A program made the translations under genes and the position numbers. A stretch of 64,000 nt of DNA from Tilletia caries (taxonomy: Eukaryota > Basidiomycota > Exobasidiomycetes > Tilletiales > Tilletiaceae): the NCBI GenBank assembly GCA_032718865.1, contig JALUTQ010000004.1:682001-746000 (forward strand). The letters run 5' to 3'. The notes beneath the pieces were generated by a model. That model did not search any database. It was not told the origin of the DNA and worked only from the letters and a program-made list of their open reading frames with translations. Positions 1 through 64,000 of this stretch are shown in pieces. The first letter of the stretch is position 1, and every line of letters begins with the position of its first letter.

Positions 1-575
1 AGTCCATATTCTCAACAACCGACTTATGTGAGTGTTAGAGAGTATTTCCCTTCGCTACTACGCTGTTCTGACGTTCTGGCTCTTACCTCTGCTAGCGTCT
101 CTCCAGTCTCCTGAATCTCCTAGAGACCGAGTAGCCGCCATCCTTGCGGGTGTCGAGGTCGATAGACATCCAGGAGCCCATTCCGTCCATATCCACCGTA
201 CACTGGAACATGGACGGCATCTCCGTCCCTACTCCCTCCAGGGTTGTGCGTCCTTCTTCGTCTCCCCCCACAGCTCCACCATCCATCCGATCTAACGGCG
301 TTACCCACTTGCGTCACGCCGCCGCCCAAGCAGGCAGCAGCAGCAGTAGTGAGTCGCGAGATCTTTTTAGGCACGTATAATTACCATGAGTGCCCTTCAG
401 AGCAGCATTCTCAATCAACCAGTCACATCTATGCCTCTGTTTTCTGTTCCACACTTCCTCTTACTTCATCATTCATATTTCATGCAATTCGAGCCCATTA
501 TTGATTGATTATCGATTGTCCATCGCCTGAATGCCGGAAGCCCGCCAGAATGCCACATGTTCATGACCGATTAGG
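1..575. other. Gene-free left edge
   Basis: I see no recognisable gene here. Short reading frames exist on both strands, but none shows a family motif or a convincing splice pattern. The stretch lies 3' of the minus-strand F-box gene, so its right end is probably that gene's 3' UTR. No telomeric repeat is visible at the left edge. Confidence 0.5.
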
Positions 576-2293
576 TCAGTCCACATTCCACGGGCCACGG
601 TTGGGCGGTGGGCCGAAGGCTCTTCCAGACTTGTCAACATCATCTCCATATAGAGGCTCTGGCAGCATGCTCAGATGCTGAATATTTGCATGCCGGCTGA
701 GGAATTTGACCGCCGACTTCCTGTCTGCGAAATCTTGATAAGCCAAGGAGCAACTTTTAAGTCGCGGTAGTGTGAGATGAACCCAGTACGGAGCTGATGA
801 ACTGGTCCCAGGAAGCTCGATGCAGGTGTCGGTTACGGTTAAATTCTTGTGACCGCTGCAGAAGGCCACTGTAGCGGATCTGAGCGTGCGATGCCAATCT
901 CCACCAAGCGTCCTGGCGCCCACTTCGAACTCTAGGAGCTCCGGCCAATCTGCGTCAGCCATATTCACATATGTGTCTGTGTCATCTTTGGATACTGAAT
1001 CCATGACAAGAGACAGATGTCGAATGCGTTTGGCGAGCCGACTGAGTAGTCTGGGGCCGAACTCCGGCAAGAATGCAGGTCGATCAAAGGAGTCTGCAGC
1101 GCGGATGCCGAAGTATCGGAACGTGTCGGATCCCACTTCGTCTTGGACGTCACACACCAGGCGTACTACGTCTGCAAGGTCTTCGGAGAACACCCTGAAT
1201 CGAAAGCCAACATGATATTCGAAATCATCAGGTGCTTCTCCCTGATGGTGCTCCGGATCGAAGTCGTCCACAATTCGCAGCGACGCCAGTTCTTCGACAA
1301 GTCGAGGATGTCGCCGCAGCTGAATGAGGAAATTTGCGAAATTGAATTGACCGAAGGATAAGTCCATCAGTGGCGCCAGCATCTCCACGTTGTTTTGAAG
1401 CGTTGTGAACAGGTTGCCGAGGTGCTCCCACATATCGTTGGGCATGAGCGGTGCGTCATGACTACGTTGAACGGAGAGCCCATAACCAACAATGGGCCGG
1501 CGGTGAAAGAGGTGATGGGCAATGTCGTCGAAGATCCGCACGTACTTGACTTGCCCCGCCAGGCCTGGATTTGCCTCCAGAAAGTCTCGCACCTGAGCCG
1601 CCTTCGTCAGTGGCACGTTCAGGCTCTCTACCAGAAGAGGTAGAACGTTCGCACGTAGGAATTTCGACACCCGCGAGAGGACGACGAGGTCGATTTTCTC
1701 GTACGCAAGTTGCGCAAAGACGAGGGACAGAAGCTCTGGAATGCGAAAGAACAGTGATGCTGCACTTTCCGACGGAGAGTCTGCGTGGCCTTGCGCCAAC
1801 GTTTTTCCTGGGGCAGCGAGCTTGGGACGCTTGAGGTCGGGAGCATCGGAGGTCGGGCTTGAAGATCGGATTCGGCGTGAAGGAGGAACTTGGGATGGTG
1901 ATATCGGCGCAATGGCATCCGAGACTGGGTGTGCAGTTGCACGAATACCCGCCTCTGTGTCGTTCTCCGTCGGCCAGTTCTCGACCATACTTCGGACGAG
2001 TCGCATCTCTTCTTGCATCAGGTTGGGAATGGGTCGCGCACCGGACAGGTACTTCGACTGTAAAGGCAAGCCCGCAAGCAAACGTGAGTCAGCGCAGGTC
2101 ACGACCAGATTGAGTATCGACTGACACTCACCGACGCCGCGGATCTCGCTCGAATCTGGTTAATGAATTGAGCACGGACCTCAGCTTCATCGTCAGTTGC
2201 GTACCGGAGCGACAGCGACATTGATGCGGCCTCGCAAATCTCAGCGGCCGATAGCGACCAGCCTTGTGAAGACGTTGCACCTTCTGATGACAT
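576..2293 (-). CDS. F-box domain protein
   Basis: A two-exon model: exon 1 2293-2132, intron 2131-2058 (gtgagt...tttacag), exon 2 2057-576, phase 0, giving 547 residues. The upstream ATG at 2293 is preferred because the intron has clean donor and acceptor sites and joins two open frames. After a basic Ser-rich linker (about residues 80-150), an F-box-like segment begins FFRIPELLSLVFAQL and continues through LSRVSKFLRANVLPLL, the pattern common in basidiomycete F-box families. The remaining ~350 residues look like a degenerate leucine-rich C-terminal half. F-box proteins recruit substrates to SCF (Skp1-Cullin-F-box) ubiquitin ligases; here the substrate is unknown. No domain other than the F-box was recognised. 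It is unlinked in sequence to the second F-box gene at 26.3-28.1 kb. Confidence 0.75.
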
Positions 2294-2839
2294 CTCTGGC
2301 TCGAAGCGTTGAGGATCCCGTGCTGTGCAAGAGGTCGTGGAGATCCAGTCGATCGTCGTCGTCTTCGAGTCTCGACAAGCATTCGAACACGAATCAATTG
2401 TGAACTCGCCTCATTTCCCACGGTTTGACCCGCGCAAGGCCACCCCCTTCTTTCGTTGGGACATAGTGACCATGGCTTTTTGCCATTAGGCCTTCCCCAG
2501 ACTTTCTCAAGACTTGCTGGGAGTGGAACTTTGAAACACCGAACAACGTTCGGTAGACCACGTTCGTCAGACCAAACACGTGGTCGCATTTGGACTCAGA
2601 TTCGCCACGCCATGAGTTAGTTATTCGCTACACCGTGTTGCAAGTCATTAAGGCTAACGTGGCTTGTACAGTTCAACACCGTCAGTTCATTCAACAAATA
2701 CATAGGTTTTTTACTTCACTTTCGCATGAAAGAACAATGCTTAGATATTGTCAGGTTGAAGTCTGAGCGCAGTCTGCTGCGTACTTGGAAGGCACCCTAC
2801 ATCCCGGTAACGACACAACTCTTCCCTAACGCGCACACG
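2294..2839. promoter_or_regulatory. Intergenic region between F-box gene and H2A
   Basis: This is the shared upstream region of two divergent genes (F-box to the left, H2A to the right). A short purine/pyrimidine-mixed leader precedes the H2A ATG. No divergent H2B gene is present, although fungal H2A and H2B genes are usually paired head to head. Confidence 0.4.
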
Positions 2840-3349
2840 ATGTCATCTGGCGGCAAGTTTAGCGGCAAGGCCGGCGAGCCCGCATCCAAGTCCACAACCC
2901 GGTCGGCCAGGGCCGGTCTGCAGTTTCCCGTCGGTCGTATCCACAGGGTGCTGCGCAACGGCAACTACTCCCAGCGCGTCGGTGCTGGCGCTCCTGGCGA
3001 GTCCTCCGTTCCTACTTCCTCCTGCCTGCCTGCTATAACCCGGTGCTTCTTCTGACACTGCTTAATCCTCTTCTCTTCCTCTCTGCTTTTCCATACAGTC
3101 TATCTTGCTGCCGTCCTTGAGTACCTCACAGCCGAGATCCTTGAGCTTGCCGGAAATGCCGCTCGTGACAACAAGAAGGCCCGCATTATCCCCCGACACC
3201 TTCAGCTCGCGATCCGAAACGACGAGGATCTCAATAAGCTGCTCGGCAGCGTCACGATCTCTCAGGGTGGTGTATTGCCTTTTATCCAAAACGAACTCCT
3301 GCCCGCCAAGAGCGGCAAGAAGAAGGCGCCCAGCTCCGTAGACTTGTGA
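2840..3349 (+). CDS. Histone H2A (variant C-terminus)
   Basis: The product, a core nucleosome histone of 135 residues, is coded by exon 1 2840-2996 and exon 2 3099-3349. The histone fold is textbook: [20 protein letters not shown], then after the intron [43 protein letters not shown] and [13 protein letters not shown] (the acidic-patch and docking-domain regions). It is canonical H2A rather than H2A.Z because it has [10 protein letters not shown] and lacks the Z-type M6 and docking signature. Two oddities: the intron begins GC (gcgagt) rather than GT, because splicing at 2997 is the only way to make GAP-VYL; and the C-terminus ends APSSVDL, so the fungal DNA-damage phosphorylation motif SQE is absent. 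It is not paired with an H2B gene. Confidence 0.95.
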
Positions 3350-3643
3350 GCGATGGAATTGTGGACGTCTCTCCTTTTCCTCCTCCACCTCGGTCTGCAC
3401 ATCTCCATCCACCGCATACGCTTCTGCCTCTCTGTAAAGAAATACACAGAACACACGATCTCGAACTCATACGCCCACTGTCTGTTCTCATGGTTAGCTT
3501 GTTATTTTCTATGCACGGAAGGTCAACGCCATTGCTCTGTCAAAAGATCATGATAGATTTCAGGGTCGCGCGCAATATGGAAGGGGGGATCGTTGAGAAC
3601 AACGAGGAAGAAAAATTGGTAGCCATTCGGCCCAAGGGACACT
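3350..3643. other. H2A 3' flank
   Basis: No gene seen. This is the 3' untranslated and intergenic region of the H2A gene, running into an accessory stretch. Confidence 0.4.
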
Positions 3644-3661
3644 GCGTTCGTATTTCAGAAC
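3644..3661 (-). repeat. 3'-end repeat, truncated copy D
   Basis: An 18-bp stretch gcgttcgtatttcagaac, identical to the ends of repeat copies at 5139-5156 and 8645-8662 and similar to 25799-25816. It lies about 90 bp downstream of the stop of the minus-strand pseudogene at 3752-4262, the same relative position as in the other copies. Confidence 0.7.
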
Positions 3662-3751
3662 GTCAGTGTGTTCGGTGGATCCATTCGTGTGCGCCCCTGA
3701 ATTCTCCGATTGACGACGGAATGGGCAGAAGGGTAAGCGTAGGCAGCTCGA

Positions 3752-4262
3752 TCATGACTTAGATTCGATGGATAGGTAATGCGCCCAGCGGGTGTAAGGG
3801 AAGGCGAGCGGGGCGAGGGACTGCTGTAGTTCGTAGAAATCAGAGTTGTCGTACCTCGCAGCGTCACCGTACTGGGGCGGAGGGACGTGTGCGCGTTGCT
3901 GAACGTGCTGGACAGGTCTGATTGTCTTCGGCCTACAAATAAGCACGATTAGTAACTATCTCCACGTGATCCTGCTGATCGGACTCACCAAGCAATCGTC
4001 CATGCATTCGATACCAATATTTGCGCCAAACCGCTATGTAATCGTGCTATGTGGTATTGATGCCTTCTTGAAACCTGAGTCCGCAAGCGTTGAGGAAATC
4101 CAGCGCGTCCGTGATGCCCTCGTGTGCGTCTTCTCGTGTTCGTTCCGTGACGCTCCGGATCACCTTGATCATCTCTCGAAGACGGCGTTCGATCGACTCG
4201 TGATTGCACTCCAACTCTTTACGTAGCCATAACTTCACACCGTCCAGCTCGTGGTTCATCCT
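3752..4262 (-). pseudogene. Decayed coiled-coil family copy fused to F-box gene fragment
   Basis: From about 4262 downward the minus strand is a diverged copy of the coiled-coil gene at 21,929: shared segments include ELDGVK, NHE(S/T)IER, MERTR/TERTR, TDALDFLN, LAQILVSNAW, then a spliced VPPPQYGD. It is broken: where the other copy reads GINNTEHDY this one has TAG after INTT, and a frameshift follows before LAQILVSNAW. The intron (gtgagtcc...tttgtag, about 3989-3938) is retained at the same place. Beyond PPPQYGD the frame runs into FYELQQSLAPL and onward (3752-3850), which matches part of the F-box gene at 27,660-27,740 at nucleotide level. It is therefore a chimera of two local genes. The stop is at 3752. 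No function is likely. Confidence 0.7.
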
Positions 4263-4978
4263 TCCACCCGAAGAGGGACCCGTGGTCGCACGTCCGCTAG
4301 CATCGCCACCAGCAGTGCCGAAAAGGGACCTCCAGATTGCTCCGCCGCCGTAGAATAGCGAAAGTACCGAACTTACCTGTCGGGCTGTCTGCTTCAGCAG
4401 ATACAGTCGCTGTCGCGAGCTCGGCGGCTGTCTCGAGATCTGTTTGCGTGCTAGCGTCTGGCCGAGTTGGATGTTTCTGGTCAGGTTTGAGGATGCAGTA
4501 TTGTTTCCGGAAGACTCTCGTTCCATCCTCCAAGTTTTGACCGTGCTCGTTTGTTTCCTCCTCTTGTTCCCGGCTGACAGATGGATCTGGTTAAACCATT
4601 GAGATGCCTGGTTCGTCGCGAAGGTGACCATCGTTCGCGCGCTGGCGGTGCTTCTCGCTCCGTTCCGTAATCACGGTGTGGCTGAGATGTGGTGACGACG
4701 CGTCGGTGTGAGGAGTAGGTAACGAGACATGTCGGGTAAGGCTGGAGCACGCTACCCGGACAGGATTAGGCTCGCGTGAACACACGTGTGTACTTCGACC
4801 GTCGTGGTGGACTTGGGATGGCGAGGGGCGAATGGCACTGGCGTAGTGATCAAATGGACGGGTGTTCTGAGGAAGTTGTCGGGATGGTGGTCGTGGCTGT
4901 CACTGATGGCATCGATGTTCTTGAGGGTATCCAGCCGGTCATGACTCACGACGAGACTTCACTCGCACGGACTCTGGC
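4263..4978. other. No recognisable gene
   Basis: Small open frames on both strands (one of ~190 codons continues upstream of the pseudogene at 3752-4262) lack homology to the intact family member and show no known motif. I see no repeat or RNA gene. Confidence 0.4.
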
Positions 4979-5156
4979 GCTCCGAACCATGTACGACTTC
5001 AGAAACGATACAGACATCAGGCCGAAGAGATCATTGAACACACATATATATTCTTGAGAGCGCGCGCGGGAGAAGAGAGGAGATTGTTGTCGAACAACGA
5101 TTGAGAAATATTCGGAGTCCAAGACTCATATAGTCGCTGCGTTCGTATTTCAGAAC
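4979..5156 (-). repeat. 3'-end repeat, copy A
   Basis: A ~178-bp dispersed repeat that begins with an (a)ccatgtacga segment, then a catatata tract, then an agcgcgcgcgggagaag segment, and ends gcgttcgtatttcagaac. Two hairpin-forming inverted pairs lie inside (gttgt-cg-aacaac and ggagtc...gactc). The same arrangement recurs at 8489-8662 and 25670-25816. Each copy sits just downstream of a minus-strand reading frame. Confidence 0.8.
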
Positions 5157-5264
5157 TGTGCTGCTGGGTGGGGGGACACTGACCGAAGACGGCGTGGTAA
5201 CACTGGTAAGTAATGGAAGCTGGTCCACCAGTGTACGTACCACAGGTCGAGCCGCAATGAGAGG

Positions 5265-6276
5265 TTATGACCGCGGCACCCTGAGGGTAAACAACCCCCG
5301 GCCCAAGTCCACGTCTCCGGATGGCCCGTCTGAGTTTGACCGCATGCGCCGTACCAACCGAAGAACACAGTTTACCTCGTCCGAAATAGTCCGTTCGACG
5401 TTGGATGGCGCACAGATGTTCCCGACCTTGAGGATTCCGAATAACACGCGAGGAATTGGCGGGTGACCGAGGTCTTCTCCTTGGGCCTCTTCTGGGAGGA
5501 GATGACTGAACGTGTGTAATAAGTCTTCCGCCGCTGCCATCGCTGTAATGGAAGAAAGTGTCAGTAGTGTTAAATCGCAGCGTCTCCACTGTACTCACCT
5601 GCGTTATGGTATGGAGTCATGAGAGCCATGCCGGCCTCTCCGGGTCGGGGAAGATTGACGAAGACGAAATGCCTCCGGGTGGGTCCTGGTGTGGGGCTGA
5701 TCGATGTCCCACCAGGGACGCGGGGCGGACAGATCAATGCCGGGACGGAGGCGTGGAGTAAGTTGGCCGTTCCTTGGATGATGTTGTCGAAGTGATCCCA
5801 GTGCTCAAGCGGTGGCGGAATGGCACGTACCCGCGGTGCTCTCGTAGCTGACGTTGCCGGCGTCCCGTTGTATGGAGGGCCGTCGAGAATCGGAAGCAGA
5901 GTCGTTGTCGGGAGGACCGGTCCTTGCGAGGCTCCTTGGAGTTGACGTCCCGGTGGGAAGGTAAAAACGAAGTCTAGGCGTCCGAAACCTGCGACCGTCT
6001 CCTTGACGGCGCGGAGAGCAGAAGGGAAGTCGGCGATGTCGGCGACCACGGGGAGGACGCGCGTTGGTTCCGGTCGAGTGGTGTTCCATGATTGTTGCGT
6101 GAGGTCGTTGATGCAAGGGGCGAGAGCGGCGGGATCGTCGTCGACGAGGACGATCGCGGCGGGCGTCCAAGTCCTCAGTATTGTGAATGCGAGTTAGCGG
6201 ACGAGAGGGGAAGAAGCGTATGTGAGAAGGATGACGCTTGAAGAAGTTTCTGCAGGGGAAAGCGTGGACATAGCGT
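5265..6276 (-). pseudogene. Short-chain dehydrogenase/reductase pseudogene
   Basis: A minus-strand Rossmann-fold SDR relic, two exons joined by an intron 5598-5543 (gtgagtac...ttacag). The frame reads SSVILLTYASSPLVR, an in-frame TAA at 6194-6196, then TWTPAAIVLVDDDPAAL, VVADIADFP, ETVAGFGRLDFVF and, across the intron, MTPYHNAAMAAAEDLL before a stop at 5265. The family signatures are TGxxxGxG, the D-x-x-D/NNAG region and YxxxK. Here the glycines of the first motif are Y and V, the NNAG position is lost and the catalytic Lys of YxxxK is Ala. Loss of cofactor-binding glycines, the catalytic Lys and a nonsense codon together argue for a dead gene. A truncated duplicate lies at 25,870-26,305. Confidence 0.7.
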
Positions 6277-6332
6277 GAGTGCGTCGAATGTAGGAGCGAA
6301 AGACTGGAGAGGGAAGAAGTGTTAGTTGTCAT

Positions 6333-8488
6333 TCAGATCGGGCTTTATAGGGCAATTCAAAGATACTGGCCCATGCGCTTGGTTTGACAGTTGGGGATTG
6401 CTTATCGAGATCTTTCCGCGGAGTCGTGGTGGTGGAAAGCTGGATGTTTGCTGGGCTTGATCTGCGGCGCCGTGGTGGTGGGAAGCTGGATGCTTGCTGG
6501 GCTCGATCTGCGGCGCGGTGGTGGTGGAATGCTGGATGCTTTGGGCTTGATCTGCGGCGCCGCGGTGGTAGAGGAGAAGCAGCCCTGCTAATGTTGATTG
6601 ATTGATGGAGGTCGCGTGTTCGAGTCGCGGGGTGGCGTGGTCGCGCAGTTGGTGGCCGTGGCGGAGTCCTTGAGAATGAGGCGCTATCTCACCATTTATC
6701 CGTACCCGCCCCAAGCTCGGTGGCGGCAGCGCAGGCCCAAGCACGGCTGATTTGAACTGAAACAGTAGACCCTCATGCCTCATGCCCCATATCCCAACGT
6801 TCCTCTGGCGGGGACGTCTGTGCACCTCTGCTTGTTCCAAGGCCTGGGGACCCTCCCCCTCCGAGGTTGTCAAAGGTCCTGGGAGGGTATGAGCGACCAT
6901 CTGAGGATCCTCTGGAAGGGGAGGGTAGTGGGAGGAATCTGGGTAGACACTCTCTTCGGACACCCAGAATCAATCCCATCCCAGTTACTGAATACTACTG
7001 TATTACGAGAGGAAGAGATCATATTACAGTACAGAAACCCGAGGCACAGTGAAGCGCCATTGGTGTGGCAGTGCGAGTCGTCACTCGTCACTTGGACGTA
7101 GCATCACTTACCTGCATACCTACATACCTGCATACCTGAAAAGCAGGATTAGGTCAGTGCCATTGTCGAAAGCGGAAAGTGGGCTAGGACAACGGACGAA
7201 GAACTCACAATGTGCCGTGGCTGGAACTGTGGGAAGGAAGGGAAGGAGAAGAGAGTCAGGGAAGAACCGAAAGAAGAGCAAGGAGCAATAATCAGCTGAG
7301 CAGGAACCCACCGTGTCCAAGGCTGAGCACTGAGCTGCGAGCATGTAGTCAGCAAGCAGCAAAGAGATGACCAGAGAGAGGACTGACACGAAGAAAACTC
7401 ACCTTCATCTGAGCTTCGAAAAAGATACCTATAGGAGGGGGTGCAAGGAAAGTTGATCAGTGTCAGAATCAGTGATGCGAGTGAAAGCATGTATCCCCGT
7501 AGGTCTGAGGCTGGTCTGCTAGGGCCTAGAGGGGTGGACTTCGGTCTATGAGAATGAGAGAGAACGGGGGTGCTGCGTCAGTGAATTGATGGCCCAATAC
7601 ATGCGTGAGAACCAGTCATGTTGCCAGCGCACCTTGCTCGACTTGAAGTTGCTGTATGCACATCTGTATCAAGCAGAAAGGATGAGATCAGAGAGAAGAT
7701 TCAGCGACACGTACCTTGAGGACATCATCGGACCTGGTGATGATAGGGAGAGGTTAGCGTGTGAGGGCATGAGTGCTTCTGGGCAGTGACTAGAAAAAAA
7801 GACGCTCGCCATGCGTGATCCGCGTTGCGCGCTTGTATGCGCCTAGGCCTGGCGATGAAGACGCGTCAGATGACGGGCAGAGAACGAGGGAGGAAGGGCA
7901 CACTCACCTGGCCGGTGTACTTTGGTAGTTGTGGTCGCTGCTTTGCTAGTGTTCTGCTGTGTAGAGGATGATGGCGATGGTGAATACCAACAGAAGCAGA
8001 AGAGGGGACGAATGCACTCACTCTGTTGTTGTTGTTATGTTGTGTTGCTGTTGCTGTACTGTTCCTCTTGTTGAGGAAAGGGTGCTGAGTCAGTTGGGCA
8101 GGCGGCAGGATATATGCGCATCAAAGTCGACTCACCAGTCAACAGCCTGAGCACATCCGAACGTAGAGAGCATCGTGGCCGCCTGGATGCGCCGGTGTTG
8201 GACGCCCGGATGAAGAGACGGTCGTCGAGAGCGCAGTAGCGAATGGGGAGATGCCGGAGTCGCCGGGCTGAGGAGCGAAGAAGTGAGGTTGACATCAGGG
8301 GCGGGGGACGGAGTCACGCGCGCAGAGGGTGCGATCGACGATGAACCACGTAAAGCCCTGAAGATGAGAGAGCGCGTTCAGCCGGCAACGCAATCTACGA
8401 ATCCATCGTGGACACTCACAGTGCTGGTGTTTGAAGGTTGCGATCACTGGGAGATCCCCGGGGGGAGGATCCCCGGTGCATAACTTAC
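6333..8488. other. Accessory stretch without recognisable gene
   Basis: Apart from the minisatellite at 6427-6570 I recognise nothing. There are several isolated donor- and acceptor-like sites and a possible minus-strand exon at about 8317-8145 (ending at a gtgagtcg donor), but no coherent multi-exon model. Short simple repeats such as cctgcatacctacatacctgcatac occur near 7110-7136. Confidence 0.4.
6427..6570. repeat. 46-bp minisatellite, ~3 copies
   Basis: Three tandem units of about 45-46 bp, each containing gtggtggtgg, agctggatg, gctgggct and gatctgcggcgc. Units differ by a few bases. The array is open on the minus strand but has no recognised protein. Confidence 0.8.
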
Positions 8489-8662
8489 GCTCCGTACCAT
8501 GTACGAGGTCAGGAACGATTCAGACTGTAGGCTAATGATATCATATACACATATGTATTTCTGGTAACGCGCGCAGGAGAGAGAAGGGTGTTGTCGTCAC
8601 AACGAGTGAGAAAGATTCGGAGTCATACGACTCATTTTGTTGGCGCGTTCGTATTTCAGAAC
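8489..8662 (-). repeat. 3'-end repeat, copy B
   Basis: The second full copy of the dispersed repeat described at 4979-5156. It shares the ctccgtaccatgtacga beginning, the catatacacatatg tract, the acgcgcgcaggag segment and the final gcgttcgtatttcagaac. It lies 20 bp downstream of the stop codon of the minus-strand gene at 8683-9630. Confidence 0.8.
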
Positions 8663-8682
8663 GTCAACCCATATGCAGATGA

Positions 8683-9630
8683 TTAATCTGCGCGACCGCG
8701 CTTACGAATCCCTGATGTCGTCGGAGTGGAAGGAGGTCCGGTGGGAGATTCTGTTGGTGGGTCGTTAGAACTGGTCGTTGCCGTCGATGCTGTCGGTACA
8801 GTCGATGTGGTGGCCGTTGGCTCCGCTGGAACTCCATTCTTCTTTTGTTCCATGGCTAGGCGATTGGCTGCCCGCGCTTGTCGAAGTCGTTCTGCTCGGT
8901 CGTTGTTTGCTGGCACGTTGATATCGAGGGATTGCATAAGAGCCACCGGTGCGGGACCCACCACCATGATGTGTCGGATGTGTACGTCAAGGATGTTGTC
9001 CGGTCCCATTTGCGCAACGATACAATCGAAGTCGACCAGGTTCCGAGCGGCAGGGATCGTCCACGAAGCCCATCGAGCGGTGTCCTCGAACGTCAGTCGT
9101 AGTTTGAAGCCTTGCCACTGATGAGTTTTGTTCAGGTAGGTGAACCCTTGGACAAGTCCAACTCTTCGATCCGCGTCGACCGAGATGATTGCACCAACGC
9201 CGCGCAGTCGAATGGCAGCAGGAGGCAGGGTAGGACCGTCGGAAAGTAGTCCTGTGTGTTTGCGTTAGCAACGGGATATAGAGGGAATCAGTGTTAGCAA
9301 CAGGAAAAGGAGGGAATCACAGTTACACTCACCATCGAATTCATCAGGGAGGCGGCGCATCGTAGTAGGGTCGGACACGCCGAGGCGGTTGGGATGTGTG
9401 GCGAAAGGTACATGGTACACAATGTACAGTCCCTGCAGGGGTTGTTCTCGGCTCCAGCAGTTGAGGGTCACGTTGTGGATCTGGCCGGCCTCGTCGTCCA
9501 TCGTGCACGCGATCTCATGGACGCTCATCGTGCTCGTGGCATCGCCTAGGATCAAGTCTGCTGATAAGGCAAGATGCGTGCAGTACTTCGAGGTCTTCGC
9601 GAAGGACCCGTTGCCGGGAGGCGAAGCCAT
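8683..9630 (-). CDS. Uncharacterised two-exon protein
   Basis: Exon 1 9630-9333, intron 9332-9252 (gtgagtgt...cacacag), exon 2 9251-8683, phase 1, giving 288 residues. The ATG at 9630 follows an acceptor-like ttgcag by about a dozen bases, suggesting a 5' UTR intron. I do not recognise the family. The first ~240 residues are compact and mixed alpha/beta (for example GLYIVYHVPFA, IRLRGVGAIISVDADRRVG, FDCIVAQMGPDNILDVHIRH); the strand-rich pattern is compatible with an OB-like fold, but that is only an impression. The last ~60 residues are low complexity, Thr/Ser/Pro-rich, ending in a basic KRGR. It sits in a repeat-rich region and has repeat copy B immediately 3'. Confidence 0.6.
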
Positions 9631-10338
9631 CGTAATGGAGACTGCAATGGAAGATTGGTAAGTGGTGAGCAAAGGATCAAGCGAACTTACGAGGCTGCTT
9701 GTCTTATATGCGTTGGCCGGCCGAGGCCCCCGTGGGGATGCCAGGGGTATCAGCGAGACTGCGCGAGTCGCGCGCGAGTAGGTGTAGCACAAAGTGTGCC
9801 CTGACCGTTGCAGATCGGCCCTCGGGAACCCGTTTCCGCTCTTTGTCAGTGTCGTCGTGGTGGCCGCAGTGGTGGGCACGGTGGTGGCCGCAGTGGTGTC
9901 GGGTTTTGGTGGTGGCGACGGAGCCGACAAGGAACTCGAGATCGTCGTGGCGGTTTCACAAGGCTAACTATTTATCCGATGCACCCGATCCAGGCTAGGA
10001 ACTGCAAAACTTTAAATGGCCGCTTCCTCGTCGCGGAGACGTCGCGACGCGCGACGCGACCGAAGCGTTTGGAAGTCATTCACCTCTTCGATGCTCATGC
10101 TACTACCCTTGTCTCTACTATGCTCTCGACGTTCTTGCTTCTGTCAGTAATCGAAACTTTTAATGATGTACAGTGTTGTGTAGTGGATTGTTATCCGCTG
10201 TATAGTAGGTCATCACAACGACCAAGACTTCGTCTCTCAAACGTATCGAAGGCATCCGGAATACCACAAAGTAACCATACACTGTGAGTAGGAATTAGTA
10301 TTGGGAAAAATGTGTACTGATCTTGATTGTCTGGGCAG

Positions 10339-10704
10339 ATGGTGGCGCGGATGAACATGGGCTCGTTGGCCCCACTGGACTTTGCCGGCCGGGCCCGCCA
10401 GGCCGCCCGTCATGATGCTGAGGTTGCCGCCCATCAAGCTCGCCTCGCGGCCGAGGCACATCAGGCCCGCCTCGTGGCCGAGGCACATCGAGCCCGTGCC
10501 ACGCCACAGAACCAACCCGGCGCCGCCGAGGAACCGCGAATCCAAACCCCTGTGTTCGCCCCCCGCCCGCAACCCGGCACGTCCCCCCAAACTGCCATCG
10601 TTATCGAAGACGATGACAAGGACGAAGAGCCCCGACCAAACGAGGAGGATGCAGAGGAGGAGGGGGCCTTGGGTTCGAAGAGCAACCCAATCGTGATTGG
10701 ATAG
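10339..10704 (+). CDS. Small Ala/Arg-rich protein with acidic-hydrophobic tail
   Basis: An ATG directly follows a good acceptor (gtctgggcag), so a 5' UTR or coding exon may exist upstream (donor gtgagt near 10,280). The 121-residue product has an Ala/Arg/His-rich helical first half with an imperfect 11-residue repeat (AAEAHQARL, VAEAHRARA), a Pro-rich middle and an acidic tail containing TAIVIEDDD and ending NPIVIG. The hydrophobic core followed by acids resembles a SUMO-interacting motif. A similar ending (EAIVIDD) closes the unrelated-looking gene at 12,487-12,843. Function unknown. Confidence 0.45.
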   Translation: MVARMNMGSLAPLDFAGRARQAARHDAEVAAHQARLAAEAHQARLVAEAHRARATPQNQPGAAEEPRIQTPVFAPRPQPGTSPQTAIVIEDDDKDEEPRPNEEDAEEEGALGSKSNPIVIG

Positions 10705-10811
10705 GCGGTGAGGGGGAAGACGAGTCAGCTTTCTTTTGTTCCACATCGAATCGAAACCTCCTTGACTGATTCGTACCATAGTCCACCCCTCCATACGAAG
10801 ACTGCGTGAAC

Positions 10812-11460
10812 TCACCTTGGGTGTGATTGATCTTGAAGGTGAGGGGGAGAAGGACCAAGCGGAGCCGTGATGTTGAAGTCTTTCTCCAACATGAGCTTTC
10901 CCGTGGTGAGAACACAGTCCGCAGCTCGGGTCCCGAATACCGAGCTGAGAGATGTGAGCAACTGGGGACTGATCGAAGCGGCGAGCGCATTGGGCCTGGA
11001 TTCTTCGGCACTCACCATTGATACTGGCGCCCACAGCGACACCGGTAGGTTGATAGCGAGACAGATGCGCGACTTTGCGTAGAGAACCAGGTATAGTTTC
11101 TTGACGAAGTTGACTTCGGCCTCGACATCGGCATCAATACCGATACTGAGATACAAACGGTAGAGTATCAATCAGCATGTGGAAGATCAGAAGCATGTTC
11201 GTCTCGATGTACTCACATTGCGTTGACCTTACTGCAATAGGCAGAGCCACCACCTGAGCCATCGACCGAGGCACTGACTGAGCCACTACCGGAGACACTC
11301 GAGGAACCGGATGTAAGAGGAGATGTCAGCATGGAATCGCGCCGACAAGTCTTTTGGGAGCGCGCTCACTTGCTGTTATATCATCCGACTTGCGATCGCG
11401 CTTGAAGGCCTTCGGGTCGTGGTCGTCACCGGACGTAGATGGTGTGGGCAGGCTTGTCAT
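10812..11460 (-). CDS. Possible multi-exon gene, unknown
   Basis: A tentative model. A short first exon begins MTSLPTPSTSGDD at 11,460 and ends at a gtgagc donor near 11,369; a middle segment codes GSAYCSKVNA up to a gtgagt donor at 11,216; the last exon 11,145-10,812 codes IGIDADVEAEVNFVKKLYLV and onward to a stop. The last splice is in frame, but the splice into the middle segment is not resolved. No family recognised. Confidence 0.3.
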
Positions 11461-11647
11461 GGTGGGAGCGGGGTGAATGACGGTCCTGCTGGTGCGTGAG
11501 GTCCTCCGCGTCGTTGGGTTACCGCCCTGTCTTGAGTCTCGAGGGCGAAATCCTCATCGTGATGCAAATTGCAGACGATTGAGAAGTCAAGAAGAGTTAT
11601 GATGAGTGTTCAGAAAGATAGGGGGTATTGGAAACAGGAAAAGGAAA

Positions 11648-12163
11648 TACTCACCGCCTCTGCCTTGCTCTTGATGAAGACGAGACGACATGATGATGGA
11701 TCCTGTGTTCCATCGACTCAACGTCATCGTCCGCTTTTGAGTGTGTAAGACGGAATTTTGATCAGGCCATCGTCACAACGCACGGTCGGGAACTATGGAA
11801 GAACTCACCATTGTCGGCATCAGTTCCTGAATCTCGACGGATCTTGATGGCGAGCGGAAGAGATGAACTCGAATCAGGTCCGGCAGGCTGTGGTTGGGTC
11901 GTGACAGTACGCGTACGTTGATCCGCGCGTATTGCAGGTAAAGGCATGAACTGCTGGAGTAACCTACGCTTGTTGCTGTCGCTGTTGTCTGGCGACAACC
12001 TGTGCATTCTCCGAAACTGCCCGCCTTTTGATCTCATTCTGGATCCGGAGGGCATCTTGTTCCAGTCATTGGCGTGCGCCAGAGGGAAGGTGTCGCAAAG
12101 CCGGAGGAGGGGCCCGTTGGATGCTTGGATACCACTAGAGGGAGCGAGACGCGTAACGACCAA
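11648..12163 (-). CDS. Possible multi-exon gene, unknown
   Basis: A coding-like stretch, Ser/Arg-rich (VVTRLAPSSGIQ, KMPSGSRMRSKGGQF, IKIRRDSGTDADN), leads into a donor at about 11,813, an intron, then an exon coding DDDVESMEHRIHHHVVSSSS that ends at a gtgagt donor near 11,652. Neither true start nor stop could be fixed. The intron at 11,740-11,813 is nearly identical to sequence at 12,224-12,296. Confidence 0.25.
11722..11815. repeat. Direct repeat, copy 1 (intron-spanning)
   Basis: About 94 bp, matching 12,203-12,297 at roughly 85 percent by eye. It spans an intron-like unit (donor, gatca branch region, ctcaaa(a)g acceptor on the minus strand). Confidence 0.7.
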
Positions 12164-12202
12164 GGCTACGTCGTTCTGTACAAGTTGGGGAAGATGTACT
12201 CC

Positions 12203-12297
12203 TCGTCATCGATTGCCTTTGAGAGTGTGAGACGGAGTTCTGATCAGCCTATCGTCACAGCGCACGGTCGGGAACTATGGAAGAGCTCACCATTGTC
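12203..12297. repeat. Direct repeat, copy 2 (intron-spanning)
   Basis: The second copy of the 94-bp repeat at 11,722-11,815, about 480 bp away in the same orientation. The donor and acceptor positions are preserved; exon flanks diverge immediately outside. Confidence 0.7.
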
Positions 12298-12486
12298 CCT
12301 ACAAAATAAGTCAAGTTAGTGCATGTAGCGAGTGAAGCAGTTAGTCAAACTTATCGATGCCATGCCAAGAAGGGAATTGAGTACGGTGTGAGAGCGTGAG
12401 TTTGTCATGGAGAGGAAAGAAGAAGATGTTTGCGGTTGGGAGGTACGAAAACAGAAACAGAACTTTGGGGGAGAAGTTGGCCGCGA

Positions 12487-12843
12487 CTAATCGTCAATGA
12501 CAATGGCCTCATCGGGGCTCGAACCGGGACCAATGCGGAGTCTCATGTCGACGAGGTATCTGGCCTGTCGGATTGCTTGTCCGTGCTCCGGAGTAAAGGA
12601 GGGAGGAGGCCTCTTTGAGGAGGCCTCACGAACAGCCGCCTGTCTTGCCCTCTCCTCGGCGCGCTCCTTCTTCTGCCTAGCCTGGAGGTCTTTGATCCGT
12701 GCCGCTTCTGACGCCCGGATCCATTCCTGACGCTCTCGCATCCTTTGTTCGATACGGGCGGTTTCGGAATCCTATAGGCGGAGGGGATCAAGTCAGCAGG
12801 AAGTACTTGGGAAAGATACGGGAAGCGCCCCACTCACCGACAT
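12487..12843 (-). CDS. Small coiled-coil protein ending EAIVIDD
   Basis: Exon 1 is only 6 nt (12,843-12,838, coding Met-Ser) before gtgagt; intron 12,837-12,772 ends ctatag; exon 2 12,771-12,487. The joined frame gives 96 residues. Residues ~5-55 are a highly charged, Arg/Glu/Ala-rich predicted coiled coil (RIEQRMRERQEW, RQKKERAEERARQAA), followed by RPPPSFTPEHG and the terminal PDEAIVIDD. The last motif looks like a SUMO-interacting motif with acidic flank and also resembles the AIVIEDD tail at 10,339-10,704. The clean splice from a two-codon exon favours a real gene. Function unknown. Confidence 0.55.
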
Positions 12844-13210
12844 GTTTGCAGTGTTGGTGATGGCTGAGATGCAAGAGATAGTATTTAGGCGGGGGTTGCC
12901 GTGTGATGTACTGATTGAGAGAAGAAGATTGGCGTCGATGTCGGACGTGGAGGAAGTGGTACCCTCGACCGGGGCAATACGGGGGTGTCGTCTTAAGGGT
13001 CGCGGTCCGCTGCCCTCGTAGTGTCAGAGTGCTTAGTTGATGGACGTGGATGAAATGATGGTTTCAACCGAGGTAATGGATGGTGTTGTTGTAGGAGTCG
13101 CGGCCCTGCGCTCGTAATGGGTAGAGTGAACCCTTGTTATGTTTGGGGAAGGCTCTTCCTTGCTTGCATGTACGCCCCTCCGTGCTTGAATGGAGTGAGA
13201 TGAGATAAAG
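12844..13210. other. No recognisable gene
   Basis: A short gap between two minus-strand genes, probably including the promoter of the 12.5-12.8 kb gene and the 3' flank of the 13.2-14.0 kb gene. A duplicated phrase (gatggt..ttgttgtaggagtcgcggccctgcgctcgtaatg and cgggggtgtcgtcttaagg...) suggests local duplication, not resolved. Confidence 0.35.
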
Positions 13211-13985
13211 TCAAATGCGCTCAGGGTTGACGCTTGGAAGGATAAAGTCGACGTCCGTGAACTGATCGTGATCGTCAACGAATCGTCGCGGTTGTTCCCA
13301 CGAATAGAACGGGTGCTCCTTACTGGATAACCGAACCGCATAATATGGGCGGACGGCTCGATGAGGTTGTACCATAACCCCTTCGAAGTGGATGACGGTA
13401 CTCATCTCTGTAAGCAACGCATTTCCACGCCTCCGACCTTTGAATCGCTTGAGAAGGATTTCGAGGTCCTGACGTTCTGCGGCTCCCTTTTTTTGAATCC
13501 GGGTGGGTTATAGCTATGGTGTGAAAGGCCGCGATGACTTCTTTGATGAATTCTCGAACCATGATGCCGTCTGGGGATCTTTGCATAAGAGAACCCATCG
13601 CTCCGTACGGCAGCATCCGTGCGGTGAAGAATGGGAACGCCGGGGGTTCGGAAGTCAAGAGTCGTACAGGTTGATGTATAGGTGTAGCGATCGCATGGAA
13701 GAAGTTGTTTCGGGGTCGGGGGGCCGTGATCGAAGACGCCCTTGTAGAGGCGTTGTTGCTCGGGGATTCGACGAATTGCTGGTGGTGGATCGATCGTTGG
13801 GGATGTTTCCGTTCCTCGGTGGCTGCTGGTGCGAAGGTGGGTACGACCAATCTTTGCGGGTGTGTGCCGAGGAGAGTAGTATCCACGATGGGCATGTGGG
13901 TGGTGGTCGGAAGGGGCTCCCGATTGGGTTCAGCATCGTTGAGATGCGTGAACTGGGATAAAGCGTCTATGTCCGATTCAAGCAT
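13211..13985 (-). pseudogene. Uncharacterised gene with poly-A frameshift
   Basis: Two open frames abut on the minus strand. The upstream one (from the Met at 13,985) runs through GIMVREFIKEVIAAFHTIAI to HPDSKKG; the downstream one continues AAERQDLEILLKRFKGRR and MSTVIHFEGVMVQPHRAV to a stop at 13,211. They join if one A is removed from a run of seven A's at about 13,491-13,497. Both halves read like one globular protein with a Pro/Thr-rich N-terminal half, so either the gene carries a +1 indel or the assembly miscounted the homopolymer. I do not recognise the family. Confidence 0.5.
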
Positions 13986-15267
13986 TTGTGAGGAACGAGT
14001 CACGAATCCAGATTGAGGAGAGAAGGATAAGCGGGTCGATTCAAAAATGTTAACATCCGTGATAAATACCTCTGTAGTCACGATCCGGCAACTCACATTG
14101 GACCTCTTATCATCTCACCGAGATTCAATCATGTACCGCATTGTACAACCACATCTGGATAGTGGAGACGTATTCGATAGGCATAGCAGTAGACCTGGAC
14201 ACGTCGCGCGAAGCGTGACGCGTCGTAAAGCTTAACTTGATCCGAGGTCCTCGCTTAGCCATTGTGAACTTGAAGATGCTGCGGCCACCACCACGCTAGA
14301 TCAAAAATCATGGTCGTTAGCACATGTCTCCACTATAACCGCATCGGAAGAAAAGTCTAATACTTACACGCCATATGTAGAGTAGTATGGTCATGGCATA
14401 GGGAGCTTAGAAATGGAAAACGTACGCGAACGACCCGTATGTTAGCTTTGGCCTTGGTGATGTCGTGGCGTTTACCGGTGATTGAAAGTGACGACAGACG
14501 CCGACGTCGTTGTGAACGTGCTGTGTTGGGAATCGATAGCAGACGGACAGACGAGCATGCCCTGTTGAGGTCAGAGCTTGACCCTGTGCAGGAAGTCCAA
14601 TCTGTATCGTCAGCGAGTGACCCGGTATGGCAGGTGACCGCAACGCATACGCAGCGTTGAGGAAGCGGATGATGAATTGGCTAGCATGCGCATCGTTGAG
14701 GAAGCGAATGATGAATTGGCCAGCGAGTCTCGTGTAGATGCCTTAACCAACGTGAAACGTGTCTAATGGGTCGTGCACCCCTCTTACTCACAAGACTGGA
14801 CAAGGGAAAGGGAAGCAGAAGTCGTCAGTAATCTTTCACCACATAAGTGTATGACGGGGATACGCTCACCACTCTGCTGCACGTGAGACCCTTGTGAGAT
14901 AGATGTGATTCCTATCCCGGAAATGCATGGTCCCCGGTTGTGCATACGGTATTGAACAAGGCGTAACTGAATCGGTGGGTGCGGCCCATGCAGGCGTCCT
15001 TTACGGAAGTGATCGGTTATCCGTCATAAACGCCCTAGCTGGGTCGTACATTCAGCGCACATGAAAGGCGGACTGGGAGCGCGAGTAGGAGAGACGAAAG
15101 GAATCAGCAGGATATTCTCGCGCGTGCATGGAGCGGAGAATCTTACCACTCTGCGGGCGGACTTGATCTGCGCGCCGATAACCCGGGCATGTCTCTTCTT
15201 AGGTCCTGCTGGAGTTGACGTAGGGAGTGCAATGGCTGTGTGGTAACCTTCCTGTCGGAATGTAGAC
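13986..15267. other. Gap left of the Helitron coding region
   Basis: No gene recognised. The Helitron's 3' terminus (hairpin plus CTRR in the element's orientation) should lie here or a little further left, because the helicase stop is at 15,268. I could not identify a convincing terminal hairpin by eye. Confidence 0.35.
14653..14728. repeat. 39-bp tandem repeat, 2 copies
   Basis: Two adjacent units containing gttgaggaagc, gatgatgaattggc and agc, differing at two or three positions. No associated gene recognised. Confidence 0.7.
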
Positions 15268-17369
15268 CTATGACAGGCGTGCGCGTTTGTGAGGACGGTC
15301 TTCGTCGATGACCGTCTCGCCGACGGGCGAAATTAGTAACTTCCAGTCGTTGTGGCCATGTTCGATAGTTGTTTTCCGAGCGATTGCCTCTAGCCGTGCT
15401 AGTTCGTTCTGCAGATTTGTTGGCAGAGGTGGAGCGTTCAACTGTTTTCGACTGACCTCTCCGACGAGGTAAATATCTTGTCGACGAGTGGCTCTGGATG
15501 CGCTGACATAAGCTGGAAATCCTCCTCGACATAAATCCACGACGACCCCGCCGTGACAGGTGATACCTTGGGCTGAATGAACCGTCATAGCGAATCCAGG
15601 CTGAAGAGGTAGTTGCTGGCGAGAGATGCGATGGACACTGTTCTCCCCGTCGGCAAACGAGAAGCTGAATGAAGACGCGCAGGGGTAGATCGGAAGACAT
15701 CCGCGTTCAAGGCCGCTGAGCTGCCATGTAGCATTATCGTCGAACCGTATGATCGCAACCTTTGGAACAGTGAATCCAAGTCGATCCGTTGTCATCTGCC
15801 AATTGACGATTCTGCCGAAGGCACCGTTCGTGACCCCCAAGGGAATGCTTTGGTTGGGTCCCTTGTAAATGATTGGCATCCCGACAAAGAGTGGTAGTCT
15901 TCCCATTCCAACTTTGGTGTCGCCTCGACCGTTATAGTTGAGCAGCGCCGTGCGAGCCTCGGCATCTAAGACCGCAGACGTGTCATCGATGGCATGGCTG
16001 ATCACCAGATCCTGAGCCTGTACAGAGGCTTGGGAAGCGGCCTTCAGTTCGTTGAGACTGCGCACGGTCTGGTTTGTGGCGGCCAGTACTACCAGATCCC
16101 GCTTGGTTTTGAGCCCAATACCGCTGGCGGAAAGGTAAGGGCGTAGAACGTTGGTATTCAAAAGCCGGGCGTCGTCCTCGGTGCATTGCCGCAGTCGCAA
16201 GCGCGCCAACGCCAGCGCCATATCGTCGTCCTTCATCCTCATTTGCTCAGTGAATTCGACCACGGTGTTGACTGATAACCAGCTTAATCGGCCGAGTTCG
16301 ACCTTCGTCCTGATGTCGCCCGATAATGACGATCGACTTGTCCGCGTGTAGAGTGGGGCGGCACCTACGGGGGGAAGCTGGCATAAGTCGCCGGCGAAGA
16401 TAACGTGCATTCCTCCGAACGGTTCGTCCAGTCGCTGCGTCGCAATCCGTAACGCTTGGTCCATTTCAGAGAACACTTCGCACGATGTCATAGACACTTC
16501 GTCGAAGAGTAGCCAACGTACGGTGCCGAAGGCTTTCTGAAGGAAGTGTAACCGTTTCGCATGGTTCGCCGTTCGGGAAGCCTGTGTCTCGTCAGTTGTG
16601 AGGCCCCGGCGATGGACGTCCAACCCGAACGCGGAATGTTGTGTTTGACCGCCAATGGCAGACGCCGCCTTTCCTGTTGGGGCCAAAAACTTGATCCCAC
16701 TGCCATGCCCAAACCGATCCATCAGCTCGCGTAGCAATCTGACTACCACGGTTTTGCCGGTTCCTGCCTCGCCATGCATCAACATACGCAGTGGTTCGAC
16801 AGTGTTTCCTGGAGATATGCTAAACCGCTCAGTTTAAAGGCGCGCGACGGCGTGAAATGTTGTGTGCTCACCGTGCATGACGTCGAAGAATCGTCGACCT
16901 GCAATGCAGAAGGCCAGTCGTTGTGAAGGTGTCAAGTTCCGCTCCCGCACTAGTTCGTCTAGTAGTGCATGAGGAGGAAGGTCGCGCCAGTGAAGTCGCT
17001 GCGTGGGATGTGCGGGTAAACCGTTGACGAGGTCGAGCACATCGTTGGTTGCCGGTGCTGCGGATACAGGAGTGTCGAATGCGAGCTGCTCTGCCAACAC
17101 ACCAGATGAAGCTGTAGGAACCGTGAGATCCGCACGTGCTTTAGCTTCGAGAAGGTCTTGCTCCTTCTTCCACAACCTCCGATTGACGGCAGATGTGAAG
17201 ACAGGTGCTACAGCAGTCGAGATAGATTCCTGAGAGAACCCAGCGGTTAGTCCAGGACTGAGACGAACTTGAGTGTTTCCGCGGACTGTTCGGCGCGGGA
17301 ATAGAGTAAAGCCTCGACGTTGATATCCGCCATGCTGTCATCTACGGGTTCGGTTCCAGCCGCACGAAC
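15268..17369 (-). pseudogene. Helitron PIF1-like helicase part, split from Rep
   Basis: Continues the Rep frame after TAG. An in-frame Met lies at 17,333 (MADINVEALLYSRAEQ). A further TAA at about 17,249 sits in a putative 35-40-nt intron or a frameshifted spot (around 17,269-17,230). Then 17,229-16,872 and, after intron 16,871-16,809, exon 16,808-15,268. Helicase motifs are intact: GEAGTGKT (Walker A), LLFDEVSM (Walker B), FAGDLCQLPPVG (motif III), FAMTVHSAQG (motif V region) and YVSASRATRRQDIYLV (motif VI). The SF1B 5'-3' helicase would unwind DNA ahead of Rep. Marked as broken because it depends on the TAG and the doubtful intron; it might be translated separately from the internal Met. 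Confidence 0.65.
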
Positions 17370-20300
17370 CTACTGGTCGATCTTGGCGGAGTGGTTGGCT
17401 TCCCTTCGTCTACGCATGAGTTGATCAGCATCGCGGGCATCTTCACATTCGTTGAGTGCAGCCCAGTTAGCCATCGTTTTCTTGGCACGAGGTGAGAAAG
17501 TTGTCCGTTGGAAAGCGGCCTCCCATGTTTCGGTCCTGGTCTTCAGGGCTACTGAATCGCTGAAAGGGATGAAGTGCGCCATCATAGCAGCACAGTATTC
17601 ATCACCGTGCCCTTCAGATCCGTCGCTGCGAGGGAAACGGGATATGATGCATCGAGGAATGCCATGGGTACGGTTGGGTGTGTATCGGTGAATGTACTTT
17701 GGAAAGTTGGGATGTGACGCTCGTAGATCGTGGTGGTTTTTGTTGCGTTTCTTCGGAGGCGGATCCAGCTTAACGTATTGGACGAATTGATAGAACGTGA
17801 GACTCGCCAGAGTCTCCCCTCTATGAAGATAGTCGTCCACTTGATGAGCAAGGCCTTTGGTGTTCAACGGTAGCATTCCGCCTTCATCAAAGCCATCGTC
17901 TTCTTCATCATCGTCTGCGTGTAGATTGGAGCAGCTCGGTTCGTCCACGGTGTCGCGTCCAGGCTGAACCGCAGTTAGGTCTTCCGGTTCGGAAACGGCG
18001 GGAGGATCGTCGTCTGGCGCGCCTGGAGGGCCGGTACTGCCAACGTCGGGCGACGCTCCGTTCAAATCGCGCAGTGAGCCGTACAAAGCAATGACCGTCG
18101 CTACCAATTGGCCACTCATCATCGCGACGGTAGGATGACTCTGTTCGGTGTCACCTAAATCTCGTACGTACGTTGCTGCTTGTTGGGCGTGGACTTGGCG
18201 TTCCCGACCGAACTGCATAACGCACCGTGTGAGGAACGACTGTGCTTCCGTCGTAGCAGATCCCATAGTCGCCATCCGCTCGTAAACCGCATTGATCATG
18301 GAGATCTGATTGGCCGGCGTTTCTTCCGATTTTGTCGAATAAGAGGTGATATAACTAGCGGCAGCAGAACCACTCTGTCCACTCTGAACGGATTTGAGAT
18401 CGTGGTTGTGCCGCGTGGCGACGAGAAGATGTGGATTGTGCCAATTGATGAGAGGGTGTTGGACTCGAAGATGGACGGAATTAGTCTCCAGATCAAACGA
18501 CGAGTCTTGAACGATGTCGTGGGGATACTGGAATCTGCAAGAGGTGCGTCCGCCTTTAAAACATGTAAACGTGTGGCGATGGGTTTGGACTTCGTGGGCC
18601 AGTAGATGGTGATCCGTGTAGAAATCCGTTCGGTAGTCTTCATTCGTAGGGATGGGTGGACGCTCTTGTCGGGGTTTTCTTTTGGTTGGAGCCGGAGATG
18701 CCTGGTCATCGGTACCAGACTGCGGGTACCCGTGGCTGAGCAAATCGTCGAGGAAGTCCAGGTACCGCTGGCGAAATTCCGCATCCGAGCGCATCTTGGA
18801 ACGCAAGTCAGAAGGATTCATCCCTCCTTCCAACCAAATCAAGCAGTGGCAATGTAGCTGCCCTCGCATACTATGTTCCTTAACCAAATAGTACGCCGAT
18901 AGTCTGCCGAATAGTCCGCCGGCGAGGGTAGACTGACCCTTTCGAAGATCCCAACCAAGGAGGTACTGGAAGACGGCCGCGACATGGAAATGAAAGTAAT
19001 CACTGGCGGCAATGGGATCGTCGGCCACACGAATACCGCGATTGTGGGATGTCGGCAGTTCCGGTGATCTGGTGTCGAGGCGGACTGACTTGTCGCCGTA
19101 AAAGATGTGGAACACCGGGGAGTGGTTCGGTCCCGGGTTCAGAGTCAAGAAGAGATGGAAGATCCCATGCTGCCCAACGTACGCCCGTATATCGGCGCGG
19201 GCCCTGATCATGATCGCTCTTGATCCTGGAACATTCGCGGATATGACCTGGCATTTCTTGAGGAGGGCGAATATACGGCGTTCTTCTCCAAGTAGGCTGT
19301 TCAAGGATCCCCCACGTTGAAGGTGGTCGGAAATGCGTTTGACGACTGAAGGGGTGAGAGTTCGCATCATATTTGTGACTTGTTCGTAGTCACGAGCCCT
19401 ACACATGAATCTTGACCCGTTATGAATGGCCCTGCGCTGCTTGATGTTTGCGACAACGAAGACGAAAGACCAATGCCTTCGAAAGGACGGTTCGACCAGG
19501 TCCAGTAGATATTTCGCCTGACGCTGAAGTGATAAGGGGGTTCGCCGCTTGAGTTCGAACCCACCAGTTCCCCAGGGAAACAACGTAGGGAACATGCCCG
19601 GAAAAAGTTCCGGATTGTTGTATTCTTGTACGAAGGTCGTTCCGTGTCGGATAACAAGATCGGGGCGCTCCGTTCCGGTCGCATTGGCAACTGCAGCCGA
19701 CATACGTGAATGGTGAGGGATCATACCGTCTAGGTCGAGTAAACCATGATGTTCGAGGAAACTACGCGGATTGTCTGTTGAGTCGTCGAGCTCGTCCAAC
19801 ATTCCAGGATGCTTGTCGAGACCGGCAGTTTCCCGGGCAAACAAACTCGGGACGTCGGTATGTGTTTCGTGCAGAACATGGCGCATGATAAGTTCAGGAA
19901 CATCGTCTTCCGGGAGCATGCCAAGGGCATTTTCATCGAGAGGAAATTGAGGATATCCCTTGCTGTGCTCGCGAAGGTATAGCAGCAAAGACCGAACCTT
20001 CTCCCTGCGGATTTTGAAGACGTTGCGCAAGTCCTTGATTCGTGGTTTCCGAGGTCCTATCACGATACAACTGATCAAAGGTGCATGAGTGTCGACAGCC
20101 CAAGGAAGCTTTGCCGCTGTTGATATCGTGTTCAATGGAAAGGCACATGCGTGGCCCTTCATGACACGAGGCCGTTCGTCTACCGCCCCGGGAGCGGTTA
20201 AGTCGTATAATCGTACGATGTATGCGGACGCCAAATACCGAGCGCATAGACGTTCCTCTAACCATGTGATATCTTGAAGTTCGACTGGCAAAAACCCTCT

Positions 20301-21234
20301 GATGTTGTCATTGGCGAGCGAAAGAGGAGGAAGCCGTGGAGGATCTCGGTCCAGGTCACGATGACACTGCCCGCATATGTCGAGAGATGCCGCTCCATTT
20401 GCCAGGTGCACTCCGTCCTTGTGTAACGCAAGTCCATCGATGCACGGATCCCCGAATGTGAAGTAGTGTTCCGGGCGTGCCAGAATATGAGGATCCTGGA
20501 TGCGCAGAACGTCGAGGCTCAAGGTTTGAGCATCATACGTCTTGCAGGGCGAGTAGTCGGTAAATAAGATGTCGCGATTGAAAGTGCGTCGACCACAGAC
20601 GGCGCAAGTTTCAGCCTCGCCGATGTTGGTCTCATGCGCAAATTTGAGCATACAATCGTCCTTGACTACGTCCGAGACCGGTTGGGGCCAGGATGGTCCT
20701 GTAAAAGAATGAACTGGTTATTCACCGAACACGACAGGTCTTAAGCAACGGCACTCACCAGCAACTGATTCGCTAACTGCTTGAGATGCCTGGGCCGCTG
20801 TGGGATCGCGCCAGTAAAGCATTTGGACAAGTGGGTATCGCGTCAGTACAGCATTTAGACAATAAATGGAGTAGTGTCAACGTACGGGTGATGGGAGATG
20901 GATGCGCACTGGCGGCAGCTCGCTGGTTGCCCATAAGCGCATGGCGACGCCTTTGTAGGGAGTGCAGGTACAGTGGTACATAACTTCCGTATCGTTCGTC
21001 CAGTTTGCGCTGTACCAGCTGGGCGAATTGGTCGGGCGAATCGATGGCGGCGAACGCAGTGCGGGCCGCACGTTCGTAAAACGAAATTTCGTCTGCAACC
21101 ATTGAATCCAGAAGTAGCGACGATAACTCTTCGCGATTCATACGACTGGCTCGTTTCCGGGGCTGCGCTGCGACGAGGAAGTTCCGGAGGTGAAGAACCG
21201 AGAAGCCGGAAAACAGATCTGTCGATGAGGCCAT
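17370..21234 (-). CDS. Helitron Rep (HUH-type) protein
   Basis: Exons 21,234-20,886, 20,797-20,759 and 20,698-17,370; all junctions preserve frame, giving 1,238 residues. N-terminal cysteine pairs CAVC and CGQC lead into DNIRGFLPVELQDITWLEERL, typical of the Helitron-associated N-terminal domain. The Rep domain has FLTLNPGPNHSP (motif 1), the metal-binding His pair in RGQLHCHCLIWLEGG (motif 2) and the paired tyrosines in SYITSYSTKSEE (motif 3). It should nick and join DNA during rolling-circle transposition. It ends at a TAG that is followed in frame by helicase sequence, so in most Helitrons this would be one protein. Whether the stop is suppressed or a mutation cannot be told from sequence. 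Confidence 0.85.
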
Positions 21235-21928
21235 TCCGAACGGTAGGCTTGGGAAAACTCAGCAACGGTATGAAACGTCAAGACGGGCGATTTGAGGTGA
21301 GAAAGTGGGCGAGCATTTGGATGCAGACAAGGTATGCTGTGTCGGAGAGCACTACATAAATAGAAGGTCACGTTGAAGTGAGCAGGTCTGAATCTGCGCT
21401 ATGAACCTGAATGGGAAAGGACAGGGACTGACCGAATGAACAACTGTTTCCAATCAACACCCTTGGTGGCGGGTGCTGAATTACAACAAAGGACAGCTGT
21501 CATGATGACACCGCGGGAAGAGAACGGAAGGCTCCCCATTGAAGCGGTGAATATCGGGCGTGGCAAGAGGCGTCGCTTGGTTGGTGAAAGGCGTCGCGTC
21601 GTTAGTGAGTAGTTGGTGATGGTCGTGGCGGCAGGTCGTGGCGGCAGGTCGTGGTGGTGAAAGAGTGGGATTGATGTGGTAGGAAGGAGGAAGTACAAAT
21701 GGCAGACAAAGAAGAAGGACAAAAGAACTCAAATACGAGAACTTAGTAAAGACGGAGTGCAAATGTCGCGAATCCTAGTACTCGAATCCAGTCGGCCGAC
21801 CGCGGCTCGATGCATGCAGGAGCTTTTCCATTACGCAACGAATTAGCTGCTTTCAACGAACCCCTCACTCCCAAATCCAACACCATAACGTCCACATCCC
21901 GGGTACCGCCTGGACATCACCTGCCAAC
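21235..21928. other. Gap holding the unseen Helitron 5' end
   Basis: No gene recognised. It should include the 5' TC terminus of the Helitron and the promoter of the coiled-coil gene starting at 21,929. Short gtcgtggcggcag repeats occur at about 21,620-21,655. Confidence 0.35.
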
Positions 21929-22587
21929 ATGAGCGCTGCAGCTGCGCACACCGAACGGCCACCTACTGTAACGAGTATCCCGCCAATACTCGTTTCACAA
22001 GCCCAAACGATCCAAGGCGCTTATGTCAACTCCGGACGAATGAGCGAAGGCCTTGCTCGTTTACAGTCGACCAAAGTCATGTTCCAACAAGCAGCGAAAC
22101 GAAATTCTACGGCAGCAGAGCAAACAGAAGTCGCGGTGTCTGCTCTGCTGGTGGCTATGCAGACGGACGTGCGTCGCAGGATCAAGTATTCAGAAGCAAG
22201 AATGAGCGATGAGCTCGACGGCGTCAAGATGCGACTCCGCAAAGAAATGGCATGCAATCACGAAACTATCGAGCGGCACCTTCAAGACACAATCAAGATG
22301 GTCCGTAGCGTTATGGAACGTACCCGTGACGATGCGCAAGGTGGCCTGACGGACGCTCTGGACTTCCTCAACGTTTGCGGGCTGAGGCTTCAAGAAGGGA
22401 TCAACAACACTGAGCATGACTATATGGGAAGCTTAGCCCAAATATTAGTGTCCAACGCATGGACAACGGCATGGTGAGTGCAGGGCGAACAACTTACTCA
22501 GCAACGAATACTTACTCACGATTGTCACAGGCCGGAAGCTATCAGAACGGTACAGCAAGTGCAACAAGGCACTAACGTCCCTCCTCC

Positions 22588-22899
22588 TGTGCTGGTGTAC
22601 CACGTGGCTGGACCACGTGTTTCCCTCTTATATCTTATCTCTTATCTTCCTTTCTCTCTTTTCTCGTCACTTCTCCTTCTCTCGGCCGAGAGACTTCTCT
22701 TTCTTCCTCATCACCTTCTCCGCTCTCGCTGCTCTCCCTTGTACTTAGTTACTCTAATCATTCATTCATCTGCACTCTCTTCTCTACACTCTGGCGTTGC
22801 CTTTGTTTCCCTTAGACGTTGTCTCAAGGTTATTGGACGTTGTCCTCTTACTTGTACTTTCCCCGCAGGTCAGTACCCTATCGGCACGCTACCGATACA
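22588..22899 (+). repeat. 5' LTR (312 bp)
   Basis: Begins tgtgctggtgtacc and ends accgataca. Two CACGTG boxes stand 12 bp apart near the start (ccacgtggctggaccacgtg), and a long pyrimidine-rich tract follows; both are plausible promoter features. Matches the 3' LTR throughout with one observed difference. Confidence 0.9.
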
Positions 22900-22911
22900 T
22901 GGTGATGAGAG
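22900..22911 (+). promoter_or_regulatory. Candidate primer-binding site
   Basis: tggtgatgagag lies immediately after the CA end of the 5' LTR. Starting with TGG, it can pair with a tRNA 3' CCA end. The tRNA species was not identified. Confidence 0.6.
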
Positions 22912-23456
22912 TGCCTCTCTCGGTTACCCGAACGACGGACGCTGAGCACCCAACGCCTGGACGCGCAACGACGATCTCGCCAGATCCCGTCTTTCTGCTG
23001 CGCCGCAGCCGCCGGTCAAGCATGCCGCTTTGACCTTTTCTCCGTTCTCGTTCTCGACACGCCGTCGGTACGATTTTTGATACCTCGATTTGCCAGCCTC
23101 CACCTCAAGACTGGTGCTTCTCGGTTCTCGCGTTCGATACGCCATCGATGCGCTTCTCTGGTCCAGCACGCAGCTGTGATCGGCCTCCATTCTGCTCTGC
23201 GTTCGATACGCCACCGAATTGCAACACTCACGCTTGCGCTTTGCCAGCCTCGGGGTCTGCCACTCTGCCGCTTCGACGCGCAGCCGTTCTATCCTTCTTT
23301 ACGCCCGGCCTCATCATTTTCCATTCTCAACACGCCATCGATCATCGTCCATTGATGCGACCCCCTCAGCTCTGGCCCCTGGGTCGTCGACAGTCTCCGC
23401 CATAAGACATCTCTCTCGCCGCTCGCAACGGTTCTTCACCCGATCCGTGCAGAGAC

Positions 23457-23693
23457 GTTGAGGTTGAGAAATCCCTCCCCTCCCAGAACCAGCTCAACGC
23501 CCTCCTCGAGAAGATCAAGCAGTCCCCCGTCCTCAAGGAAGGCACCTTCGACCGCACTTCCGCCCTCTCCGACCAGAGCGCTCGCGTCGTAGCTGACCTC
23601 AAGCGCGTCATCGAGCAGATCATCAAGCTCGGCGACAGCAAGAACGGCGACGACAAGATCCAAGACTTCCTCTACAACTCCATTACCGGGTAG
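23457..23693 (+). pseudogene. Captured host coding fragment, unidentified
   Basis: An uninterrupted, strongly coding-like frame inside the LTR element: EKSLPSQNQLNALLEKIKQS, then SALSDQSARVVADLKRVIEQ and DKIQDFLYNSITG, stopping at TAG 23,691. The alternating amphipathic helices faintly recall the N-terminal helices of fungal HAM1-like proteins, but I would not assign it. An intron-like tail (gtagttg...ctcattgcag, about 23,690-23,769) follows, so part of the captured sequence may be unspliced. The first 22 bp (gttgaggttgagaaatccctc) recur at 23,990, where the second captured segment begins. Confidence 0.5.
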
Positions 23694-24103
23694 TTGTTTC
23701 TGCCTCTATGCGGCGAGTTGAGCTCTCGGACGACTTCGGGACTCACTTCGGGACTTGCGCTCATTGCAGTCCGGAGTCGGCGGCGTGTGGGTAGGAGGGT
23801 TCACGAGAACGGTAGCGCATAGCGGCAGCAAGTCGGGTTGCACGCGGGCCACAGCCATGGCCTATCAAAGCCTCCCAATTGTGCCCTTGCGCGATCTCAC
23901 TATCTCTCCTCAAGAAATCGCTTACTTCATCCACTATCCATCTCGCACTGGCAACAGCGTTTTCCGCGATCCGTGGCCCCCGCGCATGTGTTGAGGTCGA
24001 GAAATCCCTCCATCCAGCAGAGCACTCAGACTGCTCGCACCTCCAGTCACTCTCCGTCCTCTCATACCCGTCCGCGTCGAGAATTCGCACATTCCGCTCC
24101 GAG

Positions 24104-24776
24104 ATGGCTTCCCTCGCTCGCTCCGCTCGCCCCTTGGTGGGTGCCGCTGCCCCCTGGCTGCTGCTCGCTCCTTCTCCGCCTCCGCAGCACAACAAGCCAC
24201 TTAGCCACCCTCCGTGAGCTTGAGCAACGAGTCAAGTCGGTCCGGAACATCGAGAAGATCACCAAGTCCATGAAGATGATTGCAACCACCAAGCTCAACA
24301 AGGCCACCACTGCCATGCAGGCTGCCAAGGTCTACGGCAAGGCCAACGGTGAGATCTTCACTAAATCCGAGGCCCTTGCACCATCCGGTGGCCGAGAGCT
24401 CTTCATCGTCGTCTCCTCCGACAAGGGTCTCTGCGGCGGTATCCACTCCTCCGTCTCCAAGCGGACCCGTGCCGAGCTCGCCAAGATCAGCCTCACCGCC
24501 GCCAACCCGGACTCGCCCGAGGGTCCAGCCATCGTCGTCCTCGGCGAGAAGTCCAAGGCTCAGCTACAGCGTTCGTTCAAGAAGAACCTTGCCCTCTCCT
24601 TCTCCCAGGTCGGCCGTGATGTGCCTACGTTTGCGGATGCGGCTGCCATTGCCGACATGATCTTCAAGTCGAACCTCAAGTTGGACAAGGTGAACATCGT
24701 CTACAACAGTCAACAAGTTCCTTTCTGCGCTCTCCTTCGAGTCCGACATCCTCGAGGCTTTCAGCGAGAAGGCTCT
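24104..24776 (+). pseudogene. Captured ATP synthase gamma subunit fragment
   Basis: From the ATG at 24,104 (MASLARSARPLVGAAA, a mitochondrial presequence) with later frameshifts through ARSFSASAAQQAT, then a long clean frame 24,201-24,707: LATLRELEQRVKSVRNIEKI, TKSMKMIATTKLNKA, ELFIVVSSDKGLCGG and KVNIVYN. These are hallmarks of the F1 gamma subunit N-terminal half (the shaft helix and the Rossmann-like domain). A 7-nt insertion near 24,708 shifts frame, after which the other frame still codes ALSFESDILEAFSEKALRDA; the C-terminal helix is missing. The native gene would rotate within F1 in mitochondria. This copy lacks the C-terminal shaft and has several shifts, so it is not functional as gamma. 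Confidence 0.85.
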
Positions 24777-24885
24777 CCGAGACGCACCCTTTCCTCCATA
24801 CCCCTCTTTCCACCTTCCTTCTCTCGTTCGTCCGCCTCACTCCTCATCGTTTACTCTTCATGCCGACTCGGGACAGTCGTCTTCT

Positions 24886-24896
24886 AAGGGTGGGCA
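24886..24896 (+). promoter_or_regulatory. Candidate polypurine tract
   Basis: aagggtgggca lies directly before the TG of the 3' LTR, the position where plus-strand synthesis is primed. It is short and interrupted by one T, so it is only a candidate. Confidence 0.55.
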
Positions 24897-25208
24897 TGTG
24901 CTGGTGTACCACGTGGCTGGACCACGTGTTTCCCTCTTATATCTTATCTCTTATCTTCCTTTCTCTCTTTTCTCGTCACTTCTCCTTCTCTCGGCCGAGA
25001 GACTTCTCTTTCTTCCTCATCACCTTCTCCGCTCTCGCTGCTCTCCCTTGTACTTAGTTACTCTAATCATTCATTCATCTGCACTCTCTTCTCTACACTC
25101 TGGCGTTGCCTTTGTTTCCCTTAGACGTTGTCTCAAGGTTATTGGACGTTGTCCTCTTACTCGTACTTTCCCCGCAGGTCAGTACCCTATCGGCACGCTA
25201 CCGATACA
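24897..25208 (+). repeat. 3' LTR (312 bp)
   Basis: Same length and ends as the 5' LTR (TG...CA). One base differs by eye. Followed by target duplication CCTCC at 25,209-25,213. Confidence 0.9.
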
Positions 25209-25298
25209 CCTCCCCAATACGGAGACGATGTACGGCCCACGAACGCGGATCGAGGAACCACGGCTCCTTCGGCCAGTGAAGACGAGGTGGCGACTTGA

Positions 25299-25669
25299 TC
25301 GATATATGTTACGGGCCCCTGTACGGAGACAATAGGAACTGGCATCTCAGAATTGACGACCAGGGAATGCGAACTTCATTCTGCATGTGAGTTTTTACCT
25401 TCCCTGAAGCGGTACGATTGGTGGGAGTGTGCTGCCGTTACGATACGTATACCATATGCGAATACTAGAATATGTAATGGAGAGTATGGCATTGAACATT
25501 GTAGTGGCGGACATCCAATGCGAAAGGTGAAGAAGTTGGAAGGGGAAGGCAGCGGATGACCTGATTCTGCCAACTTCTTCTTGGGCGATGGATGCTCCGC
25601 GTCTGCTTCAGCCTGCACATCAGCTGCAATGGTTGTACGAGGAAGCCATGCAATCCGACGAGAGTGATG
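25299..25669. other. No recognisable gene
   Basis: The 3' flank of the disrupted coiled-coil gene. Small frames only. Confidence 0.35.
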
Positions 25670-25816
25670 CAGACATCAGGCCAAAGAAATCATTGAACAC
25701 ACATATATTTTTCCAAGAGCGCGCGCGGGAGAAGATAGGAGGTTGTTGTCGAACAACGATTGAGAAAGATTCGGAGTCCTAAGACTCATATTGTCGTTGC
25801 ATTCTTGTTTCAGAAC
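25670..25816 (-). repeat. 3'-end repeat, copy C
   Basis: The third sizeable copy of the repeat at 4979-5156, closest to copy A (cagacatcagg, catatat, agcgcgcgcgggagaag, ggagtcctaagactc). It ends in a diverged gcattcttgtttcagaac. Unlike copy B, it continues rightwards as a duplicate of the SDR pseudogene end. A run of 16 G's follows at about 25,826. Confidence 0.75.
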
Positions 25817-25869
25817 GGTGCTGCTGGGGGGGGGGGGGGGGGTAACTGGACGAAGAGCGCGTGGCAACA

Positions 25870-26305
25870 CTAGTAAGTAATCGAAGCCGATTCACCAGTG
25901 TACGTACCACAGCTCGAGCCGCAATGAACGTTTATGATCGCGGCACCCTGAGTGTAAACAGCCCCTGGCCCAAGTCCACGTCTCCGAACGGTCCGTCTGA
26001 ATTTGACCGCATGCGCTGGACCGACCGAAGGACACAGTTCACCTCGTCCGCAATAGTCCTTCGACGTTGGATGGCGCACAGATGTTCCCGACCTTGAGGA
26101 TGCCGAACAGAACGCGAGAATTTGGCGGGTGACCGAGGTCTTCTCCTTGGGCTTCTTCTGCGACGAGATGACTGAAGGTGTGTATCCGTACTCCGCCCCT
26201 GCCATCCCTGTAATGGAAGAAAGTGTCAGTAGTGTTGAACTCTCAGCGTGTTGACTGTGCTCACCTGCGTTATGGTATGGAGGCATGAGAGCGATGCCGG
26301 CCTCT
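25870..26305 (-). pseudogene. Truncated duplicate of SDR pseudogene
   Basis: Homologous to 5205-5640: it keeps GIALMPPYHNA, the intron (gtgagcac...ttacag, about 26,263-26,209) and the frame HTFSHLVAEEAQGEDLGHP and LFGILKVGNICAPSNVE, but a small deletion after NVE shifts frame. Homology begins abruptly at about 26,305, so only the 3' end of the SDR relic was copied. Because the intron is retained, the copy arose at DNA level. Confidence 0.7.
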
Positions 26306-26311
26306 TCAGTC

Positions 26312-28135
26312 TCAACACATACGCATCCTTTTCGGTGCTGGAGAGGACGACGATCCTCCAGGGACAGGCACGCAGTCCGAATCGTTGGCATCATCGGCAA
26401 GTCCTGCAACGGCTCGGGCAAAAGTCACAAGTGGCGAGTGGAGACCGGCACTGTCCTGATTATGCGCGAGAATGGTGGATCCGGATCCAGGAGCTGCAAT
26501 GGATAAAGTGGACGAGCCTGACATGGGCTGCGGAGGGGATGCGAGACGATCGTGCCTGCTGATGGGGCCATTGGACACGGGTATCGATACTGTTGGCGAC
26601 GAAGAGGAGACTCCGGACGAACACGGGGCGTTACCCGATCCGACACTCGCGAAGCTGCTGAGATCAGGCAATGACGAAAGTGATCCCGACGAGGAGCCGG
26701 ACAACGAACTCAACTCCGACCACGTTGTGTAGGAGTCATCCGAATCCGAATCCGCCGAGGCGACGGAAGCAGGGGGGAAGACCCGTCGTCGGCTGTAGGG
26801 CTTGATGTATGCAAGGAAGGGCAGGACGTGATCGTTCGTCCAGTTATGGAAGTTGTTCAAGTTCTGATCGAAGAAATATGGGTCTACCCCAAGCTTCGTA
26901 AGCCGCGGTGCTGACGGGCCCTTGCACTGGACGTGGGCGATGAATAAGCTCGGGAAGTGATTGTCGTCGCAGGAGAGCCACTCGTGTAGGGGAACCTTTG
27001 TCTTGATCCGCAGCTTTTAGAGCGATACGGCGCGTATGCAGCGAAGGAACCGAGTATCAACTTCGGGAAGCTGTAAACTGAGACGCTCGAGCTTTCGCAA
27101 ATGGGCGTGGGGGAGGTTGGCCTGTGAGATGTCGGATACTTGGGGGTCGGCCTCGTCAATGGCAATATCGAGGAGTTGAACCCTGGACATCTTCTGGAGC
27201 AGGCAGTTCAACCACTCGAAGGTCGGGGTAACAGCGTTGAAACTTGAGCATACGAGTACGAACTCGGAGGTACGGCGGAGATGGTCAAGGAGGTTGGCAC
27301 GCAGATCTCGGTCCACGATGGAGCAGTCAACGATGCAGCCGGGAGCGCGAATAACGAGCCGCTCGATGTTGGCACGAGGCCTCGAGTGTGGAAACATCTT
27401 GTGTAGGTGTATAGTTGGTTGGATGAGCCTCCCATTCACAACGCCCGAGTCCACCTCGATGTGTATGACGTGCAAGTTGGTGTTGTTTGCGATGATCTCT
27501 TCGACGAGGTCGATATGGTCTTGTTGAGCCGTCAGTTGAACATGGAGCTGTTCGATCCCGTAGCTTGCGACGCTCATGCGGGCCAGGACCGTTGTCGATA
27601 ATACCCACCGGGGAGCGTGCATGGTCTTCCACAGCCTGAGACTGGAACGAGTGATCGGTTCATGTGCACGGAGGTCGATAGAAACGCACCGCAACAAAGG
27701 AAGACGGGCGCGAGTGAGGGACTGTTGTAGTTCGTATAAGTCGGGGATGCGAGATGCATCTTTGCCTTGAAAAAAGTCCCAATAAACTCGATGCGCCTGA
27801 ACTGGTGCGTGAACGCTGGGATGGAAAGGGGCTCGACAATCGTGCACGCCATGGTGGATCGGACGTGAGAATGCGTGGAAGTGGAGGCCGATAACAGTGT
27901 CGACCGCGAGCTTGGCTTTCCAACTGAGCAGCTGAACCCCAATGGTGCTCCTGATAAACTGCTTCAACGTCTGGTCGCGCTTCGGATTGCGGTCGAAAAC
28001 GTACTGCATGATGAGAAGAACAATTTCGCCGGGTAGCTCTACGGGAGCATTGGACTTAGCTCTGAGCGCCGACCGAGCTGAATAACGAAACAACTCACTG
28101 TCGAACAAGGACTTCTTGACAACAAATCGAGGCAT
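26312..28135 (-). pseudogene. F-box protein gene with in-frame TAA
   Basis: From the Met at 28,135 (MPRFVVKKSLFDSELF) the frame runs through an F-box-like PVELPGEIVLLIMQYVFDRN and a long leucine/histidine-rich region to TAA at 27,017-27,019. The same frame stays open another 235 codons (KLRIKTKVPLHEWLSCDDNH, FFDQNLNNFHNWTNDHV, then a Ser/Asp-rich tail ending APKRMRMC) to a stop at 26,312. No plausible intron removes the TAA. Either the gene has a nonsense mutation or the stop is read through. Possible 5' UTR introns end at tttcacag and cgttgcag upstream of the Met. Part of this gene (27,660-27,740) was copied into the chimera at 3752-3850. Confidence 0.6.
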
Positions 28136-29761
28136 GGTGCATCCGCAATCGTCCGACGATGGTGGTGTAGATCTTGCTGCAACGATAGGACCGAGGAAGA
28201 ACAACCTCACTCTGTGAAAAAGAGAGAAGAATGAATTAGTTCGCAGGTGGGAGAAGCATATTGAGGTTCAGGGTAACGCCAAGACAACGTACTGAGGTAG
28301 AGTCCGCCGATAACAAGGTGAGGAGCTTGATCTGTCGTGGAAGGCGGAGAACGAAGGTTGAAGATGCTTGTATAAAGACTGTAGAAGTTCTCACGGTAAA
28401 GGTGTTGAATAAATGGTAGCAGATCAACTCAAGTTATAAGGATGGGAGGACTCACCGGGGAGATGCATGTTGGAGCGGTTTGAACTGATTTGAAGCTTGA
28501 GGTCCTCAAATACCGCGGAGGCTCGTACCAAGTCGGGGGGGGGGCGCCCATCTTCATTGTTAGAGAGGAAGCCGGCGTGTACGCAGATCGTGGAACTGCA
28601 GGAAGTGCGGTAGTGGTGGAAGCGGCGGTGGAAGCAGTGGTGGTGGAAGCGGAGGTGGGAGAAGCCGTGGTGGTGGTAACTAGGGCAGGTTCGGATGAGA
28701 CCCGAATCGGAACGAGGGGAAGGGATAGGGAGCTGTGGAGTGAAGAAGAGCATGTTGGACTAGCAAACTAGCAGGGAGTAGCTGATAAGGAAAGTGGTGA
28801 TGACGGGATTCCTGACCTGGGTGCGTACCTTACCAGAGTGTTCCCCTAACTTTTTCGCCTTGTTGAATAACAGGTCGCTGGGGGCTGGGAGTGGGATTTA
28901 AATACAGACTTAGTCAACAAAGTTAAGTAGCAGCAACTTACGCCTTGGAACCATAGTGACCTGGCTGTCGGCTGAAGCCCAGAGGCCAGGGTGTCCCTCA
29001 GACTCGATGTGGACCTCAGACCCTTATGACCTGGTAGAGATGTGCGAAGACGTGACTGGGGGGGGGCGTCCTCTCCCCCTCCCCTTTTCGCGAATCTTTT
29101 GTATCAGAAAGGTCACCAAATCTCAGCCCAGCACGGCTACGCAGAAGCTCAAGGTAGCTTCGCTACCCTTCGTCTGCTTCGCCATGCGGCTGCGACTTGC
29201 GATCGTAGCTACGAGCATCTATATCATTGTCCATGTAACATTTTGAATGTTGATCAAACTTGCGTGAAAAAAAAGGGATTGAGGAACTTCACACACGTAA
29301 TCATCCCGCACGGCTGTATCTACCAAGGAAGCAGAAAGCAAAGAATGATATGTCATATGATGGCTTCGCGCAGAGAGAGACAATTGACAAACAAGACGGA
29401 GAATAGCTGCGAGCGCAATGAAGATAAGATTAAAAAGACTGAGGAGAAAAAAGCGTGAGGCTAATGCAGAAGGAGAGGTTAGGGGATAGGAAACATAAGC
29501 GGCCGGGGAAGCAGACGGAAGGGACGTAGAAGACGGGTGAAGGCTGAGACCGGAGACGAATGGGCAAAGGAATGCCAACAGAGCTTGATGCGAAGGTAAG
29601 GGAATATAGAAGAGGCAAGAGCACAGCAGAAAGAAAGTCAGATCAGGTCAGGTCAGGTCAGGTCAGCCGTCAGGTCAGGGTCAGGTCCAGTGTTGAACAT
29701 ACTATTGGAGTATGGAACCCTGGGCGACTTGAGAGAGGAGAAGCACAATGGTGACGCCGAA
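28136..29761. other. Accessory stretch without recognisable gene
   Basis: Promoter side of the F-box gene, then unassigned sequence. Noted inside: a G-rich run at about 28,537; ttcccctaacttt at 28,850, inverted relative to 30,777; a 50-bp dispersed repeat at 29,136-29,185 shared with 42,003; a (gtcag) microsatellite at 29,644-29,690. Confidence 0.4.
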
Positions 29762-30107
29762 GGTGGCCACCGACGACGGACACATTGACCTCGGCGGGCT
29801 TGACGTTGGCAATGTCGAAGTGGAAGGTGGAGGCGCGTGTGATGTCAAAGGTGGTGACCCGTGACACAGAACAGACTGTACGAAGATATGCAGTGATGAG
29901 CACCATTTTTAACTCATGAAGCGTCAGAGCCGTTAGAAGAAGGAGAGGGGGGGTCGGGGGGGAAAACCCACCGCTTGGGGTCGTAAAGACTTGAAGACCT
30001 CGGCGACGATGGGCACGGTGGAGTTGACGGGGTTGGAGATGACGAGGTGGTGTGCTTTGGGAGCAACCTTGGCAGCGGCTTTGTCGAGGGAGAGAGCTGT
30101 CCGATGG
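29762..30107 (-). pseudogene. Malate dehydrogenase gene fragment
   Basis: Minus-strand sequence codes AAAKVAPKAHHLVISNPVNS and TVPIVAEVFKS, then a possible intron (gtgggttttccc...cttcgtacag), then VTTFDITRASTFHFDI and KPAEVNVSVVGGH. NPVNSTVPI, GVTTLD and the P-A-E-V-N-V-P-VVGGH segment are diagnostic for NAD malate dehydrogenase of the mitochondrial type. Both ends are missing, the joint between pieces is out of frame and the context is repeat-rich, so it is a fragment. An intron-like segment suggests copying from genomic DNA or pre-mRNA. It is not flanked by recognisable LTRs. Confidence 0.75.
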
Positions 30108-30740
30108 GGCATGGTGAGTGAGGAAAGTCAGTCTACTCATCTTGACGACGTCGACCGGATTCATAAGAGCAGAGAGCTGAAAAACGAATGGGTGAGTAAG
30201 GACCTAACCCGGAGCACCTGATGCAGATGCGCGTATAAACACGAGGCTCACCTTGGATGACGATTCGGGAGTGCTGACTGCTGGGCCGGACTCAGAATGG
30301 GAACAAAGCAGAGACTGGTATGGGTAAGTGGTATCAGCCATCAGGTTAAGCAAGAAAAAGCAAAACAGCGGTGAGCATCATTAACTTGAACCTTGGTGAG
30401 CAGAGAGCGGTTAAAAAGAAATTGAGGGGGATTGTTCAATTCGCATGATGCTTGTCGGGCTTCGATGGAAGCGTGAAGAAAGGCTGGCGGTGTTGGTTGT
30501 CGTCTGTCGAGTGTCGAAATGAACTGATTACGTATGCAAGATTTCTGCACTCTGTGCTTATGTAAGGAAAACCAAACTTTGGCTCAAGGACAGATCAGTC
30601 AATTCTGATGCTACAACCACGAAACCTGTGCCAGAAGTTGCAGGACTAGATTTGGTCAAGGGTCTACTGATTCAGAATGGTGTGTTGTGTTGGTAGTTGC
30701 GAAGAAAAGTCCCAAACTACGAGCCTGAATGGCAAAAAGC

Positions 30741-30800
30741 TTACGGCCGTAAGGCGGGAGCCGCCCTATAACCCCTTAACTAAAGTTAGGGGAATTGGTG
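30741..30800. repeat. Palindrome-bearing dispersed repeat, copy 1
   Basis: Contains the perfect palindrome ttacggccgtaa, then tataacccc, a spacer actaaagt and ggggaa (an inverted CCCC/GGGG pair). A similar 58-bp copy lies at 31,131-31,188, and the second half recurs at 43,453-43,484. Confidence 0.6.
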
Positions 30801-31130
30801 GTAACGGGTGACAACCTCTGGGTCCTGGGAGCTCGAGGTGGCCGCGGAAACTTACCGATTCGCTATCTCCGTCCATTGATCATGAACAAACAACGATCAT
30901 GGTATGATCGCGGATCGGGAGGGGCTCACGTGAACGCGCCGGAGATAATTATCAAATGCTTACTTCAGCACGTTTGCGACGGAAAGGCTCCGGCACCATC
31001 AATTCTCGTCCGTTGAAGCTCATCTTTTGGGAGCAGAAAGCGGCAGCAAATGGACGGAGGGAAAGTAGTTTTTCGAAGGGGTACTTGCTTGCAAAAAATG
31101 CATGTTTGCAAGGAATTGTTGCTGTTGAGC

Positions 31131-31188
31131 CTACGGCCGTAAGAGAACCGCTTCTAAAACCCCAAACTATAAGTCTGGGGAAAAGGGA
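31131..31188. repeat. Palindrome-bearing dispersed repeat, copy 2
   Basis: ctacggccgtaag followed by aaaaccccaaactataagt and ctggggaa, the same order as at 30,741-30,800, 390 bp away in direct orientation. Confidence 0.6.
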
Positions 31189-31425
31189 AACGAGACAAAG
31201 GGAAACCAGGCGAGGGTCGAGTGGCAGAGTCGACGTGGGAGGGGGGAAGGATCGAGGTACGTATCTCGAGCATATTTGACAGTGTGAGATTGCGATGGCG
31301 ACGCGAAAGCATAAACAGGTTCCGATCAAAGATGTCCCCCAAGCCTGCCCGGTCAAGAAGTTGCAATGTTGGCCGCCCACAGCCCCAAGTCCAACCCCCC
31401 CCCCCCCCCCTTCTTCCGCTCCAAA

Positions 31426-34400
31426 TCATACCGCCAACCGCAGTTGCTCGTCCGCCGTCGTCAACATCTTATCGACCTCCTTCAAATCCGTCTTCTCCGC
31501 CCGCAACCCCATCGCATGCTTCAAACTCTCCACATAACACTCGTACTTAACGAGCTCCTGCACCAAGTGATTGCTCTTCCGCTCCCAGTTCGCCAGCGCC
31601 TTGCCGTAGTTCGTACCCCGGGGCGAGTACAGTTGCAACATCGGCTGTCGAAGTTCGCTATGCGCCGACAGGTCCGTCTGGACTGAGCGCATATGCCGCA
31701 TGCATCGCTCGAGCTGTTTCTCCTCCGACAGGAGACTGGCCACCATCGGCGCTTCGGGCGCCTTCCATTCGTTGATGTAGATCCGCTCATTGGCATGGAT
31801 CGGACTCTGGCCCGCACCGAGAACCGAGGGCGCCGGACTCCTCATGCTGATCTCCCGAAGACTGTCCACTGGCGTCGGAGCAACAAGAGCAGCGGCATCG
31901 TGCCAGTTTTGATACAAGGCCGCACCAGCTCGCTGTCGGAACGATCGTGCCGAACGACCACTACGGACGCTTCGACTGTCCGTCGGTCGGGAGTTCGTCG
32001 CGTACAGGCCCGACGGGTCCAAGGTCGACGAGGTCGTGCTATTGCCGTTGTTCATGGAGAACGACATCGACGCGCTGTCGTCCATCCCGTCGTCAAACTC
32101 GCGCGGAAGCACCTTGTTCCAGCCGTACTCCATATTCGAGACACCACCCGCCAGCGGCTCCCTGCTCTGCCGAGCTGCCCAGTAGTTGCAAGTCGCCACC
32201 CACTCCTGCACAAGTTCCTCGTGTCCAGCCTGGAACAGGTAGACAATGCCTCCAGGAAGGGTCAGAGCGAACACGTGCGGCCGGGCACGGTTGTAGCCGG
32301 GCGGCGGAAGTGCGTTGGCAAGTGTATGCGCAAGCGGAAAGTCGCCCAGCGGCGTTGCGTTCGACAACCAATTGCCTCCGCCGACGACCGCCGCTGCAGC
32401 CCCCTTCGCCGAGCTGGCCTTGATGGTCGAAGACGGATTCGAGTTGAACTGGAACATGTTCAGCATCCCCTTCTGCACCACCACGAACACCTCCACCCAT
32501 GTCTTCTCCTTCGATCGCTTGTGCGGACCCTCGTAGTAGTGCTTGCGAGTCAAGAAGCCTTCCTTCGCCCACGGTGGTCCCATGAGTGCCAAGTCATCGT
32601 CGCCAATCTCGTCATTCGTCGTATCTGCATTCAGCGGCGCATCTTCGTCTTGCGCTTCCTTGATTATCGACTGTGATAGTGTGCTTGCGAACCCGAGCGC
32701 AGCCATCGGTTGGCTTGCGGTCGAACTGGCGAGGGAGGTGGCTGGGGTATGAGGCGAGCTGTCCAGGAAGGACCGTGACGCCATGGAACTGACAGGACTC
32801 GTGGTGCCTTCGCTGTTGATGGTTGTCGAACTGCCCAAGAGGCCCTGAATGCCTCGAATGCTGCCCCGTTTCAAGGCATTTACCCTCCCGGTCCCTGGTC
32901 CTCCTACGGTAAGGTTCCGCATGCCACGCCGGGTGAACGATGGAGTCAGTGTCGCACGAGAATCATACATCGGCAGCCGGATCTGATCGCCCTTGACCGT
33001 ATTGTAGATGTCCTAAGCCAACCACAAATCGATGTCAGTTCGCAACCCTTCATAAAAAGGTTGAGCAAGGGAGAAAAAACTCACTTTGAGCTGTGCCTCC
33101 AGATCCACCAACCACACCCTCGAATTAATCGCCGCCTGCACCTCCGTCAAGCTCGCCGTTCCACTCCCGCTCCTCGACCGTTGCCGCATCGACGGCGCAT
33201 TCAGCCCTGCCGGAGGCGGGTACTGGGCCCGCGACGCCGAAGGCGGAGATGCATACCCAGAAGGCCGCTCCCCGCTCGCGATGCTCGCCCCGTCATCACT
33301 AGCCACATTCCCCAAACTGGAATTCGCCCCACTCCGGAAAAAGCCCTGGTAGCTCCTGACGCTCCCCCGTCGCGAGGGTCGAGCAGGCGCTAGTGTCGGT
33401 GAAAGACTGGCCCCCGCCGCTGCAGTCGAGGCGCTACCACTGCCACCAGCGGGGCCAAGGGACATCGACCCCAAGGCCCCGAAATTCTCATTACTCTCGC
33501 TTCTCGCATCAGCGTCGAGCCTGCTCAGGCTCGTGCTGGACTCGGCACCGAGGGATGCATGCGGAGGGCGCGGACTGGCCGCAAAGCCAGAGGCGGACCC
33601 AGCCACGATGCCAGAAGCGGACGCAGCGGGCCCGGCATGCCCATACACCGACCCGGACGCGCTCGAAGGCCCCGCAGACGACCCGTCCATACCCGAGGAC
33701 TCCTGAATGGCCGCAATGGTATTCCGGACAAACTGCTGCCGCGTCATCCGGTCCTGGATGTCAGCGACGTGCAAGTCGGTGTTGAGGAGCAGGAGCGAGA
33801 AGACGATGGAGTGCACGATGTCCGCCGAGCCGTAGACGCTCGAGGGGTTGCACTCCCAGTAGCGCTGACTGAACGCGAACAAGATCCGGTCGACTTGCTG
33901 CGTCTCGGCGCGGAGGAAGAGCTTGTCGCACAGTTTACGGAACGCAACGTCGACGCGCAGACCAGAGAAGTCAAAGTTCTTGAAGTACGCCGTGCAAGTG
34001 GCGCGATTCAACGAAGCACTGGATGAGACGAAGAGATCAACAAGACCAAGAGAGAGTGAGTTTTCGAACCGTGCGCGAGCATGAAAAGCAACTTCAAGCA
34101 AGAGAAGAGAGAAAAACGTACTCTGTGCCCAACCACTCCGCAATCTTCTCCTTCCGCGCAAACTTATCCTGCTCATTCCAAGCCTTCTCCGCCAACACCG
34201 TCGGATCGGTCTCCACCAGCCTCAAACTCTGCTCCCCCTCCGACATCTTCCGCGAAGGCTCCTCCCCAATCGGAGCGTTCACATAGATCCCATTGACACC
34301 GCTACTCCCGCTCGTGCCGCCGCCCGCGCTCATCAACCCGACGCTCTCCGTAGGGGACATGATGGGCGGGGAGAACGAGCGTCTCTCCCGGTCCCGCTCG

Positions 34401-36004
34401 GCGTTCCTCTGTAACACGGCGGAGAGGGAAGAGGCAGGTCCCGAGGCAGCTAGTATCGACCCGCTCGCGGAGGAAGACGAGGACGGCGTCGCGAAGCGGG
34501 AGCTGATCGGTGTAGCGCTCTGAGTAGGCGACGCTGTCCTCCCTATCATCGCCGCGAGTCCACCAGCGCCAGAGCCAGAGCCAGAGCTAGGGCCAGCCTT
34601 GATGGTGTCGCCGCTCTGTGGCAGCCGGGCCGTCGGCGGATCCTCGTCGCCCCACGCTCGGTCCGCGAAATGGGCCACGTCCGGATCGAGCTCGGGATCG
34701 AGACTGTAGTTCACCTTGTGAGAGAGCAGATGAAAGCTCGACGGGGGCAGGGCCCTGGGACCCGGACCTGACTGCCCACTAGCACCGCCAGAAGCAGGCG
34801 CAGGCATAGTAAACGCCTTATGAGGCGCATTCCCGCTGAAGGTCTGTGCGTTCGTCGAGCCTGTGGCAGTGGAAGTACCTGCCGAAGGGAAACTGCTCAC
34901 AGGAGCCGATGCGCGGACGGGAGACGGCGGAGCGTTGAGAGAAGAAGATTCCGAACTGGGTAGCGGAGTAGGCCCCCCACGGGAGCTCCGCCTCGGAGGC
35001 CGCGGCGGCACAGGAAGCTCACGCTCCGTCCTCGGCGTGTTGTTGACAGTCGAAGACGAACCCGCGAAGGAGGAAGAGTCCGGGGGAAGGGTGCTGTGGG
35101 ATGTTGAGCGCCTAGCTGTGAGAGGTGCGCTGCCGCCGAGAGCTTGCGAGGTGAATTCGGTAGGGAGCGGCGGGACGGGTTTCGCGGGACGGATGGTAGA
35201 GTTATTACCCGCGTTCACACCGAGGCCGACGCCCTGACCAGGTAAGGGCTCCGCCGCCGCCGCCGCCGCTGCCGCAGCCGCACCACCGCCTCTCAACCTC
35301 CTCAAGAAGCCACTGGTCTTTTTCATCCGCTCCTTAAAGACGCCTCCTTTAAGCGTACCCTTATCATCCCCATTAGGGCTGTTCATCGCGACTTCTTCAG
35401 CAAGGCTGAAGCTACCGGCTGCGCCTGCTGTTGCCGCCGCGATAGCCGATGACGAGGGTTGGAGACCGTAGCGCGGTTCGTAGTCGTCATCCCGACTCGG
35501 ACGGCCGGAACCACTGGGACCTACGTTCCCACTGCGCGAAGTTGGGAACGGCAAAGGTCCAGCACCAGATGCATTCCCATTCCCATTCCCCGCGGCCCCT
35601 GCTCCTCCTCCGTTCGAGCCGGGGACAGCCCCATTGGCCTGAGCCAGATCCTTCGCCTTCTTATACACCAGCGTGCGCAAATCCGGACTAGAAGCGGTCC
35701 CCCCCGCCCGAACCAGACTGCGTCGCTTAGCAGCCGCAGCCGCACTCTCCGGATCGCGGTCGAGGAAGAAGGGTGTGTTGGCGGCGTGCGGGTGTGCGAG
35801 GTTGCTGGGTGTCTTGTTGGAGGAGAAGGGGGATTGGGATTGGGAGTTGGAGGATGCGGAGGTGGAGGTGGAGACGTTCGCTGCTGGTGTTGGTGCTGCG
35901 CTGATGGATGGTGAGGAGGTGGAGATGGGAGTGGAGCCTCCTGTTGGCGGGCCTGTAAAGCTGGTGCTCGTGTGCATGGTGGGGCTCCTGGGTTGGACCG
36001 ACAT
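31426..36004 (-). CDS. Sec7-PH Arf guanine-nucleotide exchange factor (EFA6/Yel1-like)
   Basis: Three exons: 36,004-34,122, 34,018-33,085 and 33,012-31,426, frame kept, 1,467 residues. A long Ser/Pro/Ala-rich, low-complexity N-terminus (~600 residues, with poly-Ala) precedes a Sec7 domain at about 605-750: YFKNFDFSGLRVDVAFRKL, RAETQQVDRILFAFSQRY (with the catalytic glutamic-finger Glu) and FSLLLLNTDLH. A second disordered linker leads to an EFA6-type PH domain near 1085-1235 (GPPWAKEGFLTRKHYYEG, FVVVQKGMLNMFQF, PHVFALTLPGGIVYLFQAG, EWVATCNYWAARQSRE), then a helical tail (ERCMRHMRSVQ, LVQELVKYECYVESLKHAMG). Sec7-PH proteins of this family load GTP on Arf at the plasma membrane; in yeast Yel1 acts on Arf3. 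Domain order and the EFA6-like PH support that group over ARNO or BIG. Confidence 0.9.
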
Positions 36005-36455
36005 GCTTGTGCTTGCGTGTGAACTGGACTCGGACCGTGGAAGTCTTCAATCTTGCCCAGGCGCGCTTTCCTCTGTGATCGTTCTGGCTTATGTGCGAGT
36101 ATGTCGATGTGAATGGCGGTGCTGTCGAGATGAACGTCGTCGCTGTCAATTGTCGCCGGGAGTGATCGCCCAAGTTGAGGCAAACGACCCCCAACGAACT
36201 ATAGAGACCCTGAAGTGCGGAGGCATGAAACTATGATATGAGGGTCTTCCCGCCCAAGACTCCACCCAAATGAAACCTTGAAACCTCCAAGCGGCTCCAA
36301 CTGATCGACAAACGACATGGATTCAGCCCCGACATGCACCATACAACGACAGAGACCTTTCCTTCCCGCCCAAGCTGAGGTATATCGAAAGGACAGAGGA
36401 GAAAATTGCATATGACAGCCCATCCAGCGCATTTTGCATATCGCTCCCCAGCTCT
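36005..36455. promoter_or_regulatory. Upstream region of the Sec7-PH gene
   Basis: Gap between the Sec7-PH start and the stop of the next minus-strand gene. No gene seen; it should hold the Sec7-PH promoter. Confidence 0.4.
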
Positions 36456-37431
36456 TCACCCAGACGACCCTCCATCCCCATCCCACCGCACCTGAGGATC
36501 CGTCAAGAAGTGCTCATAATCCTCCCGATTGAACAGACTCAGTTCCGTCTCGTTCTCTGCAAAAGAGCATCAAAAGAAAAACATATGAGCTCCTCTCCCG
36601 GAAATTGGATCCCCCCCCCAGGAAAGAGAAGTAGAAGCCTGAAAGAAGAAATACTCACCAATTCCAAGCTCGGCCAACGTCTTACTCTCGTCGTCGTAGA
36701 TCCACTCCGGATGGTCCAGGTTGATGATGAGGTTCGTCGTCTTCGAGCCGTGGGCGCGGGTATACAGCTTGAGCGTGTCTATTCAGAGAGTGGGGGTAAA
36801 AAAAGATTTTTGCGTGAGGATGCGAAAAGCGGAAGGAGGAGTCGGGGCACCGCTGTTTATGTTACATACCTAGTTTTGGGGCGAAGGAGCGGAAGGGCTT
36901 GAAGGCTGGCTGCGTCGAGATTTCTACCAGTCGAAGAAAACGAAAAAGAAAAGAGAAGAAGAAAAAAAGTGTTCAATAAAGCACACACATTCGCCACCCC
37001 ATAACATTCAAAATCAACACACACCTTTTAAACACCTCCCCTTCAACCCCCCAACAGTCTCCACCGTCCCATCCACCCCCTGCAGCACTAAATGCTTCAT
37101 CGAGCGGAAAGCGAAGCTCTTGATCACCCGCACGGTAATCACCAGATCCGTCAGGGGGCGGCGCAGGTTCGTCTCGGTTGTGATTTCGGTGTCGAAGTTG
37201 GGGCGGTAGCGGTGGAAGCCGCCGGGGAGGAGGTCGGAGGAGACGGAGGGGATTTCTTCGGGTTGGACGGGGCTGGGGGCTGTTGGGTTCTTACGTTCGA
37301 GGTCTGTCTGTTTGGAGTTTGGGAGAGGGAGGGAGGGGAAATAGTGAGCATCCTTTTATCGAACTTCCCAGAAATGATGGGAAGAAACTCACTGGCGCAG
37401 ACGAGCCCGACGCTTGAGCAAGGTCAGACAT
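36456..37431 (-). CDS. UPF0538 (C2orf76-like) protein
   Basis: Five exons: 37,431-37,393, 37,307-37,025, 36,923-36,870, 36,778-36,659, 36,556-36,456; 198 residues, all junctions in frame. The start gives MSDLAQASGSSAP. The conserved part reads LTDLVITVRVIKSFAFRSMK, HLVLQGVD, DTLKLYTRAHGSKTTNLIIN, LAELGI and ENETELSLFNREDYEHF, matching the UPF0538 pattern of strand, long helix with AHxSKT, and final E-x-EIxFF-x-x-xDY. The family is conserved across eukaryotes but its role is not established. It is divergently arranged with the dioxygenase gene 258 bp away, so they may share a promoter. Confidence 0.8.
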
Positions 37432-37689
37432 AGTTAGAAGGCAAAAGGGGTTCAGCCTTTCCAAAAGCGCGAAGGGGGCCAGAGCGAATGGGGGGATCTT
37501 GTTGCGGATGAGGACCAAGATGGGGAGTGTAGAAGCACAGGCAAACAGGCAAGATGAGACCTGTCACAGAGAAATGTTGGATTACGTAAGCACCCTCTCT
37601 CACCCGCGATATACGAATCGGGCATTGCTCCCACCTCCCCACCACCACGCACAAGCCCCCCCCCTCCCTCCTCCCAGAACGCAAGCAAA

Positions 37690-38955
37690 ATGGCCAACCC
37701 AGACGGCACCCTCCCGCCCCACCTCCGCGCCCAATTCCTGCAGGACGGCTACCTCCTCCTCCCCAACTTCTTCAACCCGCTCCCCCTCCTCCAACGCGCC
37801 AAGCAGATCGTCGAGCAAGAATTCAGCCCGGACGGACACCCGTTGACCCAATTCTCCACGGGGGACGATACGAAGGAGCACGTCGGGGACGAGTACTTCC
37901 TTGGTTCCTCCGACAAGGTGCGGTTCTTCCTCGAGGAAGATGCGGTTAAGGGTGGGGAGCTGGTGGTGGAAGCGGGTCGGGCGGTGAATAAGGTTGGGCA
38001 TGCGTTGCATGTTCTTGATCCTACCTTCCACGGGTTTACGTTTGGGGAGAAGATACAGGCGCTGGCGAGGTCGTTGCGGGTTCATGCGGATCCGAGGGTG
38101 TTGCAGAGTATGATTATTTGTAAGCAGCCTTCGATTGGGGGGCCTGTTGTGAGTCTTCTCTCTTCCCCCCCACCCCCCCTGGCTTTCCCTGCAGTATGAT
38201 AGGCTGATCCCACTTCTCACTAACTAACTTGGATCGAAGCCGGAGCATAACGACTCTACGTTCCTATACACCGACCCCCCCTCCGCCCTCGGATTCTGGT
38301 TCGCCCTCGAAGACTGCACCCGCTCCAACGGATGCCTCTCCTTCCAGCCCGGCTCCCACCTCCACCCCCCATCCCACACACCCGCTTCCCAAACCCGACG
38401 TCCACAACTCATCCCCGCCGCCGACCGCGCAAGCCTGAATCTAGGCCCGGAACGCGGGGTGACGAAGCGGTTCGTCAGGGCGGAGGGGATGGGGGAGGGG
38501 ACGAAGTTCGTGGATGTGGAGGGGGGTGAGGGGGAGGAGGATGTGTGGGATCCGGCGAGGGCGAAGGTGGAGGAGTGTCAGGCGGGCTCGCTCGTTTTGA
38601 TCCATGGGAGCGTCCTTCATAAGTGAGTTCCCCCCTCCATTCCCTCCTTTTGATTTCCCCCACGCTGGTAACGCTGAACTCTGCTCTGTGTTCGTTCCTT
38701 CAGGTCGGAGAGGAACCGGTCTGATCGCTCACGGTTCATCTATACGTTCCACATGATCGAGGCTGAGGAACACGGAGCCAAGTACGACGAGCGGAATTGG
38801 TGCGTCCCTCTTTCCTGGCCTTTCCGGCCCGGAACTCACCCTTGTGTTTGCTCACGCTCCTTCCCTTTTGCTCCAGGCTACAACCGACGGAGAGGATGCC
38901 GTTTAGCCGGCTGTATGCGCCTCCCCCAGCTCCTACGGCCATTGTGTATGAGTAA
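37690..38955 (+). CDS. Phytanoyl-CoA dioxygenase family protein
   Basis: Four exons: 37,690-38,148, 38,240-38,622, 38,704-38,799, 38,877-38,955; 338 residues. Motifs of the Fe(II)/2-oxoglutarate PhyH (PHYHD1-like) family: [13 protein letters not shown] at the N-terminus, [14 protein letters not shown], then the iron-binding H-x-D in [37 protein letters not shown], and a distal [20 protein letters not shown] carrying the second His and the 2-oxoglutarate-binding Arg. The product probably hydroxylates a lipid or acyl substrate; which one is not shown. Residues around the first iron ligand read E-HND where many relatives have W-HQD. No signal peptide; C-terminus [13 protein letters not shown] lacks a clear peroxisomal SKL-type signal. 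Confidence 0.85.
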
Positions 38956-39113
38956 AACCAAGAAAGATCTGAGAAAAGTGTAATTGTATTGACTGCGATC
39001 GAATATACGCCTGTGTGGCTTGTTCAATATCTGTGTGGGCAGGAAGTTGGGAGATGGGTGTGGTGAGACAGAGAGGCGCGAGATCAAGGTAAAGGTAAGA
39101 AAGGGCGAACCAC

Positions 39114-40511
39114 TCACGGCTTGAACTTGCGGGACTCCTTGAGTTTGGCGACCTTGACCTTGTCCTCCTGGAACTTGGCCCGCAGCTGCGCGAGCTCTGT
39201 CAAAACCAAAATAAGAACAGGAGAAATGAGCGAACACCTGTGCTAAGAACCCGTGATAGAGAGGGGATGAAGAAACTCACTCTCGCGATTCTTCTCGCGC
39301 GTCTGAAAGCGATAAAAGTCCTCGAGATCTTTACTCTTACTCTTCTTCCTCGGCGGTCCCTTCTCCGCATCAAAGGCGTCCCCACTCGCCATATACGGCC
39401 GATTCCTACCGACCCTCACACTAGCGCCCTCCACGCCCCCTCCCCCAACTTTACTGCCGGTCTCGGCGGTCCTGCCATACTTGCCGCCCGCAGTGACGAT
39501 GGTGAAGCCATCACTGTCGAGGAGCTCGCCCTGTGCGCCGACGGAGACGGCTTGGATTGCGGTGCGTCGTTGGGCCCGTGCTTGTTCGGTTGGGTCGAGG
39601 TGTGGGTGGAGCCGGAGGAAGGAGTGGAGTGCGATGCGGGTGTCTGTGAATGACTTTATGGTGGAGAGGGAGGGGCGGTGGGATTGGTAGGAGGCTAGGA
39701 GGGTGGGCAGGCCTGCGGGTGGTGGTGGTTGAGCTTGGGTCTGAGGCTGTTGCGTGGTGTTGGTAGATGGATCCGCTGGCCAAGGACGCGCAGCCTTGAG
39801 GAGAGCGAGTAGCTCAGGCTTCTTGGGCGACGCACCAGGCAGGAGCAAGGCGGGCCCGCCAGCAGCGACAAAGGCAGCACTGGTAAGGTGGGCCTGTGCG
39901 AGTGCGCGTTGGAGGGAGGAGTCGTCGAGGAAGATGATGTGTGCGGATGTTGCTGTGGGTAGGTAAGGGAGTTCGCGTGGGTGGAGGGGTGGTAAGGGTG
40001 TTACGTGGGGAGCATTTTGTTGTTGTTGGTCTTGTTTGCGTTTGCGTTTGTTTCGCTTGCGGGTGTTCTGTTCTTCGAGCTTGGACTGGAGGAGGGCTGG
40101 GTTGGGTGGTCCTTGTGGTTGAATGATATCCGGCTCGTCGTCGTCGTCGTGGTGATGGTGATCGTCGTGCTCTGGCTGTGTGCTGGTGAGAGCGTCGATG
40201 ATGTGCTGACCGGCGAGGGGGCGTGTGGATGTGTTGTGCTGGAAATGGATGCGTTCGAGTGCGCCTGCGTTCTTGAAGAGGGTGCGCAGATGGGTTTGGG
40301 ATGTGTCTGTGGGCAGGTTTGCGACGAAGAGGGTGCGATGCTGTGGTAGCTGTTGCGAGGTTGACTGGTTGCTGCGGATGAAGAGGTAGTGCACTGTGCC
40401 GTGTTTGAGGTGGCGGGCTGAGTACCGGATGGGGAGCACAGTGAAGCCGGCGACGTGGAGAGCGTTGTCCTTTGCTTTTGCGGCAACGAGTATCTGTGTC
40501 TGCTTTGCCAT
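39114..40511 (-). CDS. RRP7: Ribosomal RNA-processing protein 7
   Basis: Exon 1 40,511-39,281 and exon 2 39,196-39,114, 437 residues. The N-terminus carries Rrp7-type HYLFIRSN and an RRM-like TLFVANLPTDTS...LRTLFKNAGALERIHF, interrupted by an Asp/His-rich insertion. The C-terminus has the diagnostic Rrp7 signature: LLDSDGFTIVTAGGKYGR, KSKSKDLEDFYRFQTREKN and KLAQLRAKFQEDKVKVAKLK. Rrp7 works in the UTP-C/CURI part of the small-subunit processome in the nucleolus, for 18S rRNA maturation. It converges with the dioxygenase gene, leaving about 160 bp between stops. Confidence 0.9.
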
Positions 40512-40663
40512 TGTGTTTCGCTCTTGCTGATGCTGGCGGGATGCTCGTCCTTGTCAACTTTTTTCTGTGAGTGGGATGGTCGATGGTCGCTCGGAGGGTT
40601 TGCTTTGATACCGCAGTGGTACCGGTGTCACAGCCGGTTGCACAATGCTTGGGGCAAGTAACC
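40512..40663. promoter_or_regulatory. RRP7 upstream region
   Basis: About 150 bp between the RRP7 start and the MITE-like element; the insertion truncates whatever promoter lay further upstream. Confidence 0.4.
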
Positions 40664-41390
40664 TGAATGTCCCGATCTATGGTCGATTCGCCCCGAGCAT
40701 GAGGCGATTGGCCCCGTAAGCGTTTTTTGAATTGAGCCCGTAAGATGAGGCGATTCAGCCCGTAATTATCGGCGACTGAACCCATAAACAAAGGCGATTG
40801 AGCCCATAAAGATGGTCGATTGGCCCCATAAGGCAGGGCACTGGCCCCATAAAAATCTCAAATCGCCTTTCGCGACCTTCCCTGCTTCCAAATCTTCCAG
40901 ATAAATTATTCTACAGCGGCCAGGGTGCCTGAAGTAACTGTATGAGCTTCCAGGGTCATATCCGGTCATAGGGGGGCCGGGATGGCGGTCTTCGGCGACG
41001 TAATTCACTTTGAGAGCTCGTCGACGGGCAGAAACGCTTCACAGAAGCTCGACTTGTATGTGAGTTGAACCCTCTTACATACCTGAAGGCCCGACCGGTC
41101 GTTTGGACAGTGTTAGTACACACTACCGCTCTATCCGGCTGAAATAGACATTACGGGCTCTGTCCACCATCTTTATGGGCTCTGTCCACCATCTTTATGG
41201 GGCCAATCGACCATCTTTATGGGCTCAATGTACTAATCTTACGGGGTCAATGCACCAAAATTGCGTTTTTTACGGGCTCAATCGACCATCTTTATGGGGT
41301 CACATGACCATCTTTATGGGGTCACTCAACCATAGATCGGGGTCAGTGCCGGGGTGCTCGGGGCGAACCGACCATAGATCGGGACATTCA
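40664..41390. mobile_element. MITE-like element with TIRs made of ~22-bp iterons
   Basis: Left end tgaatgtcccgatctatgg and the inverse at the right end (ccatagatcgggacattca), the match continuing through tcg(a/g)ttcgccccgagc. Inside both ends lie tandem iterons of the form gatggtcgattg(g/a)(g/c)cccataaa, seven or eight on the left and about ten on the right, pointing inwards as mirror arrays. The central ~290 bp is unique and codes for nothing recognised. A target duplication is not evident. The structure fits a non-autonomous DNA transposon with subterminal transposase-binding repeats. Confidence 0.75.
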
Positions 41391-43825
41391 CCCGTTCTCG
41401 ATGCTTGGGAATCCATCGTTTCATTCGATACCAGGACCAAAAATATTTGGCCTGCTTTTGACAAACTGATTGCCCTTCCGCCATCTTCATGTCCAGTCTT
41501 TTGGAGGAGTAAGCCCGAGAAATCTGTAAGAGAAGTTGTAATGCTCGCGGCTTGAGCCGCTTCATAGCTCAGCGATCAGATCACAACGACTCTGGCTAGG
41601 TTTTCCACGAAGGCCCGAACGAGGTCGAGGCTCAGGAGCCCCTTTGGCTGGTTAAAGATGATACTAAAATACCAAAATCCTGCTGAGGCAGAACATGACA
41701 GGAGTTGATTTACATCGGTCGCGCGCTCTCACCCGAGTCTTCGCCAACTTGTCACTGACAGTACTCGCTCAATTCTCATCCGTTCTCTTTCAGACCTTCA
41801 CTCTCATGCTCGGCGAGACTGTAGCTATCGTTTTTCATAGATTGAAGATGACATAGTCTCCCCCTGTGTCGGACATCATGGTCGTGGTCGGGCGCAGGAA
41901 GTGATCAGAGCTGTCTGAGGCTACTAAGTAAGGAAGATTGCATTTCTCACAGATGGTAGCTATTACAGAAAGATACATAGGAGGGTTCGAGACCGATCAT
42001 CGCTACGCGGAAGCTCAGGACAGCTCCGCTTCCCTTCGTCTGCTTCGCAATGAGTTGCAGACCCCCTCCATATGCTACAATGGGGACGCCTACAGACGCC
42101 AGGCCAACGGAGAACACCTTGCGCTGTGTAAAGTAGGCTGTCGGTCAGGCACAACTGTGAGCAGGTCATGGGTACTGGAGAGTAACTCACACGCTCCCAT
42201 GTCTCGCCTAGGAAGATTACGGAGAAAACAAGTGCAAAAACTGGAGGAGGGAAGAGAGATATTTCAGGTAGCTGAAGCTTGGATTAATTGGGGAGAATGG
42301 ATCACATACCGCTGCAAGTATGATATATCGCCGTGATGTCCGCCATGGTTGTCCTTTAATGATCAGACGTGTTACTTGTTAGCTGTGCTCAGAGCAGTTT
42401 GATGATTCAGAGGGCTCACATTAGCACTGCCGAATACCTAATTCGAAGAGAGAGAAGCGGTTGTCAGATCAGAACATCAAACAGCATTCACCTTTCCGAT
42501 CTGCCCCTCGTCTCTCACTCACCAGCTTAAGGACGGAATTGTGATGCCGAGCGTGAGAATCGACCAGATTCGTATTGATTTGAGCACGTCGAAGCCGACT
42601 TTCTCCTGAATCCTGCCCGTCAGCCCAGTACGTCTGGGAAATGGTCTGGACTCCCCTCGTTCGCTTCGATGCCATCGGACAAGCGGTGGTATGCCTCCGC
42701 CTTGGACCGAGAACTCAGCTGCCAGTCCAGATTCTTGGCTATCAGGCTGAACCAGGGGTCGAAAGGGTACTTCTCTCTCCAAACGAGGAGGAGCAGGTGG
42801 CAGGGTAGTAAGATCGAGAAGAGGGAGTGTCCCAACTCCTAGCCATCTGGAAAAGAAGAAGCAGATCCCCTGGGTCAGCTCTGGGTTGCAGATCCACTGT
42901 CGCAATTCGCACACGCAGACAGAGGTCTGCTCCACTCACAAGGACAGAAATGGCTTCTTGTAGCTCACCGTCGACTGCACAACGTGTGCGAGCTATATGT
43001 CTGCACTGTGTATGCGCAAATGCTCACAACGAAGGCTAGGAGGGCCTGGAAAAGGGGAACAACGTAGACTAAGAGCATCAGCAGAACGTAGGCGAATGCA
43101 CAGGCGCGCAAGAGGGAAGCAGCAATTCAGTATGGATGGAAATTGGAATACATGCGCCTGATTTGTGTTGAAACGTCCTGCTCGAGCCTGTTCCAACACC
43201 CAGGACCGCTCCACTACGCGCCCGCATCGCCATTGGAGGCATCTCAGTGGTGTTCTGTCGATGTTCTGTTGGTGTCGGTTCTGGAATTGCACTCCAGTAA
43301 GTGAGCCTTACAGTTGGAATCAGACGTCCTAGCGGACAGCTGAGCTGGCGCCACAGGCGGCTAATGCCACGTGGAATTCTAATTTCACGTGACACACATT
43401 AGAGCTCAGCACACATGTCAAGTCCGCGGACGTCTGATACGATGAGACTACAAATATAACCCCATACTAAAGTCTGGGGAATGTCTGCTATCTAATATCT
43501 AATCTATCATCAGCGATCACCTCCGAAGCACTCACTGCTACACCGCTCACATAGCAACAGCATCCACATTGCCTGCATTGATTGTTCTTTCAGTATTCAG
43601 TCACCACTCACCACTGATTTCTTCTCAAGCGTACTGACTACTGCCGCACTGCGTGATACTTGACTGTCGTTCTAACCGCCCTTCATATTGTAGTTTGTAC
43701 GCTGCTTCTGGACTTCTTTGTGAGGCTTGGGCTGGCTCAAGCTTCAAAGAGGCCTTGGCTCAAGATAGTGGGAGATACTTTTCTTTTTCGACCAACTCGC
43801 GCATCCGGCCTCAGCACCCTCATTA
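41391..43825. other. Accessory stretch, no assignable gene
   Basis: Contains a 50-bp dispersed repeat at 42,003-42,052 shared with 29,136, and a palindromic repeat part at 43,453-43,484. A minus-strand frame near 42,835-42,620 codes a hydrophobic stretch LFSILLPCHLLLLVWREKYP and then FSLIAKNLDWQL, possibly an exon of a membrane protein, with donor/acceptor-like sites either side, but no family is recognised. Otherwise nothing seen. Confidence 0.4.
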
Positions 43826-46676
43826 CTGTCCCCTATCACCGAGTGGAACACTTTGCACCAGTTTTGCACCACTGACCCTCTGATAACCGTCACGATAACA
43901 CAACACAACCACATTCAGACACTTAGAAAGAATTATGCACCTCCCATAGATGCGCCCGCTCCCGCTTTCCGTTTGTCAATTGGTCTCCTGGTCGAGCAGG
44001 AGGGTGGCCTTGAGTGGTGTCAAAAAAGTTGTACAAATGAGATAAATGGCGTATCACCTCAGGAAAAGTGGGGGCGCTGTGGTCCCGCGGCTGAGGCTGC
44101 CCACCCGCTGCTGACCCGCTGTGGATCTGCTTCAGCGTCTCAGCAGCGTCTGTACCCGCTGCTCAGACGCCGCCGTCCCGATGTAACTTTTAGACTTGAA
44201 ACTCGTCAATCCCAAAAACGCTCCGAAAGCTACAGCGTCTGCGCAGCTTGGGCCATCCCGCTCCCGATCCGCTGCCATCAGGATGTTCACCCGCGGCAGT
44301 CATCTCAAGTCCTTCCTGTCGACTCTTCCACCCAAGATCTCGGCTCGCTACGCGCGCTGAAGACGCTGCTCAGCCATGGTAAGTCTCTTACGTCTGCTTT
44401 CTGCGCTTTGCTTCGGGCACTGAACTTGTCGTTTTCTTCTCCCTCAGCCCCGCTGGAGAGACCGTGGCCCAGCCTCACTCAGTCCATGCTCATCCTGGTG
44501 AGGACGACGACCACAACCTCAACGACGACGAGGATGAGCTCGACAGCGACGATGGCCGCCGCCGCCGTCAACGCCCTCGCCCTCGACCTCCGTCTCTAGC
44601 CAGTCATCGGAATCGGGCCCTTCACCCTCGGCATCCCCCCTCCGGCACACAATCGACTACCTCCGCTCCAACCCAGCCCACTTCCCAGCGTACACCTCGT
44701 CCTCCCCTCCCCCTCTTCATCCTCGAACTCGATCCTACTCTCCATCTTGCCCCATCGTCATCTCGTCTATAGCCCGCTCTCTCAGGCCTCAGCGCCTTCA
44801 GCTTAGTACGTTCAACCTCGCCCCCCATCCGAGCGCACAGGACCTCGCTTATCGCCCTGTGCGTATTGCTTATACCCGCTCCCTCGTCTTCGACAGCACG
44901 CCCTTGCTCGACAGCCCGGCGAGCCAGCATCGGGTTCACTCACGACACCCTGCAGCGGGTCAGGGTCAACAGGGTCAGGGGCAACAACAACAACAGCAAC
45001 AGGAGGCAACCACCCTCCTTACGCGCACTGGCATCCATCAGACCTTTGGTCCCACCTACCCACCCCGCCGCATCCCCAGGCAAGACTGATTCATCGTCTC
45101 CTACCCCGGCCTCGCCTTCACCTTCCCCGTATCCTTATCTGCCGAGTCCGCGACTACCGCCCCACGTCCCCACCAGACTCTGACTCCCTCAACAAGCAGT
45201 AAGCACACCCCCGCATCCGCATATTACATCTTTGCTGGGCATGATCTCTTACAACCTGCGCATGTCCTCTTGCCGCCTGCTTCGTCGCATATGCTCCCCA
45301 ATTTACAATTACGCGGCTGCTACTGGGACGCCGCCGCCTGGCCGGCTTCGAGGTTGGCTACTGCCTCTGGTCTGCGGACCGGGTCGAGCGCAGCAGGTGA
45401 GCCAGCTAGTGTCCCGCCTGCTTGTCTCAAACTCTCAAGGCTGTCATCCGGGTACGTTCTCTCCGTCCCCTTCCCTCCGCACTGGTAGAGGGCAAAAAAA
45501 ACTGAGACTTCTGCATTTCCCACAGCCGGGCCATTCGCTCACCCTCCACCTCTTCGCACACCGACCCTCCCAACCCCCTCTCCCTCCCTTCCACACGGCC
45601 CTCCTCCCACCCACCCCTCTCCTCAAGTCTCAACACCATCCTCTCCCACTCTCCCTCCTCTCCGGCAGAGGGAACATCACCCTCCCCCTCATCTACAAGC
45701 ACAAACACGCCCATCACACTCACCCTCGGCACCACGACCACCCAGGACGTCATATATATAATTTACTAACCAGTGGACAGTGGTCGAGAACATAATGCCA
45801 GCTGAATTGTAGCTGCACTTCGGCCGGATGACAGCGGATGAACAGCGGGTAGCTGCCTGATATGATCTAATTGAATTACTGGTTGTCAGTGGGTGTACAG
45901 CGGGTGAATGGCAGGTGAACGGCGGATGGACAGCTGAACGTGTGTCCACAGCGGGTAGACGCTCGGCTGCTGGAGACTGTATCTGACAGCGCCCGCTGTA
46001 GACCTGCTGTTGAGACGCTGCTTAGCAGCGGTATGGGCAGTGAGTCTGCAGCGGGTCTACAGCGGGTCTACAGCCGGTGGGCAGCTTCACACAGCGCCCC
46101 CAGCTTTCCTGAGCGTATCACCCAGTGGAACACTTTCGATTTTCAAAATGCCAGACCGTATTGTGTCCACTGGTTTTCAGAACGACCTGGCGAGCCAGCG
46201 AGTCAGGCTATGGAGGGAAATACTGGTGGATTTTTCAGCATCGTGTGAAATACCCGTTCAGCGCGGAAAGCAAATGCCGACAGTGGACTTGGCGGTTGCC
46301 CTTCCTGCCTAACACTGCAACAGCCATAGCACCCCAACCATCCAACCTTTTCCAGATCTCTAACTTGGAGTGTGCTCCATGTGTATATCGCTACTACTCC
46401 TGTCGAAGTTGCAGCGCTAGTTTATCATGTCAGTTCTCTGCGAGTGGTGTTCAAAGTGTCTGTACAAATTTCTCCTAATAGAATTCTGGCCCTTTTTCAC
46501 CTTCGGAACACCATAACTCCCCGTAGACACCTCGCAGCGACTTCAAACTTGGAGAGGTTACTCTCTAGTACACAGTGCACAGCCTGTAAAATTTTCAGCT
46601 CTGTAGCATTGTTTTGTGGTGTGTTGTGGTGGTGTTCCACTGGGTGATAAGTGTTCCACTCGGTGATAGGGGACAG
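43826..46676. mobile_element. TIR DNA element carrying host gene fragments (2.85 kb)
   Basis: Starts ctgtcccctatcaccgag at 43,826 and ends with its inverse (ctcggtgataggggacag) at 46,676; the inverted match extends at least 27 bp through tggaacactt. TA flanks both ends, consistent with TA target duplication as in Tc1/mariner-like elements, though TA is self-complementary and weak evidence. Subterminal acccgctg motifs on the left (44,095-44,170) face cagcgggt motifs on the right (45,845-46,080). No transposase frame was recognised. The middle carries coding-like sequence resembling a UPF0183 gene. Confidence 0.7.
44448..45760 (+). pseudogene. Captured UPF0183 (PHAF1)-like gene fragments
   Basis: After an intron-like stretch (gtaagtct...ctccctcag, 44,378-44,447) come separated coding-like pieces: HTIDYLRSNPAHFPAYTSSS (about 44,646), LLTRTGIHQTFGPTYPP (about 45,018) and TPITLTLGTTTTQDV (about 45,700), joined by more intron-like sequence and broken frames. 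A line of family knowledge: UPF0183 proteins share a repeated domain with an N-terminal strand-helix, an FGPTYP-like motif and a strand followed by TxQDVL. The last piece stops exactly at QDV, where AT-rich element sequence begins. The identity is a motif-level judgement and could be wrong; that it is host coding sequence inside a TIR element is better supported. Confidence 0.45.
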
Positions 46677-47268
46677 TACTTTCGGGTCGTGAAGGCGTTT
46701 TCCCTTGAAGCGTAAAACCGAATTTTGTGCAATTCCCAAGCATTGTGCAACCGGCTGCAATGAGTTCCACTTCCAGGCTGTGTGTGTGCACGCGCTTGGC
46801 TCGATAGAGAAGTGTGGATACGCCAAAGAGAGAGGCGTGTGAGAAGTGAGAAGTGAGAAGCAGCGCACCTCGACTGCTCGACTACTGGCGACTTGAGAAT
46901 CTTCTCTCTCTCTCTCGCTCTCCCCTTCGCTCTCCTCTTCCTCCCTTTCTTCTCTGCTCTCTCTGGCTGACGCGCTGACTGGCGACTGCCCCGTGTTATC
47001 TCATCTCATTTCTCCGCCTTCTCGTCTTATCCTGGTGAGTCTGAGCGAGACCAAAACAGAGATCACCAACTCAGCTCACTCGCTCTCACTCGCTCTCACC
47101 CCCACTGCCACTCGCTGCTGCTACCACTGCTGGTGCTGGTGCTGAGTGTGCAGCCCTCTTCCCCCTCTAATTATCACTCCCCCTTAACTCTTTATTCCAA
47201 TCACCCTCAACTCACTCATCATCAACTCACTCCCGCACTCAGGCTCCCCCCCGCGCGCATCACCAACA
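46677..47268 (+). promoter_or_regulatory. Pumilio gene upstream region, CT-rich
   Basis: Long CT-rich tracts (about 46,895-46,960) and repeated ctcactcgctctcac phrases (47,080-47,100) precede the ATG at 47,269. Pyrimidine-rich leaders are common upstream of fungal genes. No upstream exon was needed for the model. Confidence 0.5.
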
Positions 47269-50200
47269 ATGAGCACCCATCTGCCGTCGTCGCTCCACCA
47301 GCACACAGAGCGCAGAGCATCCTCATCAGCAACGGCATCCGTCTCCGCCTCGAACCCCCCGCCCCGCTCAGACTCATACTCAGCAGCCTCCTCATCACAC
47401 CTCGCACCAGCACACCCCCTCAACACCCGTCCACAGCCACACCGCAGCTACAGCGGAATATCAACAACCGCATCTCCCTCTCCCTCCCCCTCCATGCCAA
47501 CGACAGCAGCCACCCTCGGCCGTCGCACAGCACAAGACCTCCTCACACTCCGAAACCACTTCCCGCAGGACTCCTCCATCACAGACAGCTCCCGATACGC
47601 AACCAGAACAGGACAGCACCGCAGTCTCTCCGGCGGCATCCCCTCCCCAGCCTCATCCGCCCACCCACAGGACACCACACCCACCACACACCACTTCGCC
47701 CACTACACCACCGCAAGCCCAGTCGCTACCCCCGCCCCAGACGCACACACCGAAGATCCCATGAACACATCCGCCTCGGCTGTCTTGGCCCGTCAGCAGC
47801 AGCACCAGCAGCAGCACCAGCAACAGCACCAGCAACAGCAGCGTCGCGCCATGACAGCCAGTCCAGGCGCAGCCTATGCCCTCGAATCACAGCCGGCCGC
47901 GACAGGAGCAGGAGGCGCATGGCAGTCCTCTTCTACCTTCCCATCAGGAACACCCGAAGGCGCCGCTCCGACCCCGCGTCGGAGCGATACCATGGGCGCA
48001 CCACCACCTACATCATCGTCATCCACAACAGCCACGAACGACGTCTCCACCACGGCCACCCGCAATCACCACGGTCGATCCTCCGCAGGTGCGACCGTAC
48101 AACGCGCAGCCACTATGGACGTCGCAGCCGAAAATGCAGCCTACCACCACCACCACCACCACCACCAGCAGGCGAACGCGTACCACGCCGGGAAAAGGGC
48201 TGCAGGAGGTGTCGCCTATCAGAACAGACACTACCCCGGCACACAGCAGGACGAGCTCTCGGCGCCCTTCCGCAGTATGACCCTGGCCGGGATGGAACAC
48301 CACCAGCACCATCATCACCAGGCTCACCAGGGCCACGGAGGGGGGTTCTACAGCCCACCCGCCGGTGCCACCTACGCGCTCACCATGTCACCGCCCATGA
48401 ACCCCATCTCCAACATCGGCAATGGGAATGGCAATGGCAATGGATCTCATCATCGACATGCGCATGGGCATGGAGGACACGCGGCCCACCCTTCTATCTC
48501 GTACGGATATCATCCCGCCGAACCATTCACGCTGGGCTCACCCCATCTGCTCGCCAGTCAGAGTCCCGAACCCTTTTTGCCGTATGGAGGTGCGGGTGCG
48601 GGTGTGGGTGCGGGGGGTGGGGGAGCGTTGGATGGACATCCGTATGAGAGGCATGGGAGGATGTTGTATAGTCCTGTGGCTGGCATGTCCGGTCTGCCGC
48701 CCTCGGTCATGCACCAGCACCAGGGCTTCCACCATGGCCACGGCTCCGCACCGCAGACGCCCCAGTTCGGCACGGTGCCCATGCAGGGCGGCCATCGGAA
48801 TGGGTCCAATGCGGGCACGAATGCGACGACGAGCCCCTCGGTTGGGGTCGGGTATATGCCTGCGTCTCAGATGAGTCCCGTGATGGTGCCTACCCATCCG
48901 CCGTACCCGATGATGATGTCGCCTGGCTCGCCTATGATGGGTATGCCTACGATGGACAAGAAGGTGAGTTGCTCTCTTCCCTTTCTTCCCTTTCTTCCCT
49001 TTCTTTCCCTTCCTTTGTTGCACACCCCTCTCCCTTTGTTGGGGGCCCTCCCTTTGTTTGGAATTTCTTTGGACACTGACTGGGTGGGACCTTTTTTTTC
49101 TTTTGTTTGTTTGTGTAGGGTGCGATCATGTACGCGACAACGCCGTTATCCCCGCAACTCGGCGGTAATCTGGGCCTCAGTCGACAGGCCCAGGCTGAAT
49201 ATAACTCGGGAGGTCGCTTCAGTCCGCCGGGCCAGAACCACAGCAACGGACATGGTCGCGCGCGCTATGGAGCCGGGGGCGCGGGCGGACATGGTTCAGG
49301 CGGAGGTGGGGCGTCTGCTTATGGACCGGGTGGCCGTGAGGGCCCTAGTCGGTCCGGGTCCGGTTCGAATCAGTGGGGGCCCGGTAATGGTAATGGTAAT
49401 GGCGCTGGAGGAGGAGCAGGAGGTGCGGGAGGAGCAGGAGGACGCGCACATGGACATCGACGCGGGATGAGCAGCAGTTCGAGCTCGGGCGGGTTCAATC
49501 TGAACCCGTTCGGCGCGGCTGGGGCTGCGCTTGGTGCTGGTGGTAATAATGGTGGTGGTTATGGTGGAAGCGGCGGAGGAGGCGCGACGGGCGGCGGAGG
49601 GTGGGGGATGATGGGCTCCTCTGCCAATGCTATGTCGCCCTTGCGCGGTCAGGCTTCGCTTTTGCATAATGACGCGATGGGGATGGGCATGGGTATGGGG
49701 ATGGGCATGGGTGTTATGGGGTATGCAGCATTGGGCGGGCCTGCTGTCGGAGTCGGTGCGGGAGCTGGCTATCCGATGGGGTACGCTCATGGACCGGTCT
49801 CGGTCACGCAGGCTGCTGTGTCTGGCGCGGGAGTCGGCGTCGGAGGTGCCCGTGGAGGAGGAGTGGGAGGGGGACCCCAGCCGGCTCGAAGTGCGATGCT
49901 GGAAGAGTTCCGGTCGCGACATGCCAAGCATCGCCGGTACGAGCTCGAGGACATCAAGGGCCACATTGTCGAGTTCAGCGGGGACCAGCACGGCAGTCGG
50001 TTCATCCAGGAGAAACTGGACTCGGCGTCGGCGGAGGAGGTCGCCTGGCTGTTCGAGGAGCTCATCCCGCACGCCGTCGAACTGATGACGGACGTGTTTG
50101 GGAACTACGTGATCCAGAAGGTGCTCCAGTACGGCACGCCTGAGCAGCGGAAACTCGTACTGCACACGATGCAGGGCCAGATCGTGAACCTGTCCCTGGG

Positions 50201-51290
50201 CACGTACGGCTGTCGGGTCGTCCAGAAGGCGCTGGAGGTGCTCGAGTTGGAGGACCAGATCATCGTGGCGGAGGAGTTGCGGGGCTTCGTACTTGCGTGC
50301 GTGAAAGATCAGAATGCGAATCATGTGATTCAGAAGGTGATCGAGACCACCGCGGCTGCGGTTGCGAATGGCGCTGGTGGGGACCCGGAGTGTGTGGATT
50401 TCATCCCGCTGTCGTTCCGAGGACAGGTGCTCCCACTGGCGGCGCACTGCTACTCGTGCCGCGTCCTCCAACGGATCTTCGAACACGGCACCGAATCTCA
50501 AAAACGGCCGTTACTCGACGAGCTCCTGTCCGCCTCCCAGCGACTGATGCAGGACCAGTACGGGAACTACGTCGTCCAGTGGGTCCTCCAGCAGGGCTCG
50601 CCCAGCGACAGACTGGACGTGATCCGGAAGACGAAGGGGAATATCCTGCATTTGAGTCGGCATAAGTTTGCGTCGAATGTGGTGGAGGAGATCATTCGGG
50701 CGAGTGAGGGGTTAGATCGGGTGGAGTTGATTGAGGAGATTTTGACGCCGGTTAGTGCTAGTGTTGCTGCTGCTGAGGGGGCGTTGCTCCCTCCTCCTCC
50801 TCCTCCCCCTCCTCCCTCCAACGAGAACGAGAACGACGGCGAGAACCCGAACTCGAACAACATCGAGGACGCATCGGCCACGACGCTCCTTCCAACGCCC
50901 GTCGTGCTGATGATGAAGGACCAATACGCGAACTACGTGCTACAGCGGTTCCTCGAGGTGGCCGAGGGCGAGCAGTTCGTTAGACTGGCCACGATGATCC
51001 AGCCGCAGTTGGCGAATATGCGGCGGTACTCGTCTGGCATGTCGAAGCATCTTAGTGCGAGTGAGTGTTTCAACCCCCCCTCCCTTTCCCTCCCCCTTTT
51101 TTTTCTGTTTCTGTTTCTGGTGCTGAATCAGCTTCGTGTGTCTTTAGTCGAGCGTATCCTTGCTGAGCGCGGGGTGAGCGTCGGCGTGACGCCGATGTCT
51201 CCTGCTGCTGGGAATGGGGCGGCTGTTACGGCACCGACACCGACACCGGCACCGGCTGCTTCTGCTGTCGTGAGCTTGGCGGCGGCTTGA
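47269..51290 (+). CDS. Pumilio (PUF) RNA-binding protein, Puf3/PUM type
   Basis: Exons 47,269-48,963, 49,119-51,060, 51,148-51,290; 1,259 residues. About 820 residues of low-complexity leader (Ser/Thr/Pro, poly-Gln/His such as [11 protein letters not shown], Gly/Met repeats) precede eight PUF repeats (~826-1225). Base-contacting triplets read by eye, repeats 1-8: SR-Q (SRFIQ), NY-Q (NYVIQ), CR-Q (CRVVQ), NH-Q (NHVIQ), CR-Q (CRVLQ), NY-Q (NYVVQ), SN-E (SNVVE), NY-Q (NYVLQ). That equals the human PUM1/yeast Puf3 code, predicting UGUAUAUA-type sites in mRNA 3' UTRs. A Pro/Asn-rich insertion ([11 protein letters not shown]...) separates repeats 7 and 8. A short Ala/Thr/Pro tail follows. The third exon boundary gives [13 protein letters not shown], the usual C-terminal helix. 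Confidence 0.93.
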
Positions 51291-52599
51291 AGCTGAAGGC
51301 CCCAACCCTTTCAGAATGAGCTGGGTTGGTCAAGGGACTCACTCTCAAGCCTCAAGCATCAAAAGCATGGAGTCTCCGGGGCCAGGTTCGCCTTCCGTCC
51401 CTTACGAACAAGAATTGGCTTTTTCAAACCCTCAGCCCGCCAACTTTCTCAACTACCAATCAACCAGCCAAAACCCAACCTCAATACTTTCCGCTACATA
51501 GACAACAAAAACAGAAACTCTTTGCCCCTCTCAAAACGACACTCGACTCTTCACACCTAACTCGGCAGGAGTGCAGGACATCCCTTAATTTCTTCTCGCC
51601 TCCCTTTCGTCCTTATCCGAAACCCATCTTCGACTCTACGAAGGCTCCCCCTCTCCCGACCGACCGTGCGTCCGTCCGACCTGTCTCCACCGGGGAAGGC
51701 ACGCACATACCGGTTGATGGGGAGAGGGGGTTTCCCTTCCTTTTATTCGTCTTCTCCTCCGTCGTGGAGCCAGGAAAGATTGCGCAAAGCTGCGACCCCC
51801 CTCCAAGATTCTCGTTTCCCTTCCATCTTGCCACTTCATCCGGGGACTCTACATACAACGCCCCATCAAAAAATTCTCTCTTCTCTCTACTCTCTCTCCC
51901 TCTCTCCTCGAGATACCTACCATCTCTCTTTCCCTGCCTATTTTTTCTCCCCTGCTTTCTCCCGTCTCGATTTCGCTCCCAAGTTCCCATACACACACAC
52001 CCTCATTCCCCCCCCATCCTCTCCCACGAAAGTCGCAGAGCTCTTTACCCCCAAACCTCCCACCCTCAACTTAGACAAAACAAAACCACTTAGATAGACT
52101 CTTTTACTTACTCTCACTCTCACTGATTTGCTCTCGTGCTCCCATTCAAAAAAAGACCTTTCGACTTCTTGCTTGCGTTCCCCTCTCTTCCGCTCCTTTA
52201 TCCCTCTTCCTTTAGATACTCGCCTGATGCCGAATACAAGGCGATATACCCTCCTCCTCATCACTCTCGACTGCAAGGAACGCTTGACATGTCCTGACTT
52301 CACGCCACCTGCCCGCTAAGTAGATGTTGCTGGTCACGTTCACCAGTGCCACTCGTTGTGCTGTTGCCGTGAATGAAAAAAAAAATGAAATTGACAGAGA
52401 GCGAGGGAGACAGGGAGAGAGAGAGAGTGCTTCCAAACCGAGACGTCCAATGGATGGATGGACCTGTGACAATCGCCGAGGGAGGTTCTTGGGGACGTTG
52501 AAAGCCGGACGTCCCGCGCTATGTGCAAACAGGGCGATTTAGGTCAGAAGGCCGAGCCCTTAAAAGTAGTTGACCGGAATGGGGGCGGGGTTCGTCGGT
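51291..52599. other. Pyrimidine-rich gap, no gene
   Basis: About 1.3 kb between the Pumilio stop and the SDH2 stop, both convergent. It is strikingly CT-rich on the + strand from 51,590 to 52,200, with an agagagag tract at 52,396-52,430. Probably long 3' UTRs. No gene recognised. Confidence 0.45.
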
Positions 52600-53475
52600 C
52601 TAGGCGACGACTGGCCTGTCAGCCGCCTTTGCCGGGGCGCCGAAGGACATGTCCTTCTTAATCTGTGCAATCGCCTTGGCAGGGTTGAGACCCTTAGGGC
52701 AGGTCCGGGTACAGTTGAAAATGGTGTGGCATCGGTACAGGGAGAACGTGTTCTCGAGCTTGGCGCGACGTTCGTCCCCGCGCTGATCACGCGAGTCGGC
52801 CATCCATCGGTATGCCTGCATGAGCACGGCGGGTCCGAGGTATTGGTCCGAGTTCCACCAGTAACTGGGGCAGGAGGTCGAGCAGCATGCGCAGAGGATG
52901 CACTCGTACAGGCCGTCGAGCTTGCGGCGCTCCTCGGGCGACTGGAGGTGCTCGGTCTCCTTGGGTGCGCTGTCGGACTGGAGGTAGGGCTCGATGGAGC
53001 GGTACTGCTTGTAGAACTGGGTCAGGTCCGGCACGAGGTCCTTGACGACGTAGGTGTGGGGCAAGGGGTAGATCTTGCTGTCGCCCGCCTTCTCGATCCG
53101 GCACAGACAGGCGAGGGTGTTGACGCCGTCGATGTTCATGGCGCACGAGCCGCAGATGCCCTCCCGGCACGAACGACGGAAGGTAAGCGTTGGGTCGACC
53201 TCGTTCTTGATCTTGATGAGGGCATCGAGCACCATCGGCCCGCACTGGTTCAGGTCGATCTCGTACGTCTGCAGGTGGGGCTTTTCTGCGGGTGTGTCTG
53301 GGTTCCACCGGTAGATCTTGAAGGCCTTGGTCTGTGGTGTCTTCGACGCCGGCGGGTTGTCCGCGGCCTCTGTGGCGAGTCTGGCGGGGGAGGACGTGGA
53401 GAATGCGCGGGGTGCCATGGCGGTGGCAGGTGCCCGTGCTGCCCGGGATGCTGTGCGGAGCATGGAGAGTGACAT
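52600..53475 (-). CDS. SDH2: Succinate dehydrogenase iron-sulfur subunit
   Basis: A single coding exon, 291 residues; start at 53,475 because an intron acceptor (gccgccacag) abuts the ATG and a gtgagt donor lies at 53,557, giving a 5' UTR intron. N-terminal ~45 residues are a basic, Arg/Ala/Ser-rich mitochondrial presequence. [2Fe-2S] ligands: C103, C108, C111, C123 ([16 protein letters not shown]). [4Fe-4S] and [3Fe-4S] ligands lie in [16 protein letters not shown] (from C192) and [18 protein letters not shown] (C249-C259). The protein passes electrons from SdhA to ubiquinone in complex II at the inner mitochondrial membrane. The carboxamide-fungicide hotspot residues, Pro203 and His250, are the ordinary sensitive-type residues. 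Confidence 0.97.
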
Positions 53476-53925
53476 CTGTGGCGGCGAACGGGGAAAGGCG
53501 AGGTCAGTCAGTACTCCCTCCGCCACGCGACCCAGCGAGCGAGCGAGCGACACTCACCTTGTGTATGTATGCGAGTGATGGGGTGGAGCGCGTTGATGGT
53601 GAGCAGCAGCTGGAAGTCAGCGTGGGTGGGGAGCGGGGGAGCCTTGCTGACAGAAGCACTCACTCCGCCGTCAGGAGCGGAATAAACGGTCGTAACTCAT
53701 CGGCATCACGTGACTCGCCACCGTCAGCCAATCAGGGCACACGCTTTGCTACGAGCAACGCTCTCACTCAACTCGACTCGCCGACTCCAACGCAACTTGC
53801 AACTTCGAACTTGGAACTTGGAACGCTTCCACAAGGCATGGGATAACAAATGCGAATGCTTATTATTATTGTTTGCAACGAGCAAGGCAGTACTAGTGTA
53901 GAGTATAGAGGCAGGGGGGAAAGTA
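53476..53925. promoter_or_regulatory. SDH2 promoter and 5' UTR intron
   Basis: Contains the 5' UTR intron 53,476-53,557 of SDH2 and upstream sequence to the tetraspanin stop at 53,926. A gcgagcgagcgagcgac microsatellite lies inside the intron. Confidence 0.55.
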
Positions 53926-56532
53926 TTACGCCAGCTCGCCCAGTTTTCGATCGCTCAACGAAGCCGCCGCGTTCGCAGGCACGGCCATCGTGAATCCCAA
54001 CCCGCGAATCGTCCCATCCGGCCCGCCACTGACATGGCCCCGATGGCCCCATTCCGATATCACTTCGCCTGTCGGACCCATCTCCACTCCTTGCTGCTCA
54101 TGGAGCTCTCCACCGGGAGGATGTCCGCCGCGGTACGAGATGATCCGGATACCGCCCGAGCCTACTTCGGCCATGTTCGGCACTGGTCCTTCTTGTCTGA
54201 GTCCCTCTGGGTGCATCACAGTCGGCATGGCTGATGGCTCCTGGGGCCGAGGGGGGAAACTGTACGTCTGCTCGTCGGACCAGAAATGGGATCAGTAACC
54301 AGCCCTTTTTCAATCACAGCATCAGTTTTGCATGAGGCATCAACGCATCAACTCACATGAATGGTGTCGACTCCACGAGGATCGTGAGGAACAGTTCCGT
54401 ACCCCAGGTCGGCCCCATACCCCATCTCAGCCTTCTCACCGTGCCCGTGCACACTGCTCACAGGAGTATCCTCATTCACATCCCATCCACGCTTCTCATC
54501 CATCATCATCATCCCTTTCTGCCCGTCGTCCTCCCCAGCCAGCTTGTCATCCTTGTCTGCCGCCTCGTTGCTACTCTCGATCAAGGCGCGCATAATGTTG
54601 ACCGCATTCCGCCGGACGTGGCCCATGTCCAGCCGGTACGCTCGTGGTGTAAGCCCTTTGCCGAATTGCTCGTTGACGTGGTTCGCGCATAGGAGACTCG
54701 ATAAGATCGCTGCGAGGTGGATGAAGACGAGGGTGAACACGATCTGGTAGATCTTTTGGAGAGAGGCTCGCTCATATCGGAACAGCTTGCCCTTGCAGCC
54801 AGGAAGCGTTGTCCGCGGGTAGCAGCTTCTCGAAAACGTCGCTTCGTCTAAATGGTATGACAGACCAGTGCATGAACGGAGAGGGTAAGTGAAAGAAGTC
54901 CTTGAGCGTCGCTTCTGAGCTCACTTACGCAAAGGAGAGTAGAACCCGCAACAGTGCAACTGCAGAAGAACAGAACGGACGGGAACTTGTCAGAAAACTC
55001 GGCCACACCCACTGTCCAAGGAGAGAAAGAAGTATAGCTCACATTATTCTGAAGCCGAAGCCGGTCCAAGTCGGTGTAATACCGACTCCAGGCCATGTTC
55101 AACTTCCGATCCAGACGCAGATTCGCCCGCTTGTAGCTCGAATAGCCGACGACCATCATGCTGATGAACGTCGGCCACAGCAGGAACGCGTACAACGCCA
55201 AGATCGGTCGGTTGTTCAGGATGGCTCCACACAGTCCCACGACGGACGTCAGAACGCAGAGGAAGGAGGCGAGCGTGATGACTGTAGTCCCAAACAACCA
55301 GTCACAGGTATAATGTTTAGCGACGACACAAACAGCTCATGGATGGGAATGAAGCGTGCTCACAAATCAGGATGTCCGTGTCGGCGACCACAGTGACTTC
55401 TGCATGGCCCCAGGAACGCGACCACGTTAAGAGGGAAGCTACGAGTCCAGCAGTGCCGTAGACAAAGATCTGTAGATCAGCAACAGAGGGAAGAGTCATT
55501 CAGCATGTTTCTCTGCCGCAAGCGAGGAATGAATCGTTTGAGAAGGAGAAGGGGCCAACGCACCACAATCGTGCTGATGAACAACACCCATTTGAAGATG
55601 TTCCACCGAGGTTGCCGTGGTGGTGGCTCTGGAAAGCCTTCGATCTGAGGCATAGAATGTTCCGTCGAAAGGGAAGTCATAGGAGGCATCGAATGTTGCG
55701 ACGGTAACGACCCCACGAACCGTTTCCGCCCACCCATATCGTCCTCCCACTCCCCCTCATCCTCACCATACTCGTCCACCTCGTTCGGATGGCGGGCATG
55801 CGGTGCGAACGAGGCGTTCAGATCGTAATCAGCCTCTTCGACCTCCTCCCTCCGTTTCGCCAGGAAGCGCAACCCACTCCGAGTGTCGTTTAAGGTCTGG
55901 TTCTGCTCCTCGCTTCGCCAGGCACGGGGTGCGCCTAGGAGTCCGTTGAGACTGAGGATGGAGAGACGGGATCGACTGTTCCGGATGCTGCCGGAACCGG
56001 GTGCACCGGCGTACCCCAGCGTGGGCATGATCTCGACCTCACCTCCGCCGCCGCCGCCGCCGCCCATCGACTTGTCCTTGTCTTTGAGACCCAGACTGAC
56101 GACGCTACTCCGTGCCCGACTGAGATGTTTCCCCTCCGGGAACTTCTGTGCCCATCGGAGACTCTCGCTGAGCTCAGATAAGGCAGAGGAAGCCGATGCT
56201 GCGCTCAATAGCGACGTCGGTCGATCGTTGACTCCGGACATGGGAGAGAGCGGTGCCGAGCCTGCATTACTTGCCGTCAGACCCTGATGATTCTGTAGAT
56301 GCTCGTGAGGGAAGTAACCCCCGTGGTGGACGGAAGGGTTGAGCAGTTCGGGTACGCCGCCGTAGTTCTCGATTACGCTGGGCGCGTCGGCAAAGGTGAC
56401 GACACTCTGTCGCGTGCCCATCGAACGATCCATCGCGGCCGGGCCTGAGCTCGAATGGAGGATTGGCCTCGGAAATTGCTGGGTGGCCTGGTGAGGCAGA
56501 CTTGAATGGGACGAAGGCTCTCGACCGTCCAT
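53926..56532 (-). CDS. Tetraspanin-like membrane protein with long N-terminus
   Basis: Six exons: 56,532-55,564, 55,469-55,364, 55,281-55,043, 54,959-54,929, 54,847-54,357, 54,267-53,926; 725 residues, frame kept. A ~310-residue Ser-rich cytosolic leader precedes TM1 (NIFKWVLFISTIVIFVYGTA), TM2 (ITLASFLCVLTSVVGLCGAI), TM3 (ILALYAFLLWPTFISMMVVG), the large loop, and TM4 (IVFTLVFIHLAAILSSLLCA). The loop has the hallmark CCG (LHCCGFYSP), with further cysteines in SRSCYPR and LPGCKG, and DLDRLRLQNN before CCG, as in fungal Tsp families. A glycine-rich, acidic C-terminal tail follows. Fungal tetraspanins organise membrane microdomains, and some are needed for infection structures. The 31-nt exon holding CCG is unusually short. 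Confidence 0.85.
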
Positions 56533-57419
56533 CTTTGCGGGATATCCACTTGACGCCGGGCAAGTTTCGATGTGTTTGAGGTGCGGAAAAGAGGTCGACT
56601 TCTGGCAGGCTGTCAGTGGACAAGAGAAGGTGATTAGGGAAGGGTGATGGGAAGGAAGGGCAAGAGATGTCAAGGAGAAGCTTCTATGGGCCGGCCCCAG
56701 CAAAAAAGAGAGAATGAAGGAGAAATGTTCAGCATCTACCCGTTCTTTGGCATACCACTCAAACTGGACAACGACGGCATCGCCATTGCAACCGTCGCCC
56801 TGGTATGTCACTTCTGATTCTGTGAGGAATGCGCAGATGTCAGTCAGCGCATCCCAAGGCAAAAGCAGGTTGCATGGAGGTTAGCATGGTCCACAGCCGT
56901 TGGGGGAGGCGAGTAGTGCAACAGTGCGAGACCTCCAAGTCGCTAGTGAGCGTCCCAGCTTCAGCGTTCGTCGTCTCGCCGTCTGTGGCGTGGAGCAGAG
57001 AGCGCGTCAGCCTGTCCCTGAGTCGACTGCAGCGACAGACCCGGACGAAAGGTGTGCGTTGTCTCGTTTCGATTCTGTGCTCATCGTGAGGTTGGGTGGT
57101 GGAGAACAAAGGGAAGATCGAGGAGGAGGTCGATGAGGAGGACGAGCTGGAAGTGGAAGACCATGCACTTGACTGACTGGCACCCACGAAACTGATTCCC
57201 TCAGAAGTCCGCTGCCTCGGCACCCACGCGCGCGCATCGACCTCTTGCACACTCACCTTGACGCACTTCCGGCTTTGATAGCATGTAAGTTCAAGATGCT
57301 GGGCGCTGCAAAGGAGCAGAGAGCAGATGGTAGACTGACGTTCTCCCGCCCTTCTCCTAAGGTCGTTGAAATGGCGGCCTGGACCCGAAGGTCCACTCAA
57401 GCCCGCAACTCCCGCAGAG
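56533..57419. promoter_or_regulatory. Divergent promoter region, tetraspanin / Ies6
   Basis: Lies between two divergent starts. An acceptor-like cctcacag near 56,821 on the minus strand suggests a 5' UTR intron for the tetraspanin. Long minus-strand open frames here are not supported by motifs. Confidence 0.45.
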
Positions 57420-58455
57420 ATGGCGGTAGACGCAGGCCCGACCCTCGTCGAACAGCTCTCCTTCTCCTCCGCCGCCCGGCCCTTCAAAAACCCAGCATTC
57501 ACACGGGTCATGAGCAAGCGGAACAAGACCCTCAAACAGATCGTCACAACCGAGCGCGAGGCCGCCCTCGGACTCATCACCAGCGGGAAGCGGAAGGGAA
57601 AACGGCCGACGGCAGTCGAGGCGGCCGCTGTCATGGCTGCGGGTGGAGTCGCTGCCGAGGCCCCCTTCGAGCTGACCATTAAGGGTCCAGGCGGGAGGAA
57701 GATGAGGCTCGTGGGCGCCGCTGCTAGGGCGGCGCAGGCCAGACAGCTGCGCGAACAGAAGGCGAAGGAGGACGCTGATGCTGAAGCCTCTGGCACGGTT
57801 GGAGACGATGCCGAAGCAGGCGCGGGTGCTGAGCTTGAGGCGGGGAATGCTGATGTTCAAGATGCTATCATGGAGGATGCCGAGGTCAAAGAGGCGGAAG
57901 AGTTAATAGCACCTTCGACTTCCGCGATGGCGACGCCCGCGCCAGAGGGAGCGATTGCTGAGGGTAGCATGGAAAGCACGCCTGTGCCTGTGGCGCTGCT
58001 GGACATCAAGCCGAGAAGAGAAGGTGCCTCATGTGAGTGGAGCTCGTAGTCCTTTCACATGGTCGATGCCTCTGCCTCAGCTGAACGAGTCCTGCCTCCT
58101 CTCTAGACTTTTCCGTCGATGCTCCACCTTCACTCCGTCCTCGCAGGCGCTACTGCGACATCACAGGCTTGCTGGTGAGTCCCGTATGCCAGAGACGGAA
58201 AGGGATATGCGCCTGTGCAAAGTACCGACTGACTGACATATACCACTTCTCCACAGGGACCATACACGGACCCCAAGTCGAGATTACGCTACCACAACGC
58301 GGAGATCTACACTGCGATCCGGCGCTTTGTGAGTGGGCAATATCAATGTATGCAGGCTCCGCTGTGTGAAGGCTGACCGTTGTGTTCTTTGCTAGGGTCC
58401 TGGCGTCGACCAACAATACCTTGCCCTCCGCGGCGATGCTCACACCATCAAGTGA
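57420..58455 (+). CDS. IES6: INO80 complex subunit Ies6 (YL1-C domain)
   Basis: Exons 57,420-58,032, 58,107-58,174, 58,257-58,328, 58,396-58,455; 270 residues. N-terminal FSSAARPFKNPAFTRVMSKR and NKTLKQIVTTERE are typical of Ies6. An acidic, Ala-rich middle (with AARAAQARQLREQKAKED) leads to the C-terminal YL1-C domain RRRYCDITGLLGPYTDPKSR, LRYHNAEIYTAIRRF. Ies6 joins Arp5 in the INO80 chromatin remodeller, aiding nucleosome sliding and H2A.Z exchange. The ATG at 57,420 is chosen because the family N-terminus follows closely. The middle is longer than in yeast Ies6. Divergent with the tetraspanin gene. Confidence 0.88.
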
Positions 58456-58607
58456 AGGCCGGCTCGAACCCGAGTCGAAGTTTTAAATTGTATAGTGGTC
58501 ACACCACATACGAGCAAGTTGACGGTTGCATGCAGTTTTGTAGAATGTAGTAATACAAGGGGCGCTTGAGGCGCGACCAAGGAGGAGAGAGCAGTGAGAA
58601 GGAGGAG

Positions 58608-59593
58608 TCATTCCTCAAAGCGACGGCTCTGCGAATCATGAAGTAGAAGAAGGTCAGGCTCAGTAAAGATACAACCCAGAGGTCTCTTATCCCAATGCGG
58701 TGTTCTCCTGCACGTCTCTCTTTTCTCACCTTGCCACGATCGTCATCCCCATCATCATCCTCCCGTCCTCGTTTGCGCGACTCGCCTCCTTCCATAAGCA
58801 GGCCATCCCGCGCAGCCCCTTCCTGTTCGTCGTACAAACCCTCCGCACCTGCCGGCACGATCCGAATCGCCCCGCCCACATGATCGTCCCGATACGTCTC
58901 CCCCGCCCTCCGCGCCCTCTCCCTCTCCTGCTCCTCCTGACGCTTGCGCTCTTCCTCCTCGCGCAGGCGGTTGTGACCCCAACCGCCCCGGCCAGCGTCG
59001 AAGTCCTGGCGGTACTCGTCTCGCACCTGCCCGCCGGATTGTCCGCGGCCGTACTGCCGTCCGTCGGTGTAGCCCGGGTCGAGGTCGCAGCGAATCACAC
59101 GCTCGTCGAGCTTGGTCCCGCTGATGTAGCGCATACAGTCGACAGCTTCGGTGTGCGTGTAGTACCTGGTTCGGTGAAGGATATGGCAATTCGCCTTGAG
59201 CAGGACAGTTCTCCCCAATGCCGCATGTTCTCCAGTCCCTCACTCACTCTACAAAAGCAAACCCGCATGGCGTCTTCTGGTTTCGATCCAAGCCCATGAT
59301 GATTCTCCGAACACCACCCCCGCCGCTCCGGTCTGCCACCCGGCTGAAGACCTCGTACATCTGCTCCTCTGTGGTGTAGAAGGACAGGTTGCCGACATAC
59401 AGCGTCGAGGTGTGCGAGAGAGCCTGAGCCCTCGACAGGGCATCGATCCCGGAGCGGCCGTCTCGGTCTGGCAGAATGGAAATATTAGAAACCTCAGCTC
59501 AGTTGGCGCCGCGCGGGGTTGAACAGCTTGCGCTGCTGGAATGCGCGACTCACAGGTGGAGGGTGCATCTAGAGGCGCGACGACGTGAGCCAT
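58608..59593 (-). CDS. CBC2: Nuclear cap-binding protein subunit 2 (CBP20)
   Basis: Exons 59,593-59,554, 59,467-59,248, 59,165-58,730, 58,628-58,608; 238 residues. The N-terminus LDAPSTYRDGRSG and the RRM (RNP2 [13 protein letters not shown]1 with CGFAFVEY) are intact, with cap-binding residues in [13 protein letters not shown] and in [28 protein letters not shown] Glu/Arg-rich tail ends SRRFEE. With CBP80 it binds the 7-methylguanosine cap of Pol II transcripts in the nucleus. An insertion [10 protein letters not shown] widens the loop before [10 protein letters not shown], longer than in yeast and human proteins. The last exon codes only six residues. It converges with Ies6 (153 bp between stops). 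Confidence 0.92.
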
Positions 59594-60300
59594 CGCTGCT
59601 ACTGTGTCCGCTGGGTACCGCTGCCTGCTTGCTCGTTGTGATGCGATTGATGTGGTCCGTGTGGTCGTCGAGAAGACACAGCACGGCCATGCTTCCACCA
59701 AACCGCAGTCCTTTTGATGGTCTCGCGCTCTCGCCTTGCTTGTTATGCCCGAGATCAGAGCGGGCTGTCCGTCACGTGCAACGGGGAGATTCCTGCTCCG
59801 CGCACGGGACCATCACATTCACAAGGTCACCACCGGTCACGGACTTACGCCTTACCCATCCTGATTCTGATTCCTGGTGGACGGACGCACGAACGCATGA
59901 GCGATGGTCCGAGCAGGGAAGGCAGAGGACAACGCCAGGCGGATGTTGCACGCCGCCAGAATGGCGTGAGCCCATCGAAGCGCCAGAGTGAAGTGTCTCG
60001 AATGGTCTACCACCTTCCCGAAAGAGACCCCAGATTGTAGCAGCAGCTATACACTCGCACCTCGCTGTGGGGGGAGCAGCCCAAGTTGGGAGAAGGGAGC
60101 GGAATGGATACGTGTATAGTAAAGGACACAGTCGTTTTGAGCACCCAGAGGGAGGGAGAGAGATGGACATGTGTGAATGGAAGCAGAGGGGCAGTGGGGG
60201 AGGCCAATCAGAATACACGGGGAAAGAGAGAATCCCCCGGGAGGTGTGACGAGAGGGTTGTGTGTGAGAAGAGCGTCGGGAGTCGGTGTTGCATCTTTGC
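59594..60300. other. No recognisable gene
   Basis: Upstream region of CBP20 and 3' flank of the next minus-strand gene. Open frames on the + strand lack motifs. Nothing else seen. Confidence 0.45.
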
Positions 60301-60897
60301 TCAGATGCCAGCACGCACTTCTTGATCAGGCTCGTTTCGGTACTGCAGAGGAGAGTAAAGACTGGTCAGATACGTCCAAAGACATGTGTACAAGGCGCGA
60401 CTCACCTTTCGCAAGCGAAGGGCCTGCTTTGCCCGGTGCTCGTTGGACCCTCGGCCCCTCCGGCCGTGTATCTTCTTGGTGGGGGGTGCGTGCCGGGGCG
60501 AGGGCTTGGACGCCCGTCGGGCGGGCAGAGGAGAACCCAAAGCCGACGACGGCGAGGGCGAGGACGTGTAGGGGGGAGGCGGAGTCCAAGTCGAACAAGA
60601 GGGCGCAGACGTGTGTGAGGGGTTCGGCGCGTGTTGGGGGGGCGGAGGCGGAGGTGGAGGCGGTGGCGGAGGCGGAGGCGGAGGCCGGCAAGCGCGTTCG
60701 TTCCGAGCTGCCGTCGCCAGTGCGTTGATGTCCCGCTCGGCTTCGTCCTTGTCGCTCAGTTGTGACTTTCTGACCCAGGTGTCAGACCAGGCGAGCTTAA
60801 GCAGCTGCTCACCGTCGGGCGCGAACTTCACCGCCTTGATCTCTTCCACCGGCCAGTTGCGGCGCGGTGCGAACGGAATCACTGTGTTGACGGGCAT
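60301..60897 (-). CDS. Chromodomain-like small protein
   Basis: Exon 1 60,897-60,406 and exon 2 60,342-60,301 (intron 60,405-60,343, gtgagtcg...ctctgcag), 177 residues; the intron is a multiple of three, so retention would also be open. Residues ~10-60 (PRRNWPVEEIKAVKFAPDG, LLKLAWSDTWVRKSQLSD) resemble a chromodomain: V-E-x-I strand, L-x-K-x-x-W core, and T-W-x-x. A long poly-Pro run (encoded by a ggcgga repeat at about 60,640-60,690) and a Ser/Pro-rich basic tail (PPTKKIHGRRGRGSNEH) follow. Chromodomains bind methyl-lysine histone tails, but aromatic-cage residues are not clearly complete here. Assignment is tentative. Confidence 0.5.
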   Translation of the reverse strand: MPVNTVIPFAPRRNWPVEEIKAVKFAPDGEQLLKLAWSDTWVRKSQLSDKDEAERDINALATAARNERACRPPPPPPPPPPPPPPPPQHAPNPSHTSAPSCSTWTPPPPYTSSPSPSSALGSPLPARRASKPSPRHAPPTKKIHGRRGRGSNEHRAKQALRLRKVSRALYTCLWTYLTSLYSPLQYRNEPDQEVRAGI

Positions 60898-61288
60898 TGC
60901 GAAAGTGAGATGGGGGAAGAAGGAGTGAAGGGGGGAAAAACTCTCTAACTTTATGCAGAGGAGGGAATGGTGGTGCGAACAAGCAATAGGAAAGGTAGAC
61001 AAGCTGCAGTCAGTAAGTGGTAAGTAGGACCCTGGTTCGGTTTCGCACACGTCACAAAGACTGCATCAGTTCACCAGACGAGCAGTCATGGAAGGCAGAC
61101 ATGAGATAAGCCAATGCTGTACATTCCAAGCAAAGCTCTGGTGGTAACAAAAGCCCGAGCTTGATTCGATAACGTCCGTCTGGGTGCCTTCCGCGCCGGC
61201 GACATGGAAGGAAGTGCTCCAGAATCTGAGACATCAATGGTGAGTACCAGCAAAGCAACGAGGAAAGCAAGTCCCTCCAGAGAATTCA
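60898..61288. other. No recognisable gene
   Basis: Upstream of the chromodomain-like gene and downstream of the protease stop. I searched here for the missing C-terminal lobe of the protease (a second DTG) and did not see it. Confidence 0.5.
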
Positions 61289-62507
61289 TCATAAAAACCC
61301 ATGGGCAGATTGGACCGGGCTGTACGTAACTTTACCCTGGTACGCTTCCTTGGCGATATGGCCAATGTCAAGACGGGTTCCCTTGGGCCAGAGACCGAAG
61401 GCGAACACGTTTTGAGGCGCGGTGCCCTGCTGCACAAGGGTGTCGAAGATGGGGTCCCCGTTGAAATCCGAAATCGTCTTGAACGACCTGTACGAAAACA
61501 GAATGGTCTTGTCAGTAAGATCATCCCGAGCGGACCTTATGAATCGCGCAGCTTTGCTCTGCATCTTCACATTCCCGCAATGCCTTGGCTACCGGTGTCC
61601 TGGACGGTACTCTGGAGAAACCATATGCCATGTAGCGGGGTCAGCGTCAATCCCGTATGTCACAGTCACACTAGACGCGTTCGCAGATGCCCGCATGATC
61701 GTTACATACCTTGATGGCAGTGCCGAAGGCCTGTTTGACAGCCGTCAGACCGCCAACAGTGCGCGACTCCAGATAGATGTTGTCACCGTGGGCACCGCGG
61801 AACGTCTTGCCGGTCTTCTTGGCAGAGGAGGAAGCCGTGGGCTTGTAGATGCTGGGGCTCTGTTAACGTCAGATATAGTGGAACTGGGTTCAGCGTATGA
61901 GCCGCGCTATGTGGGCTGAACTCGAGCTGTCTCTCACCACCCAGGTGTCCGACGAGCCTATTCGCGCAGCACAGCAACTAAAGAAGGTGTCAGCGAACTC
62001 AGCTGGACGGAGGCACGGTAAACGAGATGCGCAGCTCAGGTCTAGATGCTCACCCGTGTCAAAGTCAAGTGTCACAGTCTGCGCGGGTGTACCGACGCCA
62101 ACCTGTCCGACCCAGAGAAGCTCGTCCTGCTGATCGACGAGAGGCTCGCTGCCGGTGTCAGAGGCAGCGTCCACCTGGGCAGAGTCCGTGCGTGTGTCGA
62201 CACCATTGCTCTTGCCGGTGTTTGCCTTGAAGTTGTCGAAGCGGTTCGCATACTTGACCCGAAGACGAGAGACGTATGCGCTTCCGATGGCGAAAGGCTC
62301 CTTCTCCGAGACGGTCGCGACGTTGTCTTCACCGCCGGCGGCGACCTTGGCAGATGCGGTGACGGGATTGCGCTTGCTGAGGGACAGCATCATCGGTGCG
62401 GTGACGGCATTCTGAGCAGGCTCAGATCTGGACAGCGTAGATACCTTGTTCTTGATCTTGTTGATGAGGCCTGAGTAGCCAAGTAGTTGTGGTGAGCCGC
62501 TGACCAC
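61289..62507 (-). pseudogene. Aspartic protease (pepsin family A1), C-terminal lobe missing
   Basis: Exons 62,507?-62,054, 61,957-61,938, 61,859-61,710, 61,611-61,571, 61,487-61,289. The propeptide-like start leads to LLWVGQVGVGTPAQTVTLDF and the first catalytic motif DTG-SSDTW, split by an intron. Later pieces SPSIYKPTASSS, FRGAHGDNIYLESRTVGGL, VKQAFGTAIK and FDTLVQQGTAPQNVFAFGLW are typical of fungal secreted A1 proteases. The frame stops at SPVQSAHGFL, where family members continue into the second lobe with another DTG. The second Asp and about 100 residues are absent. The 5' exon with a signal peptide is also unresolved (a TAA lies upstream in frame). Both active-site Asp residues are needed, so this is probably inactive. 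Confidence 0.7.
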
Positions 62508-63089
62508 CGTCTGTGCATCGGCGGCAACCGGCGCTTTGCCGTGGCGTTGTTACGGCAACCTGCAAAATGGATGACATCATGACACTCATTGCTGTGCTAA
62601 AAAAATCAGTCGGGGGAGTCTGAGCGTCTCAAGCGTCCCAAGTGTGTGCACATTTCATGTCTGACGCCGCGTCGCCGACTGCTTGTTCCTCTCCTCCATC
62701 GACTCGGACTCGCGCTCGCCGCGAATGAATGCTCGCTCGGTTTCTCTCGCGCTCGCCGCGAATGTCTCGACTCGGACTCGCGCTCGCCGCGAATGAATGC
62801 TCGCTCGGTTTCTCTCGCGCTCGCCGCGAATGAATGCTCGCTCGGTCTCTCTCGCGCTCGCCGCGAATGCTCACCATCAACTTGACTAGGTCTCATGGCG
62901 TCCTTGGACGGCGGAGGAGCCGGCCTCCGATTTTCCCTTTCTCACATGACACAATCATACAATTCTGGGATTGATGCGAGCGCATGTTTGCAACTGGCAG
63001 AAGCTGTCAAGGAACGCTGCGCTTCCTCCGTGCCTCCGCCCACCTCCTGTCTCGAACATCTTCCTTGACTCTCGTTTTGATCATGGTGT
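62508..63089. other. Gap with minisatellite
   Basis: Apart from the minisatellite nothing is recognised. The protease's N-terminal exon would be expected here and was not found. Confidence 0.4.
62698..62872. repeat. Minisatellite, ~35/68-bp units
   Basis: Tandem units built from ctcgcgctcgccgcgaatg and aatgctcgctcggt, about four copies of a ~35-bp core organised partly as a 68-bp double unit. It reads on the minus strand as repeats of RAREKPSEHSFAAS, but no gene uses it visibly. It lies just upstream of the truncated protease. Confidence 0.8.
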
Positions 63090-63197
63090 TCCTCGCTGAA
63101 CTCCGCACTGCCGAAGTTCAAGGACGACCCGAAGTGGAAGGCCTACAAGGATCGCACCCCGGTCCTTATTCCCTTCCTGGGCTCGACCAAGGCGTGA
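63090..63197 (+). pseudogene. Orphan C-terminal exon, DUF1295-like
   Basis: A 35-codon frame SSLNSALPKFKDDPKWKAYK, then DRTPVLIPFLG and STKA before TGA at 63,195. The D-P-x-W-x-x-Y-x-x-x-T-P-x-x-I-P-F pattern resembles the C-terminal end of fungal DUF1295 (steroid-reductase-like) membrane proteins. No acceptor site or upstream exon is visible (a TGA precedes in frame), so it is taken as a gene remnant. Confidence 0.35.
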
Positions 63198-63479
63198 ATA
63201 CCCCCTGCCTCTCCGTATTTCATCGTTTCCAACTCTCAAAGTTGCTCTTTCTTGTATCATAGGCCCGTGTTACCTTGTCCCGTCATACATGTTCTTCTCT
63301 CAGCTTGGGGGGCTCAATCTTCAAAACAAAGCACTGAGTACTGAGCCTCGGCCGCGGATCATCTTGACCTGACAAGCTGGCACGCGTCACGCTGTGCGCC
63401 TCTTCTGCTGACAACGGATTATTCAATGTCTATTTGAGCATGTAGGCGCGAAACATGGCAGATTTGTTCTTGTCCTTAT
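63198..63479. other. No recognisable gene
   Basis: Intergenic sequence between the orphan exon and the chorismate synthase stop. Confidence 0.4.
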
Positions 63480-63747
63480 TCACTGAGCATCAACGACCTT
63501 CTCGCCCGCCTGATGGGCAGCCTTCTCTGCCTCGGCTTGTGGGTCATCGGCGCGACGCATGCTGGGAGGAAGCGCGCGAACGGGGCCGGGAGGGAGCTGA
63601 GCCGACGAAGCGACGCGTCCGTCCTGTGCGAGCACGGCGTCAATGATGACGAGTGCGGCCATCGCCTCGACGATGGGCACGGCTCGGGGCACGACGCAAG
63701 GGTCATGACGTCCCCGGGTGGTGAGAATGCCGTCCTCTCCGGCGTAG
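63480..63747 (-). CDS. ARO2: Chorismate synthase, last exon (partial)
   Basis: A minus-strand exon of 88 codons plus stop at 63,480, entered through acceptor ...acacggccag at 63,748 with a gctaac branch-like site. It codes [20 protein letters not shown] and [21 protein letters not shown], which carries chorismate synthase C-terminal signatures [18 protein letters not shown]. The enzyme makes chorismate from EPSP, the last step of the shikimate pathway, using reduced FMN. Upstream exons are not recognisable in the remaining 253 bp and must lie outside the window. The tail [15 protein letters not shown] is normal for fungal enzymes. Confidence 0.88.
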
Positions 63748-64000
63748 CTGGCCGTGTTAGCATGGCGCGTCGCGGACTCGGCGCTAGGCGGAGACGAGGA
63801 TCAGGATGGATGGAGAGGAGGGCAGTCAGGGAGGAACACAGGATGAAGGCGCGGGCCCATCCCAGCGGAAATCAAAAGGCGGAGTTTCTTCGAGCCCCTC
63901 GTTCTCAGCTTTCGAGAAGTGGATACAGACCGGGTGTGGCGGCACGCCGGAACTCTGCTTCTCCACCATCGTCCTCTTCCTAGTCACGGTCCCCGAGTCC
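63748..64000 (-). other. Probable chorismate synthase intron and upstream sequence
   Basis: Acceptor and branch-like sites at 63,748-63,770 suggest an intron. No earlier exon is identifiable before the window ends. Confidence 0.4.

Follow-up and report, generated by a model that had tools for sequence, protein, structure and literature searches.

A young LTR element in Tilletia caries belongs to a family carrying different pieces of spliced host mRNAs

The window analysed here is a 64,000-nucleotide stretch of the Tilletia caries genome (positions 682001-746000 of contig C4; GC content 56.1%). At 22588-25208 it contains a young LTR element of 2,621 bp, hereafter E1, which interrupts a host gene and carries pieces of a HAM1_N-domain gene and of ATP3, the gene for the gamma subunit of the mitochondrial F1 ATP synthase. 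The genome searched for related sequences comprises 38.1 Mb in 40 contigs. Chance is ruled out as an explanation for E1 because copies of its LTR and matches to its source genes occur elsewhere in this assembly. The features of the locus, in window coordinates, are as follows.

21929..22587, + strand: interrupted host gene, with exon 1 at 21929-22473 and exon 2 starting at 22531 and cut by the insertion
22583..22587, + strand: left copy of the target site duplication of E1, CCTCC
22588..22899, + strand: 5' LTR, 312 bp, TG...CA, defined by repeat comparison and genomic matches
22900..22913, + strand: putative primer-binding site, TGGTGATGAGAGTG, common to the gypsy copies except for one base in the copy on C5
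22900..23407, + strand: untranslated leader whose short repeats around TCGAYACGCCATCGA may form small hairpins
23408..23484, + strand: module 1, resembling a module of other repeats (81-83% identity), with the motif at 23457-23482
23476..23681, + strand: captured piece of a HAM1_N-domain gene, beginning in mid-coding sequence, 99% identical to C3:858103-858308
23682..23989, + strand: stretch matched only by E2, the copy on C3; source not found in the genome search
23990..24015, + strand: second copy of the motif
24023..24789, + strand: captured intron-less ATP3 cDNA, comprising the 5' UTR and the coding part as far as the 3' end of exon 3
24782..24789, + strand: ACGCACCC, 8 nt shared by spliced ATP3 (at exon 3/exon 4) and the E5-like 3' part
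24790..24896, + strand: 3' part also present in E5, closing with the tail CTCGGGACAGTCGTCTTCTAAGGGTGGGCA, which includes a purine-rich stretch
24897..25208, + strand: 3' LTR, 312 bp
25209..25213, + strand: right copy of the target site duplication, CCTCC
25209..25298, + strand: remainder of host-gene exon 2 to the TGA, its first five bases being the duplicated target

The element and the gene it interrupts

Each LTR of E1 runs from TGTGCTGG to CCGATACA, and the two differ solely at position 266 (T/C). On re-measurement, everything that a sequence-only reading of this locus had described for the repeat pair (length, TG...CA termini, a single mismatch and CCTCC at both flanks) agreed. The TGG and the purine tract that it had noticed correspond to TGGTGATGAGAGTG, directly 3' of the 5' LTR, and AAGGGTGGGCA, directly 5' of the 3' LTR. 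These putative primer-site and purine-stretch sequences are correctly placed and are common to the gypsy copies described below; an ARAGORN scan of the 64-kb window alone found no matching priming tRNA. No retroviral-type (gag/pol) frame was seen among the interior frames inspected, with Pfam run on the two host-like ones, in keeping with the earlier description of an interior devoid of such proteins.

When the flanks of E1 are rejoined with a single CCTCC, a frame of 228 amino acids results. Its best match is a Tilletia controversa protein of the same length (P0001), which is 92% identical over the full length and is uninterrupted across the insertion point. The host ATP3 protein is identical to its T. 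controversa counterpart (P0006) save for an N-terminus added in that model, and P0001, at 92%, may therefore be a paralogue. In DNA sequence, no example was observed of the empty site that the sequence-only reading had proposed to seek. A predicted T. caries protein in the public record (P0003), encoded on a 5,929-bp contig, fuses residues 1-148 of the interrupted gene to the HAM1 piece of E1. The length of this contig fits a different assembly, and the insertion is therefore probably not an assembly error.

Two further features lie in the window. A Helitron occupies 15271-20717 on the minus strand, with frames for PIF1 helicase and for Helitron_like_N with DUF6570. A direct repeat of about 640 bp (5007-5639 and 25666-26305) consists of pieces that are 86-92% identical and 20.66 kb apart.

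Host-gene pieces inside E1 and its sister elements

The frame at 23406-23693 scores as HAM1_N (PF19343) by Pfam and is taken to be the 78-codon host frame that had previously been left unnamed. The gamma-subunit part matches positions 1-172 of 285 in PF00231, as expected from the roughly 170 codons originally recognized, and its presequence is indeed damaged. Lesions of -1 and +8 nt, together with a 41-nt gap without GT..AG ends in the 5' UTR, are common to E1 and E2; E1 alone has an additional +7 nt. The ATG at 24104 is out of frame with the mature part. With these frameshifts (-1, +8 and E1's +7 nt) and the out-of-frame start, the ATP3 piece as read is non-functional.

An intact, intron-bearing ATP3 gene begins at position 1720899 of C4, about 1 Mb from E1 (best match, E 2e-207). 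The gamma piece is therefore not the sole ATP3 locus, an outcome that had been set as a test of the capture idea. In both E1 and E2 the 5' UTR intron and the next intron are excised exactly, and the 3' end of the captured sequence crosses the join between exons 3 and 4. The exact absence of these introns identifies spliced mRNA as the origin of the piece. Each copy differs from the host gene by 11 coding substitutions, eight of which fall at third positions. Constraint on the host gene, or an older source, may account for this bias, which is no sign of function within the element.

The LTR of E1 has at least 40 genomic matches among the matches listed (40 of 82 first-look candidates were scored). 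C1, C30 and C32 each carry a solo LTR of full length bordered by a 5-bp duplication. The expectation that the LTR occurs elsewhere is thereby borne out, and the following sister elements were examined.

E2: C3:281171-284290, target site duplication AAAAC
E3: C19:308106-311860
E4: C28:868938-871473
E5: C13:266425-269125
E6: C13:516984-519551
E7: C13:576947-579127
E8: C15:692523-695169
E9: C4:1029852-1032972

Perfect 5-bp target site duplications flank five of the nine elements (E1-E5), as well as the gypsy element on C5 and the three solo LTRs; the duplication of E9 is imperfect, E8 has none, and the LTRs of E6 and E7 are damaged. The LTR pairs of E1-E5 and E8 differ by one or two substitutions, with small gaps as well in E2, E4 and E8. 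The LTRs of E7 are identical over the comparable 138 bp, those of E9 are 99.2% alike over 251 bp, and those of E6 are 95.2% alike over 167 bp.

E2 carries the same cargo as E1, at 98.2% identity across positions 886-2621 of E1, at a separate site, and the assembled element therefore moved after capture. The sequence of E2 5' of HAM1 is unlike that of E1, so later recombination is needed as well. Beyond this pair, four of the remaining seven copies (E3, E5, E7 and E9) carry pieces of other host genes, and three (E4, E6 and E8) carry sequence for which no source was recognized. The recent activity and the transduction of host sequences that the sequence-only reading had proposed are supported by the near-identical LTRs, the second site for the E1 cargo and the other genes in sister copies.

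E3 and E5 contain pieces of a kinase-like gene on C10 (named from a weak Pfam kinase match), of NOG1 on C35 (NOG1_N by Pfam) and of a PRA-PH/HIS4-like gene on C34. The last name is taken from a PRA-PH match (PF01503) in a single piece; Pfam gives nothing for the 5' piece of the source gene. E5 also has later kinase pieces, and its NOG1 and HIS4-like pieces are thus nested within kinase sequence. The cargo of E7 derives from a cytochrome-b5-domain gene at C15:717174-718466, which we take to be SCS7-like, and E9 holds a 278-bp piece of the same source gene at 94.6% identity. Cargo and source are between 87% (one kinase piece) and 99% identical. The genome search gave no source for the cargo of E4 (1,500 bp queried), that of E6 or part of that of E1, and none was found for the E6-like part of E8 when E8 was compared with the loci already gathered. 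E1 is therefore one member of a family in which the cargo differs from copy to copy and has been captured from spliced mRNA at short overlaps.

Two of the sister loci show additional features. C13:42090-42860 reproduces the first 771 bp of E5 at 99.9% identity and shares its 5' flank, but has the opposite orientation, which suggests an inverted duplication on C13. E3 contains, at C19:310056-310770, an inserted repeat of about 720 bp that has 39 or more further copies, 93-99% identical.

Joining of the pieces and a candidate helper element

In the SCS7-like piece of E7, as in ATP3, two introns are excised exactly; the kinase intron is absent from the cargo by coordinates alone. Four junctions can be read from both sides, and all show overlaps of 5-8 nt: ACGCACCC (8 nt) between the 3' end of ATP3 and the E5-like end, TCAGCTC (7 nt) between kinase and NOG1, and CCCGC (5 nt) and CCCTTC (6 nt) at the 5' and 3' ends of the SCS7-like piece, the latter two being read against E6, which lacks the gene. 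The 5' junction of HAM1 has an overlap of only about 3 nt. Overlaps of this kind, seen at four junctions, would fit jumps of reverse transcriptase between RNAs in one particle.

The elements also share their cis-acting ends with a full-length gypsy-type copy at C5:1301082-1307935, whose LTRs are identical over 422 bp and which is flanked by the target site duplication CGAGC. The 3' part of its LTR is 93.6% identical to that of E1 and, over 136 nt, 100% identical to those of E3 and of the 3' LTR of E2; the C5 element and the E1 family also have in common the start of the leader and a similar 3' tail. A reverse transcriptase match lies between its two read ends (the element ends and this match having been read), and it further includes an RNase H match above the cut-off and an SH3_Tf2-1 match below it. 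Its first frame, of 499 amino acids, has no Pfam match and is a putative gag by position alone. A putatively autonomous relative sharing LTR ends, which had been named earlier as something to look for, therefore exists in this genome, and the C5 element is the likely helper of the E1 family, judged from these shared ends and its reverse transcriptase match. Within it, at C5:1301251-1302750 on the minus strand, a single open frame has the RNase H match (PF17917) after an integrase-end-like stretch and the weak match to SH3_Tf2-1, an arrangement that is unusual.

Other gypsy-type sequences are present. In the C7 copy, as read, the 5' LTR leads into the same start of the leader, C15 has two gypsy-type LTRs but is apparently rearranged, and C4:1879205 and a sequence on C22, which have the same flanks, appear to be solo LTRs. 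Hairpins in the leader exceed the shuffle mean in eight of the nine elements. Their candidacy as a packaging signal was dropped, the copies being related, E7 having none and the C5 element lacking the TCGA form.

With high confidence, we read E1 as a non-autonomous Ty3/gypsy-type LTR retrotransposon of a gene-capturing family whose parts were joined by template jumping of reverse transcriptase. The element RNA would keep only the signals needed for copying, namely the LTR, the leader with its primer site and the 3' tail with its purine stretch. Proteins of the related full-length gypsy element would package and reverse transcribe this RNA in trans. Inside the particle, reverse transcriptase would occasionally jump at short matching stretches, leaving the element RNA for a spliced host mRNA packaged alongside it and then returning, or moving onto another element RNA, and the product, with host pieces between its LTRs, would integrate as a new element.

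The strongest competitor holds that broken element DNA was repaired with cDNA fragments by microhomology-mediated end joining. Repair with cDNA from spliced mRNA has been reported in mouse zygotes, according to the available portion of that study (PMC4516963), and the short overlaps at the junctions suit end joining and template jumping alike. However, end joining requires free cDNA and several successive repairs within elements, and the fusion of two host sequences (kinase and NOG1) and the shuffling between elements are, as a matter of weighing, simpler to obtain from co-packaged RNAs. We therefore regard this route as quite unlikely.

A second alternative, that LINEs made processed pseudogenes which inserted into existing LTR elements, has a precedent in the chimeric retrogenes produced by LINE template jumping in Magnaporthe grisea, as described in the accessible text of PMC2104539. 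The marks of such insertions are missing here, however: runs of seven or more A residues occur in just one of the nine elements (E3, within its high-copy repeat), with no poly(A) tails across the nine; the cargo stops in mid-coding sequence at short overlaps with element sequence; and in the one comparison made for this feature, E7 against E6, there is no extra target duplication. This origin is very improbable. Capture at the DNA level, with genomic DNA copied into the space between the LTRs by a Helitron or a Mutator-like process, is very improbable as well: there is a Helitron at 15.3-20.7 kb of the window (Helitron_like_N and PIF1 frames) and DNA-level capture by fungal Helitrons is on record in the part of PMC4289320 available, but the ATP3 and SCS7-like pieces have lost their introns exactly rather than being the intron-bearing genomic cargo expected of Helitrons or Pack-MULEs, which refutes DNA-level capture for these pieces, and the LTRs and 5-bp duplication of E1 are intact.

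Under the template-jumping reading, E1 would have originated when ATP3 mRNA was joined to the end of an E5-like element. The first bases of the 3' part common to E1 and E5 are kinase-derived in E5. Elements with the ATP3/HAM1 cargo would afterwards have inserted at no fewer than two sites, on C3 and C4.

A recurrent motif and the relation to known systems

A 26-nt motif, GTCGAGGTCGAGAAATCCCTCCGC, is present in all nine elements (eight at no more than six mismatches, E4 at seven) and in two further diverged members, and is absent from shuffled elements. Its 19-nt core has 50 genomic matches at up to two mismatches, compared with one for the reversed control; some of these fall in unrelated repeats. 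Counting duplicate captures, there are 15 cargo 5' junctions, of which 11 have a motif copy no more than 120 nt upstream and six no more than 40 nt upstream. Both cut-offs were chosen post hoc, after the data had been seen, which makes these counts a lead rather than proof. With duplicates dropped, the counts against random placement are 7/11 within 120 nt (p 7e-5) and 4/11 within 40 nt (p 7e-4). Leaving out E1 and E2, where the motif was discovered, they become 5/7 (p 4e-4) and 2/7 (p 0.035), respectively. The junctions that lie elsewhere are, in E2, those of HAM1 and a NOG1 bit, in E3 that of the second HIS4-like piece, and in E5 that of the second kinase piece.

One possible interpretation, which we consider doubtful, is that GTCGAGGTCGAGAAATCCCTCCGC serves as a dedicated capture site. 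It would be a preferred landing site for reverse transcriptase, with host-mRNA pieces being joined 3' of it and motif-headed cassettes accumulating through recombination between elements. A tRNA- or SINE-type B box was set aside as an identity for the motif, Rfam having given nothing; its two matches across four loci were far below gathering scores and are taken as chance. Folding of four module copies indicated weak stability (z -1.3 to -2.2) and no common structure by eye.

A 98-bp module whose copies are about 92-95% alike is found within other repeats: C30, C19 and C23 have it as inverted pairs separated by about 7.8 kb, C5 has such a pair at 12 kb, and C39 has one copy. We presume that these repeats resemble KDZ-type transposons. 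Motif matches with two mismatches at C3:556407, 558726, 561044 and 563362 are spaced by about 2,318 bp, which suggests a tandem array.

The closest precedent for E1 is maize Bs1, an LTR element that, in the available part of its description (PMC13317346), carries sequence from three host genes, one of them a proton ATPase gene, consistent with the parallel drawn at the outset to a plasma-membrane ATPase piece. E1 likewise has intron-less host cDNA between LTRs and a source gene elsewhere. In contrast to the plant element and its plasma-membrane ATPase, the E1 family resides in a fungus, its cargo varies between copies, and the ATPase sequence is that of mitochondrial F1 gamma. Capture is also what E1 shares with the 672 and 1,343 host genes found in LTR elements by a plant survey, which differs in being genome-wide and botanical, and whose accessible part makes no mention of a common motif before the cargo.

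Two fungal systems are comparable in other respects. The M. grisea retrogenes (PMC2104539) likewise involve RNA template jumping in a fungus, with preferred sites, but a LINE there joins noncoding RNA, SINE and LINE sequences, and the text available reports no micro-homologies at the joins. In Dothideomycetes, an intron-less histone H3 gene was amplified by a fungal transposon (PMC6710886); unlike E1, the carrier described in the accessible text is a hAT DNA transposon with one gene, whose copies were inactivated by RIP. The main text of 'LTR Retrotransposons in Fungi' (PMC3248453), as available, contains neither a word beginning 'captur' nor the phrase 'host gene'. Gene capture by LTR elements is thus known in plants and LINE template jumping in a fungus. 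Among the titles listed in the literature searched, mostly of the non-subscription kind, there was no young fungal LTR family whose spliced host-gene pieces vary between copies.

Gene pickup by LTR elements has mostly been reconstructed from old cases. The E1 family is young and resides in a compact genome; its cargo differs between copies, its sources are extant at 87-99% identity, and E6 provides a gene-less comparator for E7. The joining step can be followed at single-nucleotide resolution. If the motif does act in capture, it would be an RNA-level analogue of cassette collection. Insertions of the E1 type may also be a route to chimeric genes in this fungus, as the predicted fusion protein P0003 would illustrate.
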